From Candidatus Peribacteraceae bacterium (GTDB taxonomy: Bacteria; Patescibacteriota; Gracilibacteria; Peribacterales; Peribacteraceae): a stretch of 46,618 nucleotides of DNA. This document shows, in pieces, positions 1-46,618 of the stretch. The notes beneath the pieces were generated by a model. The model had not been told where the DNA came from, did no database searches, and saw nothing but the letters and a program-made list of their open reading frames with translations. Every line of letters begins with the position of its first letter. Position 1 is the stretch's first letter. Location of the stretch: NCBI GenBank assembly GCA_028699155.1, contig JAQVVD010000009.1, positions 1-46,618 on the forward strand, in the 5' to 3' direction. The translations under genes and the position numbers were made by a program.

Positions 1-163
1 GGACATGCCCACAAGAGATCTTCAGGAGTTTGCATGCATTTTTTCTGTACTGTTTGAATCGCTCTTTCACCTCTGTAAGGTACATCGAAAAATGCTATCT
101 GGGAATATTCTGATAGTTGTTACTGCAACGCACTCTTTCTCTTCATCTCTGTCGCTCTTTCTG

Positions 164-172
164 TGCTACAAT
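164..172 (+). promoter_or_regulatory. Extended -10 promoter of the DUF721 gene
   Basis: The sequence TGCTACAAT is an extended -10 box. Only nine bases separate it from the ATG at 182, so transcription should start at or within a few bases of the start codon. No Shine-Dalgarno sequence is present. This is one of many such short-leader starts in the window. Confidence 0.5.
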
Positions 173-181
173 CGCTCTCCT

Positions 182-472
182 ATGGATCGCATCAGTACTC
201 TCCTCCCGAAGGTGCTTGAAAAGCGCGGGCTCCAGAAACACGCAGAGGCTTCGTTCATCGTGCAGCAGGCGCAGGCGTGGCTTGCTGAGCGTCTGCCTGC
301 GTTCGTCCATGACCTGCGCGCGTCGTCTTTTAAAGACGGCTCCCTCCTGGTTTCCTGCGCGCATTCCATTGCGGCGCAGGAGTGCAATCAGGTCGCCGAA
401 GAACTTGCGGCGTACCTGCGCAGCGAGTGCGGTGCCAAGAAGTTGGAAGGCATCCGGTGCGTTCGTGCGTGA
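182..472 (+). CDS. DUF721 (DciA-like) family protein
   Basis: A 96-residue protein resembling the DUF721 family, whose member DciA loads the replicative helicase in bacteria that lack DnaC. Visible features are an N-terminal helical part, then the family-like pattern FKDGSLLVSC followed by AQECNQ and a C-terminal GAKKLEGIRCVR strand. The ATG at 182 is preferred because a strong -10 box lies just upstream, which excludes the longer reading frame beginning at 5. A DciA role is inferred from family resemblance; no partner gene is nearby. The gene stands alone ahead of the ArsR-controlled operon. Confidence 0.6.
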   Translation: MDRISTLLPKVLEKRGLQKHAEASFIVQQAQAWLAERLPAFVHDLRASSFKDGSLLVSCAHSIAAQECNQVAEELAAYLRSECGAKKLEGIRCVRA

Positions 473-535
473 CCCTCTCTTCCCTTTAGGAAATCGGGGT
501 ACCTTTTTTGTCTTGCATGTGATGCAACGCATGAT

Positions 536-561
536 ACTATATCAATAGTTATTGATATAGT
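536..561. promoter_or_regulatory. 12-2-12 ArsR/SmtB-type operator
   Basis: This is a perfect inverted repeat with 12-bp arms (ACTATATCAATA and its complement) separated by GT, the classical ArsR/SmtB operator geometry. It lies 14 bp before the arsR ATG. It overlaps a plausible promoter: TTGCAT at 513-518, and a -10-like TACTAT at 535-540 that runs into the left arm. Bound repressor would block RNA polymerase, so the operon is probably autoregulated and induced by a metal(loid) ligand. Confidence 0.8.
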
Positions 562-575
562 CATTGCGCATCATC

Positions 576-887
576 ATGAAAAAGCTATGCGATTGCACGA
601 AAGATGGCGGAACACAGCTGGAGGAAGTCACCTCCTTTCTCAAAGTGATTGCCGAACCTCATCGGTTGCATATCCTCTGCCTCCTTAAGGATGGGGCACA
701 CTGTGTCTGTGATATCTGGCAGCATCTCGGGCTGCCGCAGAATCTTGTTTCGCATCATCTGAAGGAACTCAAGAATTTCGGGCTTATCACTTCCAGGAAA
801 GAGGGGCTCAAGGTGATTTACAGCCTGAATGATCGTAGCATGAAGAACTATGCCAAGCTCCTTTCCCACTTCCTCTCACTCCCATGA
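576..887 (+). CDS. arsR: ArsR/SmtB family metalloregulator
   Basis: A 103-residue winged-helix repressor. The recognition region contains HCVCDIWQHLGLPQNLVSHH, with the CVCD motif that binds As(III)/Sb(III) through cysteines in the E. coli-type ArsR helix. An extra CDC motif lies near the N-terminus. The ATG at 576 is chosen; a TTG at 564 is in frame but overlaps nothing useful. A perfect 12-2-12 operator lies directly upstream. The stop overlaps the next start by four bases (ATGA), so it is translationally linked to the redox/efflux genes that follow. The inducing ligand is inferred, not shown. Confidence 0.9.
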   Translation: MKKLCDCTKDGGTQLEEVTSFLKVIAEPHRLHILCLLKDGAHCVCDIWQHLGLPQNLVSHHLKELKNFGLITSRKEGLKVIYSLNDRSMKNYAKLLSHFLSLP

Positions 888-1360
888 AGATCCTGCACGT
901 TGCTCTGCTCATTCCAACAGCTCTTTTACTTGCTTCCTGCGCTGCGTCCTCTGCGGATGTTTCGAATACCGAGAAGAATTCTCCCGCAGAGGCTCAAGCA
1001 ATGAAGGATCCTGAATGCGTCCCTGCCGATAGGATCATCGTGGCAAATTTCCACGCAACAAGGCGTTGTGTCTCCTGCATCGCCGTAGGAGAAATGGCGC
1101 AGAAAACGATCGAGCAGGAATTCCAGCAGGAACAGCGCAAGGGCACTGTCATATTCCAATCCATCAATGGTGAGCTGCCCGAAAACAGCGAAGAGGTGCA
1201 GAAGTACCAAGCGCGCGGATCTTCACTCTTCATCAACGCGATACGCAACGGGGAGGACACTATTGAAGAAGACGTAACAGTCTGGCGCCTCGCGGGCAAT
1301 GAGGAGGCGTACATTCGATACCTGCAAGAAAAACTCTCTGCACTCCTCTACTGCTCATAG
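884..1360 (+). CDS. ArsF-like thioredoxin-fold lipoprotein
   Basis: A 158-residue secreted lipoprotein. A hydrophobic signal ends in a lipobox LASC with Cys19 as acylation site. The body contains ANFHATRRCVSC, with Cys62 and Cys65 in a CxxC after an 'xFHxTRRC' pattern typical of the ArsF family. Family members are described as one subunit of a system that reduces nitro-aromatic arsenicals together with ArsE, with ArsG as exporter. It sits between arsR and the ArsG-like membrane gene. ArsF assignment rests on the motif and neighbours; the actual substrate in this organism is unknown. Confidence 0.65.
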   Translation: MKILHVALLIPTALLLASCAASSADVSNTEKNSPAEAQAMKDPECVPADRIIVANFHATRRCVSCIAVGEMAQKTIEQEFQQEQRKGTVIFQSINGELPENSEEVQKYQARGSSLFINAIRNGEDTIEEDVTVWRLAGNEEAYIRYLQEKLSALLYCS

Positions 1361-1363
1361 CAT

Positions 1364-2071
1364 ATGGAACTGATCAATACATGGATCGATGTGTACAACC
1401 TGCCGCCGCTCACGGCGTTTCTGCTGGGAATACTGACATCCGTCAGCCCCTGTCCGCTGGCGACGAACATCACGGCAATGGCATATCTGTCCAAAGACCT
1501 GGAAGGAAAACGCTCGCTGGTGCGCGGTCTCCTCTACGTCGCAGGACGAATAGCGAGCTACACAGTGCTCGCGCTCGTCATGGCTGCAGGCATTTCGGCA
1601 TTCCGTCTGTCCTCCCTCTTTCAGGGGTGGGGCGAACTCTTACTTGGACCCATTCTGATCGTCGTCGGGCTCATTATGCTCAATGTGCTCCGCATTCCTC
1701 AGTGGAAAAGCAGGAACACAACATCCCCGCTCTCGCGCAAACTGGCCGAGAGCGGATACATCGGCGCATTCCTGCTCGGCGCGCTCTTCGCGCTCGCATT
1801 CTGCCCCTACAGTGGGGCGCTCTTCTTCGGCGCGCTGGTCCCGCTCATGGTCGGGTCTTCCTCGTACTGGATTCTGCCGCCGCTCTTCGCCATCGGCACG
1901 GGATTGCCTGTTGTCCTCTTCGCCGTGCTCCTCTCCATCAGCACGCGGAGTGCCGCGCGTGCGATGGGTGGTGTCAGAACGGTTGAGAAGTACCTTCGCA
2001 AAATCGTCGCGGCGGTATTCCTGCTGAGCGGCATCTACTTCCTGCAATTCACTCTGAAAGCATTTCTCTAA
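1364..2071 (+). CDS. ArsG-like/CcdA-family membrane protein
   Basis: A 235-residue protein with about six transmembrane helices, of the LysE/CcdA-DsbD superfamily. The first helix carries SVSPCPLATN, matching the motif of ArsG-type aromatic-arsenical efflux permeases. A second conserved cysteine lies in the fourth helix region (AFCPYSGALFF, Cys147). Such paired membrane cysteines pass reducing equivalents across the membrane in CcdA/DsbD, so either efflux or thiol-electron transfer is possible. It lies three bases after the ArsF-like gene and 16 before the ArsE-like one, giving the gene order R-F-G-E. Confidence 0.7.
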   Translation: MELINTWIDVYNLPPLTAFLLGILTSVSPCPLATNITAMAYLSKDLEGKRSLVRGLLYVAGRIASYTVLALVMAAGISAFRLSSLFQGWGELLLGPILIVVGLIMLNVLRIPQWKSRNTTSPLSRKLAESGYIGAFLLGALFALAFCPYSGALFFGALVPLMVGSSSYWILPPLFAIGTGLPVVLFAVLLSISTRSAARAMGGVRTVEKYLRKIVAAVFLLSGIYFLQFTLKAFL

Positions 2072-2087
2072 TTCCCCCATTTCTCCC

Positions 2088-2432
2088 ATGTCCAATCTCA
2101 CCATTACCGTCCTGGGCTCCGGTTGCGCCAAGTGCAAAAACCTGCATGAGCTCGTCCAGGCGGCAGCGAAAGAACTCGGTATACAAGCAGAAATCGAATA
2201 CAGTACCGACATCGAAAAAATTATCGAACTAGGCGCGATGTCCAGCCCTGTGCTTGCCATCAACGGCCAGTCTGTCCTGGAGGGGTCTGTGCCGGATGTA
2301 GAGGATCTCAAGAAACTCCTCTCGGAATATTCCGGGGGAGGGGGCTGCTGTAGCGATAAAGACCGCTGCAATATTTCCTGTTCCCCGAAGGACAAGAACG
2401 AAAGCGGGGGATGCTGCTGCGGTTCCTGCTGA
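2088..2432 (+). CDS. ArsE-like small thioredoxin with cysteine-rich tail
   Basis: A 114-residue protein. The first ~78 residues form a TM0996/MTH895-type mini-thioredoxin with active site GSGCAKC (Cys13, Cys16) and a cis-Pro-like MSSPVLAING segment. This family includes ArsE. After residue ~83 comes an unusual tail, roughly GGGGCCSDKDRC then GGCCCGSC, giving nine cysteines in about 30 residues. The tail looks like a soft-metal or arsenic ligand and is not part of the core fold. No signal peptide is visible, so it should act in the cytoplasm, perhaps feeding electrons to the ArsG-like membrane protein. Confidence 0.7.
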   Translation: MSNLTITVLGSGCAKCKNLHELVQAAAKELGIQAEIEYSTDIEKIIELGAMSSPVLAINGQSVLEGSVPDVEDLKKLLSEYSGGGGCCSDKDRCNISCSPKDKNESGGCCCGSC

Positions 2433-2477
2433 TTGTATTGTCCTCCTTGAATTACCACATTCTCTTTCCTTCTTCCT

Positions 2478-3602
2478 ATGAAACTTGAACTCAAAAAACT
2501 GGCCCTGGTGATCGGCGTGTTCCTCGCCTTCTACTTCATGCCCGTCACGTCTGAGCTGTTCCAAAATGCGGTGCTTTCTGGCGTGGCGTTGCTCAATGAA
2601 TATGCGAGAGAGCACATCCTGACCTGTCTCGTCCCTGCGTTCTTCATCGCCGGAGCGATCACCGTATTCATACAGAAGGAAATGGTGCTCCGGTACTTGG
2701 GTGGAGAGAGCAAAAAAGTCGTTGCGTATTCCCTCGCCGCCGTATCCGGTTCCATCCTTGCCGTCTGTTCCTGCACCGTTCTGCCGCTCTTCGCCGGTAT
2801 TCGCAAACGGGGTGCCGGGCTCGGTCCCGCTATTACCTTCCTCTTCTCTGGACCGGCAATCAATGTTGCCGCGATCTTCCTCACGCTCTCCGTGCTCGGC
2901 GCACCCATCGGGATCGCCCGCATGGTGAGCGCGGTCTCCCTCTCCATTCTCGTGGGTATCTCCATGCAGCTTATTTTCCGCGAAAAAATCGATGCGGGAG
3001 GATTTGCAGTGAAAACCAGCCAGGAAATCCCCATACAAAAAAGCATGCTGATTCTCTTTTTCGCAGCCCTCGTCGGTACGCTTCTCATCAACGGTCTGCA
3101 GATTGATGCAGGCATCAAGTACACGATGATGATAGTCCTCGGCATCGCTGCTGCCGTCATCGCGTTCACCCGTTTCCCGTGGGAAACCGCAAAGGACTGG
3201 ATCCGCGAAACGTGGAGTTTCTCAAAAATCCTCCTGCCGCTGCTCTTCATCGGCGTCTTCGTTGCGGGATTCATCATGCCGCTCATCCCCGACGCGTGGA
3301 TTACGGGGGTCGTCGGTGAGAATTCTCTTTCCGGCAATCTCGTCGCCTCTGTCTTCGGCGCGTTCATGTACTTCTCCACGCTCACGGAAATCCCCATCCT
3401 GCAGGCGCTCATCGCAAAGGGTATGTCTCAGGGGCCGGCACTGGCGTTGCTGCTTGCCGGTCCGTCGCTCAGCCTGCCGAACATGCTCGTGGTGCGCAGG
3501 GTGCTCGGCAACGTGAAGACTGCTGTGTACGTGCTGCTGGTGATTGCATATTCGACCGCGGGCGGACTCCTCTTTGGCTACATCCTTCCTCTCATTGCAT
3601 AG
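2478..3602 (+). CDS. ArsP/DUF318-type permease
   Basis: A 374-residue polytopic membrane protein of the permease family PF03773, which includes ArsP, an exporter of trivalent organoarsenicals, and E. coli YraQ. Key sequence is AVCSCTVLPLFAGIRKRG (cysteines at 97 and 99) followed by FLFSGPAINVAAIF in the first half. The second half repeats the topology with LLLAGPSLSLPNMLVV. About eight helices are visible in two halves linked by a cytoplasmic loop near residues 160-190. Position inside the ArsR-controlled operon supports metal(loid) or organometalloid export; the substrate is inferred. Confidence 0.75.
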   Translation: MKLELKKLALVIGVFLAFYFMPVTSELFQNAVLSGVALLNEYAREHILTCLVPAFFIAGAITVFIQKEMVLRYLGGESKKVVAYSLAAVSGSILAVCSCTVLPLFAGIRKRGAGLGPAITFLFSGPAINVAAIFLTLSVLGAPIGIARMVSAVSLSILVGISMQLIFREKIDAGGFAVKTSQEIPIQKSMLILFFAALVGTLLINGLQIDAGIKYTMMIVLGIAAAVIAFTRFPWETAKDWIRETWSFSKILLPLLFIGVFVAGFIMPLIPDAWITGVVGENSLSGNLVASVFGAFMYFSTLTEIPILQALIAKGMSQGPALALLLAGPSLSLPNMLVVRRVLGNVKTAVYVLLVIAYSTAGGLLFGYILPLIA

Positions 3603-3606
3603 TTCC

Positions 3607-4263
3607 ATGAAAGTGCGACTCTTCCCCGTCGGCCTCCTGTTCCTCGCTGCCATCGCAACGGCAGGATGTCGCCAATACCGGGATTCCGATGCGGCTGTAG
3701 CTGCGCAGGTACCTGAGCGGAAAACGATAGCTGTCTGTCCCACGTTTCTCGACTATGCCCTGCAACTTGATGCCAGAGAGTACGCTGTGCTGCCGACATC
3801 TTCCACAGCCGAGAGCATGGAGCTTCTTGCGGATGGAACCGTTGCTTTTGCCCTTGCCGGACGCCCGCTGAAACCGCAGGAATCGTCATTCCCCTCTACG
3901 GTGCTCGGGGAGGGCTATTCGTTCCTGGCATCGCAGGAGATGTACGTGCAGGAAGCCGACCTGCATACCTTCAGTTTCGTCACGGATCTCGATCCTGTCT
4001 TCCTGCAGGACGCATTCGGCATCAGCGCTATCCGACGCGTTGAAGATATTTATGATGCACTGGAAGACCACATTGCCATCACGAGTTTTCAGCATACGGA
4101 TTATGCCCGTGCTGCACCCGTGCATCTGCTCAGAGGAAACGGCTCGCGCGTTCTCCTCTCGCGCACTCCGGTTCTCTACTGCTCAGGCGGGTGTTCCTCT
4201 GCCCTGCAATATTCTCTTCGCATACTTTTATCCCTTCCCTCCTCTTCCCATGAAAGTTCTTAA
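3607..4263 (+). CDS. Lipoprotein resembling a periplasmic binding protein
   Basis: A 218-residue lipoprotein with signal peptide ending ATAGC. The segment STAESMELLADGTVAFALAGR resembles the ligand-loop region of phosphate/oxyanion-type binding proteins (a Ser/Thr-rich turn followed by 'DGTVxFALAGR'), but the protein is shorter than full PstS/ModA proteins. A CSGGCSS motif sits near the C-terminus. It starts four bases after the permease stop and overlaps the next gene by 14 bases, so it belongs to the same transcript. A sensor or scavenger role for an oxyanion is a guess. Confidence 0.5.
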   Translation: MKVRLFPVGLLFLAAIATAGCRQYRDSDAAVAAQVPERKTIAVCPTFLDYALQLDAREYAVLPTSSTAESMELLADGTVAFALAGRPLKPQESSFPSTVLGEGYSFLASQEMYVQEADLHTFSFVTDLDPVFLQDAFGISAIRRVEDIYDALEDHIAITSFQHTDYARAAPVHLLRGNGSRVLLSRTPVLYCSGGCSSALQYSLRILLSLPSSSHESS

Positions 4264-4519
4264 ATTCGGTGCCAAATGGTGCCCCGGTTGCCCTATTATG
4301 AAACCCAGATGGAAGAACATCGAAGAAGAGCGCCCGTGGCTCAAAAACGAAATGTACGATTACGACGATGACAAGGATATTGTTGAAAAGTGGAACGTGG
4401 ATGAACGTCTGCCAACCTTCATTTTCCTTGATAAGGATGGAAATGAATTCCACCGTATGCACGGTGAGTACTCCGAAGCCGAACTCGCAAAGATTGTCGA
4501 TGAGAACAAGGACAAATAA
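4250..4519 (+). CDS. Thioredoxin-like protein (WCPGC active site)
   Basis: An 89-residue single-domain thioredoxin fold. The active site is KWCPGCPIM (Cys11, Cys14), a CPGC variant of the canonical WCGPC. The cis-proline strand is RLPTFIFLDKDG. A run of acidic residues (YDDDKD) replaces the usual loop. There is no signal peptide, so it is cytosolic. It overlaps the preceding lipoprotein gene by 14 bp and precedes the DsbD-like fusion by 32 bp. A likely role is supplying reductant to the membrane thiol carriers of this operon. Confidence 0.75.
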   Translation: MKVLKFGAKWCPGCPIMKPRWKNIEEERPWLKNEMYDYDDDKDIVEKWNVDERLPTFIFLDKDGNEFHRMHGEYSEAELAKIVDENKDK

Positions 4520-4551
4520 TCATCTTTCGTATCCACTACTTTTTTCCCTTT

Positions 4552-6195
4552 ATGATCATGGCAAGAAAACTTCTCCCCGCTCTCCTCCTTACACTGGCCA
4601 TTCCGTTTCTCGGGTTCGCCGCACCGCTCCATGCACAGCAGGCGGAACGGGAAGTAAATGTGTACTTCTTCTGGGGAGAAGGCTGCCCGCACTGCGAAAA
4701 GGAGAAGCCCTTTCTCGAAGGATTGCAGCAGCGGTATCCATCGGTAAACGTCCATGACTTTGAAGTATGGAACAGCAGTGAAAACAGATCGCTCTTCATA
4801 CAGGTGGGCAAAGCACTCAATGCGGATGTTGGTGGTGTGCCCTTTACGGTGATCGGCGAACAGTACTTTGTCGGGTACTTAAGCGACCAGACGACGGGGA
4901 AGAATATTGAGGCGGCAGTGGCGGACTGCGCGCAGAGTGGATGTCCTGATGTTGTCGGCACTCTTCTCAATCCATTGGCAGCACAAGAGGAAGAACAGGA
5001 GGAAGCTCCAGCGAATGAAGAAAGCGAGGCTGATTTGCCGGATATCGCCGGACCGGAGCAGGACGCACGCATTCGTATACATTTTTTCTATACCGGCGGC
5101 TGCCCCCTCTGCTCGGAAGAAAAAGCATTCTTGCAGGATATCGCTGCAACCGACGAGTACGTGGATGTTCTCTCTTATGATGTCGGAACGGATGCGTACG
5201 CGCGGGAACTCTATGGCAAGGCGCTGGAAGCACTCGATACAAAGGCCACATCTCTTCCGCTCATTGCCATAGGCGAACAATATTTTATTGGCTGGAACAA
5301 GGACGGGACGACCAGAAATGCCATTCTGGAAGGGATCAAATGCGCACAAGAGGATCGCTGCCCAGACAGGATCCAGCAATTCCTCTACAGCCCAATTTCC
5401 GGCCCCTCGTATGAGAAGTCCGATACGGAGAAGGAAAGCGTGCTCCCCGATGTTCTCACGCTTCCGTTCCTGGGAGATGTGAAAACAAAAAATCTCTCCC
5501 TGCCTATTTTCACGCTGATTGTGGCAGGACTCGACGGTTTCAACCCGTGCGCCATGTGGACGCTCATTTTCCTGATCGGCCTTCTGCTTGGCATGAAGGA
5601 CAGAAAACGCATGTGGATACTCGGCACGGCTTTCATCATGGCTTCCGCCGGTGTGTACTTCCTCTTCCTTTCCGCATGGCTCAATCTGCTCCTCTTTATC
5701 GGTTTCATCCTCTGGGTGCGGCTGGCGATTGGTCTGGTGGCTCTGGGCGGCGGAGGATACTACCTGAAGGAATTCTTTCTGAATCCGCACGGCGGATGCA
5801 AGGTGACGGGCGGCGAAAGGCGGCAGAAGGTCTTTGCCCGCATGAAGGAGATCACGCAGAACAGCCACTTCGCTCTCGCGCTCGGAGGCATCATCATCCT
5901 TGCAGTCGCGGTGAATCTGGTGGAGCTCATCTGCTCGGCGGGTCTTCCCGCCGTGTACACGCAGGTACTCACGCTGAGCGATCTGCCGATGTGGCAGTAC
6001 TACCTCTACCTCCTGCTGTATATCCTCATCTTCATGCTCGATGACCTCTTCATCTTCTTCTCTGCCATGATCACGCTGCAGATGACAGGGCTCTCCGATA
6101 AGTACGCGCGCGTTTCGCATCTGATCGGCGGTACGCTGATGCTTCTGATCGGGCTGCTCCTTATTTTCAAACCAGAGTGGCTGATGTTCGGCTAA
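4552..6195 (+). CDS. Twin-thioredoxin/CcdA-DsbD-like membrane fusion
   Basis: A 547-residue protein. Residues 1-28 form a signal peptide. Two related glutaredoxin/thioredoxin-like domains follow, with active sites CPHC (Cys45, Cys48) and CPLC (Cys184, Cys187), each followed by a GEQYF(V/I)G segment, indicating internal duplication. From about residue 315 there is a CcdA/DsbD-like membrane domain with NPCAMWTL (Cys333) and ELICSAGLP (Cys461), the expected cysteine pair for transmembrane thiol exchange. This resembles DsbD rebuilt with two extracytoplasmic modules at the N-terminus. As last gene of the operon it could keep the exported redox proteins reduced. ATGs at 4552 and 4558 are both possible. 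Confidence 0.8.
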   Translation: MIMARKLLPALLLTLAIPFLGFAAPLHAQQAEREVNVYFFWGEGCPHCEKEKPFLEGLQQRYPSVNVHDFEVWNSSENRSLFIQVGKALNADVGGVPFTVIGEQYFVGYLSDQTTGKNIEAAVADCAQSGCPDVVGTLLNPLAAQEEEQEEAPANEESEADLPDIAGPEQDARIRIHFFYTGGCPLCSEEKAFLQDIAATDEYVDVLSYDVGTDAYARELYGKALEALDTKATSLPLIAIGEQYFIGWNKDGTTRNAILEGIKCAQEDRCPDRIQQFLYSPISGPSYEKSDTEKESVLPDVLTLPFLGDVKTKNLSLPIFTLIVAGLDGFNPCAMWTLIFLIGLLLGMKDRKRMWILGTAFIMASAGVYFLFLSAWLNLLLFIGFILWVRLAIGLVALGGGGYYLKEFFLNPHGGCKVTGGERRQKVFARMKEITQNSHFALALGGIIILAVAVNLVELICSAGLPAVYTQVLTLSDLPMWQYYLYLLLYILIFMLDDLFIFFSAMITLQMTGLSDKYARVSHLIGGTLMLLIGLLLIFKPEWLMFG

Positions 6196-6499
6196 CCCAT
6201 GCGCAAAATTCGTACCATTCACTGATATTTCCCCACATTCCCTTCGGGGGTAACATTGTTTGTGGATGGTGGCTGGCAGGCGATATAATTTTGCACTCTT
6301 TTGAGTCGTGCATAGAGGGATGATGGCGGGCACTTATCGTTCACGCATGTCCACTGCATACACCATAAATTCAAGATTTTCGTTGCACATGCCGCCTCTC
6401 TTGCTATCCTAGCCCGGCTGCAACAGGGGGTACTGCCCCCTTGCGGCACGCGGTACGCGCATCGCACACCGCAAGTTCCTTCCCTTTCTCTCACGAACT
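6196..6499 (+). promoter_or_regulatory. rpsP upstream region: two promoters and leader hairpins
   Basis: No gene is visible in this 304-base gap. A perfect TATAAT lies at 6284-6289 with a weak -35 (TTGTGG, 6260-6265). A second promoter is TTGCAC at 6383-6388, 16-bp spacer, TATCCT at 6405-6410. The transcript from the second promoter has a leader of about 80 nt holding two hairpins: GGGGG-TACTG-CCCCC at 6426-6440 and CTTGCGG/CCGCAAG at 6440-6475. They could serve ribosomal-protein feedback control, which is untested. A pyrimidine tract directly precedes the rpsP ATG. Confidence 0.45.
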
Positions 6500-6982
6500 A
6501 TGTTAGTCATCCGCCTTCAGCGTACCGGTCGAAAGAACGAACCCTCCTTCAGGATTGTGCTCGCTGATAGCCGTAAGTCTGCGAAAGGGAAATTCAACGA
6601 AGTCCTCGGTCACTACCTCCCGTCACGCGAGACGCCCGTTTTCGAGTGCGACACAGAACGCGTGATACACTGGATTTCCCGCGGTGCGATTCCGAGCGAT
6701 ACGCTCGCGCGCCTGCTCAAGCGTGCAGGGGTCAAAGATATGGATACATTCATCGAGCGCTACACCAAGCGCAAGCCCAAGAAGGCGCCGCCGGAGGAAG
6801 CAGCACCGCCCCCGCCCGCCCCCGCCCCCGCACCGGCAGAGGTGAAGAAAGAAGCAGAAGAACAAGAGACCAAGGTGGAAAAGGAGAAAGAAGAGACCAA
6901 GGAGGAAAAGGAGAAAGAAGAGACCAAGGAGGAAAAGAAAGAGGAGCCCGCGCAAGATGAGAGTGACAAGAAGGCTGAGTGA
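6500..6982 (+). CDS. rpsP: Ribosomal protein bS16 with long charged tail
   Basis: A 160-residue protein. Residues 1-90 are a normal S16 (VIRLQRTGRKNEPSFRIVLAD, then GAIPSDTLARLLKRAG). The remaining ~70 residues are an Ala/Pro run followed by repeats of KEKEETKEE, about twice the usual S16 length. The underlying DNA has near-identical tandem units at about 6880-6945, so the tail length may vary between strains. The head binds 16S rRNA in small-subunit assembly; the tail has no known role. khpA follows 19 bases downstream, which matches the common rpsP-khpA pairing. Confidence 0.95.
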   Translation: MLVIRLQRTGRKNEPSFRIVLADSRKSAKGKFNEVLGHYLPSRETPVFECDTERVIHWISRGAIPSDTLARLLKRAGVKDMDTFIERYTKRKPKKAPPEEAAPPPPAPAPAPAEVKKEAEEQETKVEKEKEETKEEKEKEETKEEKKEEPAQDESDKKAE

Positions 6983-7001
6983 GCCTACACTTCCCCTCAC
7001 T

Positions 7002-7283
7002 ATGACTGCGACTGATCCTACGACGGAACCCAAAGAAGCCCCCGGTCTCGCATTCCTCCAGTTTGCTCTGGAGGAGCTTCTGGAAGACAAAGACCAACTC
7101 AAGATCGAAACGAAGGTGGACGATTTGGGCGTGCTGCATACGATTTCTGTTTCTGAGCGGGACATGGGCAAGGTCATCGGCAAGGGCGGCCAGACCATCA
7201 AGGCCCTGCGCACTCTCATCCGCATCCTGGGCAGCCAGAGCGCCCAGCGCGTGAACCTGAAGATTCTGGAACCTGCCGCGTGA
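7002..7283 (+). CDS. khpA: KhpA-type KH-domain RNA-binding protein
   Basis: A 93-residue single KH-domain protein. The signature GKVIGKGGQTIKALRTL contains the GxxG RNA-binding loop. KhpA partners with KhpB in other bacteria and lies next to rpsP in many genomes, as here. The ATG at 7002 is chosen because it follows the rpsP stop after 19 bases; the longer frame overlapping rpsP lacks a better start. The N-terminal ~20 residues are a charged extension before the domain. Confidence 0.9.
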   Translation: MTATDPTTEPKEAPGLAFLQFALEELLEDKDQLKIETKVDDLGVLHTISVSERDMGKVIGKGGQTIKALRTLIRILGSQSAQRVNLKILEPAA

Positions 7284-7323
7284 CGGCTTCGCTCTTTTTC
7301 CTCTTATCCTTCCCCCCATATCC

Positions 7324-7641
7324 ATGCTGAGAGAACTCCTTGAGAACGGGAGCGTGATTGACATCATCACCACGTTCGTGGCGCTCGGTCTGATCATCGC
7401 TGCCATCCTTTCGCTCGTCTACATCATCGTCGGCGGCATCTCCTTCATCCTCTCCGCCGGGAACGAAGAGAAGATCAAGAAAGCGGTCAATACGATTCGT
7501 TTCGCCATTATCGGCCTGGTGGTGGCATTCATCGCGTTCTTCGCGGTGTCTTTCGTCGCGAATCTCCTCGGCGTGCCTTTTGAACTCAATTTCTCCAGCA
7601 TCGTCGATCTGATGGGAGAGATCTTCCAGGCGCTGCAGTAA
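7324..7641 (+). CDS. VirB2/Mbov_0395-like pilin membrane protein
   Basis: A 105-residue protein with two transmembrane helices (about residues 13-45 and 58-83) joined by the loop SAGNEEKIKKAVNTI. The 'ILSAGNxEKxKKA..TI..AIIGLVV' pattern is typical of small pilin-like proteins grouped with VirB2/TrbC and Mbov_0395, common in CPR genomes, often as part of a surface or conjugation-like apparatus. No secretion ATPase is nearby. A strong bidirectional terminator follows at 7665-7695. Confidence 0.65.
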   Translation: MLRELLENGSVIDIITTFVALGLIIAAILSLVYIIVGGISFILSAGNEEKIKKAVNTIRFAIIGLVVAFIAFFAVSFVANLLGVPFELNFSSIVDLMGEIFQALQ

Positions 7642-7664
7642 GCACACATTCCTCTCTTGTACAA

Positions 7665-7695
7665 AGAAAGAAAGGCGCCTTCCGGCGCCTTCTTT
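7665..7695. terminator. Bidirectional intrinsic terminator
   Basis: The palindrome GGCGCC-TTCC-GGCGCC is flanked by A-rich sequence on the left and T-rich on the right (AAAGAAA / TTCTTT). It can end both the pilin transcript from the left and the DUF11 transcript from the right. Confidence 0.8.
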
Positions 7696-7716
7696 ACGTT
7701 CGATCTCGTGCGTTGA

Positions 7717-9513
7717 TTACATGAGGAGCGCCTCGCGCTTGAGCTGCATTGCTGCAACCTGCCCTGCACCGAAGATCCCGGTGAAGAGGAGGAAGAGCAG
7801 ATCGAGGCTGGCGCCGGACTTCGGTAGTTTGGTGAGTACGCCGATGTGCACGGTCTGGACGCGCTCCGTGAGCGAGAGTTCTTCCAGTCCTTCTCCGCTC
7901 ACAGTTGCGACATTCGTGAGCCGTACGCCGTGTGCGACGCTCGGATTGACCTGCATGCGGTACTGCACGGACCAGGACTGCCCCGGCTGCAATTCTGCAA
8001 TGTTCCAGGTGGCGATGCCATTCCGCACGTCTGTAGTGTTCTTCGTGCTTTCGAGCATGCGCAGCGCCTGCGCGTCAAACTTGTCCTGTATGGTGATGTT
8101 TCGCATGGGGTGGCTGGTCGTGTTCTTCAGAGTGATCGTGAATCCGACCGTGCCGCCGGGGCGCACCTCCGAGCTGTCTGCCCTCTTCTGGAATGGCAAT
8201 GCTTTGGAAGGAGCCTGTACGTTCCGCATCCCGATGCGGGTCGTGCCCACTTCGGTCACGTCGTACGCCTCCTGTCCCATGGCGACTGCGCCTGCGCGGA
8301 TTGCCGCGCCGAGCGGCGCATCGCTGCGGACGCGGACTGCAAAGTGGAGAATGCGGCTTCCGAACGGGCTGACTGTGAGACCCTTCCAGAAGACGCTGCT
8401 CCCCGTCCACTCGCCTCCCTCCATCGCATCGACGAACTCCGTGTAATTCGGGAGTCCTGCGTTCACTTCCAGATTCGTGACGAGTTTGTTCGTGGGGTTC
8501 TCCAGGCGCACTTCGTACTCGAGGATCTGTCCGTTGGTCGCAATCTGCTGATCATCGTTCAGGCTGATTCTGAGCGCGTCAATCACATCCTTCCCTTGGC
8601 GCCGGATCGTCGTCGTATCTTTGACCACGTACTTTCCGGTCGAGACGGAGAACGTGAGCGCGTAGTTGTCGGCCACGTTCCGGTCCACATGCCCCGTCAC
8701 GAAGAATTCGCGCGTCTCCTTGGGGCCGAATTCCAGTGAGTCCCACACGATGCTCTGGCTGCTCTTCCTGTGGTTGCCGGTCACTTCATGCAGCACGAAC
8801 GTGGTGGGGACCTGCGCGCGTACTGTGATGTCGCGCTTGATCGTTTCCCTGTTTGTTACCACGATGCGGTACGTGAGAATTTCTTCCGGTGCGGTAACGG
8901 TCTTTCCGTCTGTTACGGAAATGGTGGTCCAGTTGGATGCGGGGACCGTCTCTTCCGCAATCGTTGTCGTATCCGTTGCTTCTGTTCCGATAGCGGCGAC
9001 TCTCGCGGAGAGCGCATCGCCGTCTTTCGCCGTCGGATTCACGTGTACGTTGATTGAGAGTTTGCGCGGATTCTGGGGGAAGACGGTTACCTGCGGCCAG
9101 TGGATGAAGGTGCCCTGCACGAATCCAAGGTCGCTTGCCGAGATGAGAGTCACGTATTCGGGCATGGTAAAACGCACGTCGACGACCTGCGGATCGAGCC
9201 CCGTCGTGCTCAGCAGTATGCTGTACGTCAGGTTATCCCCCGGCGCGGCTGTCTCCTTGCCGTCGGTGAGCGTCAGGCGGATGCCGCTCTGCGTCGGTCC
9301 CTCGAAATTGTCATCGGGAGAATCGCAGTTCGTGTCATCCGGAAAGTCCACATCGCCGTCTCCGTCATTATCAATCCCATCGGAGCACTCTACGGCGAGT
9401 GCCTGTGCCGGCGTGCCGGTATTCGCTGCGGAAAGCGCATGGAGCAGCGCTATTCCCGCAAGGATGATGCAGAGGATTCCGATTGTACGGATCCGTTCTC
9501 TCGCTGTAGTCAT
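7717..9513 (-). CDS. DUF11-repeat surface protein with LPKSG tail
   Basis: A 598-residue exported protein. An N-terminal signal/anchor (residues ~10-30) is followed by a calcium-binding-like segment, ECSDGIDNDGDGDVD with a closing NCDSPDD. About four tandem DUF11/CARDB-like beta-sandwich domains come next, each opening like 'GxxLTYxIxLxNxT'. The C-terminus has LPKSGAS, a hydrophobic helix and basic residues (KREALLM), the layout of a sortase or related cell-wall sorting signal. No sortase is encoded here. A strong promoter sits upstream on this strand, and the leader before the ATG is entirely pyrimidine near the start. Confidence 0.8.
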   Translation of the reverse strand: MTTARERIRTIGILCIILAGIALLHALSAANTGTPAQALAVECSDGIDNDGDGDVDFPDDTNCDSPDDNFEGPTQSGIRLTLTDGKETAAPGDNLTYSILLSTTGLDPQVVDVRFTMPEYVTLISASDLGFVQGTFIHWPQVTVFPQNPRKLSINVHVNPTAKDGDALSARVAAIGTEATDTTTIAEETVPASNWTTISVTDGKTVTAPEEILTYRIVVTNRETIKRDITVRAQVPTTFVLHEVTGNHRKSSQSIVWDSLEFGPKETREFFVTGHVDRNVADNYALTFSVSTGKYVVKDTTTIRRQGKDVIDALRISLNDDQQIATNGQILEYEVRLENPTNKLVTNLEVNAGLPNYTEFVDAMEGGEWTGSSVFWKGLTVSPFGSRILHFAVRVRSDAPLGAAIRAGAVAMGQEAYDVTEVGTTRIGMRNVQAPSKALPFQKRADSSEVRPGGTVGFTITLKNTTSHPMRNITIQDKFDAQALRMLESTKNTTDVRNGIATWNIAELQPGQSWSVQYRMQVNPSVAHGVRLTNVATVSGEGLEELSLTERVQTVHIGVLTKLPKSGASLDLLFLLFTGIFGAGQVAAMQLKREALLM

Positions 9514-9542
9514 GGGAGAGGGAGGGAGGAAAAAAGGTTGTT

Positions 9543-9570
9543 AGTATAAATAAGTTTTCAAATGTGTCAA
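9543..9570 (-). promoter_or_regulatory. Promoter of the DUF11 gene
   Basis: On the minus strand TTGACA (9565-9570), a 16-bp spacer and TATACT (9543-9548) match the sigma-70 consensus closely. The downstream leader of about 25 nt ends in a C/T-only tract before the ATG at 9513, with no Shine-Dalgarno sequence. Confidence 0.8.
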
Positions 9571-9697
9571 GTACTCTTCACAATTTCGCGTGAACTTTGC
9601 CTCAGCATGATTTTTAGCATCTTTTTCCCACAGTTGTCTTGAGGTACTTCTCGCGTCGTGCGCAAAGAATCGGCGAAGCGTTGCCATCATGGGACAG

Positions 9698-9809
9698 AAT
9701 GCCCCACTTCGCCTGCGGGCTACGCGGGGCACACTCCTTCTCCTTAGGAGAAAGGATTGGTGCGCCACGCGCAGCTCTCATGAACGGAGTGAATGAGAGC
9801 GGAGTGTGG
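9698..9809 (-). repeat. tRNA-Val-anchored palindromic element (type II)
   Basis: Reading away from tRNA-Val, the element begins inside the CCA end. CACACTCC is mirrored by GGAGTGTG about 75 bases later, enclosing an inner hairpin CTCTCAT/ATGAGAG. A second hairpin follows, opened by GCCCCGCGTAGC and closed by GCGAAGTGGGGC. The same layout and conserved blocks occur after the tRNA-Ile tail copy at 14109-14215, where the outer arms are CACACTTCG/CGAAGTGTG. The paired changes between the two loci argue that pairing is maintained. Confidence 0.65.
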
Positions 9810-9884
9810 TGGGTGGTACAGGAGTCGAACCTGTGACCTTCTGGGTGTAAACCAGACGCTCTAAACCAACTGAGCTAACCACCC
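9807..9884 (-). tRNA. tRNA-Val (UAC)
   Basis: A 78-nt cloverleaf on the minus strand: acceptor GGGTGGT/ACCACCC, D-arm GCTC/GAGC, anticodon loop TTTACAC giving UAC, T-loop TTCGACT and encoded CCA. A palindromic element begins at the CCA (see 9698-9809). Confidence 0.95.
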
Positions 9885-10011
9885 CTGCTTGTGACGATTG
9901 TGGATGGGTTTTCCATTATTTTCCAGTGCTTGCCTTCCGAAGTTACCGAACTGGCGTGAGGTACGAATGAGGAAGCTCATCACCCCCTGAGAGAAAATAG
10001 AGCAGAAACCG

Positions 10012-10040
10012 TTGTTGTGAGCGCAGGAAATCCGTATGCT
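10012..10040 (+). promoter_or_regulatory. secG promoter, near-leaderless
   Basis: TTGTTG (10012-10017), 17-bp spacer, TATGCT (10035-10040). Only eight bases separate the -10 box from the secG ATG, so the mRNA should start at or next to the start codon. Confidence 0.65.
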
Positions 10041-10048
10041 TCCTGTCG

Positions 10049-10258
10049 ATGATTGAAACATTCCACATTCTCGTTGCCCTTTTCCTCTCTCTGGGGATTC
10101 TCCTGCAGAGCCGCGCTTCCGGTCTCTCCGCTACGTTCGGCGGATCCGGCAGCTCGCTGCAGATCCAGCGTCGTGGAGCGGAGAAGCTCATCTACAAGGC
10201 GACGATCTGGCTCTCCATCGTATTCTTCGCGCTCTCGTTGCTCCGCTGGTTCATCTAG
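10049..10258 (+). CDS. secG: Preprotein translocase subunit SecG
   Basis: A 69-residue protein with two transmembrane helices, at residues ~3-20 and 47-66. The linker contains the family's GLSATFGGSG motif. SecG is the accessory subunit of the SecYEG channel. The ATG at 10049 follows a good promoter by eight bases. The gene is monocistronic or read into the SBP gene 66 bases later, which has its own -10 box. Confidence 0.9.
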   Translation: MIETFHILVALFLSLGILLQSRASGLSATFGGSGSSLQIQRRGAEKLIYKATIWLSIVFFALSLLRWFI

Positions 10259-10311
10259 GGCATCGATTCCTTTTCCTGCGAGAGGTGCAGGCACAATCCT
10301 GCGCCGTTTGC

Positions 10312-10317
10312 TATACT
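10312..10317 (+). promoter_or_regulatory. Extended -10 box of the SBP gene
   Basis: TGCTATACT, an extended -10 box with TATACT at 10312-10317, lies seven bases before the GTG start at 10325. This supports the GTG and implies a leaderless transcript. Confidence 0.55.
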
Positions 10318-10324
10318 CCTCCCT

Positions 10325-12547
10325 GTGCCTCTGCGCCGCTCTATCAGCCATCGCTCACTCCTCCGTCTGCTCTCCTGGCAGCAATGGGTTTTCCTCGTGC
10401 TCGCAGCTGCATTCCTCTCCTCCGGATTCATGCTGCTGCGCATGTTCTACATGCGCAGCACTCTCCTCGTTCCCACTGCGGGCGGTACCTACATCGAGGG
10501 GTCGGTCGGCGAACTCCTCCCCCTCAACCCCTGGTTCACGGTGACCAACGACGTGAATCGCGATATTGTCTCGCTCATTTTTTCCGGTCTCCTCCGATAC
10601 AACCCTGAGACGCAGGCAATAGAGGACGACTTGGCAACTATGGAAGTCAGTTCGGATGGGCGCATCTACACGCTCACGCTCAAGGATGGCATCGAGTGGC
10701 ATGATTCCACTCCGGCTCTGCGGCACTACGTGACGGCCGAAGATATCCTCTTCACCTTTCAGACCGTGCAGGACCCGCAGTTTCCCAACAGCCTGCTGCA
10801 CCAGAATTTCCGCGGAGTTACTCTGGAGCAGCTGGGAGAGAAGACGGTACGGTTCAAGCTGGAGGAGCCGTACAGGTTCTTCCCGAGCAACCTGACGCTC
10901 GGTCTCCTGCCGAGAGCGTCTTTTGAAGGCGTTCCCGTTGATCGTTTGGACCAGGTGTTCGATTTCGGGTTCCATCCCGTAGGGGCCGGTCCGTACGCGT
11001 TCCGCGGTCTTGTGCAGACGGAACTGAGCACGGAAGTCACGCTCGAGCGTTTCCCGCGATCTCTGCCGCCCGTGTACCACCTGGATCGCGTCATCTTCCG
11101 CATCTTCTCAGATTACACGAGTCTGCTCTCCGATCTGCGCAACCTCCACGGCGTTCGGCTGGTGCCGCACAATGAGAAGGGCGAACCGATGGTGCCGCGC
11201 AGATTCACGCCCGTACAGTACACGCTGCCGCAGTACGTGGCGCTCTTCTTCAATCTGGAACACCCGTACCTCCGGGATCCGCAGCTGCGCCTGGCGCTGC
11301 AGATCGGGACGAACAAACAGGCCATTGTGGATACGCTTCATGAGAAGACCATCATTGATACTCCGCTGCTGGAAATCGATGTCGCGGACTGGCGTTACCA
11401 GTATGATCCGCAGGCAGCACAGGGCGCGCTCTTCACATCCAACTGGAACCTGCCGGAGAAGGTACGCCTCCAGCGCCTGCTGGAATTCAGAGAAACCAAT
11501 AGCGTTGGAGCCCTCCAGATGAGCCCCATCGTTTACCTGGATACGGGCGCTGTCCTCACTGTGACCGGTTCCATTGCGGCAGTGGGTTCCACCGGCGGGC
11601 TGCTCAACGGATACCTTCCTCTCACGCTGAACCCCGCTGCATCCGGCGCATGGATCGCTGCTCTCCCGACGCAGGGAACGGGGGCGGTTCGTTTAGGAGA
11701 GAACAAGGTGACGCTCCAGAATGACAAGGGGGAAACGATTGATTCCTTCTACCTGTGGCGCACCAATAGCTGGAAGGAGTTCAAGGCTGCTTCTCTGGAA
11801 CAGGAGCTGGTTGATCTTTTCCTTCAATCCCGCGCCGGCGAGATCCCCGCAGAGGACCGCGTCACGGTTGCAGATTTCTTCCTGAGTGATGGAATGCTGC
11901 GCCGGCGGCAGGCCTCCGATCCCACGGATGTCCGCGTGAACGAGCGGGGCGAGAAGCTCTCCCTTCGCCTGCTCACCAGCCCGTCGCCTCCTCAGTATCG
12001 GCAGATTGCAGAAATCGTGCAGAAGCAGTGGGCTGCGCTGGGAGTCCACGTGGGCATAGAGATTCCCGAAACTCGCAGCGAATTCGAGGAGAAGATGCTC
12101 CGTAGAGACTACGCAATTTTGCTCTTCGGGCAGTCGCTCCTCGATAATTTAGACAGCTATCCCTACTGGCACAGTTCCGGCATCCAGAAACAGACGGAGG
12201 ATAAGAACGAATTACTTCTGGATGCCTACAATCTCTCGCAGTACTCCTCGTTCCAGGCAGATGCACTCCTGGAATTCGTCCGTAAGACGGGCGATGAGAA
12301 GGAGCGGGAAGAAGCACTGCAGGAACTGCGTGAGATTCTGAAGGAGAATGTCCCTGCGACATTCCTCTACTCCCCGATCTACACGTTCGCGTACCATCAA
12401 CACCTCCATGGCGTGGAACTCGGCGACCTCTCACTGCATTCAGATCGCTTCCTCACGCTCCATAACTGGTTCGTGAAGGAGCAGCGCGTCTTCAAACCCG
12501 GCAAGAGCTGGTGGTCATTCTTCCCGTGGCTCTTCTCTACCATTTGA
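10325..12547 (+). CDS. ABC-type peptide-binding protein (SBP family 5), membrane anchored
   Basis: A 740-residue protein. A single N-terminal transmembrane anchor (residues ~20-42) is followed by the SBP_bac_5 domain: ELLPLNPWFTVTNDVNRDI, then LIFSGLLRYNPETQAIEDDLA, SSDGRIYTLTLKDGIEWHDS and TAEDILFTF, all family landmarks. The C-terminal lobe includes RLLTSPSPPQYRQIAEIVQ. An insertion near residues 390-490 makes it longer than DppA/OppA. It starts with GTG and is not followed by permease or ATPase genes, so its transporter partners lie elsewhere or it works alone as a peptide binder. Confidence 0.85.
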   Translation: MPLRRSISHRSLLRLLSWQQWVFLVLAAAFLSSGFMLLRMFYMRSTLLVPTAGGTYIEGSVGELLPLNPWFTVTNDVNRDIVSLIFSGLLRYNPETQAIEDDLATMEVSSDGRIYTLTLKDGIEWHDSTPALRHYVTAEDILFTFQTVQDPQFPNSLLHQNFRGVTLEQLGEKTVRFKLEEPYRFFPSNLTLGLLPRASFEGVPVDRLDQVFDFGFHPVGAGPYAFRGLVQTELSTEVTLERFPRSLPPVYHLDRVIFRIFSDYTSLLSDLRNLHGVRLVPHNEKGEPMVPRRFTPVQYTLPQYVALFFNLEHPYLRDPQLRLALQIGTNKQAIVDTLHEKTIIDTPLLEIDVADWRYQYDPQAAQGALFTSNWNLPEKVRLQRLLEFRETNSVGALQMSPIVYLDTGAVLTVTGSIAAVGSTGGLLNGYLPLTLNPAASGAWIAALPTQGTGAVRLGENKVTLQNDKGETIDSFYLWRTNSWKEFKAASLEQELVDLFLQSRAGEIPAEDRVTVADFFLSDGMLRRRQASDPTDVRVNERGEKLSLRLLTSPSPPQYRQIAEIVQKQWAALGVHVGIEIPETRSEFEEKMLRRDYAILLFGQSLLDNLDSYPYWHSSGIQKQTEDKNELLLDAYNLSQYSSFQADALLEFVRKTGDEKEREEALQELREILKENVPATFLYSPIYTFAYHQHLHGVELGDLSLHSDRFLTLHNWFVKEQRVFKPGKSWWSFFPWLFSTI

Positions 12548-12610
12548 GGTAGAAAATTCTCTTGAGAAAAGCCGTTCCTCGCCCCTTTCGCTCAGAAAAG
12601 TAAAATGCTA

Positions 12611-12639
12611 TTGACGTGGGGTTTTGGCATCATTAGAAT
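12611..12639 (+). promoter_or_regulatory. rplI promoter and leader hairpin
   Basis: TTGACG (12611-12616), 17-bp spacer, TAGAAT (12634-12639). The leader of about 40 nt contains a small hairpin TGTGCT-TTTC-AGCACA at 12660-12675 and a pyrimidine tract before the ATG at 12688. Confidence 0.75.
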
Positions 12640-12687
12640 GCCTCGGCTTATGATCTTCCTGTGCTTTTCAGCACACAGGTCTCTCCC

Positions 12688-13134
12688 ATGGAAGTACTTC
12701 TCCTCCAGGATATACAGGGCATTGGAAAAAAGAACGATCTCCTGATCGTGGGTGACGGTTATGCTCTCAACTTCCTCCTCCCGCAGTCCAAAGCCATGAT
12801 CGCCACGCCGACTGTCCGGCGCAGGTTCGCCGAGCATATCCGCCGCCGCGCCCTTGAGGCCGAACAGGAGCGCAAGGCCACTGCTGCAACAGTACAGGCC
12901 GCCGCCGGGAAGGAAATCGTCCTCACGAAGAAAGTGACGAAGACCGGCAAGCTCTACGCCGCCATCACCAAGAAGCACATTGCGGAAGCTCTCAAGGCGC
13001 AGCATAGCCTGGGGGTGAAGGAATCCAGCATCAAGATTACGGAGCCGATCAAAACGACGGGCTCATTCGACGTTGCCGTGAAAATCGGTCAGAATGCTGA
13101 GAAACTCACCGTGACTGTGAAGGCGGAGAAATAG
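12688..13134 (+). CDS. rplI: Ribosomal protein bL9
   Basis: A 148-residue L9. The N-terminal rRNA-binding domain has MEVLLLQDIQGIGKKNDLL and GYALNFLLPQSKA. A connecting helix (residues ~45-75) leads to the C-terminal domain with GKLYAAITKKHIAEAL. Several CPR lineages lack L9, so its presence here helps place the organism outside them. The ATG at 12688 rather than the GTG at 12661 is chosen because L9 proteins begin MxVLLLxD. Confidence 0.95.
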   Translation: MEVLLLQDIQGIGKKNDLLIVGDGYALNFLLPQSKAMIATPTVRRRFAEHIRRRALEAEQERKATAATVQAAAGKEIVLTKKVTKTGKLYAAITKKHIAEALKAQHSLGVKESSIKITEPIKTTGSFDVAVKIGQNAEKLTVTVKAEK

Positions 13135-13143
13135 CCGTTTCCT

Positions 13144-13872
13144 TCAGGAGTTCTTCCTGGAAAAGAGGCCGCGCAGTTTGGCGAGGATATCTATCCCCTG
13201 CCGTTTCAGCGTGCCGATGAATCCTATGCCCGCAGCTCCCAGGAGACCGATGGATGCCGTTGTACGGACTGCTTCGTCCTCCCCTGCGAGCATCATGGTG
13301 CCGATTGCAATGCACTGCAGGATCATCTTCACTTTCCCCTGTACGTTGGCGGCTGTCCGCTCTATATCTTGCTTTGCCTTCTGTGCCAGTGGCGTGCAGG
13401 AAGATGGATTGATCGTCGCACGGATTCCCTCCCGGGTCATATCGATGATGCTGCCACGCTGCTGCGCTGAGTAGAGGTCATTCACGATGTTCGCCATCGC
13501 TCCGATGTCGAGGAGGACAGAGTGGAAGTACATCTGCATCAGGTAGAGCAGGTGCGCGGAATTGATCAGTTTGTCCGCGTTCGAATCGAGCCTTGCACCC
13601 TCCATGGTACAGAGATTGCACTTTCTGGCTTTGAATCCGTCCAGCCAGTCCAGTGCGGAGGTCACGGCGTATCCGATCGTGCCGGCAATGGGACCTACCG
13701 TCGTGTGCAGCAGTATGTCGATGCCGGCGGAGGTGGTGCGGATCGGGCCGGAGATGGTGTTCGGATGCGGCAGGAAGCGCGCCAGCGGTTTTGCCACGTT
13801 CTCCACCGCGTCACGCGTATCCAGGAATACGCCTTTGCTCACCGATTGCTGCTGTGCGGGTTCTGGCTCCAT
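13144..13872 (-). CDS. CDP-alcohol phosphatidyltransferase family protein
   Basis: A 242-residue protein with the complete CDP-OH-P transferase signature DxxDGxxAR(x8)GxxxDxxxD: DWLDGFKARK at residues ~76-85, then GARLDSNADKL. The aspartates bind metal and the CDP moiety. Such enzymes make phosphatidylglycerol- or inositol-type lipids by displacing CMP from a CDP-alcohol. Hydrophobicity is modest: perhaps four to five membrane helices rather than the usual six. It converges on rplI with nine bases between stops. A TATACT box on this strand lies 17 bases before the ATG. The exact lipid made cannot be told. Confidence 0.75.
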   Translation of the reverse strand: MEPEPAQQQSVSKGVFLDTRDAVENVAKPLARFLPHPNTISGPIRTTSAGIDILLHTTVGPIAGTIGYAVTSALDWLDGFKARKCNLCTMEGARLDSNADKLINSAHLLYLMQMYFHSVLLDIGAMANIVNDLYSAQQRGSIIDMTREGIRATINPSSCTPLAQKAKQDIERTAANVQGKVKMILQCIAIGTMMLAGEDEAVRTTASIGLLGAAGIGFIGTLKRQGIDILAKLRGLFSRKNS

Positions 13873-13943
13873 AGGAAGGAGAGCGCGGCAGTATAAGACT
13901 TCCTGCGGGTGTCAGGCGAGAAAAAGTGGTAAAATAGCACCAT

Positions 13944-14020
13944 GGGCCAGTAGCTCAGTTGGTTAGAGCCCCGGACTTATAAACCGGCGGTCGGTGGTTC
14001 AAGTCCACCCTGGCCCACCA
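13944..14020 (+). tRNA. tRNA-Ile (UAU anticodon)
   Basis: A 77-nt cloverleaf: acceptor GGGCCAG/CTGGCCC, D-arm GCTC/GAGC, T-arm GGTGG TTCAAGT CCACC, encoded CCA. The anticodon loop CTTATAA gives UAU (13978-13980), which reads AUA directly. Most bacteria use a CAU anticodon modified to lysidine by TilS for this codon. The 31:39 pair is A-A, so the anticodon stem has four good pairs. A TAAAAT box at 13930-13935 is the likely -10. Confidence 0.88.
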
Positions 14021-14090
14021 TCCGTCTTCGTCCTTCGGACTTCGCCGCGATGGTGTTGACGTAGTTGCGGCGAAATGAAATGGAGCCGGA
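14018..14090 (+). repeat. tRNA-Ile-anchored palindromic element (type I)
   Basis: The element begins in the tRNA CCA: ACCATCCGTCTTCG is mirrored by TTCGCCGCGATGGT, with a TCCTTCGGA hairpin between them. The same left and right blocks follow tRNA-Phe (twice) and the tRNA-Pro-derived copy at 35485-35529. It ends where a copy of the tRNA-Ile 3' tail begins at 14091. Confidence 0.7.
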
Positions 14091-14111
14091 CAAGTCCACC
14101 CTGGCCCACCA
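14091..14111 (+). repeat. Second copy of the tRNA-Ile 3' tail
   Basis: These 21 bases are identical to the last 21 bases of tRNA-Ile (14000-14020), 91 bases further on. The copy covers part of the T-loop, the 3' T-stem strand, the 3' acceptor strand and CCA. It marks the junction between two palindromic elements, as expected if elements insert at the tRNA end and regenerate it. Confidence 0.85.
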
Positions 14112-14215
14112 CACTTCGCTCCTCACTCCGTTCGGAGCTTCGCGTGGCGCGCCAGTCGGGTTCAACTATGAACGAAGTGTGCCCCGCGTAGCGCAAAGCG
14201 CGAAGTGGGGCATTC
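14109..14215 (+). repeat. Palindromic element (type II) after the tRNA-Ile tail copy
   Basis: Outer arms are CACACTTCG and CGAAGTGTG, with an inner GCTCC/GGAGC hairpin. A second hairpin, GCCCCGCGTAGCGC to GCGCGAAGTGGGGC, follows. It is the counterpart of the element after tRNA-Val (9698-9809), with compensating differences in the arms. Confidence 0.65.
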
Positions 14216-14280
14216 GTGTTACCACTCCCCTTCCCGTCATTATTCGTCACTTCGTTCCTCATGGCGAGCCACTCTCCTGT

Positions 14281-15012
14281 TCAAGCTTGCCCTGAGTTTG
14301 CGAAGGGTTCACGGCTGAGCCCCAACCGTTCCTGGAATTTTCTTCGTACCTCGCGCCTCTGAGCCAGCAGACCTTGCCGTCTCTCAATCACGGAGACACA
14401 ATGTGCCAAATCCTTTTGCATGTGTTCCGGTATATCTGTCTGTGCAAGAGCAGCGCGCACGGCTGCTGCCGACCGTTCTAGCAATGTATTTGCGCTGTCA
14501 TCTCCTATTCTATCGGAACGATAGAGTATGGAGATACTCTGGTCGCACACCTTCTGTGCGGCATCATACAATTCCCATGTATCCAGAGGCTGCGTACTCG
14601 CTGCAGCATGACAGCGATCAATCGCCTGTTGCATGCTATCCACGACCTGCTGGGCATTCGAAAACATCTCGCATATGGCGTCATGAGATTGAGATTTTCT
14701 ATTCTTCTCATATGCCTGCAAACCGTCTATACCCTCCGAAAGGCTTGCTACAACCGGATCGCCATTGTGCAGTGCTCCCATGGCAGTCTTGTGTACCTGC
14801 TCTGCTATGGCCAGAATCTCCTTCCTCCACCGTTCATTCGTACTGCTCGTGAGCGCAAATGGCCGTAAGATATCTGTGATTTGGCGGCACAGTTCCTGGA
14901 TGTGTGTTTTTGCATCTTCTGATACCGATAGCACTTCACCTGTTGGCAGATCTGCGGTGACTCTCTGTAGGGCAGCAATGTCCGCATACCCTTCTGACTT
15001 GAATTGAGGCAT
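14281..15012 (-). CDS. Hypothetical all-helical protein
   Basis: A 243-residue soluble protein predicted to be almost wholly alpha-helical, with long amphipathic stretches and six scattered cysteines. No family is recognised. The -10 box TACAAT lies six bases before the ATG, suggesting a leaderless mRNA. The last ~10 residues (SREPFANSGQA) are encoded by a CCCTGAGTTTGCGAAGGG-like intergenic repeat, so the original C-terminus may have been replaced by repeat insertion. It stands alone between the tRNA-Ile repeats and the SIMPL gene. Confidence 0.65.
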   Translation of the reverse strand: MPQFKSEGYADIAALQRVTADLPTGEVLSVSEDAKTHIQELCRQITDILRPFALTSSTNERWRKEILAIAEQVHKTAMGALHNGDPVVASLSEGIDGLQAYEKNRKSQSHDAICEMFSNAQQVVDSMQQAIDRCHAAASTQPLDTWELYDAAQKVCDQSISILYRSDRIGDDSANTLLERSAAAVRAALAQTDIPEHMQKDLAHCVSVIERRQGLLAQRREVRRKFQERLGLSREPFANSGQA

Positions 15013-15018
15013 ATGTCA

Positions 15019-15024
15019 ATTGTA
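15019..15024 (-). promoter_or_regulatory. -10 box of the helical protein gene
   Basis: TACAAT on the minus strand, six bases upstream of the ATG at 15012. It is one of the clearest leaderless arrangements in the window. Confidence 0.55.
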
Positions 15025-15233
15025 CGCATCTCGCATGGCATCGCAAGTGATCATGGCGTACAGCAGAGGCGGAACCATCTGCGCCTTTTTCCGAAAGCGA
15101 CAAGCACCCGGCGCCCTCGGTAGACGGGAAAGATCGAACATGACAATTATCCATCATTTTTACACGTACGTCATCTACTGCAATCATGACGTATGCACTA
15201 TACTGCGAACTCTCTCCTTTCCTCTTCATTCTT

Positions 15234-15989
15234 ATGGCAACTACAAAGGCGTCTGCAATTTCCCGCGTATTCTTCGCAGTCACGTTCCCTACAGCGATCG
15301 TGCTGGGATTCTTCTACCTTGGTGGCAAGTACATGGAAGCGCACCCGTGGGCTCCGGTGTACATTTCCGTTCAGGGCGAGACGAAGATCGCAGAGAAGCC
15401 CGATATTGCCAAGGTGACGCTCGGCGTGCAGACCGGGCGCAGGGAAACCTCGAAGGAGGCGATGCGCACGCTCCAGCAGACAATGTCCGGCGTGGTGATT
15501 GCCGTCCGAACGCTGGAAGTGAAAGATGCAGACGTTCAGACGAGCGGGTTCTCGCTCTACCCAGCGTACGACTGGAGGGATGGCGAACAGATACCCCGCG
15601 GATACGAAGCGAGCCAGAACCTGACGATCATTGTCCGTAACCCGGAGAACGTGGGCGATGTCATCTCTGCCGCCATCGAATCCGGCGCGAACAATGTCTC
15701 GGACATCAGTTTCCTCAAGGAGGATCTCGCCGGCCTGCGCGACCAGGCGCGCCGGGAATCCATTGCCAAAGCCAGGGAGCAGGCCAAGCGCCTTGCCGAT
15801 GAACTCGGCATGCGCGTGGGCGACATGACGGGCTACAGCGAGGATGTCCTCTCCTTCTCCGATTCCGCCTACGGGAAAGGTGGCTACGATTATGGCGGCA
15901 TGGGAGGGGGCGGCGCGGAATCTCTCCCGATTCCTTCCGGAGAGCAGGAATTCACCGTCCGCGTGTTCCTCACCTACAAGCTGAAGTAG
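15234..15989 (+). CDS. SIMPL (DUF541) domain envelope protein
   Basis: A 251-residue protein with an N-terminal signal anchor (residues ~10-32) and a DUF541/SIMPL domain: VQGETKIAEKPDIAKVTLGVQ at ~46-66, then VQTSGFSLYPAYDW and a characteristic ARRESIAKAREQAKRLADELG helix. Family members (for example E. coli YggE) are envelope proteins of unclear, possibly stress-related, function. A Gly/Tyr-rich insert (YGKGGYDYGGMGGGG) lies before the last strand. A TATACT at 15199-15204 gives a leader of about 28 nt. It converges with cca. Confidence 0.88.
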   Translation: MATTKASAISRVFFAVTFPTAIVLGFFYLGGKYMEAHPWAPVYISVQGETKIAEKPDIAKVTLGVQTGRRETSKEAMRTLQQTMSGVVIAVRTLEVKDADVQTSGFSLYPAYDWRDGEQIPRGYEASQNLTIIVRNPENVGDVISAAIESGANNVSDISFLKEDLAGLRDQARRESIAKAREQAKRLADELGMRVGDMTGYSEDVLSFSDSAYGKGGYDYGGMGGGGAESLPIPSGEQEFTVRVFLTYKLK

Positions 15990-15999
15990 GATTCGGTTC

Positions 16000-17358
<1,359 letters not shown>

Positions 17359-17458
17359 GGCACAATACTATTGTGAAATTGCTTCATTGTTAAATTGTTC
17401 CTGTGTCCCGCATGACAATTTCGCAATTTTACAATGTGTTCCTCGTGCGTTTCCGACA

Positions 17459-17464
17459 TACAAT
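17459..17464 (+). promoter_or_regulatory. -10 box of the endonuclease IV gene
   Basis: TACAAT six bases before the ATG at 17471. It supports that start over the in-frame upstream extension and implies a leaderless mRNA. Confidence 0.55.
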
Positions 17465-17470
17465 TTTGTC

Positions 17471-18295
17471 ATGTTGCACTTTGCCGTCGCCGGCGCTCCC
17501 CTCTCCACGCCCAAGCCGGGTGGAACAGTGGAAGGCATCCGGCGCGCGCATGCGCTCGGCATTACGGCAATGGAGCTGGAATGGGTGCAGAACGTGCCTA
17601 AGAATCCTGAACGCATGGCGGAGATCCGTTCCACAGCCGAGGAGCTCAACATGGTGCTCACCGTCCACGCGCCGTACTTCGTCAATTTGAATGCGAAGGA
17701 GAAGGAGAAACTGGAAGCGAGCAAGAGGCGCGTGCTGGACGCGATGGAGATGGGGCAGCTCGCCGGGGCACGCTCCGTGTGCGTGCATCCGGCGTTCTAC
17801 CTCGGGGGAGACCCCGAGGAAGTGTACGAGCATGTGCGCGCGGCGACCGGGGACATCCTCTCCCGCGCCGGGAAGAAGCGCCTGACTCTCAACCTGGCAT
17901 TCGAGACCATGGGCAAAGGCACGCAGTTCGGCACTCTGGAAGAGGTGCTGCGCTTAAGCAAGGAATTTGGCATCTACCCCTGCATCGATTCCGCCCATAT
18001 GCACGCGCGCACGAACGGCGCGTGGAATTCTGCAAAAGAGTGGAATGCCCTCCTTGATCTCTACCAGAAATCTCTGGGCAAGCGCGCGCTCAAGCGCATG
18101 CACATGCACTACTCCGGCATCGAGTACACGCAGAAGGGCGAGCGCAAGCACCTCCCGCTCAAGGAGAGCGATGCCAAGTGGAAAGATTTCCTCAAGGTGC
18201 TTAAGGCGCGCGGGGTAGAGGGCGTGATTGTGTGCGAATCCCCAGCGATGGAAAAAGATACGGTGCTGATGCAGAAGGCGTTTGATCGAATGTAA
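17471..18295 (+). CDS. Endonuclease IV-like AP endonuclease
   Basis: A 274-residue TIM-barrel of the xylose-isomerase-like/AP endonuclease family 2. Metal-ligand landmarks of Nfo are visible: LTVHAPYFVNL, SVCVHPAFY, NLAFETMGKGTQFG, CIDSAHMHARTNG, RMHMHYSG and VIVCESPAM. Nfo cleaves DNA 5' to abasic sites in base-excision repair. The sequence is closer to archaeal/CPR-type short forms than to E. coli Nfo. It is transcribed toward gap, with an AT-rich inverted repeat between them. Confidence 0.85.
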   Translation: MLHFAVAGAPLSTPKPGGTVEGIRRAHALGITAMELEWVQNVPKNPERMAEIRSTAEELNMVLTVHAPYFVNLNAKEKEKLEASKRRVLDAMEMGQLAGARSVCVHPAFYLGGDPEEVYEHVRAATGDILSRAGKKRLTLNLAFETMGKGTQFGTLEEVLRLSKEFGIYPCIDSAHMHARTNGAWNSAKEWNALLDLYQKSLGKRALKRMHMHYSGIEYTQKGERKHLPLKESDAKWKDFLKVLKARGVEGVIVCESPAMEKDTVLMQKAFDRM

Positions 18296-18355
18296 TGGAA
18301 AATTGAAAATGTATCCCGCCAATTTTCAATTCTCAATTCTCCATTTTTCATTCAT
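18296..18355. repeat. AT-rich inverted repeat between nfo-like gene and gap
   Basis: GGAAAATTGAAAAT is followed after about 11 bases by ATTTTCAATT and further CAATTCTCCATTTTTCATT sequence. The hairpin may end nfo transcription. Variants of the same AATTGAAAA/TTTTCAATT motif lie upstream of dnaK and obgE. Confidence 0.5.
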
Positions 18356-18398
18356 CCCTCATTTGCTACAGTATGTCCATATTCCCCTTTATCACACT

Positions 18399-19403
18399 AT
18401 GAACATCGCCATCAACGGATTCGGGCGCATCGGCCGCCAGGCGTTGCGCATCATTCTGGAGAAACACCCGAAGATGAAGGTCGTGCTCATCAATGACCTC
18501 TCGCCGGATGAGACGCTGGCGCACCTCTTCAAGTTCGATTCGACCTACGGCACCTATCCGGGCGATGTTGCAGCGAAGGGCGGGATGCTCGTCATCGACG
18601 GCGTGAAGATCCAGTCTACAACGGAGAGAGACCCTTCTGCGCTGCCCCTTAAGAAACTCAAAGTTGATGTCGTGCTGGAATGCACCGGCGTCTTCCGCAA
18701 GAAGGAACAGCTCCAGATGTTTTTGGCTGCCGGAGCCAAGAAGGTCATTCTCTCCGCTCCTGCAAAAGATGACATCGATGGGACATTCGTGCTCGGGGTG
18801 AATGAAAAACTGTACAACCCAAAGACCATGCACATCATCTCCAACGCTTCCTGCACGACCAACTCGCTCGCGCCGGTTGTGAAAGTGCTGGACGAGGCTT
18901 TCGGCATCGAGCACGGTCTGATGACAACCATCCACAGTTACACGAACGACCAGGTGATCCTGGATGCGGCGCACAAGGATCTGCGCAGGGCGCGCAGCGC
19001 GGCGCAGAGCATCATTCCCACCACAACAGGTGCCGCCAAAGCCGTCGCGCTCGTGCTCCCACAGCTCAAAGGGAAACTCAACGGCATCTCCGTGCGCGTT
19101 CCCACGCCGACGGTGAGTTTGACCGATTTAACAGTGATGCTGAAGAAGAAGGTGACGCCGGAGCAGGTCAATGCGGCATTCGCCAAGGCCGCCAAAGGTC
19201 CGATGAAAGGGATTCTTGGGCTTGAGGAGCGCCCGCTCGTGAGCATGGACTTCCGCGGGGACATGCGTTCCAGCATCGTAGATGCGCAGTCCACGCAGGT
19301 GATCGGCGACCATCTTGTGAAGGTGTTCGCCTGGTACGACAACGAGTGGGGATACAGTAATCGCCTCGTCGAACTTGCGGAACTGGTCGGGAGCAAGCTG
19401 TAG
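18399..19403 (+). CDS. gap: Glyceraldehyde-3-phosphate dehydrogenase
   Basis: A 334-residue type I GAPDH. The NAD-binding N-terminus is INGFGRIGRQALR. The catalytic loop SNASCTTNSLAP holds the nucleophilic cysteine, followed by HSYTNDQ with the catalytic histidine. The C-terminus has WYDNEWGYSNRLVEL. It carries out the NAD(P)-linked oxidation step of glycolysis. The ATG at 18399 matches the family N-terminus. An extended -10-like TGCTACAGT lies about 30 bases upstream. No other glycolytic gene is adjacent. Confidence 0.96.
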   Translation: MNIAINGFGRIGRQALRIILEKHPKMKVVLINDLSPDETLAHLFKFDSTYGTYPGDVAAKGGMLVIDGVKIQSTTERDPSALPLKKLKVDVVLECTGVFRKKEQLQMFLAAGAKKVILSAPAKDDIDGTFVLGVNEKLYNPKTMHIISNASCTTNSLAPVVKVLDEAFGIEHGLMTTIHSYTNDQVILDAAHKDLRRARSAAQSIIPTTTGAAKAVALVLPQLKGKLNGISVRVPTPTVSLTDLTVMLKKKVTPEQVNAAFAKAAKGPMKGILGLEERPLVSMDFRGDMRSSIVDAQSTQVIGDHLVKVFAWYDNEWGYSNRLVELAELVGSKL

Positions 19404-19419
19404 CATTCCTTGGATTACA

Positions 19420-19455
19420 AAATGCCACCCAGAGTGAATTCTGGGGGCATTTCTG
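19420..19455. terminator. Bidirectional terminator between gap and dnaK
   Basis: AAATGCCACCCAGA, six-base loop, TCTGGGGGCATTT: a strong stem ending in T-rich sequence on both strands. It separates the convergent gap and dnaK genes. Confidence 0.8.
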
Positions 19456-19465
19456 TTGCACACTA

Positions 19466-21388
19466 TTATTTCTTTTTCTTCTTCTCATCCTTCTTCTCAT
19501 CCACCACTTCTGCATCAACGACGTCTCCTTTCTTTCCCTTCTTGTCTTCCGAAGCCTTGGCGGAGGAGGATGCCTCCTTCTTCTGCGCTTCCTCGTAGAT
19601 GATCTTGCCGATCTCCTGCGCCTCGATCCCCAGCGCTTCCGTGGCTTTCTTGAGTTCATCTGCAGTCGCGCCTTCCTTCTTCAGGAGTTCTTTGAGTTCG
19701 CCGAGTTTGGTATTCACCTTCTTCTTCACGTCATCACTGATTTTCGCATCGTGCTCGCGCATCTGCTTCTCCAGGCTGGAGACGAGGGCATCCGCATTGT
19801 TGCGCGCGTCTACGAGCTCCTTCTTCTTCTTGTCTTCTTCGGCATGGATCTCCGCGTCCTTCTTCATCTGCTCGATCTCCTCATCGGAGAGACCGGTAGA
19901 ACCCTGGATGGTGATGTGCTGCTCCTTGCCCGTTCCCTTGTCTTTCGCAGTGACATGGAGCAGGCCGTTCGTATCGATGTCGAAGGTCACTTCGATCTGC
20001 GGCATGCCGCGCGGAGCGGGAGCGACGCCGTCTAAGATGAAACGACCGAGTGATTTGTTATCCGTCGCCATCTCGCGTTCCCCCTGCACAACGTGCACCT
20101 CTACGGATGGCTGGTTATCCGCCGCTGTGGAGAAGATCTGGCTCTTCTTGGTGGGGATCTTGGTGTTGCGCTCGATGAGCTTGGTTGCAACGCCTCCCAG
20201 CGTTTCGATGCCGAGGGAGAGCGGGGTCACGTCTACGAGCACGATGTCCTTATCAATGTCGCCGCCCATCACGCCCGCCTGAATGGCGGCTCCGATCGCA
20301 ACCACCTCATCCGGGTTCACGCCCTTGTGCGGCTCTTTGCCGAAGAGCTCCTTCACTTTCGCCTGCACGGCGGGCATGCGCGTCATGCCGCCGACCAGCA
20401 CGATTTCATCGATGTCGCCCTTGCCGATCTTGGCATCCTTGATCGCATTCTCACACGGTGCAACTGTGCGTTCGATCAGGTCTGCGACCAGTGTTTCGAG
20501 CTTCGCGCGGCTCAGTTTGAGGTTCAAGTGCTTGGGGCCGCCGGCATCTGCGGTAATGAACGGGAGATTGATGTCGATTGCCGTCGCAGAGGAGAGCTCT
20601 ATCTTGGCTTTCTCCGCTTCTTCCTTGAGGCGCTGGAGTGCGATCTTGTCGTTGCGCAGGTCAATGCCCTGGTCCTTCCTGAACTCGTCGAGCATCCACT
20701 CGATGATGAGCTGGTCGAAATTATCGCCGCCCAGCTGCGTGTCTCCGTTCGTCGCCATGACTTCGAAGACGCCGTCTGCGAGTTCCAGAATGGAGATGTC
20801 GAACGTCCCTCCTCCCAAGTCATACACGGCGATCTTGTGCTCCCTGTCTTTATCGAGCCCGTATGCGAGCGCAGCAGCGGTTGGCTCATTGATGATGCGC
20901 ACGACTTCCAACCCTGCGATTTCCCCCGCCTCTTTCGTCGCCTGGCGCTGCGAATCGTCGAAGTACGCCGGTACGGTGATCACTGCCTTGTCCACTGTTG
21001 TGCCCAGGTATGCCTCTGCATCCTTCCTGAGTTTCTGCAGGACTTTTGCGCTGATTTCCTGGGGGAGCATCTCCCTGCCTTCCACTTCGATCACTGCGCG
21101 CCCCTCCTTTCCCGCTTTCGCGGTGAATGGCATGTGCTCCGCATCCTTCTTCACTTCGTCGAACCTGCGCCCGATGAAGCGTTTGGCTGAGTAGATCGTG
21201 TTGGCTGAGTTCGTGACTGCCTGCCGTTTCGCCGTCACACCCACGAGAGCTTCCGCTCCCTTGAATGCGACAATCGATGGCGTTGTTCTGTTTCCCTCTG
21301 CATTCGGGATCACGACCGGCTCGCCGCCTTCGATGACGGCCATGCAGGAATTCGTGGTACCCAAGTCTATTCCGATGATCTTTGACAT
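19466..21388 (-). CDS. dnaK: Chaperone DnaK (Hsp70)
   Basis: A 640-residue Hsp70. The ATPase domain has [14 protein letters not shown], the phosphate-2 motif [15 protein letters not shown] and [13 protein letters not shown]. The substrate-binding domain contains [18 protein letters not shown]. The C-terminal tail is very lysine-rich and ends in KKDEKKKKK rather than the EEVD-like or acidic tails of model species. grpE and dnaJ are not adjacent. A variant CIRCE operator overlaps its promoter (21443-21482), so it is probably controlled by HrcA. Confidence 0.97.
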
Positions 21389-21442
21389 AGCGTTGAATGG
21401 AAAATTGAAAATTGATAATGAACAAAATGAGTAAAACTCAAA

Positions 21443-21482
21443 TTATCACTTGATAGTATAGAGTGATAATTCTGAGAGTCAA
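21443..21482 (-). promoter_or_regulatory. dnaK promoter overlapped by variant CIRCE operator
   Basis: The inverted repeat TTATCACTT-N9-GAGTGATAA (21443-21469) differs from the CIRCE consensus TTAGCACTC-N9-GAGTGCTAA by a paired G-to-T/C-to-A change in both arms. On the minus strand TTGACT (21477-21482), 16 bp, TATACT (21455-21460) form the promoter, and the -10 box lies in the 9-bp spacer. The same variant precedes clpB. Confidence 0.85.
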
Positions 21483-21575
21483 ATCAGTTTCTTACTGTAT
21501 TGATGCGCAATTACTGCGCTAGGATGCTACGGTACATTTTCAATTTTTCATTATTCATTATCAATTTCCTTCTCT

Positions 21576-22883
21576 ATGTTTCTCGATCAAGCTGCTATCA
21601 AGGTCATCGGCGGATCCGGCGGGCGCGGGTGCGTGAGCTGGCGCCGCGAGTCGTTCGTGCCCAAGGGCGGCCCGGATGGCGGCAACGGCGGCAACGGAGG
21701 GAATGTGTACCTCATTGCGGATGCCAATACCGATACGCTCAGCGCGTATGCTTCCAAGAAAGTTTTCAAGGCGGAAATAGGGCACTACGGCATGGGGAAG
21801 AACTGCAACGGCAAAGGCGGTGAAGACCTTCTGCTCCCGGTTCCCCCGGGTACGCTGATCAAAGATGCGGCAACTGGAGCAATTCTGGCAGATCTGCCAC
21901 ACCCCGGTGATCAAGTGCTCATTGCGGGCGGCGGGCGCGGCGGCTACGGGAACGCGCACTTCAAATCCTCCACCCGCCAGCGCCCGGATTTCGCGGAGCT
22001 CGGCGAACCGGGGGAGGAGAAGAAGATCGCACTGGAGCTCAAACTGGTTGCGGATGTGGGCATCATCGGGTTGCCGAGCGTCGGCAAATCCACGCTCATT
22101 GCAGCTATCAGTTCCGCGCGGCCGAAGATCGCGGACTATCCCTTCACGACGTTGATACCGAATCTCGGCGTCGTCTCTGTGGACGACCGTTCCTACGTCG
22201 TATGCGATGTTCCCGGATTGATCGGCGGTGCGAGCGAGGGCAAGGGCTTAGGTATCCAGTTCCTCCGGCACATCGAACGCTGCGGCGTACTCCTTCATCT
22301 GCTCGATGTCAGTCGTGCATTGGGGGAGGGCAATGTGCTCGATCCGCAGATTCTCCTCGCAGATTACAAGACGATTCGCGCGGAATTGGAGGCGCACTCC
22401 CCCACGCTCTCGCAGAAACAGGAATTGGTGCTCCTGAATAAGCACGACCTGGTTGCGTCACACACGGAGGATGCAGTTGCTGCGCTCAAGGAAGCCGGCA
22501 TCGATGTGTTCATGAGCATCTCTGCGGCTGCGCACTCCGGAACCGAAGAACTCAAGAAGAAGCTGCTCCCGCTCGTGCTCTCTTTCCGCAAAGCGCAGCT
22601 TGAGCCGCGGGAGGAAACGAGCCTCCCGGTGCTGCGCCCCGGTGAGCAGAGCGACCAGATGGGCGCGTACCGCATAGAGCAGCAGGAAGACGGTTCCATC
22701 TTCGTGCGAGGCAAGCGGCTGGAACAGTTCGTGCGGATGACCAATTTCGAGAGCATCGGCGGCGTGCGGCGGTTCAAGGATGTCTTCGAACGCATCGGTC
22801 TGCTGCGTGCGATCAGATCGGTACGCAAGGAAAGCGAGGCAGCGGTGTACGTTGCGGGAATCCGGATAGATGAGTACCTCTAG
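21576..22883 (+). CDS. obgE: GTPase Obg
   Basis: A 435-residue Obg/CgtA GTPase. The glycine-rich Obg fold (GGSGGRGCVSWRRESFVPKGGPDGGNGG) precedes the G domain, with G1 GLPSVGKSTL, G3 DVPGLIGGASEGKGLG and G4 LLNKHDL. A C-terminal OCT-like domain (residues ~355-435) includes FVRMTNFESIGGVRRF. Obg acts in 50S subunit assembly and stress control. The leader contains TTTTCAATTTTTCATT and TTCATTATCAATTT motifs shared with the dnaK leader. The acyltransferase gene follows after 12 bases. Confidence 0.95.
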   Translation: MFLDQAAIKVIGGSGGRGCVSWRRESFVPKGGPDGGNGGNGGNVYLIADANTDTLSAYASKKVFKAEIGHYGMGKNCNGKGGEDLLLPVPPGTLIKDAATGAILADLPHPGDQVLIAGGGRGGYGNAHFKSSTRQRPDFAELGEPGEEKKIALELKLVADVGIIGLPSVGKSTLIAAISSARPKIADYPFTTLIPNLGVVSVDDRSYVVCDVPGLIGGASEGKGLGIQFLRHIERCGVLLHLLDVSRALGEGNVLDPQILLADYKTIRAELEAHSPTLSQKQELVLLNKHDLVASHTEDAVAALKEAGIDVFMSISAAAHSGTEELKKKLLPLVLSFRKAQLEPREETSLPVLRPGEQSDQMGAYRIEQQEDGSIFVRGKRLEQFVRMTNFESIGGVRRFKDVFERIGLLRAIRSVRKESEAAVYVAGIRIDEYL

Positions 22884-22895
22884 CATCTCCTCTTT

Positions 22896-23636
22896 ATGCC
22901 ACCAGATGCTGCGAAATCACGGCGCTACGCCGAACTGGATGCACTGCGCGGCATCGCAGTCTTCCTGATGATCGCGTATCACGCGCTCTTCGACTTCTCA
23001 TACTTCTTTGCATTCCACATTCCGTTCGGGCTGGAGGCATGGTCGTTCCTTCCGCCGATCATTGCATCGATCTTCCTCGGTCTCGTCGGCATGAGTGCGG
23101 CGATTTCCTGGCAGAGAACCCCCCCCTCGCTGCGCATGGGTAAAACTCTGCGCCGAGCCGCCGTTCTGCTTGGCGGCGCATGCGTGATCACGGCGGTTAC
23201 GTGGATTCTTGAGCCCGAAGGACCAATCCTCTTCGGCATCCTCCACTTAATCGGCGTCGGCGTTTTCCTGCTCCTCCCCTTCTACAAACTCGGCAAATGG
23301 AATGTGCTTGCCGGATTTGCTTTTGTTCTGATCAGTGCAGCCATGCGGTATACCTATGCGACCACGCTTCTGCTGGTGCCTCTGGGAATTACACCCGTTG
23401 CCTACACTGCTTTGGATTACTATCCCGTCTTTCCGTGGTTCGGCGTGATCCTGATCGGCACGGGTCTCGCACATCTGCTCTACATTCCGGAGCGCAGAAA
23501 CTTTCTTCATAGAGCGGACATCGCCTATCCTCGCGCCCTTACCTGGGCCGGCAGGCATGCGTTCTTCCTCTACTTCATCCACCAGCCGCTGCTCCTTGGC
23601 CTTCTGAGTGCGGTAGTGCTGCTCACCTCGAGATAA
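22896..23636 (+). CDS. DUF1624/HGSNAT-like membrane acyltransferase
   Basis: A 246-residue protein with about seven transmembrane helices. The N-terminus RYAELDALRGIAVFLMIAYH is the signature of the heparan-alpha-glucosaminide N-acetyltransferase catalytic family (DUF1624), where the conserved histidine takes part in transmembrane acetyl transfer. The C-terminus AGRHAFFLYFIHQPLLLGLL also fits membrane acyltransferases. It probably modifies an extracytoplasmic sugar or lipid. It starts 12 bases after obgE and is likely cotranscribed with it. Confidence 0.8.
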   Translation: MPPDAAKSRRYAELDALRGIAVFLMIAYHALFDFSYFFAFHIPFGLEAWSFLPPIIASIFLGLVGMSAAISWQRTPPSLRMGKTLRRAAVLLGGACVITAVTWILEPEGPILFGILHLIGVGVFLLLPFYKLGKWNVLAGFAFVLISAAMRYTYATTLLLVPLGITPVAYTALDYYPVFPWFGVILIGTGLAHLLYIPERRNFLHRADIAYPRALTWAGRHAFFLYFIHQPLLLGLLSAVVLLTSR

Positions 23637-23685
23637 TCGTATTTTCTTTTGAAGAAGTGGCGCTATCGCATACAATGCTTGGCGT

Positions 23686-23762
23686 GGGGCTGTAGCTCAG
23701 TTGGCTAGAGCGTCTGGTTCGCAATCAGAAGGTCGGGGGTTCGATTCCCCCCAGCTCCACCA
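23686..23762 (+). tRNA. tRNA-Ala (CGC)
   Basis: A 77-nt cloverleaf with acceptor GGGGCTG/CAGCTCC, including the G3:U70 pair that marks alanine tRNAs. The anticodon loop TTCGCAA gives CGC. T-arm GGGGG TTCGATT CCCCC and encoded CCA are present. Promoter: TTGAAG (23649-23654), 16 bp, TACAAT (23671-23676). Its last 25 bases are repeated exactly at 27077-27101. Confidence 0.95.
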
Positions 23763-23784
23763 CGCCTCACATGTGAGGCGTGGT
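23759..23784. repeat. 26-bp perfect palindrome beginning in the tRNA-Ala CCA
   Basis: ACCACGCCTCAC and its exact complement ATGTGAGGCGTGGT-side sequence form an uninterrupted 26-bp palindrome. It opens with the discriminator base and CCA of tRNA-Ala. It lacks a T-run, so it is not a standard terminator. It matches the general pattern of palindromes starting at tRNA CCA ends in this window. Confidence 0.75.
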
Positions 23785-23879
23785 CCACCACTACTTGCGC
23801 GTCTAAAGCGTCTCTAAACCTAGACCAAGAGGTGCATTGGTGTAATGCGACTCGACTGGTTATTAGGTATAATTTAGTA

Positions 23880-23992
23880 GCCTCCGCGGTGGAATGGTAG
23901 ACACATCCACCTTCCGAAGTTCTTAATTTCTGAGGGTTTCGGAAGTGGATGGCTTCACGACCGTGCGAGTTCGATTCTCGTCGGAGGCACCA
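23880..23992 (+). tRNA. tRNA-Leu-like gene with extended anticodon arm (anticodon unassigned)
   Basis: A 113-nt tRNA-like gene. The acceptor GCCTCCG/CGGAGGC, a Leu-type D-arm (GTGGAATGGTAGACAC), a long variable arm, the T-loop TTCGATT and the encoded CCA are intact. The anticodon stem TCCAC/GTGGA is not closed by a 7-nt loop. After a bulged C it continues as TTCCGAA/TTCGGAA and ends in a 19-nt loop, which adds about 27 nt. Possible anticodons inside that loop are UAA (CTTAATT) or GAG (CTGAGGG), but neither is properly framed. It may be intron-bearing, degenerate or a tRNA mimic. TATAAT at 23868-23873 places the transcription start at its first base, suggesting active expression. Confidence 0.6.
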
Positions 23993-23996
23993 TTCA

Positions 23997-25388
23997 CTAA
24001 CCAGAAACGGTCTCTTCTATCGGTTGAGAATATAACTTCATTGAAACTGCATCAAAAGGATCGGATTCTTCAACTTCTCCATATATTTCTTTGATCCTTC
24101 TTAGATGATCCGATGAAGCGCTATTCTCTATTTGCTCTAAATACGACATCAATTTTGGCATCTGATTAAACGAAAATATTTCAGTATTGTACTTCTGGAA
24201 CTCAGATTTGGCGGGATTGCTCGTCAATTCACTCTTCCAAGCATTATCAATAATCATTGCATCACAGTACGGCAGATAAGTGGCAATCGCTGCAATATCT
24301 GTTGGATCACCTTTTTTCATAGTTTTTCTGGCACTCTTTTCCGCTATAGCGTGCTTAGAGACTGCAGCCCACAGGCGTGGCTCTATATGAATAGCGGGTA
24401 CATTTTGCTGCAATTCCTCGCTTGCCAGGAAATCTATGACCTGCCTGAGTATTAAAGGATTGGTTATCTCAGAACCGCCCGAAAACAGATCATACACATT
24501 ATCGATGAGCTCAATGTATGGATGTTCATCCCAAAGTTCATTCACTTTCTCGGCAATTGCAGGAGGAAGAGTGAGTGGAAATTGCTTCATAAGCTTGAGT
24601 GTGTATACCCTTCTTATTTCATTACCATAGCCAGAAGCCTCTTTGGTATAGCGGTCTTCAATGGGCAACTTTTCATCTACCCATCCGCTGTAAATTCGCT
24701 GGAATTCAACTTCCGAATTATTATTTTGCTCTATCAGCATCCCCTTGTACTCAGGCTTCCAATCATAATCTGTCATCACAGACTTCATGGACCACCTTTC
24801 CCATGAATTCACTGTTCCTATTGTTACTTGCTCAGGATCGCCAACAAAGACTGGCTCTAATGGATCACAGGAATGTTTCGCATACTGATAAGCCTGAACC
24901 GCCGTGATATCCATCTGCTCGCCAAATTCCACAAAGTTAGAAAGACGTTTATATAACGCCTTCAGTCTCAAGCGTAGTGGATCGGATGCTACGAATGATT
25001 CTCTGCGATGAAAAATTGAAAATGGGCAGACAATTAGCTGCAATTTGCGCAATCTATCAAGCTTCTGAAAAAGCAGCTTCCAGTTTTGTTCAACTTCAGC
25101 TTCCATTTTGCCCTTTCTAAGTTCTGGCCTAAAAGCCTTTACGATACCACTGAGAATATTCTGATCTAGATAGATGACTTTCTTGCTGATCTTTGGCAAT
25201 GCAAAAAATCCCGGTTTTGAAGTCAGTTTTCCATTTTTAATCTGGCAATCAGTACATGCACGCAAGTACGCACGAAGCCCTACATGTAATACCCCATACG
25301 TCTCTTTTGCACACTTTGGGCAAACGGTAAAAGGCGGCTCTATCGCAGCATCAATCGTCTCAGCCTCGCCTGTTGTCATGAGTGACAT
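23997..25388 (-). CDS. Large PIN-like nuclease with N-terminal zinc ribbon
   Basis: A 463-residue protein not assigned to a named family. Residues 23-48 form a zinc ribbon (CPKC...CTDC). Directly after it, VIYLDQNILSGIVK (Asp75) looks like strand 1 of a PIN domain. The matching acidic cluster lies far downstream in GDPTDIAAIATYLPYCDAMI (Asp361, Asp364, Asp376, then Asp381). A helical insert of about 270 residues separates them, so it is much larger than a VapC toxin. It is divergent from the HEPN gene through a shared promoter core. ATGs at 25388 and 25379 are possible. A role in RNA cleavage, defence or toxicity is inferred. Confidence 0.55.
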   Translation of the reverse strand: MSLMTTGEAETIDAAIEPPFTVCPKCAKETYGVLHVGLRAYLRACTDCQIKNGKLTSKPGFFALPKISKKVIYLDQNILSGIVKAFRPELRKGKMEAEVEQNWKLLFQKLDRLRKLQLIVCPFSIFHRRESFVASDPLRLRLKALYKRLSNFVEFGEQMDITAVQAYQYAKHSCDPLEPVFVGDPEQVTIGTVNSWERWSMKSVMTDYDWKPEYKGMLIEQNNNSEVEFQRIYSGWVDEKLPIEDRYTKEASGYGNEIRRVYTLKLMKQFPLTLPPAIAEKVNELWDEHPYIELIDNVYDLFSGGSEITNPLILRQVIDFLASEELQQNVPAIHIEPRLWAAVSKHAIAEKSARKTMKKGDPTDIAAIATYLPYCDAMIIDNAWKSELTSNPAKSEFQKYNTEIFSFNQMPKLMSYLEQIENSASSDHLRRIKEIYGEVEESDPFDAVSMKLYSQPIEETVSG

Positions 25389-25395
25389 ATATTGC

Positions 25396-25403
25396 AGTAT
25401 ACT
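25396..25403. promoter_or_regulatory. Shared palindromic -10 core of the PIN/HEPN pair
   Basis: The palindrome AGTATACT reads TATACT on both strands. It lies six bases before the HEPN ATG (25410) and seven before the PIN ATG (25388). Both transcripts would be leaderless, and because the -10 boxes overlap, the two genes should compete for polymerase or be jointly repressed. Confidence 0.6.
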
Positions 25404-25409
25404 CTTTGC

Positions 25410-26063
25410 ATGAATCTAAACGAAATGAGTGAAGATATCTGGCGAGAGCTGCACAAGCTAAATTCCATTATGCGGATAAATCGCACTGAATTTCGCATCT
25501 GGAAGAAAACATGTTGTGCATATAGAGATCATCAGCTTTATTTCAGCGAAACAGAAGATGCTTTTGTTGAATCCATGATTATGGGCATTGGTCGCCTTTT
25601 AGATCGTACTAAAGGTGTCCTAAGCATGGAAAAATGGCTCTTAAAGGGTGCAAAAGCAAATCCGAAGGAGATTGATATGAAAAAGTTGAGAGAGTCAAAA
25701 GTGGCATACGATAAATTAGTTCGTTCAGCAGTAGCAAAAACCATTCTTGAAATAAGACATAATTATTATGCCCATGCACAACCAAAATGGGATGTAGAGG
25801 AAACTATGAAGCGGATAACTTGGAAACAACTATTTGAAACTATTGAAAGTCTTCAGAATATTTTTAATATGGCAGCATCAGCAGGAATGGGAAATAATTC
25901 ACTATTTGGTGAAGATACGATTCATATCATGGGTTTCCCCGCGAGTAATATCGAGAAAGATGTTGAGGCTATGCTTTTGGCTATTGAGAAGGAATGTCAT
26001 TCTGATGAGAACCATCAATCGCAAATTGAGCGCGCTCAAATGCGTCATGAAGAGAAAAAATAA
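25410..26063 (+). CDS. AbiU2-like HEPN domain protein
   Basis: A 217-residue helical protein. EIRHNYYAH at residues 115-122 is the HEPN catalytic motif Rx5H (Arg116, His122). The preceding ESMIMGIGRLLDRTKGVLSM matches the 'lxxGIxRLxD...nLS' pattern of AbiU2-type HEPN proteins. Many HEPN proteins are metal-independent RNases in abortive infection or toxin-antitoxin systems. The ATG at 25410 is chosen over an upstream TTG because TATACT lies six bases before it. Divergence from the PIN-like gene suggests a two-gene functional unit. AT-rich codon use fits island DNA. Confidence 0.65.
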   Translation: MNLNEMSEDIWRELHKLNSIMRINRTEFRIWKKTCCAYRDHQLYFSETEDAFVESMIMGIGRLLDRTKGVLSMEKWLLKGAKANPKEIDMKKLRESKVAYDKLVRSAVAKTILEIRHNYYAHAQPKWDVEETMKRITWKQLFETIESLQNIFNMAASAGMGNNSLFGEDTIHIMGFPASNIEKDVEAMLLAIEKECHSDENHQSQIERAQMRHEEKK

Positions 26064-26086
26064 CTTAACATTGATAAAATATCATC

Positions 26087-26440
26087 ATGCCAAATACACC
26101 TACCCAAATTAAAGAACCAATTTCCTTCGCCATCTACGCCCGCAAATCCGAAGAAGCCGACGAACGACAAGCCCTCTCGATTGATTCGCAGCTAAAGGAG
26201 TTACAGGCGGTTGCAGAACGCGATGGGCTGAATATCGCCACCACACATACCGAAGCGCATTCCGCACTGATGGCACTCCGGCTGACCGCCGATGCGCGTT
26301 TGCAACCGTGTCTCCTGCGGGAAGACGTCTGCCTCGATACCAAGCAGCTTCCAGAGCGCGAAAAGCTCGAAAGACTGATCGCCAACGTTCTGAAAGTGTA
26401 CGAAAGCGCGTCGTTTCACGCGGGACCGGACAAGAAGTAA
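26087..26440 (+). pseudogene. Serine recombinase remnant with internal deletion
   Basis: Residues 11-50 (SFAIYARKSEEADERQALSI, then QLKELQAVAERDGLNI) are the start of a large serine recombinase, with the catalytic serine in YARKSEE. The remaining catalytic residues, the recombinase domain and the zinc ribbon are missing. The last part (PEREKLERLIANVLKVYESA) resembles a recombinase C-terminus, so an internal deletion of more than 1 kb may have joined the two ends. GC content is higher than in the HEPN gene next to it. It is probably the former mobility gene of the island. It is followed by a terminator. Confidence 0.7.
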
Positions 26441-26486
26441 GGACGAAGGGTAGACAGAGAGATGTACTGGGACTTGTTCCAAGCAC

Positions 26487-26520
26487 AAGGCTCTACTCCC
26501 CGTGGGTAGAGCCTTTTTTT
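26487..26520 (+). terminator. Intrinsic terminator after the recombinase remnant
   Basis: A 10-bp stem AAGGCTCTAC/GTAGAGCCTT with a loop of about nine bases, followed by a T-run to 26520. It overlaps the 3' end of the convergent Nudix gene. Confidence 0.9.
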
Positions 26521-26984
26521 AAATGCATTGCACGGAAGATGATATCTTTGATGGAATCGAGCATTGGTACGGGACATGGCTTACCTGCGTCCAAATCCCA
26601 CCAATCGAAATGGGAATGCTCTTCAGAAAGTTTTACTTCATCGTGCGTCGGCTCAATGAGGAAATTGAACTGTCGCACTGTTTGTCCTGAAGGAGACACC
26701 GCATTGAAGTGACCGAGGTATTCCTTCAACGTCCCGATTCTGAGATTGGTTTCCTCAAACAACTCCCTTTCCAGCCCTTGTAAAATGGTCTCGCGCGGAT
26801 CGATCCCACCACCAGGGATTTCGTAGTACCCGGGGAGAAATTCGTCATTCAGTGATCTGCTAACAATCAGTATCCGATTTCTCACAATCACAGCCGCACC
26901 CGCAAGCAACTTACCGACCTGATCTGCGGTCGCTTCGCTCTGCAGGTTCCCGGCGAGTTCTTCCATTTCTTTTGCAAAATTCAT
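26493..26984 (-). CDS. Nudix hydrolase
   Basis: A 163-residue Nudix protein. The full Nudix box is visible: GGGIDPRETILQGLERELFE continuing ETNLRIG, matching Gx5Ex7REUxEExGU, with the glutamates binding the catalytic metal. The N-terminal ~25 residues are helical. Nudix enzymes hydrolyse nucleoside-diphosphate-linked compounds; the substrate is not predictable. Upstream on this strand TTGACA, 16 bp and TATAAA form a good promoter (about 27006-27033). It lies at the distal end of the tRNA-Ala island. Confidence 0.88.
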   Translation of the reverse strand: MNFAKEMEELAGNLQSEATADQVGKLLAGAAVIVRNRILIVSRSLNDEFLPGYYEIPGGGIDPRETILQGLERELFEETNLRIGTLKEYLGHFNAVSPSGQTVRQFNFLIEPTHDEVKLSEEHSHFDWWDLDAGKPCPVPMLDSIKDIIFRAMHLKKGSTHGE

Positions 26985-27076
26985 ATGATTATGATATCAA
27001 TTTATAATTGTAAGTCAAAGTTTGTCAATAATTGGTCGCCATAGACCAAGAGGCACAAATTTTTGGAAACCCTGAA

Positions 27077-27101
27077 GGTTCGATTCCCCCCAGCTCCACC
27101 A
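27077..27101 (+). repeat. Displaced 25-bp copy of the tRNA-Ala 3' end
   Basis: Identical to 23738-23762, covering T-stem to CCA. It is preceded by non-tRNA sequence, so it cannot form a tRNA. It is followed at once by an ACCAT...ATGGT palindromic element, just as true tRNA ends are. It marks the right boundary of the island. Confidence 0.88.
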
Positions 27102-27103
27102 TT

Positions 27104-27295
27104 CGACTCGTCGTTCGCTTTCAGCGAACTCCTCGCTCATGGTAAACCATTCAATTCTCCAAAAAGTCGAATGACCCTGAGTGAGCACGAACAAAGTGAG
27201 TGCGAATTGAAGGGCCAACCCGACTCGTCGTTCGCTTTCAGCGAACTCCTCGCTCATGGTAAACCATTCAATTCTCCAAAAAGTCGAATGACCCT
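27104..27295. repeat. Two 75-bp direct repeats with palindromic structure
   Basis: Identical 75-base copies lie at 27104-27178 and 27221-27295, 117 bases apart. Each contains the hairpin TTCGCTTTCAGCGAA and a CTCATGGT that pairs with the ACCAT at the tail copy. CATTCGACT before the first copy is mirrored by AGTCGAATG near its end. The second copy abuts the histidine kinase stop codon. Confidence 0.8.
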
Positions 27296-28819
27296 TCACG
27301 CCTGCCTCTTTTTTGTCTTCCTGCGCCGTGCGCCGGGCGCACATACGCCTTTCTGCGATGGGATTCCTATGATCACAGTGGTCCCTTTTCCTCGCTCCGT
27401 TTCGATACGAATCGTTCCTCCCATGTGCTGCAGGATGCCTTTCGCAATGTAGAGACCGAGTCCCATGGCATCGGGATTCACCAGCCAGCTCTCTTTGCCT
27501 ACGTAGAAGTGTTCGAAGACGTGCGGCAGGTCCTCGTCGCTTATCCCTATGCCGCTATCCTGCACCTGAATTTCTACGCCCGTTTTCTTCTGCGCGACAC
27601 TGACGTGCACCGCTTTCTTGGAGAACTGAATCGCGTTCGCCAGCACTTCATACAATGCGCCCTCCAGCGCATTCTCGTCGACTGCAATCGTGACGGATGC
27701 CGGACAGGTGATGCGCACTGCTCTCTTCTGGCACTTCTGTACCGCGCTCCGAATGATCCCGCGCAGTTGCGCGCAACGCTTCTTGTGGCGGCCTATGCGC
27801 CTCGGTATGGCACCGGCGCGCTGGACCATCCGCAGGATGGAGCTCAGCCTCTCAATCCCCTCTTCCAGATCCTTGATCTCCCCGCGCACTTCTTTGCTCC
27901 CGCCCGCCGCACGCAGCTTCTCCTTGAGGATCTCTGTGGTAAATTTGAAGATGCTCAGGGCATTGCCGACCCTGTGGAGCGTCAGTTGCGCCAGCCACAT
28001 GCGTTCCGCCTCTATTCTCTTGGTTGCCAGCATCTTCCGCTGCCGCGCGATGACAATGATCACGCTGACCACGATGATTGCCATCGCCAGGAGGAGCACG
28101 AACGCGATGGGAGAGAAGACCTGGCGTACCTGCTGCCTGTATTCATCGGCAAGCATATCAATACCCAGCGTCCCCGTTACCCTGCCGTCACTGGTGCGTA
28201 TGGGCGTATACCCGGAGAGGAAGGTGCCCCACTTATCGCTCGTCAATTCCTGGTCGACCGATGGCCGCTTGAAGGCATTCCCCTGCAGTTCCGGCACTCT
28301 CTCCACGTTGTACGGCTCACCGGGCAGCGGTACCGCCTCTTCTTCACTGATGATGCCGTCGCCGTCCTCATCGAGCTCTGCTTCCGTGAGGTACGCGTCT
28401 GCATCCACAACGAACGTCACGATATTCGGGTCCTCTGTCTGCCGCATGATGTAGACGTACCGAATCGTTGGAATATCCGCGCGTATCTTATTGAGCACTT
28501 CCAGCGTCGAGCGGAATTCCGCCGTCTCGACAGAGGATGCGTCCCGGATGCGTTCTACCGCATCGCCGTCTATCTGTTTGGAAGCGACAGTTACGACTGT
28601 GCGAATGTGATCTTTGAGCATCGTATCCAGGACATTCTCGCTGCGGTTGTAGAAGAATGTTCCCAGTGCCAGGATTGCAATAATGGCAATGCCGGAGGCT
28701 ACAACGGTAGCTGCATCGATTTTTCGCACCAGTTTGAGTGTTTGTTGTAGGTTTCTTATGGAAACATTATACAATATTTCTTGTGAAATTGGAAGACGCA
28801 GGAATGCGTTCTTTTGCAC
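27296..28819 (-). CDS. Membrane sensor histidine kinase with EF-hand loop
   Basis: An orphan histidine kinase of up to 507 residues. One helix (AATVVASGIAIIAILALG) leads to an extracytoplasmic sensor domain containing DEDGDGIISEEE, a perfect 12-residue EF-hand loop. A second helix is FVLLLAMAIIVVSVIIVI. The phosphoacceptor helix is probably AQLTLHRVGNALS. The ATPase domain shows NAIQFSK (N box), DSGIGI (G1), FEHFYVG (F) and GLGLYIAKG (G2). A TATAAT at 28766-28771 lies inside the longest frame, so the GTG at 28729 (477 residues) is probably the true start. No response regulator is adjacent. Confidence 0.88.
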   Translation of the reverse strand: MQKNAFLRLPISQEILYNVSIRNLQQTLKLVRKIDAATVVASGIAIIAILALGTFFYNRSENVLDTMLKDHIRTVVTVASKQIDGDAVERIRDASSVETAEFRSTLEVLNKIRADIPTIRYVYIMRQTEDPNIVTFVVDADAYLTEAELDEDGDGIISEEEAVPLPGEPYNVERVPELQGNAFKRPSVDQELTSDKWGTFLSGYTPIRTSDGRVTGTLGIDMLADEYRQQVRQVFSPIAFVLLLAMAIIVVSVIIVIARQRKMLATKRIEAERMWLAQLTLHRVGNALSIFKFTTEILKEKLRAAGGSKEVRGEIKDLEEGIERLSSILRMVQRAGAIPRRIGRHKKRCAQLRGIIRSAVQKCQKRAVRITCPASVTIAVDENALEGALYEVLANAIQFSKKAVHVSVAQKKTGVEIQVQDSGIGISDEDLPHVFEHFYVGKESWLVNPDAMGLGLYIAKGILQHMGGTIRIETERGKGTTVIIGIPSQKGVCAPGARRRKTKKRQA

Positions 28820-28857
28820 TTCTCATGCGCGGGGGCTCTTGCTACAGTACGTCACGT

Positions 28858-28933
28858 GGCCCGGTAGCTCAGTTGGTAGAGCACTCGCCTGAAGAGCGAG
28901 GTGTCGCCAGTTCGATCCTGGCCTGGGCCACCA
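28858..28933 (+). tRNA. tRNA-Phe (GAA)
   Basis: A 76-nt cloverleaf: acceptor GGCCCGG/CTGGGCC, anticodon stem CTCGC/GCGAG with loop CTGAAGA (GAA), T-arm GCCAG TTCGATC CTGGC, encoded CCA. An extended -10-like TGCTACAGT lies just upstream. Two tandem palindromic elements follow. Confidence 0.96.
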
Positions 28934-29084
28934 TCCGTCTTCGCTGCGCTACGCCGTGATGGTTTGATCCCAAGGCACGGCGAAGCCGAAGGCATAGACG
29001 GCCTGGCCTGGGCCACCATCCGTCTTCGCTGCGCTACGCCGTGATGGTTTGATTCCAAGGCACGGCGAAGCCGAAGGCATAGAC
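28917..29084 (+). repeat. Tandem tRNA-Phe tail plus palindromic element, two copies
   Basis: Each unit is 17 bases of tRNA-Phe 3' end followed by a 66-base element (28917-28999 and 29002-29084, period 85). The two are identical except for one C/T. The element starts with the type I blocks (ACCATCCGTCTTCG ... TACGCCGTGATGGT) and has a second inverted segment, CACGGCGAAGCCGAAGGCAT then AGAC, complementary to its start. The first tail belongs to the real tRNA; the second is a copy. Confidence 0.85.
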
Positions 29085-29246
29085 AGTATGACTTGTGAAC
29101 AATCCCACAGTTTCGGGCTCCATATTGGTTGTTTTACAATAATTTTGATTTTCTTGCAAATGTAAAAGCTTCTGTGGTAATGTACGCACGCAGATGTTTC
29201 TGTAGACTTCGGTTTCTACTCTTCCGTGTCATTTCCCCATTCTTCT

Positions 29247-29945
29247 ATGTCTCCCCGCATTCCTGGTTCCAATACTGTTTGGTTCGGCGTCTCGATGGTG
29301 CTCGTCGGACTCGTGATCGGATATGGCGTCTCTGTCGGTTTCGGAGGAATGACTATTGCAGAGCTTGTTGGCGTTTCCAATGAACCCGAGAGTGTCTTCA
29401 CCGCCTATGCAGCAGAGCTGAAGCTCAACAAGCGCAGTTTTCAGAAGTGCATGGAAAATGGCACCTACACGGTCAAGATCAAGGAGCAGATGGATAGAGG
29501 AGCGGATGCCGGCATTAACGGAACGCCGGGGAACATCCTCGTCAATAACGCCACGGGAGAAGCAGTCATCGTCTCCGGCGCGCAGCCCCTCCAGAACTTC
29601 AAGAACATGCTGGAAGCCATGCGCAGCGGCGAACTTCCGGAAGAGGTGGAATTCGCACAGAATGTCCCACCCATTGATCTTGCAACGGATCATATCCGCG
29701 GAGACAAGAACGCTGCATACTCGCTCATAGAGTACTCTGATTTCGAGTGTCCGTTCTGCGCGCGCCACTGGCCGACAATGAATCAGCTGATTGCCGATGA
29801 TTCGGATGTGAACTGGGTGTACAGGCACTTCCCGTTGGGTTTTCACCCGCAGGCGCAGCCGGCTGCAGAAGCGAGCGAGTGCGCCGCGGAGCAGGGCAAA
29901 TTCTGGGAGTATGCGGACCTGCTGAGCGAGAAAGGCGTGAACTAA
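29247..29945 (+). CDS. DsbA-like protein with permuted halves
   Basis: A 232-residue exported protein with an N-terminal signal anchor (residues ~10-32). The order of the DsbA/Thioredoxin_4 segments is reversed. Residues ~58-130 resemble the usual C-terminal part (LNKRSFQKCMENGTY, then the cis-Pro loop GINGTPGNILV and GAQPLQNFKNMLEAM). Residues ~150-230 resemble the usual N-terminal part (SLIEYSDFECPFCARHW with the CPFC active site, FPLGFHPQAQPAAEASECAA, QGKFWEYADLL) and stop where the second half would normally begin. Circular permutation or loss of the outer halves of a tandem pair would both give this. A terminator follows. Confidence 0.78.
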   Translation: MSPRIPGSNTVWFGVSMVLVGLVIGYGVSVGFGGMTIAELVGVSNEPESVFTAYAAELKLNKRSFQKCMENGTYTVKIKEQMDRGADAGINGTPGNILVNNATGEAVIVSGAQPLQNFKNMLEAMRSGELPEEVEFAQNVPPIDLATDHIRGDKNAAYSLIEYSDFECPFCARHWPTMNQLIADDSDVNWVYRHFPLGFHPQAQPAAEASECAAEQGKFWEYADLLSEKGVN

Positions 29946-29975
29946 GCTTTCTTTCCTGCATCGTAGAGGGAAACA

Positions 29976-29996
29976 AGGCGAGCAATCGCCTTTTTT
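29976..29996 (+). terminator. Intrinsic terminator
   Basis: Stem AGGCGA/TCGCCT with a GCAA tetraloop followed by six Ts. It ends the DsbA-like gene transcript. Confidence 0.9.
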
Positions 29997-30090
29997 CTCC
30001 TCTCTGTATTCTCGGATTGAATGATAGTGAATTTAGTTTCTAGCGACCTTGAAGGACGCTATACTAGAACCTCTTTCTCTCACCGATCCT

Positions 30091-31101
30091 ATGCTGAAAT
30101 TCTCACATCTGACACTCGTTGCATCCTGCACGTTCCTGGTTGCATGCTCTCCCCTGGGAAATACTCCCCCCTCTGAGGAGGAACAGTCTCCTTCACCCGC
30201 GAACGGAGGAGAAACTGCCCAGGAGGATTCAGCGCCAAGAGAGACGCCGAACGTGACCTACAAGGGCATCGTACAGCCTGCGGGAATCAGCATCTACCAA
30301 CAGGGCAGCCACAGGCTCGTACTGGATGATAACCGATTCATTCTCCTGGAAAGCGCCCAAGTGGATCTGAACGGGTACGTCGGTGAGAGTGTGGAGGCAT
30401 TCGGATCCATCCGTCCCACGGTGGAAGAAGGCGGCATCATCATGAGCGTAGAGAATATTCGCCTGGAAGCGCAGGACGTTGAGGAGGATTCCGAGGCGGA
30501 AGAAGCATCTGTATCGGAAGAATCCACGCAAGGAGATGAGAACGACGGCGGGGATTCTGTAGAGGAAGAGACCTCGGAGGATCTGCTAGTAGAGGAAGAG
30601 GAAGCAGATACGTCGAGCATTCCGACAGAGACCGATACGACAGACGAACCGGAGAACGGTCTCTTGGACAGCGATGTGAACGAACCGACGGTTCTCCCGC
30701 TCTCCGCGGACAAGCTGGAGAGCGTCATTGCAATGTCCAAGGATTCCTACTCTCCCGAACGATGGACGCAGCAGTACTGCACGGGCCACATCGGTTTCTG
30801 CATGCCCGTCCACAAGAATTGGTGGTACAAGTCCTTCGGCAACACCACGACGAACCTCTGGCAGGTTGAGCTGCGCAATATGCCGATCGAGCAGATTGGC
30901 GATGGGGTGATTACGGTCAAGCTCGTTTCTGGCACTGCCGCATCCGTGGATGCGACAGATGTGCAGGTACGCGTACAGGGCGATCAGGTGACAGGATATC
31001 GCTCATGGGAAGGCGGGACGCACTTCGAAATTGTTGCCGATGCTCGCCTTGTCGAGGCTGTCACGTACATCACGGAACACGTCACTCCGTACCAGGAGTA
31101 G
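30091..31101 (+). CDS. Lipoprotein with acidic linker, unknown function
   Basis: A 336-residue protein with lipobox LVAC (Cys near 17). Residues ~55-120 form a small beta-rich, OB-like segment (YKGIVQPAGISIYQQGSHRL, then DDNRFILLESAQVDLNGYVG). A long Glu/Asp/Ser-rich linker (residues ~128-205) is likely disordered. The C-terminal ~110 residues form a separate globular domain with WTQQYCTGHIGFCMPVHKNW. No family is recognised. The ATG at 30091 is chosen because it gives a proper signal peptide. TATACT at 30060-30065 is the likely -10. Confidence 0.7.
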   Translation: MLKFSHLTLVASCTFLVACSPLGNTPPSEEEQSPSPANGGETAQEDSAPRETPNVTYKGIVQPAGISIYQQGSHRLVLDDNRFILLESAQVDLNGYVGESVEAFGSIRPTVEEGGIIMSVENIRLEAQDVEEDSEAEEASVSEESTQGDENDGGDSVEEETSEDLLVEEEEADTSSIPTETDTTDEPENGLLDSDVNEPTVLPLSADKLESVIAMSKDSYSPERWTQQYCTGHIGFCMPVHKNWWYKSFGNTTTNLWQVELRNMPIEQIGDGVITVKLVSGTAASVDATDVQVRVQGDQVTGYRSWEGGTHFEIVADARLVEAVTYITEHVTPYQE

Positions 31102-31133
31102 CTTCATGCAGGGGTACGCGTTACACTAGAGCC

Positions 31134-31730
31134 ATGCCGCTCTACTCCTACAGTGCACTCAATGAAAAGGGAGCCAGGATGCATGGGACTCTAGACGCCG
31201 TTTCCATTGATGAAGCGCAGGCTGCCATCAGGAAGCAGGGTCTCACGCCGGAGGAAGTATTTCAGATTTCCTACGATGCTTCGAAGGACGCGGCGTACGG
31301 GGATGTCGCCTCGGAACAATCGCCTGCGCAATGGCAGACGGAGACAGATGCCTCCAGTCCCGCTCTTCCCACGGCAGCAGAAGCACACTCCTCCTGGTGC
31401 CTGGAAAAGGAAGCTCCTCGCGAAGACCCAGTACGCAAAATATACTATCCGTTCACAGATACGCTCCGGCTCTACGCCGGATGGTTGCTTGCGTGGTATG
31501 CGGTCGTGTACGCACTCGGGTACTACCAATCCACGAGGAATCTGCCATTCGAAGTCCCATACCTCATGGGTATCTATACCTCCCCGCTCGTTCTCTCCTT
31601 CACGCTCGCCTCTTTCCTCTTCCTCCTTGCAACCAGCCTGCACAGGCTGGTGGGACGCGGCGTATTCGCCGGCATTTTCTTTGGGCTCTTGGGCATCGCG
31701 CTCTTTGTTCTCTACAGAATGAATGTTTGA
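31134..31730 (+). CDS. Membrane protein with GspF/PilC-like N-terminus
   Basis: A 198-residue protein. The first ~45 residues (MPLYSYSALNEKGARMHGTL, then EAQAAIRKQGLTPEEV) closely match the N-terminal motif of GspF/PilC inner-membrane platform proteins. The GspF cytoplasmic domains are absent. A variable linker leads to about four transmembrane helices from residue ~105. It may be a truncated or re-used GspF module. TACACT at 31122-31127 lies six bases before the ATG, suggesting a leaderless mRNA. Confidence 0.6.
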   Translation: MPLYSYSALNEKGARMHGTLDAVSIDEAQAAIRKQGLTPEEVFQISYDASKDAAYGDVASEQSPAQWQTETDASSPALPTAAEAHSSWCLEKEAPREDPVRKIYYPFTDTLRLYAGWLLAWYAVVYALGYYQSTRNLPFEVPYLMGIYTSPLVLSFTLASFLFLLATSLHRLVGRGVFAGIFFGLLGIALFVLYRMNV

Positions 31731-31755
31731 GCAGCTGTCCTCTGATTCCTGATAG

Positions 31756-32427
31756 CTACAATCCCAGTTGCTTGCGAATTTCGTCCGCCTGCGCGCCCTC
31801 AGTCTTCTTCGCCTGGTCCTGCACGGTAATGGCTTGCAAATCGCGCCAGTCATCTGCGTGCTTCTGCTCCAGTTTCTGCAGCTGCAACAGGTGTTTCGGC
31901 GACAGTTCACTGAACTTCCGTCTCTCCTCGTCGAGGATTTTCTGCAGTTCGTCTAGCTGGAACTGGCTTAATTTGGGGATTGCCTGGATGATGCGCCACT
32001 TCTCATCGCGCGTGAGCGAGATGCTCCCGCGCAGCAGATTGAGGAACTGCTGCTCGTCGAACTTCGCCTCTGGATGGGCAGGAACTACGATATTGTCATT
32101 CGTGAGCTTGCTGGAGATGTCGCCGAAACGGTAGTCCTTCACTTCACCCAGTACGCGCAAATCCTCGTCGTCGTATCCCATTTCCTTGGTTGCCTGCGTT
32201 CCCGGCGGCGGAGGCGGCGGTCCCTGATCCTGCGGCGGCTCTGCGGCGGGAGGCTGTCCTCCTGCCTGGCTTGCGGATTGCGCAGTCGCTCCCTGCTGAC
32301 CCGGAGGCGGCGGGGGCGAGGCGAATACCTGCGTCGGATCCAGCCCTTCAGAAGGCACTGAATCTCCTGGGCGAGGCGGCGGAGTTGGCTGCGCGCCTGC
32401 CGGAGGTGGTGTTGCTTGATCGGTCAT
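31756..32427 (-). CDS. Proline-rich hypothetical protein
   Basis: A 223-residue protein of unknown function. The first ~80 residues are low-complexity Pro/Gln/Ala (for example SPPPPPGQQG) and probably disordered. Residues ~85-223 are helical and highly charged (RDEKWRIIQAIPKLSQFQLD, then LQKILDEERRKFSELSPKHL), with a coiled-coil look. No signal peptide or membrane segment is visible, so it is probably cytosolic. It converges with the GspF-like gene. Confidence 0.65.
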   Translation of the reverse strand: MTDQATPPPAGAQPTPPPRPGDSVPSEGLDPTQVFASPPPPPGQQGATAQSASQAGGQPPAAEPPQDQGPPPPPPGTQATKEMGYDDEDLRVLGEVKDYRFGDISSKLTNDNIVVPAHPEAKFDEQQFLNLLRGSISLTRDEKWRIIQAIPKLSQFQLDELQKILDEERRKFSELSPKHLLQLQKLEQKHADDWRDLQAITVQDQAKKTEGAQADEIRKQLGL

Positions 32428-32505
32428 TTGACAAATGGGAATCTTCTGAATCAGTCTAGCAGCCTCGTACGGTCTGACAACAGAAAATCCGTTCCTCTAC
32501 GAAGA

Positions 32506-32538
32506 AAACCCCCTACTCCAAGCGAGAGGGGGTTTCTC
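32506..32538. terminator. Terminator after the small 69-residue gene
   Basis: A 9-bp stem AAACCCCCT/AGGGGGTTT with a 12-base loop. On the minus strand it is followed by TTTTCTTC, so it should end the transcript of the gene at 32553-32762. Confidence 0.75.
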
Positions 32539-32552
32539 CTGCCATACATACC

Positions 32553-32762
32553 CTAAGACTCTCCTGTCGTGCCCTGTGTGAGCACCTGCGTTGCCCGTGT
32601 GGCAGTATCTGCAACACGCGATGCAACTGCTGCCTGTGTCTGCAGCGAGTATGTGCCATCCTGATGGCTGGTGAGCCTGGCACCTTGCGGAATTTCTTTC
32701 TGATTCTCGTACCTGATGCCACCAGGGACAGAACCATCACGGATTGGGAGGATATTCACCAT
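32553..32762 (-). CDS. Small hypothetical protein (69 residues)
   Basis: A short soluble protein beginning MVNILPIRDGSVPGGIRYEN and ending in a Thr/Ala/Gln-rich helix (QTQAAVASRVADTATRATQV). No family is recognised. It is supported by its own downstream terminator (32506-32538), an upstream terminator isolating it (32783-32809), and a pyrimidine tract before the ATG typical of starts in this genome. The overlapping 75-residue frame lacks these supports. Confidence 0.55.
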   Translation of the reverse strand: MVNILPIRDGSVPGGIRYENQKEIPQGARLTSHQDGTYSLQTQAAVASRVADTATRATQVLTQGTTGES

Positions 32763-32782
32763 GGGATAGGGGGGAAAGATAT

Positions 32783-32809
32783 AAAAGAAAACCCCCGCTT
32801 TCGCGAGGG
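32783..32809 (-). terminator. Intrinsic terminator downstream of recG
   Basis: On the minus strand CCCTCGC-GAAA-GCGGGGG followed by TTTTCTTTT: a 7-bp stem with a GNRA loop. It ends recG and/or the short transcript starting near 32922. Confidence 0.88.
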
Positions 32810-32922
32810 TTCATGGTGGCTAGAGTGGAGAGTATTACGTGCGTTTCAGCCAACATCCTCGCGGAGCGGTTTCCATCATCATCGCCATCATCATGCCCGC
32901 GGAGGTGTATGCCTGTTGCACG
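32783..32922 (-). ncRNA. Candidate short transcript (sRNA or 19-residue peptide mRNA)
   Basis: Just after the recG stop, the minus strand has TTGACA (32951-32956), 16 bp, TATGAT (32929-32934), a near-consensus promoter with no annotated gene downstream. The RNA would start near 32922 and end about 140 nt later at the strong terminator 32783-32809. It contains one small open frame from 32894 encoding MMMAMMMETAPRGCWLKRT, with repeated ATG codons. It could be a small RNA or a leader-type peptide. No known RNA family is recognised. Confidence 0.4.
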
Positions 32923-32965
32923 AGACAGATCATACGCAGGTCTTTTCGTATGTCAATGTTTGTGC

Positions 32966-35014
32966 TCAGCCCATCACCCCCTGCGCGTCGCGCATGCCCA
33001 GTGCGCGCTGCGCCGCGCGCCTGGCACGAACCACGAGCTCCGGGTTGAGCAGGCCTCCGAGCCGGAAATCCGGAATGCCGCTCTGGCGCAGGCCAAAGAG
33101 CTCGCCGGGGCCGCGGATCTGCAGGTCGATCTCTGCGAGCAGGAACCCCGAGTCATGTTCCTCCATCGCACGGAGGCGCGGTGACCTAGCCTGCTCGGTG
33201 GTTGTGGTGAACAGGAAACAGTAGCTCTTCTCTTCTCCGCGCCCCACGCGCCCGCGGAACTGGTGCAGCTGCGCCAGCCCGAACCGCTGCGCCCCCTCGA
33301 TGACGATGATAGTGGCGTTCGGTACATCGATCCCTACCTCTATGACAGAAGTCGAGACCAGAATGTCGCTCTTCCGATTTTTGAAGAGCTGCATCGTTTC
33401 CTCCTTCTCCGCCGGTTTCATCCTGCCGTGCAACGGAGCAATGCGACGGTGGGGAAAACCTTCCTTCAGCCGTTTCACCTCCTGTTCCACGTTCTTCACT
33501 TCCGCCATTTCCTCGTGCTCCGATTCCTGGATGAGCGGGCAGATGACGAAGATCTGCCTCCCCTCATCAATCTGGTGATCGATGAATTTCTCCACCTGGG
33601 AGCGATCGCTCGGCGCAACGACTTTCGTATGGATCGGCTGCCTGTTGCCCGGTTTCTCCAGGAGGACGGAGAGATCGTGGTGCCCGTACGCGGTGAGCGC
33701 GAGCGTGCGCGGAATCGGCGTGGCGGTCATGGAGAGGAAGTGAGGATTCCCCTTCTCCTTGAGCTGTTCGCGCTGGGCAACGCCGAACCGGTGCTGCTCG
33801 TCCACGATCACGAGCTGCAAGTTGCGAAACTGCACCTGTTCCTGAATGAGCGCATGCGTGCCGATCACCAGATCAATCGTTCCCGTGGAGAGCCCCTGCT
33901 TCACTTTGCGCGCCTCCGGCACGGGCAGGGATCCCGTGAGCAGGGTGATGGAAGGGTGTTTCATGCGCAGCGTTCCTTCCGCCCCGCGGTGCTCCAGATA
34001 CGTGTGGAAGCTGATGAGCGTCTTGCCGATCGAAGCCACATGCTGCCTCGCCAGCACTTCCGTGGGAACCATGAGCGCGCACTGTCCGCCGTGCCGGATG
34101 ACGTTCGCAAGCACCGCAGTCGCGACGAGCGTCTTGCCCGATCCCACATCCCCTTCCAGCAGGCGGGACATCGGGCGGTCTTTCTCCATATCTTTGAGAA
34201 TCTCGTAGATGGCGATCTTCTGGCTCCCCGTCGGCGTGAAGTTGAGTGACTGGAAGAACGCGCGAATGAGCTCCACATCCATGGGAATCTTCAGGCGTTC
34301 CTGCGTTTCCCCCTGCCACTCCTTCTTCTTCCGCAGCACGTCGCACTGCATGAGGTACATCTCCTCGAATGCCATGCGCTGCCTCGCGCGTTCCACCTCC
34401 TCTCCCTTCTCTGGAAAGTGGAGTGCGCGAATCGCTTCCTTCCTCCCCATCAATGCTTCTTCCTCCAAGACTTCTGCGGGAAGATTTTCCTTCAGCTGCT
34501 CGATTGCCTCACGTACGAGCGCCATCTTCTCCCGCAGCCACTTGGTATTGATCAGGTCGTGCTCCGGATAGATGGGAACGAGCCTGCCCGCATGGACGAG
34601 ATTCTCCCGCACGGCGGATTCAAACTGGGGGCTCTGGATCTGCAATCGTGTCCCCTTGCGCACCAATTTGCCCGTGAGAACGACGGGATCGCCTTCTTCA
34701 AGCATGCGCATCACGTGCGGCTGATTGAACCACACGGCTTCCGCCGCGGAGTTCTCCGTATCCGTGAACTGCCCCGTCACGATGAATTTGCCGCCGCGGA
34801 TACGTACGCGCTTCAAGCTGTGGATCGTCCCGCGGAACGTTGCTTTCTGGTCGAGCGGCACCGTGCGCAGCGTTTGGATGGCTGTCAGGTCTTCATATGC
34901 GCGCGGCAGGTACAGGAAGAAATCTTCCACAGTGCGCATTCCCATGCCCTCCAGTGCCGCAAGGTGTTCCTTGGTCGTCTTGAGGACTGCCGACAGAGGC
35001 GTAGAGAGACGCAT
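32966..35014 (-). CDS. recG: ATP-dependent DNA helicase RecG
   Basis: A 682-residue RecG. The N-terminal wedge/OB domain occupies residues ~1-250 (GMRTVEDFFLYLPRAYED, then TGKLVRKGTRLQIQSPQFE). Helicase motifs: I GDVGSGKTLVA, II DEQHRFG, III MTATPIPRTLAL, and V/VI STSVIEVGIDVPNATIIVIE with QFRGRVGRGEEKSYC. RecG remodels stalled forks and Holliday junctions. The ATG at 35014 is preferred over the TTG at 35035, because a TATACT -10 box lies within the longer version, ten bases before this ATG. Confidence 0.97.
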   Translation of the reverse strand: MRLSTPLSAVLKTTKEHLAALEGMGMRTVEDFFLYLPRAYEDLTAIQTLRTVPLDQKATFRGTIHSLKRVRIRGGKFIVTGQFTDTENSAAEAVWFNQPHVMRMLEEGDPVVLTGKLVRKGTRLQIQSPQFESAVRENLVHAGRLVPIYPEHDLINTKWLREKMALVREAIEQLKENLPAEVLEEEALMGRKEAIRALHFPEKGEEVERARQRMAFEEMYLMQCDVLRKKKEWQGETQERLKIPMDVELIRAFFQSLNFTPTGSQKIAIYEILKDMEKDRPMSRLLEGDVGSGKTLVATAVLANVIRHGGQCALMVPTEVLARQHVASIGKTLISFHTYLEHRGAEGTLRMKHPSITLLTGSLPVPEARKVKQGLSTGTIDLVIGTHALIQEQVQFRNLQLVIVDEQHRFGVAQREQLKEKGNPHFLSMTATPIPRTLALTAYGHHDLSVLLEKPGNRQPIHTKVVAPSDRSQVEKFIDHQIDEGRQIFVICPLIQESEHEEMAEVKNVEQEVKRLKEGFPHRRIAPLHGRMKPAEKEETMQLFKNRKSDILVSTSVIEVGIDVPNATIIVIEGAQRFGLAQLHQFRGRVGRGEEKSYCFLFTTTTEQARSPRLRAMEEHDSGFLLAEIDLQIRGPGELFGLRQSGIPDFRLGGLLNPELVVRARRAAQRALGMRDAQGVMG

Positions 35015-35055
35015 GTGCAGATGCAGTATAGCCAAACTCCGGTGATTTTCCTGCT

Positions 35056-35322
35056 TCAGCCTTCGCCTGTCCCTTCAGCGTACGCGCTCACGGGCTCTTC
35101 CTGGTGGCAGAGATCGAAACAGCCTGTCAGTTCGATTGCACCGATCAGCGCGAATCGTGCATCGGCTCCGATGTCCGAAATCCCAAGAGAGATGGTTTTA
35201 TCAGCATTCTGCCTCACCTGGAGAGAATCAAATCCCTCATTGATTTGCCTCTGCGCGATCGCAGCTACATCGGGCGCTATACCGGCTTTGGTTCTCACAA
35301 TAACTTCTACAGGCTTACTCAT
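35056..35322 (-). CDS. Small hypothetical protein (88 residues)
   Basis: An 88-residue soluble protein starting MSKPVEVIVRTKAGIAPDVA, with predicted alternating strands and helices (KTISLGISDIGADARFALIG). No family is recognised. The ATG at 35322 is favoured over the longer frame from 35352, whose extra residues overlap an AT-rich promoter-like region. It lies upstream of recG on the same strand with 41 bases between them, but recG has its own -10 box. Confidence 0.5.
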   Translation of the reverse strand: MSKPVEVIVRTKAGIAPDVAAIAQRQINEGFDSLQVRQNADKTISLGISDIGADARFALIGAIELTGCFDLCHQEEPVSAYAEGTGEG

Positions 35323-35484
35323 AAAGTGCGTAGGAATGAAGTAATGATACAATGATACTTTGCAATAAAATATTTATAGAGTCAATTATCTTCTGTGGCA
35401 CTTTCTTGTTCCTGGCTTGCCATGGCTTGCCATGAGGCCGCCGCAGGCGGCCGAATGGTCGAGTACTGGCAGCACAACTCCAAC

Positions 35485-35529
35485 GACCATCGCGGCGTAG
35501 TCAGCCGCGGCTGACGAAGCCGGATGGTC
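35485..35529 (-). repeat. Palindromic element (type I) after the outermost tRNA-Pro tail copy
   Basis: On the minus strand GACCATCCGGCTTCG is mirrored by TACGCCGCGATGGTC around an inner perfect palindrome TCAGCCGCGGCTGA. The outer blocks match the elements after tRNA-Phe and tRNA-Ile. It starts at the CCA of the tRNA-Pro-derived tail at 35525. Further on, GGCCGCC-TGC-GGCGGCC (about 35433-35450) is another hairpin of the same general kind. Confidence 0.7.
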
Positions 35530-35636
35530 GGGGCGGCGCGACTCCGAAACCCGAAGGGTCCCTTTCAGGGCGCGCGACCCCCTGCTCCCAAAGCAGGTAC
35601 TCTAGGCCCGAAGGGCCCTCTTAGAGGCCAACTGAG
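35525..35636 (-). pseudogene. Altered tRNA-Pro copy, unit 1
   Basis: It retains the tRNA-Pro anticodon arm, T-stem, 3' acceptor strand and CCA. The 5' acceptor strand is missing, the D-loop carries about 21 extra bases (with GGGCCCTTCGGGC) and the T-loop about 24 extra (with GGGACCCTTCGGGT). Both inserts are UUCG-capped hairpins. It cannot be a functional tRNA. It encodes the last ~22 residues and the stop codon of the overlapping GIY-YIG gene. Confidence 0.8.
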
Positions 35637-35897
35637 CAAATCTGATTTTACTTTCAGTAGAATTGCATGTTTTTCCAGATAGCCAGCAGGATGTTTTAGA
35701 TGCCATTCGCGTTTCATGGCTTCTTGCCTTGAAGTAACTTCTTCAAAATAAGCCAGTGTTAACGGTCTGTAAGGTTTTGTTGAGCGAACGCGCCCTGCAG
35801 CATGGATTTGTATGCGTTCCTGAAGTTGCAGAGTCGTCTGGCCGATGTACCACCAGTTAGGTTTCTTCTCCGAATGCAAAATATAGACGTATGCCAT
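35565..35897 (-). CDS. Single-domain GIY-YIG nuclease, copy 1
   Basis: A 110-residue protein of the UPF0213-like GIY-YIG nuclease group. The core is MAYVYILHSEKKPNWWYIGQ (VYI and YIG elements, residues 4-19), with Arg28 in QERIQIHAAGR and the metal-site helix RQEAMKREWHLK. Residues ~89-110 (SWPLRGPFGPRVPALG and on) are translated from the altered tRNA-Pro copy, whose T-loop insert supplies the TGA stop. It differs from copy 2 mainly at residue 55 and at 81-88. Such nucleases nick DNA; here homing to tRNA-Pro genes is a reasonable hypothesis. Confidence 0.8.
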   Translation of the reverse strand: MAYVYILHSEKKPNWWYIGQTTLQLQERIQIHAAGRVRSTKPYRPLTLAYFEEVTSRQEAMKREWHLKHPAGYLEKHAILLKVKSDLLSWPLRGPFGPRVPALGAGGRAP

Positions 35898-35918
35898 GGT
35901 TACAGCTGTTTACATTGC

Positions 35919-36032
35919 TGGTCGGGGCGGCGCGACTCCGAAACCCGAAGGGTCCCTTTCAGGGCGCGCGACCCCCTGCTCCCAAAGCAGGTACTCTAGG
36001 CCCGAAGGGCCCTCTTAGAGGCCAACTGATCC
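35919..36032 (-). pseudogene. Altered tRNA-Pro copy, unit 2
   Basis: It has the same structure as the copy at 35525-35636: CCA, acceptor 3' strand, T-stem and anticodon arm conserved, with hairpin inserts in the D- and T-loops and no 5' acceptor strand. The tRNA-derived part ends at GCCAACTGA, after which the sequence becomes GIY-YIG coding and the two units diverge for a few bases. Confidence 0.8.
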
Positions 36033-36291
36033 TATCTGATTTCAATTCCTGCAGAATTGCATGTTTTTCCAGATAGCCAGCAGGATGTTTGAGATGCCAT
36101 TCGCGTTTCATGGCTTCTTGCCTTGAAGATACTTCTTCAAAATAAGCCAGTGTTAACGGCCTGTAAGGTTTGGTTGAGCGCACGCGCCCCGCAGCATGGA
36201 TCTGTATGCGTTCTTGAAGTTGCAGAGTCGTCTGGCCGATGTACCACCAGTTAGGTTTCTTCTCCGAATGCAAAATATAGACGTATGCCAT
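35959..36291 (-). CDS. Single-domain GIY-YIG nuclease, copy 2
   Basis: A 110-residue protein nearly identical to copy 1, with an intact YIG (17-19), Arg28 and RQEAMKREWHLK. It has SSRQ instead of TSRQ at residues 55-58 and QELKSDRIS instead of LKVKSDLLS at 81-89. Both copies keep open frames and their catalytic motifs, so selection has probably kept them active. The ATG follows TGTAAACAGCTGTAACC with no Shine-Dalgarno sequence. Confidence 0.8.
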   Translation of the reverse strand: MAYVYILHSEKKPNWWYIGQTTLQLQERIQIHAAGRVRSTKPYRPLTLAYFEEVSSRQEAMKREWHLKHPAGYLEKHAILQELKSDRISWPLRGPFGPRVPALGAGGRAP

Positions 36292-36312
36292 GGTTACAGC
36301 TGTTTACATTGC

Positions 36313-36389
36313 TGGTCGGGGCGGCGCGACTCGAACGCGCGACCCCCTGCTCCCAAAGCAGGTACTCTAGCCAACTGAGCTACGCCCCG
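36313..36389 (-). tRNA. tRNA-Pro (UGG)
   Basis: A 77-nt cloverleaf on the minus strand: acceptor CGGGGCG/CGCCCCG, D-arm GCTC/GAGT, anticodon stem CCTGC/GCAGG with loop TTTGGGA (UGG), T-arm GCGCG TTCGAGT CGCGC, encoded CCA. It is the only complete copy; two altered copies follow downstream within the GIY-YIG units. Confidence 0.95.
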
Positions 36390-36505
36390 ACGGAAAGAAG
36401 TATAAGTGCGAAATGAAAAGGAAGAAACAAGGAAACCGGATTTCATTTTTCACTTTTTATTTCCTGTAGAATACATCTCCCACGGTTCGATTCCGTTCAC
36501 CATAC

Positions 36506-38626
36506 ATGCGCTGGACAGTCCTCACCGCCTCCAAGAGTTCCGGCATCGGCGAAGGCCTTACCTACGAAGGTGATGCGGATGTATCGCCCGGGAGCTACGT
36601 GCGCATACCGCTACGCAGGCGGATGGTGGATGGCATCCTGCTTGCGCGTGCGCAGCAGCAGGAGAAGGAAGCATTCGCGATTCTGAAGATAGAGTCCGTT
36701 CTCGGCAACCGCCCGCTCCTTACAGAACCGCAGATGAAGACGCTCGAGTGGATGGCGAGTTACTACCGCTGCTCTCTGCGCCAGGCGCTCCAGGCGTGGC
36801 TCCCCTCCCCGCCGTGGACAACTCTCCTCCCGCAGAAAACGCTGCACGTTACGCTCCTCAAACCGGAGGAGCCTGTGCGTGGCACGCGCCAGCGCGATGT
36901 GCTCGATCTTCTCTCTTCAAAAGGATCCATGCCACTCGCCGTATTGCAGGAAGAAACGGGAGTAAGCAGGGCAGTGATCAACGGCCTTACGAAACGCGGC
37001 ATCATCGAGATGACAGAAATCGCCGAATCGGCGCAGGAGATTCCTCCACCTGTCGTCTCTCCTCCCGCACTCACTCCCGCGCAGGTGCTCGTGCATGCCG
37101 AAATGCGGGGAGACAGGCGTCCCACGTTGCTCTTCGGCGTCACGGGGAGCGGCAAGACGGAAGTCTACGCCGCACTCATCGCGGACTGTGTCCGCGAGGG
37201 AAAACAGGCAATTCTGCTCGTGCCGGAGATCCTGCTCACCGAACACTGCATCCACCGATTCCAGCGGCTCCTTGGCGAAGAGCATGTTGCCGTGTGGCAC
37301 AGCCGCCTCACCGGCGCGCGGCGGCGTGCGACCTGGCGCCGTATCCATAACGGGGAAGTGTCGCTCGTCATCGGTTCACGGTCGGCGCTCTTTACGCCTC
37401 TCCAGAATCTTGGGCTTGTGATTCTGGATGAGGAACATGAGTGGACGTACAAGAACGAACAGACGCCGCGCTACCACGCGCGCGAAACCGCGGAGACGCT
37501 CTGCCGCCATGCGGGCGCCAAGCTGGTGCTGGGTTCCGCAACGCCGTCACTGGAAACATGGGCGCGGGCGAAGGAAGGACGTTACCATCTTGTTCGGCTC
37601 CCGGAGCGGTACTTGAGCCAGCCGTTCCCCGCCGTGCGCATCGTCGATCTGGCACAGGCGCAGTGCGGTTCCCTCTACCCGCTCTCCCCTTCTCTGCTTG
37701 CCGCCATTGAGGAACGCCTGCAGAAGAAGGAACAATCCATCCTCTTCCTCAATCACCGCGGTATCGCGAGCGCACTCCTCTGCCTGGATTGCCGCAGGCG
37801 CGTCGTTTCGCCCGATTCGCGCCTCCCGTTCACCGTTCATAGAATTCCGGGGAATGAGCTCAGGCTGGTTGACCACACGACAGGGCTCACACTGCCTGTT
37901 CCGACTGCGTGTCCCGCTTGCGGGTCCGTGCGATTGCACTGTATCGGCGCAGGAACACAGAAGGTGGAAACCTTGCTCAAGCAGCGGTTTCCGGAGGCAC
38001 GGTTGCTGCGCGCGGACAGCGACACGCTGCAGCACCCGGAACAGATGCGGCAACTCCTCGCATCCATGCGCGAACGGCGAGCGGATATCCTGCTCGGCAC
38101 GCAATCGGTGGTGAAAGGGCTCGATCTGCCGCAGGTGACGCTCGCCGCCGTGCTGCTTGCGGATATTGGCCTCTCGCTCCCGCACTTCCGCGCTGGCGAA
38201 CGCATCTTCCAGCTCCTCTCCCAGCTCACCGGCAGGAGCGGAAGGTCCAAGCCCGGCGAAGTGATCATTCAGACCTACCGTCCCGACGCGCCGGAAGTCC
38301 TCCTGGCTGCAGGCCACAACGCGGAGAAGTTCCTGGATGACGAGCTCGCGCTCCGCATCCACGCGGGGTATCCCCCTGCGGCGAAACTGATCCGCCTGCT
38401 CCTGCGCGGGAGCAATGTGCAGCAGCGCGCAACGGTGCTTGCCTCCAACCTGAAGCAGACAGCCGAATCACAGCACCTTCCCCTCACGATCAGCAGCGCA
38501 GCAACCATCTTCGGTGGAGGGAAGTTGTGGCACATTCTCATTCGCGGTGCGCAGCCGGAAGCACTCCTGCAACAGGCGGATGTGCAGGATGCTGTGGTGG
38601 ATGTCGATCCGATTGAGTGCGTATAG
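36506..38626 (+). CDS. priA: Primosomal protein N' (PriA helicase)
   Basis: A 706-residue PriA. The N-terminal DNA-binding region is shorter than in E. coli. Helicase motifs: I FGVTGSGKTEVY, II LDEEHEWTYK, III GSATPSLETW, and V GTQSVVKGLDLPQVTLAAV. PriA restarts replication at stalled forks. Only two CxxC pairs are visible (CLDC and CPAC) where most PriA proteins have four, so one of the two zinc sites is missing. TAGAAT about 35 bases upstream is a likely -10. Confidence 0.95.
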   Translation: MRWTVLTASKSSGIGEGLTYEGDADVSPGSYVRIPLRRRMVDGILLARAQQQEKEAFAILKIESVLGNRPLLTEPQMKTLEWMASYYRCSLRQALQAWLPSPPWTTLLPQKTLHVTLLKPEEPVRGTRQRDVLDLLSSKGSMPLAVLQEETGVSRAVINGLTKRGIIEMTEIAESAQEIPPPVVSPPALTPAQVLVHAEMRGDRRPTLLFGVTGSGKTEVYAALIADCVREGKQAILLVPEILLTEHCIHRFQRLLGEEHVAVWHSRLTGARRRATWRRIHNGEVSLVIGSRSALFTPLQNLGLVILDEEHEWTYKNEQTPRYHARETAETLCRHAGAKLVLGSATPSLETWARAKEGRYHLVRLPERYLSQPFPAVRIVDLAQAQCGSLYPLSPSLLAAIEERLQKKEQSILFLNHRGIASALLCLDCRRRVVSPDSRLPFTVHRIPGNELRLVDHTTGLTLPVPTACPACGSVRLHCIGAGTQKVETLLKQRFPEARLLRADSDTLQHPEQMRQLLASMRERRADILLGTQSVVKGLDLPQVTLAAVLLADIGLSLPHFRAGERIFQLLSQLTGRSGRSKPGEVIIQTYRPDAPEVLLAAGHNAEKFLDDELALRIHAGYPPAAKLIRLLLRGSNVQQRATVLASNLKQTAESQHLPLTISSAATIFGGGKLWHILIRGAQPEALLQQADVQDAVVDVDPIECV

Positions 38627-38691
38627 AAGTACGGAACAATGTTCCATTGTTTCAATTCCTAAACAGCAGCTCCTCGCGTAGATTATCTGTC

Positions 38692-39891
38692 ATGAAACGC
38701 ACCATCCCCTTCGCCGTCCTTCTACTCTGTGCCTCAATCGCCGCTCCGGTTTCCGGTGCGATGATCAAAGGAGGCGAAATCCTCTCCATCGATCAGTCGA
38801 TTGATGACGACCTCTACGTCGCCGGCGGTCAGCTGGATATTCTCAAGGACGTCGGCGGAGACCTGATTGCCGCGGGAGGAGAAATCACCATTCGCGGCAA
38901 CGTGGAAGAAGACCTCACTGTTGCGGGCGGTCGGGTGTACCTCCAGGGGAAAGTGGGAGATGACCTGCGTGCCGCAGGAGGCGAAGTACGCATCAGCGGT
39001 ACGGTGACAGACGACGTGTTCGTCGCAGGCGGGAGGGTGGAAATCACCGAGGGTTCGATCATCAACGGCGACTTGCGCATTGCCGGAGGAGACGTGTACA
39101 TCAACGGAACCGTGCGGGGAGACATCGATGTCCGCGGCGGCAGGGTGATCCTGCGCGGCGTCGTCAGCGGGAACCTCGATGCCAGTGCAGACTTCATTGC
39201 CATCCATGCCAGAATCAGCGGCACGTCCAAGCTCGTCGCTGAGGAGCTAGGCATTGGTTCCACTGCCCATTTCCTCGATGACGTGGAGTACTGGCAACAG
39301 GAAGGGCAACTTGACTTCGCACCGTACCTGGAGGGTGCTGGTGCTTCCTACAATCCGAAGCTCGCCCGTTCGACCGTCGTTCAGAGGGAGGAAGCTGTCC
39401 GCAAGTTCCTCTCCATGGCATTCCTCACCCACCTCGTCTTCTCCGTTCTCTTCGCGGCATTCTTCATCGCGGTCATCGCCTTCTTCACCAAGAGCACGTT
39501 CACCGATGCGGCAAAGAGGCTCAAGAAGCATCCCGGCAAGAGCATGCTCACGGGATTCCTCTATTTCGTCGCCACGCCCATCGCCATCCTGCTCCTCCTG
39601 CTCTCGATCATCGGCATTCCCATCTCCCTCTTCTCCGGCGTGCTCTACGGTTTCTCCATCTACTTCTCCAAGCCGATCACCGCCATGGTCGCGGCGAGGT
39701 ACGTTGAGATCAAAAAGGGCAAGAAGAACGGCATGTGGCGCTTCATCGCCCTGAGTATCCTCTTCTACCTGCTCCTCAAACTCATCTCGTACATTCCGAT
39801 TCTGGGGTGGATTATCGTGATCCTCTGCGTCTTTGCGGCTTATGGTTCGGTGATCCTGATGAAGTGGGAGAAATTCCACAGGGCGCACTGA
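38692..39891 (+). CDS. Bactofilin-like beta-helix membrane protein
   Basis: A 399-residue protein. A signal peptide (residues 1-22) is followed by about ten short repeats of the type 'GDLxxAGGxVxIxGxVxxD' (for example DLTVAGGRVYLQGKVGDD), forming a polymer-forming/bactofilin-like beta-solenoid up to residue ~185. The C-terminal half has four hydrophobic helices. Bactofilins are normally cytosolic, so an exported solenoid fused to a membrane domain is unusual but known in CPR-like genomes. The ATG at 38692 starts a proper signal peptide. GATTAT lies five to six bases before it. Confidence 0.75.
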   Translation: MKRTIPFAVLLLCASIAAPVSGAMIKGGEILSIDQSIDDDLYVAGGQLDILKDVGGDLIAAGGEITIRGNVEEDLTVAGGRVYLQGKVGDDLRAAGGEVRISGTVTDDVFVAGGRVEITEGSIINGDLRIAGGDVYINGTVRGDIDVRGGRVILRGVVSGNLDASADFIAIHARISGTSKLVAEELGIGSTAHFLDDVEYWQQEGQLDFAPYLEGAGASYNPKLARSTVVQREEAVRKFLSMAFLTHLVFSVLFAAFFIAVIAFFTKSTFTDAAKRLKKHPGKSMLTGFLYFVATPIAILLLLLSIIGIPISLFSGVLYGFSIYFSKPITAMVAARYVEIKKGKKNGMWRFIALSILFYLLLKLISYIPILGWIIVILCVFAAYGSVILMKWEKFHRAH

Positions 39892-39972
39892 TACGGTTTC
39901 GCGATGAAAACGATAGGAATGTTTGCTGTAAGCATATGTAGCGATTCGAATGCGAAGCCGTATGATATTTCG

Positions 39973-40013
39973 TTGACGAGGAGCCGTTATCACTCTACAA
40001 TTGCGAGTGATAA
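39973..40013 (+). promoter_or_regulatory. clpB promoter with variant CIRCE operator
   Basis: TTGACG (39973-39978), 17-bp spacer, TACAAT (39996-40001). The -10 box lies in the spacer of the inverted repeat TTATCACTC-N9-GAGTGATAA (39987-40013), a perfect 9-bp-arm CIRCE variant. The same variant and geometry are present at dnaK. Confidence 0.9.
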
Positions 40014-40028
40014 TTTCCTCCTGCGTGT

Positions 40029-42623
40029 ATGAATTTCTCAAACTACACGACAAAGGCGGCAGAGGCAGTCCAGGGCACCATGCAGCTGGCGGGCAAACTG
40101 GAGCAGCAGGCGCTTTCGCCGCTGCACCTGCTCCTCGTCCTCCTGGAGCAGAAAGAAGGGCTCATCCCCACGCTGCTCCAGAAACTGGAGAAAGACGCCA
40201 CCTCTATCGCATCCGTGGTACAGAAGGAGGTTGCTGCGCTCCCGCGCGTCACGGGTGGCGGCCAGCCTTACCTGACGCCGGAACTCAAGAGCGTGCTCGA
40301 CCAGGCGGAATCGGAAGCGGGGAAACTCCGCGATGAGTACATCTCCACCGAACATCTCTTCCTCGCGCTCCTCGACCAGAAGGAAGCGCGCAAGATCCTC
40401 GATCTGGATCGCAACGAGGCGCTGCGCGTCCTTACCGAACTGCGCGGCAACCAGCGTGTCACGGATCCCGATCCCGAGAGCAAGTACCAGTCGCTGGAGA
40501 AGTACACGATCGATTTCACCAAGCTCGCACGCAGCGGAAAGATCGATCCGGTGATCGGGCGCGATGAGGAAATCCGCCGGATCATGCAAATTCTCTCTCG
40601 CAGAACGAAGAACAATCCCGTCCTGGTGGGCGAAGCCGGCACGGGGAAAACGGCGATTGTGGAAGGGCTCGCCAAGAAGATCGTGGATGGCGACGTGCCC
40701 GACACCCTCAAGAGTAAGCGCATCCTCGCCCTCGATATGGGCGCACTCGTCGCCGGTACCAAGTACCGCGGCGAGTTCGAAGACCGCCTCAAGGCGATCA
40801 TGAAGGAAGTGGAAGCTTCTGCGGGACAGATCATCCTCTTCATCGACGAACTGCACACCATCGTCGGTGCGGGAGCCGCGGAGGGAGCCATGGATGCCGG
40901 CAATCTCCTCAAGCCCGCACTCGCGCGCGGCGCGCTGCACACCATCGGCGCCACAACGCTCAAGGAGTACCGCAAGTACGTGGAGAAAGATGCTGCGCTT
41001 GAGCGCAGGTTCCAGCCCGTCACAGTGAACCCCCCGTCCGTGAAGGATGCCATCTCGATCCTCCGCGGCATCAAAGAGAAGTACGAGGTGCACCACGGCG
41101 TGCGCATTCAGGATAATGCTGTCGTAGCGGCCGTGTCGCTCTCCGACCGCTATATCTCCGACCGTTTCCTGCCCGATAAGGCAATTGACCTGATGGACGA
41201 GGCGGCATCCGTGCTGCGCATAGAGATGGACAGCAAGCCGACGGATTTAGACCAGCTCGACCGGCAGATCCGCCAGCTCACCGTGGAGCGCGAGGCGCTC
41301 AAGAAAGAGAAAGATGACCTGAGCAAGAAACGCCTCAAGGATATCGAGAAGGAGCTTGCGGAACTCAGCGAACGGCAGAAGGAACTGGATGTGCGCTGGC
41401 AGAATGAGAAGAAGGTCATTGATGTGATTAAGACGTCGGGCAAGGGCATCGATGCCCTCCGGGCGGAGTCCGAGCAGGCGGAGAGGAACGGCGAACTTCA
41501 GCGCGTTGCGGAGATTCGCTACGGCAAGATCCCCGAACTGGAGAAGGCGATCGAGAAGGCGCAGAAGGAGTTGCAGAAGATTCAGAAAGGTAGCCCCATC
41601 CTGCGGGAGGAGGTGACGGAAGAAGACATCGCCCGCGTCGTTTCGCGCTGGACGGGAGTCCCCGTGAGTAAGATGCTCATGGAGGAATCGCAGAAGCTCG
41701 CGCAGATGGAGGAAGATCTCAGCAAGCGCGTCATCGGGCAGGAGCGGGCGATCAAAGCGGTCTCGAATGCTGTGCGCAGAAGCCGCGCTGGCATTCAGGA
41801 GGAGAACCGGCCGATCGGTTCTTTCCTCTTCCTCGGCCCGACAGGAGTCGGGAAGACCGAACTCGCCAAGGCGCTCGCCGAATTCCTCTTCAATGATGAG
41901 AACCTGATCACGCGCATCGACATGTCCGAGTATACGGAGAAACACTCCGTCGCCCGGCTGGTGGGATCGCCTCCGGGGTACGTGGGATACGAGGAGGGCG
42001 GCCAGCTGACGGAAGCGGTGCGAACGCATCCCTACACCGTGATCCTGCTCGATGAGATCGAGAAGGCGCACCCGGAAATCTTCAACATCCTGCTGCAGGT
42101 GCTGGAAGACGGGCGGCTCACCGACGCCAAGGGGCGTACGGTGAATTTCAAGAATGCGGTCATCATCATGACGAGCAACCTGGGGAGCGACGTGATCATG
42201 AGTTTCGCCGAGAAGAAGAAAAAGGACAGCGCGGTGCTCGATGCCGTCTTCTCGCCGGAAGGCGAAGTGCAGAAGATCCTGCGTGCATGCTTCCGGCCGG
42301 AGTTCCTCAATCGCATCGATGACATCATCGTCTTCGATGCGCTGACCAGAGAGCAGATTGCGCAGATCGTCGATCTGCAGGTGGCAAGGGTCGCACGGCG
42401 GCTCGAGCAGCAGGGCATCACGCTCGATGTCTCGAAAGCGGCGGCAGAGTACCTCGCGCAGAAAGGTTACGATCCGGCATACGGTGCGCGTCCGCTCAAG
42501 CGCCTGATCCAGAATGAGATCTTAGACGAACTCTCGCTCCAGATCATCGAAGGCAAGGTGCAGGATGGCGATACCGTCTCGATCGGCGTGAAGGATGGCA
42601 AAGTGAGTTTTAAGAAGAAGTAG
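40029..42623 (+). CDS. clpB: Disaggregase ClpB
   Basis: An 864-residue Hsp100. The N-domain has two Clp repeats (residues ~1-150). NBD1 has [13 protein letters not shown] and Walker [11 protein letters not shown]. The long coiled-coil middle domain (~400-530) distinguishes ClpB from ClpA/C. NBD2 has [16 protein letters not shown], then [16 protein letters not shown]. The C-terminus includes [15 protein letters not shown]. ClpB works with DnaK to resolubilise aggregates, matching their shared CIRCE-type control. Its end overlaps the convergent spoU gene by 14 bases. Confidence 0.97.
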
Positions 42624-43086
42624 CCACCCGCAGCCCGTAGAGCGCAATTCCCATCGCAATGCTCACGTTGAGCGATTCCTTCTTCCCCAGGAGCGGAATC
42701 TGCACCACGTCATCGCAAAGATTGAGGAGTTCTTTGGAAACGCCGAGCACTTCGTGCCCCACGATGAGGCAGATCTTCTCCGGCGGCACGTAGCTTCTAA
42801 GTTCTACTGCATCTTCCGTGAGCTCCAGCCCGACGATCCTATACTTTGCTTTTTTCAATTTTTGAAGTATCAATTTGGGATCATCGGCATGTTCCCAGGG
42901 AATCCAGCCCTCCGCTCCGAGTGCGGTTTTGGAGATTTCCCGCCGGGGAGGAATTGCGGTGTAGCCCGTCAGGTAGAGCTTTTCCACCCCGAAGCAGTCA
43001 CAGGTACGGAAGAACGCCCCCACGTTCCAGAGGGAACGGATGTTGTGGGCAATGACGGAGATCTTCGGGCGTACGTGCGTGTTCAT
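42610..43086 (-). CDS. SpoU/TrmH family RNA 2'-O-methyltransferase
   Basis: A 158-residue SPOUT methyltransferase with the three family motifs: 1 NIRSLWNVGAFFRTCDCFG, 2 CLIVGHEVLGVS, 3 IPLLGKKESLNVSIAMGIA. The deep trefoil knot formed by motifs 2-3 binds S-adenosylmethionine. The N-terminal substrate domain found in RlmB is absent, so it resembles minimal TrmL/TrmH forms. The RNA target, tRNA or rRNA, cannot be told. Confidence 0.88.
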   Translation of the reverse strand: MNTHVRPKISVIAHNIRSLWNVGAFFRTCDCFGVEKLYLTGYTAIPPRREISKTALGAEGWIPWEHADDPKLILQKLKKAKYRIVGLELTEDAVELRSYVPPEKICLIVGHEVLGVSKELLNLCDDVVQIPLLGKKESLNVSIAMGIALYGLRVATSS

Positions 43087-43103
43087 CGTGGAAGTGTAAT
43101 TGT

Positions 43104-43186
43104 ATGGCTGGATGGTTGGATGGTTTGGAATTATTTATTCGTTTTCACGATCATACAACCATACAACTATCCAACCATCCAGCCAT
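43104..43186. repeat. Large inverted repeat between spoU and purQ
   Basis: 22-base arms (43104-43125, opening ATGGCTGGATGGTTGGATGG, and 43165-43186) pair with one G-T exception, around a loop of about 39 bases. The repeated TGGATGG units suggest slippage origin. It could act as a terminator or RNA stabiliser for the minus-strand purQ-like transcript. Confidence 0.7.
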
Positions 43187-43202
43187 CAAACAATCAAGCT
43201 CT

Positions 43203-44432
43203 CTACGGGAGCATTGTCAGCCTACTCGCGTGCGGATTTGCAAATATTTCCAGCACGCTCCTCTTGAGGAGTGCTTCCTTCTCCACATTCCTACAGACGT
43301 AGCAGATGCCAGACTCGCTCCCCTTGCCCAGTCCCGCTGCGCCCGTATCCGGCACGTCACGGCGCAGCAGCGCGACCGCATCTGTAAAGAGCGGCTCCAC
43401 CGGCTCCTCCCGTTTCTCCCCTGCATTCCACTGGGAGAACTTGCCGTTCCTCCGCAGGTATGCGATCTCCTTATTGGAATTGAAGAGCGCGATGTGCGAG
43501 AGGATCTTGCCCGGTTCGGCAGCCGGCACCGACATGTATCGCATCTGTTTGAGCGTGAGTGACTGCACCAAACGTTTCGCAGCCTGCTCCACCGTTCGCT
43601 CCTCGTTATTCACGATCTTCGTATCGATGAAGATCTCCAGCGGATTCCTGGTCTCATGTGCGGGAACCTCCACTGCCGCATCGCTCTCCGGTGCCGCCGT
43701 GAACGGGTGCTTCCTGCCGCTCTCAATCCATGCCTTGAGCGACGTAAAGTACCTGCCGCCCTCGGGTGAACGCTCCGGGTGCGGCATGAGGGCAACTATG
43801 TTCCCCTGCGGGTTGCAGATGCCCGCAATGGCATACATGGAGCCGTTGGGCGTCACGATCGGATCTTCGGACACATTCCCATCTACATCGCAGTAGGAGA
43901 AGGCGATCTGATCGTTCTTCTTCAGTTCCTTTATGACGTCCTTGTCTTCCGTAACAAACCTCCCTTCCCCGTGCGCCATAGGCAGGTGCATCACCTCATC
44001 CCAATTGGAAGTCGCGCAGCGATCCGCGGCACAGGTACGCTTGATCCAAACCCATTCATTGAGGAACCCCGGCGCAACGCCCTGCACCACGTTCCTGGCC
44101 AAGCTCATGCGGAGCTCACTATTGAGCGGAATAAGGCCGCTCTCCACCAGAACCTGCGCACCGTTGCAGATGCCGATGACCGGCTTGCCAGCCATGGCTT
44201 CTTCCCTGATCACATTGAGCACCGGATCGCGCGCCGCCACCATGCCGGAGCGCCCGCGGTCTTCGTAGCTAAAACCCCCGGGGATGAAGTACGCATCGGC
44301 TGTTTTAAGTTTTGCCGTATCGTCATTCCATCGAAAGAAGAGCGGCTGCATCCCCGCGCGCTTGACCGCCCGGATGGATTCCGTTTCGCAGTTATTGCCG
44401 GGGAACGAGAGGATGGCGACGGTCGGCTGCAT
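43203..44432 (-). CDS. purQ: PurQ glutaminase domain with unknown C-terminal extension
   Basis: A 409-residue protein. Residues 1-~250 are PurQ, the glutaminase subunit of FGAM synthase in purine synthesis: ILSFPGNNCETESIRAVKRA, catalytic Cys in KPVIGICNGAQVL, and MPHPERSPEGG with the catalytic His. From ~265 a further ~145 residues follow (NPLEIFIDTKIVNNEERTVE, later GSESGICYVCRNVEKEALLK) that are not in standard PurQ (~230 residues). The extension might be a PurS-like or regulatory module; I do not recognise it. purL and purS are not in the window. Confidence 0.85.
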   Translation of the reverse strand: MQPTVAILSFPGNNCETESIRAVKRAGMQPLFFRWNDDTAKLKTADAYFIPGGFSYEDRGRSGMVAARDPVLNVIREEAMAGKPVIGICNGAQVLVESGLIPLNSELRMSLARNVVQGVAPGFLNEWVWIKRTCAADRCATSNWDEVMHLPMAHGEGRFVTEDKDVIKELKKNDQIAFSYCDVDGNVSEDPIVTPNGSMYAIAGICNPQGNIVALMPHPERSPEGGRYFTSLKAWIESGRKHPFTAAPESDAAVEVPAHETRNPLEIFIDTKIVNNEERTVEQAAKRLVQSLTLKQMRYMSVPAAEPGKILSHIALFNSNKEIAYLRRNGKFSQWNAGEKREEPVEPLFTDAVALLRRDVPDTGAAGLGKGSESGICYVCRNVEKEALLKRSVLEIFANPHASRLTMLP

Positions 44433-44471
44433 GGCTAGGTTGTAGGTGGAGCTGATAGCTGACAGCTCTAT

Positions 44472-44503
44472 GCTACAAGCTAACTGCTCCTTGCTACAAG
44501 CTA
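44472..44503. repeat. Short direct repeat between frr and purQ
   Basis: GCTACAAGCTA occurs at 44472-44482 and 44493-44503, 21 bases apart; the second copy overlaps the frr stop. An AGCTGATAGCTGACAGCT tract adjoins it. It is simple intergenic repeat DNA with no evident function. Confidence 0.6.
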
Positions 44504-45043
44504 CACTGTCATCACTTCCTCTTCCTTCGCCTTCCCCGCCGCATCAATCTCCGCATTGGCGTCATCCGCTTCCTTCTGCAGCAGCTTGAGCTGCCGCTCG
44601 CGGTCGTCTTCGTCGGGTTCCTCGCGGATGTTCTCCTGCGCCTCGTGGCGGCTGTGGCGAATGGCGATCTTGGCTTCTTCCGCCAGTTCCTTCACGCGTT
44701 TCACAAGCGTTTTGCGCCTGTCTTCCGTCATCGGCGGCAGGTTGATGCGCAGCACGTGGCCGTCATTCACAGGAGAAGTCCCCAGATCCGCCTTCTGCAG
44801 TGCTTTCTCCACATCCTGCAGCACGCCCTTATCCCACGGCTGCACCACGATCGTGCGCGCATCCTCTATTGTGACGCCGGCGAGAGACTGCAGCTGCTGC
44901 TTTCCGCCGTAGGCTTCCACATCCAGATGTGTGACGAGCGCTGCATTGGCGCGGCCGGTTTGCAGCTTGGAAAACTCCGCATGGAGGTAGTCAATCGCCT
45001 TCTTGGCTTCGATCTTCATTTTGGTAATGTCCGCTTCTGCCAT
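44501..45043 (-). CDS. frr: Ribosome recycling factor
   Basis: A 180-residue RRF. Landmarks: LQTGRANAALVTHLDVEAYG, then TIVVQPWDKGVLQDVEKALQ, LPPMTEDRRKTLVKRVKELA and the helical C-terminus. RRF with EF-G splits post-termination ribosomes. The ATG at 45043 matches the family start (MAEADITKMK), and the longer frame runs into pyrH. It follows pyrH after 26 bases, the common pyrH-frr order, and is likely cotranscribed. Confidence 0.96.
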   Translation of the reverse strand: MAEADITKMKIEAKKAIDYLHAEFSKLQTGRANAALVTHLDVEAYGGKQQLQSLAGVTIEDARTIVVQPWDKGVLQDVEKALQKADLGTSPVNDGHVLRINLPPMTEDRRKTLVKRVKELAEEAKIAIRHSRHEAQENIREEPDEDDRERQLKLLQKEADDANAEIDAAGKAKEEEVMTV

Positions 45044-45069
45044 AGAGAATGAGGGGAGAGGAGAAAGAA

Positions 45070-45777
45070 TTACTCGTGAACGAGCGTGCCGACCTTCTTG
45101 CCCTGCGCTGCCTGCAGCAGGGCTCCCTTCCTGGAGAGGTCGAACACGCAGATGGGGAGTTTCTGGTCGCGGCACAGGCTGAACGCCGCCTGATCCATTA
45201 CTTTCAGGTTCTTCTGGAGCGCCTCCATGTACGTTACCGTCACGTACTTCTTGGCATTCCTGTGCTTCTTGGGGTCCTTGTCGTACACGCCGTCCACATT
45301 GGTTGCCTTGAGCAATACGTCGCAATTGAGCTCCGAGGCGCGCAGTGCGGCAGCGGAATCGGTGGTGAAGTACGGGTTGCCCGTGCCGCCGGCACAGATC
45401 ACGATGCGCTTCTTTTCCAAATGGCGCACCGCCCTCCTGCGGATGAACGGTTCCGCGAGCTGCGGCACCTCGATCGCGCTTAAGACCCGCGTGTCGCACC
45501 CCAGATTCTCCAGCGCGGACTGCAGCGCGACGCTGTTCATGATGGTCGCCAGCATGCCCATGGCATCGCTGGCGGTCCGCTCGATCCCGCTCTCCGTGGT
45601 ATCGCGGAATCGCCAGATGTTGCCGCCGCCGATCACGACGATCACCTCGAACCCTTTCTTGCTGAGGTCCCGGATTTCCTTCGCGATCTTTAGCAGTGCT
45701 GCATGGTTGATTCCGTATCCGCTCTTGCCGGAGAGTGCCTCCCCGGAGATTTTCAGCATGAGGCGCTTGTACTTCAT
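45070..45777 (-). CDS. pyrH: UMP kinase
   Basis: A 235-residue PyrH of the amino-acid-kinase fold: KRLMLKISGEALSG at the N-terminus, VVIGGGNIWRFRD, DAMGMLATIMNSVALQ, and GTGNPYFTTDSAAALRASEL with LLKATNVDGVYDKDP. It phosphorylates UMP to UDP. The ATG at 45777 matches the family N-terminus and sits eight bases after a -10 box. The longer frame is spurious. Confidence 0.96.
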   Translation of the reverse strand: MKYKRLMLKISGEALSGKSGYGINHAALLKIAKEIRDLSKKGFEVIVVIGGGNIWRFRDTTESGIERTASDAMGMLATIMNSVALQSALENLGCDTRVLSAIEVPQLAEPFIRRRAVRHLEKKRIVICAGGTGNPYFTTDSAAALRASELNCDVLLKATNVDGVYDKDPKKHRNAKKYVTVTYMEALQKNLKVMDQAAFSLCRDQKLPICVFDLSRKGALLQAAQGKKVGTLVHE

Positions 45778-45785
45778 CGGTTGGC

Positions 45786-45815
45786 AGGATACTGGATCAG
45801 GTAGGGTGTTGCCAA
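45786..45815 (-). promoter_or_regulatory. pyrH promoter, near-leaderless
   Basis: On the minus strand TTGGCA (45810-45815), 18-bp spacer, TATCCT (45786-45791), then eight bases to the pyrH ATG. It implies a leaderless or nearly leaderless pyrH-frr mRNA. Confidence 0.6.
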
Positions 45816-45862
45816 GCTGCTTTCCATGTAAACAAGGGCATGATGGAGAGCAGAAAAGATGG

Positions 45863-45922
45863 TATAATCTCTTCATGCCCCAGCCCCGCACCACGCGCTT
45901 CGCTTGTGTGCGGGACGAGTGA
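45863..45922 (+). promoter_or_regulatory. TATAAT promoter with possible 15-residue leaderless frame
   Basis: A perfect TATAAT at 45863-45868 is followed six bases later by an ATG (45875) opening a 15-codon frame, MPQPRTTRFACVRDE, that ends at 45922. The same DNA forms a CCCGCAC/GTGCGGG hairpin. The simplest reading is a promoter for tRNA-Arg at 45967; a small peptide or leader is possible because of the spacing seen at real genes here. Confidence 0.35.
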
Positions 45923-45966
45923 CTCAAAAAGTATGAGGGCTACGATCTTTTCTCTCATCTATAAAT

Positions 45967-46043
45967 GCCCCGGTAGCTCAGTTGGATAGAGCGGCAGCCT
46001 TCTAAGCTGTAGGCCACAGGTTCGATTCCTGTCCGGGGTACCA
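45967..46043 (+). tRNA. tRNA-Arg (UCU)
   Basis: A 77-nt cloverleaf: acceptor GCCCCGG/CCGGGGT (G1-U72 wobble), D-arm GCTC/GAGC, anticodon stem GCAGC/GCTGT with loop CTTCTAA (UCU), T-arm ACAGG TTCGATT CCTGT, encoded CCA. A degenerate echo of its T-arm lies at 46075-46098, 60 bases on. Confidence 0.95.
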
Positions 46044-46108
46044 CGTAAAGACGCGCGTAGCTCTTAACTTTGATCACAGGTCCGAATTCTGTTTGTGGAT
46101 GTATATAT

Positions 46109-46499
46109 TCATCCCTCAGATTTCTTATCACTCTCTGCAAAATATTTGGCAAGATCTTCCCAAGATTTTTTATCTTTTATTAGAGTAAGAGGCTCTCCGA
46201 CAATCCAATTAAAATACAGATTTTGGCTATATGTCTTATTAATAACTCCGTCGTCATACTTCAGATTCACGATAAAATAGTCTGGCACTATCTCAACTGA
46301 AAAATCATAATTATAAGTTATGGCTGTAGCATTCGGAACCAATTCATTTGGGATGAATACAACCTCTTGGGAGATTGGGACGGTAGTGTATAGAGTTGTT
46401 TTTTCCTTAAATTCACGCTGAATTGGGAAAAGTCTAATTGTGGCACCAGGAGACGTAGCACGCCCACCAATATTTCTTAATTCAGTAATAAATTTAGGC
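46109..46499 (-). pseudogene. Hypothetical protein, 5' end lost at an insertion sequence
   Basis: An open minus-strand frame of about 130 codons runs from near 46499 to a TGA at 46109, without an ATG. The product reads EPKFITELRNIGGRATSPGA through WIVGEPLTLIKDKKSWEDLA to SDKKSEG. Just upstream the frame meets a stop and the end of an IS1595-like transposase gene, so the N-terminus was probably removed by insertion. The AT-rich composition fits accessory DNA. No family is recognised. Confidence 0.5.
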
Positions 46500-46513
46500 T
46501 CTCCCCTAGGAAA

Positions 46514-46618
46514 CTAGAATTTTTTGAGGACTAACAGAAGAACAGTATACAGATTTTCGTTCCGATGATTAAACCGGAATTCACACTCCTTCAAATACAG
46601 AGAAAACTTGTGCGAAGG
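46514..46618 (-). CDS. IS1595/ISXO2-like transposase, C-terminal fragment at window edge
   Basis: The last 34 codons of a transposase on the minus strand, running off the window. The peptide KFSLYLKECEFRFNHRNENL, ending LLLVLKKF and a stop, matches the conserved C-terminus of ISXO2-like (IS1595 family) DDE transposases, where 'YLxExExRFNxR' is a hallmark. The IS end should lie within the next few tens of bases below 46514, perhaps around the GGCTCTCCCC tract at 46498-46507, but the terminal repeat cannot be confirmed without the other end. Confidence 0.7.
   Translation of the reverse strand, partial: PSHKFSLYLKECEFRFNHRNENLYTVLLLVLKKF

What the first reader, a model, noticed from the sequence alone, without database searches (positions are those of the whole stretch)
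35525..36389. Tandem GIY-YIG units built on tRNA-Pro: candidate new tRNA-end homing element
Seen: two adjacent units of exactly 394 bp follow tRNA-Pro. Each encodes a GIY-YIG nuclease with intact motifs and ends in an altered tRNA-Pro copy. That copy keeps the anticodon arm, T-stem, 3' acceptor strand and CCA, but has UUCG-capped hairpin inserts in the D- and T-loops. The nuclease C-terminus and stop codon are read from the altered tRNA. Inference: the nuclease may cut tRNA-Pro near the loops. Insertion would supply a new 3' part that restores the tRNA, while the displaced 3' part, made uncuttable by hairpins, becomes the element's tail. I know of no described element with this layout.
Basis: partly seen in the sequence, partly recalled or inferred. 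Interest (0 to 1): 0.88.

Follow-up and report, generated by a model that had tools for sequence, protein, structure and literature searches.

The report
tRNA-linked GIY-YIG element, hairpinned tRNA halves
In these ultra-small bacteria, tiny nuclease genes sit against essential tRNA genes, leaving each tRNA intact beside a leftover half-copy studded with hairpins; this looks like a widespread gene-drive-like element that was not found described in a search of open-access papers.

Summary
Two 394-bp units follow tRNA-Pro; each encodes a GIY-YIG nuclease and ends in a 3' tRNA-Pro copy with 22-nt hairpin-pair inserts at tRNA positions 19/20 (D loop) and 54/55 (T loop). The units differ at 17 sites, so this is not an assembly duplicate. 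It is one case of a general pattern in the window's family (Peregrinibacteria). Of 92 related GIY-YIG loci, 70 have a same-strand tRNA within 500 bp; 2 have one on the opposite strand (chance about 2%). There are mirror layouts: tRNA-GIY-3' copy, and 5' copy-GIY-tRNA. In 26 GIY units a displaced copy of the local tRNA was detected; its inserts are nearly always hairpins. GIY-less copies also occur; about a third of tRNAs in two genomes carry a displaced copy or GIY. Relatives sit at tmRNA and inside 16S rRNA. Fifteen relatives have the syntenic tRNA-Pro/priA locus without GIY. Best reading: a free-standing homing-endonuclease element that rebuilds its tRNA target, combining features of phage SegB and fungal mORFs. 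Mobility is well supported; cutting of tRNA DNA and the hairpins' role are inferred. The restored tRNA is not recoded, so simple self-protection by insertion does not work.

The parts
36313..36389 (-). intact tRNA-Pro(TGG), the host gene
   Evidence: ARAGORN; Rfam RF00005 64.4 bits
35959..36291 (-). GIY-YIG nuclease ORF, unit 1 (110 aa; stop codon lies in the T-loop insert)
   Evidence: nearest solved relative UPF0213 protein 1zg2, E 3.7e-5
35919..36029 (-). unit 1 tail: displaced 3' copy of tRNA-Pro (from about position 12 to 77, CCA included) with two inserts
36000..36021 (-). unit 1 D-loop insert, pair of 11-nt hairpins
35943..35964 (-). unit 1 T-loop insert, pair of 11-nt hairpins
35565..35897 (-). 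GIY-YIG nuclease ORF, unit 2
35525..35635 (-). unit 2 tail: displaced 3' copy of tRNA-Pro, identical to the unit 1 tail over positions 20-54 and 58-77 and both inserts
35606..35627 (-). unit 2 D-loop insert
35549..35570 (-). unit 2 T-loop insert
14091..14111 (+). GIY-less displaced 3' fragment of tRNA-Ile (positions 57-77) downstream of the intact gene 13944-14020
29002..29018 (+). GIY-less displaced 3' fragment of tRNA-Phe (positions 60-76), part of a tandem hairpin repeat downstream of the intact gene 28858-28933

Best explanation
Each 394-bp unit is a minimal mobile element: a free-standing GIY-YIG endonuclease gene plus a duplicated part of its target gene, tRNA-Pro. Insertion at the tRNA leaves one complete tRNA and pushes the old part outward as a tail. 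The most likely cycle is: the nuclease breaks a tRNA gene (inferred), repair copies the element from an occupied locus (inferred), and the duplicated tRNA part keeps the host viable (shown as anatomy). The rebuilt tRNA stays a possible target, so units pile up next to it (arrays shown). Hairpin pairs in the D, anticodon or T loop of the displaced copy break the conserved loop sequences and cut its homology to the intact tRNA to short stretches (shown). Most likely they stop the tail being cut or used to delete the element by recombination (inferred). The family spreads among tRNA isotypes and also to tmRNA and 16S rRNA genes in Peregrinibacteria and other Patescibacteria.
For: Linkage: 70 of 92 GIY loci have a same-strand tRNA within 500 bp, 2 have an opposite-strand one, expected about 2%. 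Local-tRNA displaced copies in 26 GIY units, both layouts. Inserts are hairpins: 21 of 24 at or below -0.33 kcal/nt against 4% of background segments. Nine paired hairpins of the window's clade keep 97% pairing with 7 of 8 pairs changed on both sides. Empty sites: 15 relatives with syntenic tRNA-Pro/priA and no GIY; identical tRNA-Phe occupied in G044 and without GIY in G013 and G054. Jumps: 41 isotype changes on the GIY tree against 60 when shuffled, so isotype is partly conserved but often changed. dN far below dS in the between-genome pairs tested, including copies at different tRNAs. Arrays in the window, L014, L021, L043. SegB, a GIY-YIG enzyme, cuts inside tRNA genes with motif RAWTSGAAC, whose reverse complement reads as the T-loop sequence (PMC13096335; the T-loop reading is mine).
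Against: No cleavage or transposition shown. The intact tRNA is not recoded, so donor and recipient share the supposed target. Breakpoints and hairpin positions vary between clades; one clade replaces the anticodon arm and leaves the T loop intact (L011). Only 18 of 60 tRNAs show a displaced copy, and the mismatched control gives 7%. In 22 of 92 loci no same-strand tRNA is in reach, several of them at contig ends. No foreign origin of the restored tRNA part could be seen. Many A-layout loci with a 100-300 bp spacer show no clear displaced copy.
Confidence: 0.7

Rival explanations
1. The hairpins are passive. Displaced tRNA halves are neutral debris that collect dispersed palindromic repeats; only debris whose homology to the tRNA was broken survives recombination, so every surviving half carries a hairpin.
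For: CCTGCCTGCCGGCAGGCAGG occurs 3-13 times in 8 of 9 genomes searched and half of the eight sampled copies lie outside tRNA halves. Uninterrupted homology left in the hairpinned copies is mostly 36 nt or less.
Against: In the window's clade the insert is always a pair of hairpins of about 11 nt at the same loop positions across Pro, Val and His tRNAs and both layouts, with compensatory changes.
Confidence: 0.3
2. RNA-level role: the hairpinned tail keeps the pseudo-tRNA half from misfolding with, or being processed like, the intact tRNA in a shared transcript.
For: Inserts sit in the D and T loops that build the tRNA elbow; pairing is conserved by compensatory change; long trailer hairpins start at the CCA end.
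Against: Halves lacking the acceptor strand cannot become tRNA anyway; 5' and 3' halves are treated alike.
Confidence: 0.2
3. Integrase-type island remnant: ordinary attachment-site duplication at a tRNA 3' end.
For: 3' tRNA duplication is typical of tRNA integration sites (established knowledge).
Against: The unit is 394 bp with no integrase; mirror 5' duplications are common; the same GIY family lies at tmRNA and inside 16S rRNA.
Confidence: 0.03
4. Assembly artefact or chance similarity.
For: The genome is a 44-contig draft.
Against: The units differ by 4.3%; the same anatomy is found in a single-contig genome (G028) and dozens of independent genomes.
Confidence: 0.01

Closest known systems
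SegB, free-standing GIY-YIG homing endonuclease of T-even phages (PMC13096335)
   Same: GIY-YIG, not in an intron, linked to tRNA genes of many isotypes, cuts inside tRNA genes, promotes tandem tRNA-plus-nuclease units
   Different: Phage, not chromosome; no displaced tRNA halves or hairpins reported in the passages read; the window protein has no PHROG match and is nearest to UPF0213 proteins
Fungal mitochondrial mobile ORFs (mORFs), Allomyces atp6 and Glomus atp6/atp9/cox2/nad3 (PMC3630166)
   Same: Endonuclease ORF inserted with a duplicated end of the target gene that restores it, native end displaced beyond the ORF
   Different: Protein genes in mitochondria; displaced end not described as hairpinned in the passages read; inserted end often foreign; no mirror 5' form noted
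GIY-YIG insertions in CPR rRNA genes (PMC11270868)
   Same: Same nuclease superfamily and phylum; not in group I or II introns; relatives here lie inside 16S rRNA
   Different: That study does not mention tRNA or tmRNA, and judged the GIY-YIG to be outside spread by homing
Double-hairpin elements of fungal mitochondria (recalled from memory; literature hits only)
   Same: Short pairs of hairpins inserted in or near structured RNA genes
   Different: Not tested; no link to displaced tRNA halves known to me

Membership tests
Free-standing GIY-YIG homing endonuclease (SegB-like) | intact GIY-YIG catalytic domain | tested here: met
   PF01541 E 1.7e-12; Y5, Y17, G19, R28, H32, E64 conserved
Free-standing GIY-YIG homing endonuclease (SegB-like) | gene outside introns and inteins, linked to the target | tested here: met
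   no intron family in the window; 70/92 loci at tRNA
Free-standing GIY-YIG homing endonuclease (SegB-like) | cuts the target and biases inheritance | not testable with these tools
   needs biochemistry and crosses
Free-standing GIY-YIG homing endonuclease (SegB-like) | sequence membership of the phage SegB family | tested here: not met
   no PHROG match
mORF-type target-rebuilding element | endonuclease ORF plus duplicated target end that restores the host gene, native part displaced | tested here: met
mORF-type target-rebuilding element | empty alleles in relatives | tested here: met
mORF-type target-rebuilding element | restored part of foreign origin | tested here: inconclusive
   restored and displaced parts are identical in the window and in G044 tRNA-Phe
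Group I or II intron | catalytic RNA in the unit | tested here: not met
   Rfam gathering search finds only tRNAs
tRNA-integrase genomic island | integrase gene between the tRNA repeats | tested here: not met
   394-bp unit holding only the GIY ORF
UPF0213/YhbQ-like small GIY-YIG proteins | sequence similarity to the family | tested here: met
   1zg2 (UPF0213 BH0048) E 3.7e-5; no NCBIfam family

The most novel reading that the evidence does not exclude
A distinct class of bacterial element: target-rebuilding GIY-YIG elements of structured RNA genes, with autonomous (GIY) and non-autonomous (hairpin-only) forms and mirror 5' and 3' layouts, which mark each displaced tRNA half with paired hairpins so that the nuclease ignores it. 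Such elements or their traces flank about a third of tRNA genes in these genomes.
Probability: 0.35. Interest if true: 0.87.

Novelty: new variant of a known kind. Interest (0 to 1): 0.74.

Why it matters
Essential, mostly single-copy tRNA genes of reduced genomes would be the home of a gene-drive-like element only ~300-400 bp long. That gives a testable answer to how a nuclease can parasitise an essential RNA gene without killing the host (rebuild it), explains many small GIY-YIG genes and tRNA fragments in Patescibacteria, and offers nucleases to test that may cut tRNA genes.

Tried and rejected
Integrase island, intron and assembly artefact rejected (see rivals). A single shared cut site: displaced copies begin or end at D arm, anticodon arm or T loop, so none could be fixed. 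A single long hairpin instead of a hairpin pair: covariation favours the pair. Self-protection by recoding of the intact tRNA: tRNA-Phe is identical in occupied and unoccupied congeners. Viral contigs: no relative found. An alignment of 27 proteins was too diverse to scan with. In one search the window's own pair was misread by the script; one search replaces it. One sequence of A1 (from L075) was typed with residue slips; it is used only for the conservation summary. The leader stem was chosen by eye before the covariation count.

Full report
OBSERVATION. On the minus strand, intact tRNA-Pro(TGG) (36389-36313) is followed by two units with a period of exactly 394 bp. Each encodes a 110-aa GIY-YIG protein (PF01541, E 1.7e-12 and 2.6e-12) and ends in a copy of tRNA-Pro that holds positions 20-54 and 58-77 without a mismatch, interrupted by 22-nt inserts at positions 19/20 and 54/55. 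The reading frame runs into the tail and stops inside the T-loop insert. The units differ at 17 positions, all between bases 99 and 283; both ends are identical. This speaks against an assembly duplicate and suggests gene conversion at the ends.

GENERALITY. A search of 96 related genomes with the nuclease gave hits in 66. Among 92 distinct loci fetched, 70 have a same-strand tRNA within 500 bp and 2 have one on the opposite strand; from the tRNA density of a single-contig relative about 2% per strand is expected. Almost all isotypes are used. Fifty loci have the tRNA upstream (layout A) and 20 downstream (layout B). In A the displaced copy is a 3' part beyond the GIY gene; in B it is a 5' part before it, with the intact tRNA after the gene. 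The displaced copy matches the local tRNA. Relatives without a tRNA include two downstream of tmRNA (L069, L135) and two inside 16S rRNA, where the gene is enclosed by a long complementary stem (L032, L079). In a phylum-wide Pfam sample most of the best PF01541 loci are not tRNA-linked (about 8 of 31), so the link belongs to part of the superfamily. The clade is Candidatus Peregrinibacteria, with one relative in Nealsonbacteria.

HAIRPINS. Inserts located by tRNA homology, not by hairpin search, are hairpins in 21 of 24 cases against 4% of background segments. In the window's clade (L001, L005, L006, L007, L008) they are pairs of hairpins of about 11 nt in D, T and anticodon loops. The pair structure is kept in 97% of cells, with both-sided changes at 7 of 8 pairs, while the alternative single hairpin does much worse. 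The anticodon-loop members were delimited partly by eye. In other clades the insert is the palindrome CCTGCCTGCCGGCAGGCAGG, which is dispersed in those genomes and also marks GIY-less displaced copies (L173, L179). In 3' displaced copies that span the T loop the insert falls in that loop in most cases; L011, with its anticodon arm replaced instead, is an exception.

GIY-LESS UNITS. Of 30 tRNAs examined in the window's genome 12 carry a displaced copy or a GIY gene, and in G028 10 of 30; displaced copies alone 18 of 60, against 12 of 180 when tRNAs are compared with flanks of unrelated tRNAs. In the window, tRNA-Ile and tRNA-Phe carry GIY-less 3' fragments.

MOBILITY. Fifteen relatives hold the same tRNA-Pro(TGG)/priA neighbourhood without GIY. 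In three congeneric species tRNA-Phe is identical; one has GIY plus a hairpinned tail and two have no GIY there. tRNA-Ile(gat) has GIY plus a 5' copy in one species, a GIY-less 5' fragment in the second and a GIY-less 3' copy in the third. On the GIY tree isotype changes 41 times (shuffled mean 60, minimum 55), so clades tend to keep an isotype but jump often; the tree has few columns and many unresolved forks. dN is far below dS in the between-genome pairs tested, including copies at different tRNAs.

MECHANISM. Shown: linkage, rebuilt target, displaced hairpinned copies, patchy presence, arrays. Inferred: cutting of tRNA DNA, copying by repair, and the role of hairpins. The nearest experimental support is SegB, a GIY-YIG enzyme that cuts within tRNA genes with motif RAWTSGAAC and drives tandem amplification of tRNA-nuclease units (PMC13096335); the reverse complement GTTCSAWTY reads as the T-loop sequence (my reading). 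The rebuilt tRNA has the same loops as unoccupied relatives, so insertion does not destroy a target that lies within the tRNA. I therefore prefer a model in which the intact tRNA remains a target (hence pile-ups) while hairpins protect the tail from cutting and from recombination with the tRNA.

COMPARISON. The layout logic is that of fungal mORFs, where an endonuclease ORF arrives with a duplicated gene end and the native end is displaced (PMC3630166). CPR rRNA insertions with GIY-YIG outside introns are known (PMC11270868). Eight literature searches found no tRNA version; subscription papers and preprints were not searchable. Novelty: new variant of a known kind, possibly more.

Noticed in passing
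L025, L042, L045, L049, L050, L057, L063, L066 and others, just before the GIY start codon: Many layout-A loci carry a conserved stem-loop (GTGCCCTGTAGT...ACTACGGGGC) before the GIY gene and a hairpin that begins at the tRNA CCA end; 8 of 14 predicted pairs show changes on both sides.
   Followed up: partly
L032 1305-3101; L079 1-1191 and downstream: 16S rRNA genes of two family members contain a GIY-YIG gene enclosed by a long complementary stem, although PMC11270868 reports no insertions in Peregrinibacteria 16S genes.
   Followed up: partly
L069, L135: GIY-YIG genes directly downstream of tmRNA genes.
   Followed up: partly
window 23880-23989: A tRNA-like gene of about 110 nt (RF00005, 37.8 bits) downstream of tRNA-Ala, missed by ARAGORN, with extra sequence about the anticodon arm.
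   Followed up: no
G010, G011, G028, G042, G044, G051, G074, G083: Exact 20-nt palindrome CCTGCCTGCCGGCAGGCAGG dispersed 3-13 times per genome, absent from the window's genome.
   Followed up: partly
L137: tRNA-Gln(ctg) flanked by a GIY-YIG gene on both sides, one of each layout.
   Followed up: no
window 35410-35525: Several palindromes and repeated ATGGTCG/TGGTCG motifs just beyond the second unit, possibly older remnants.
   Followed up: no
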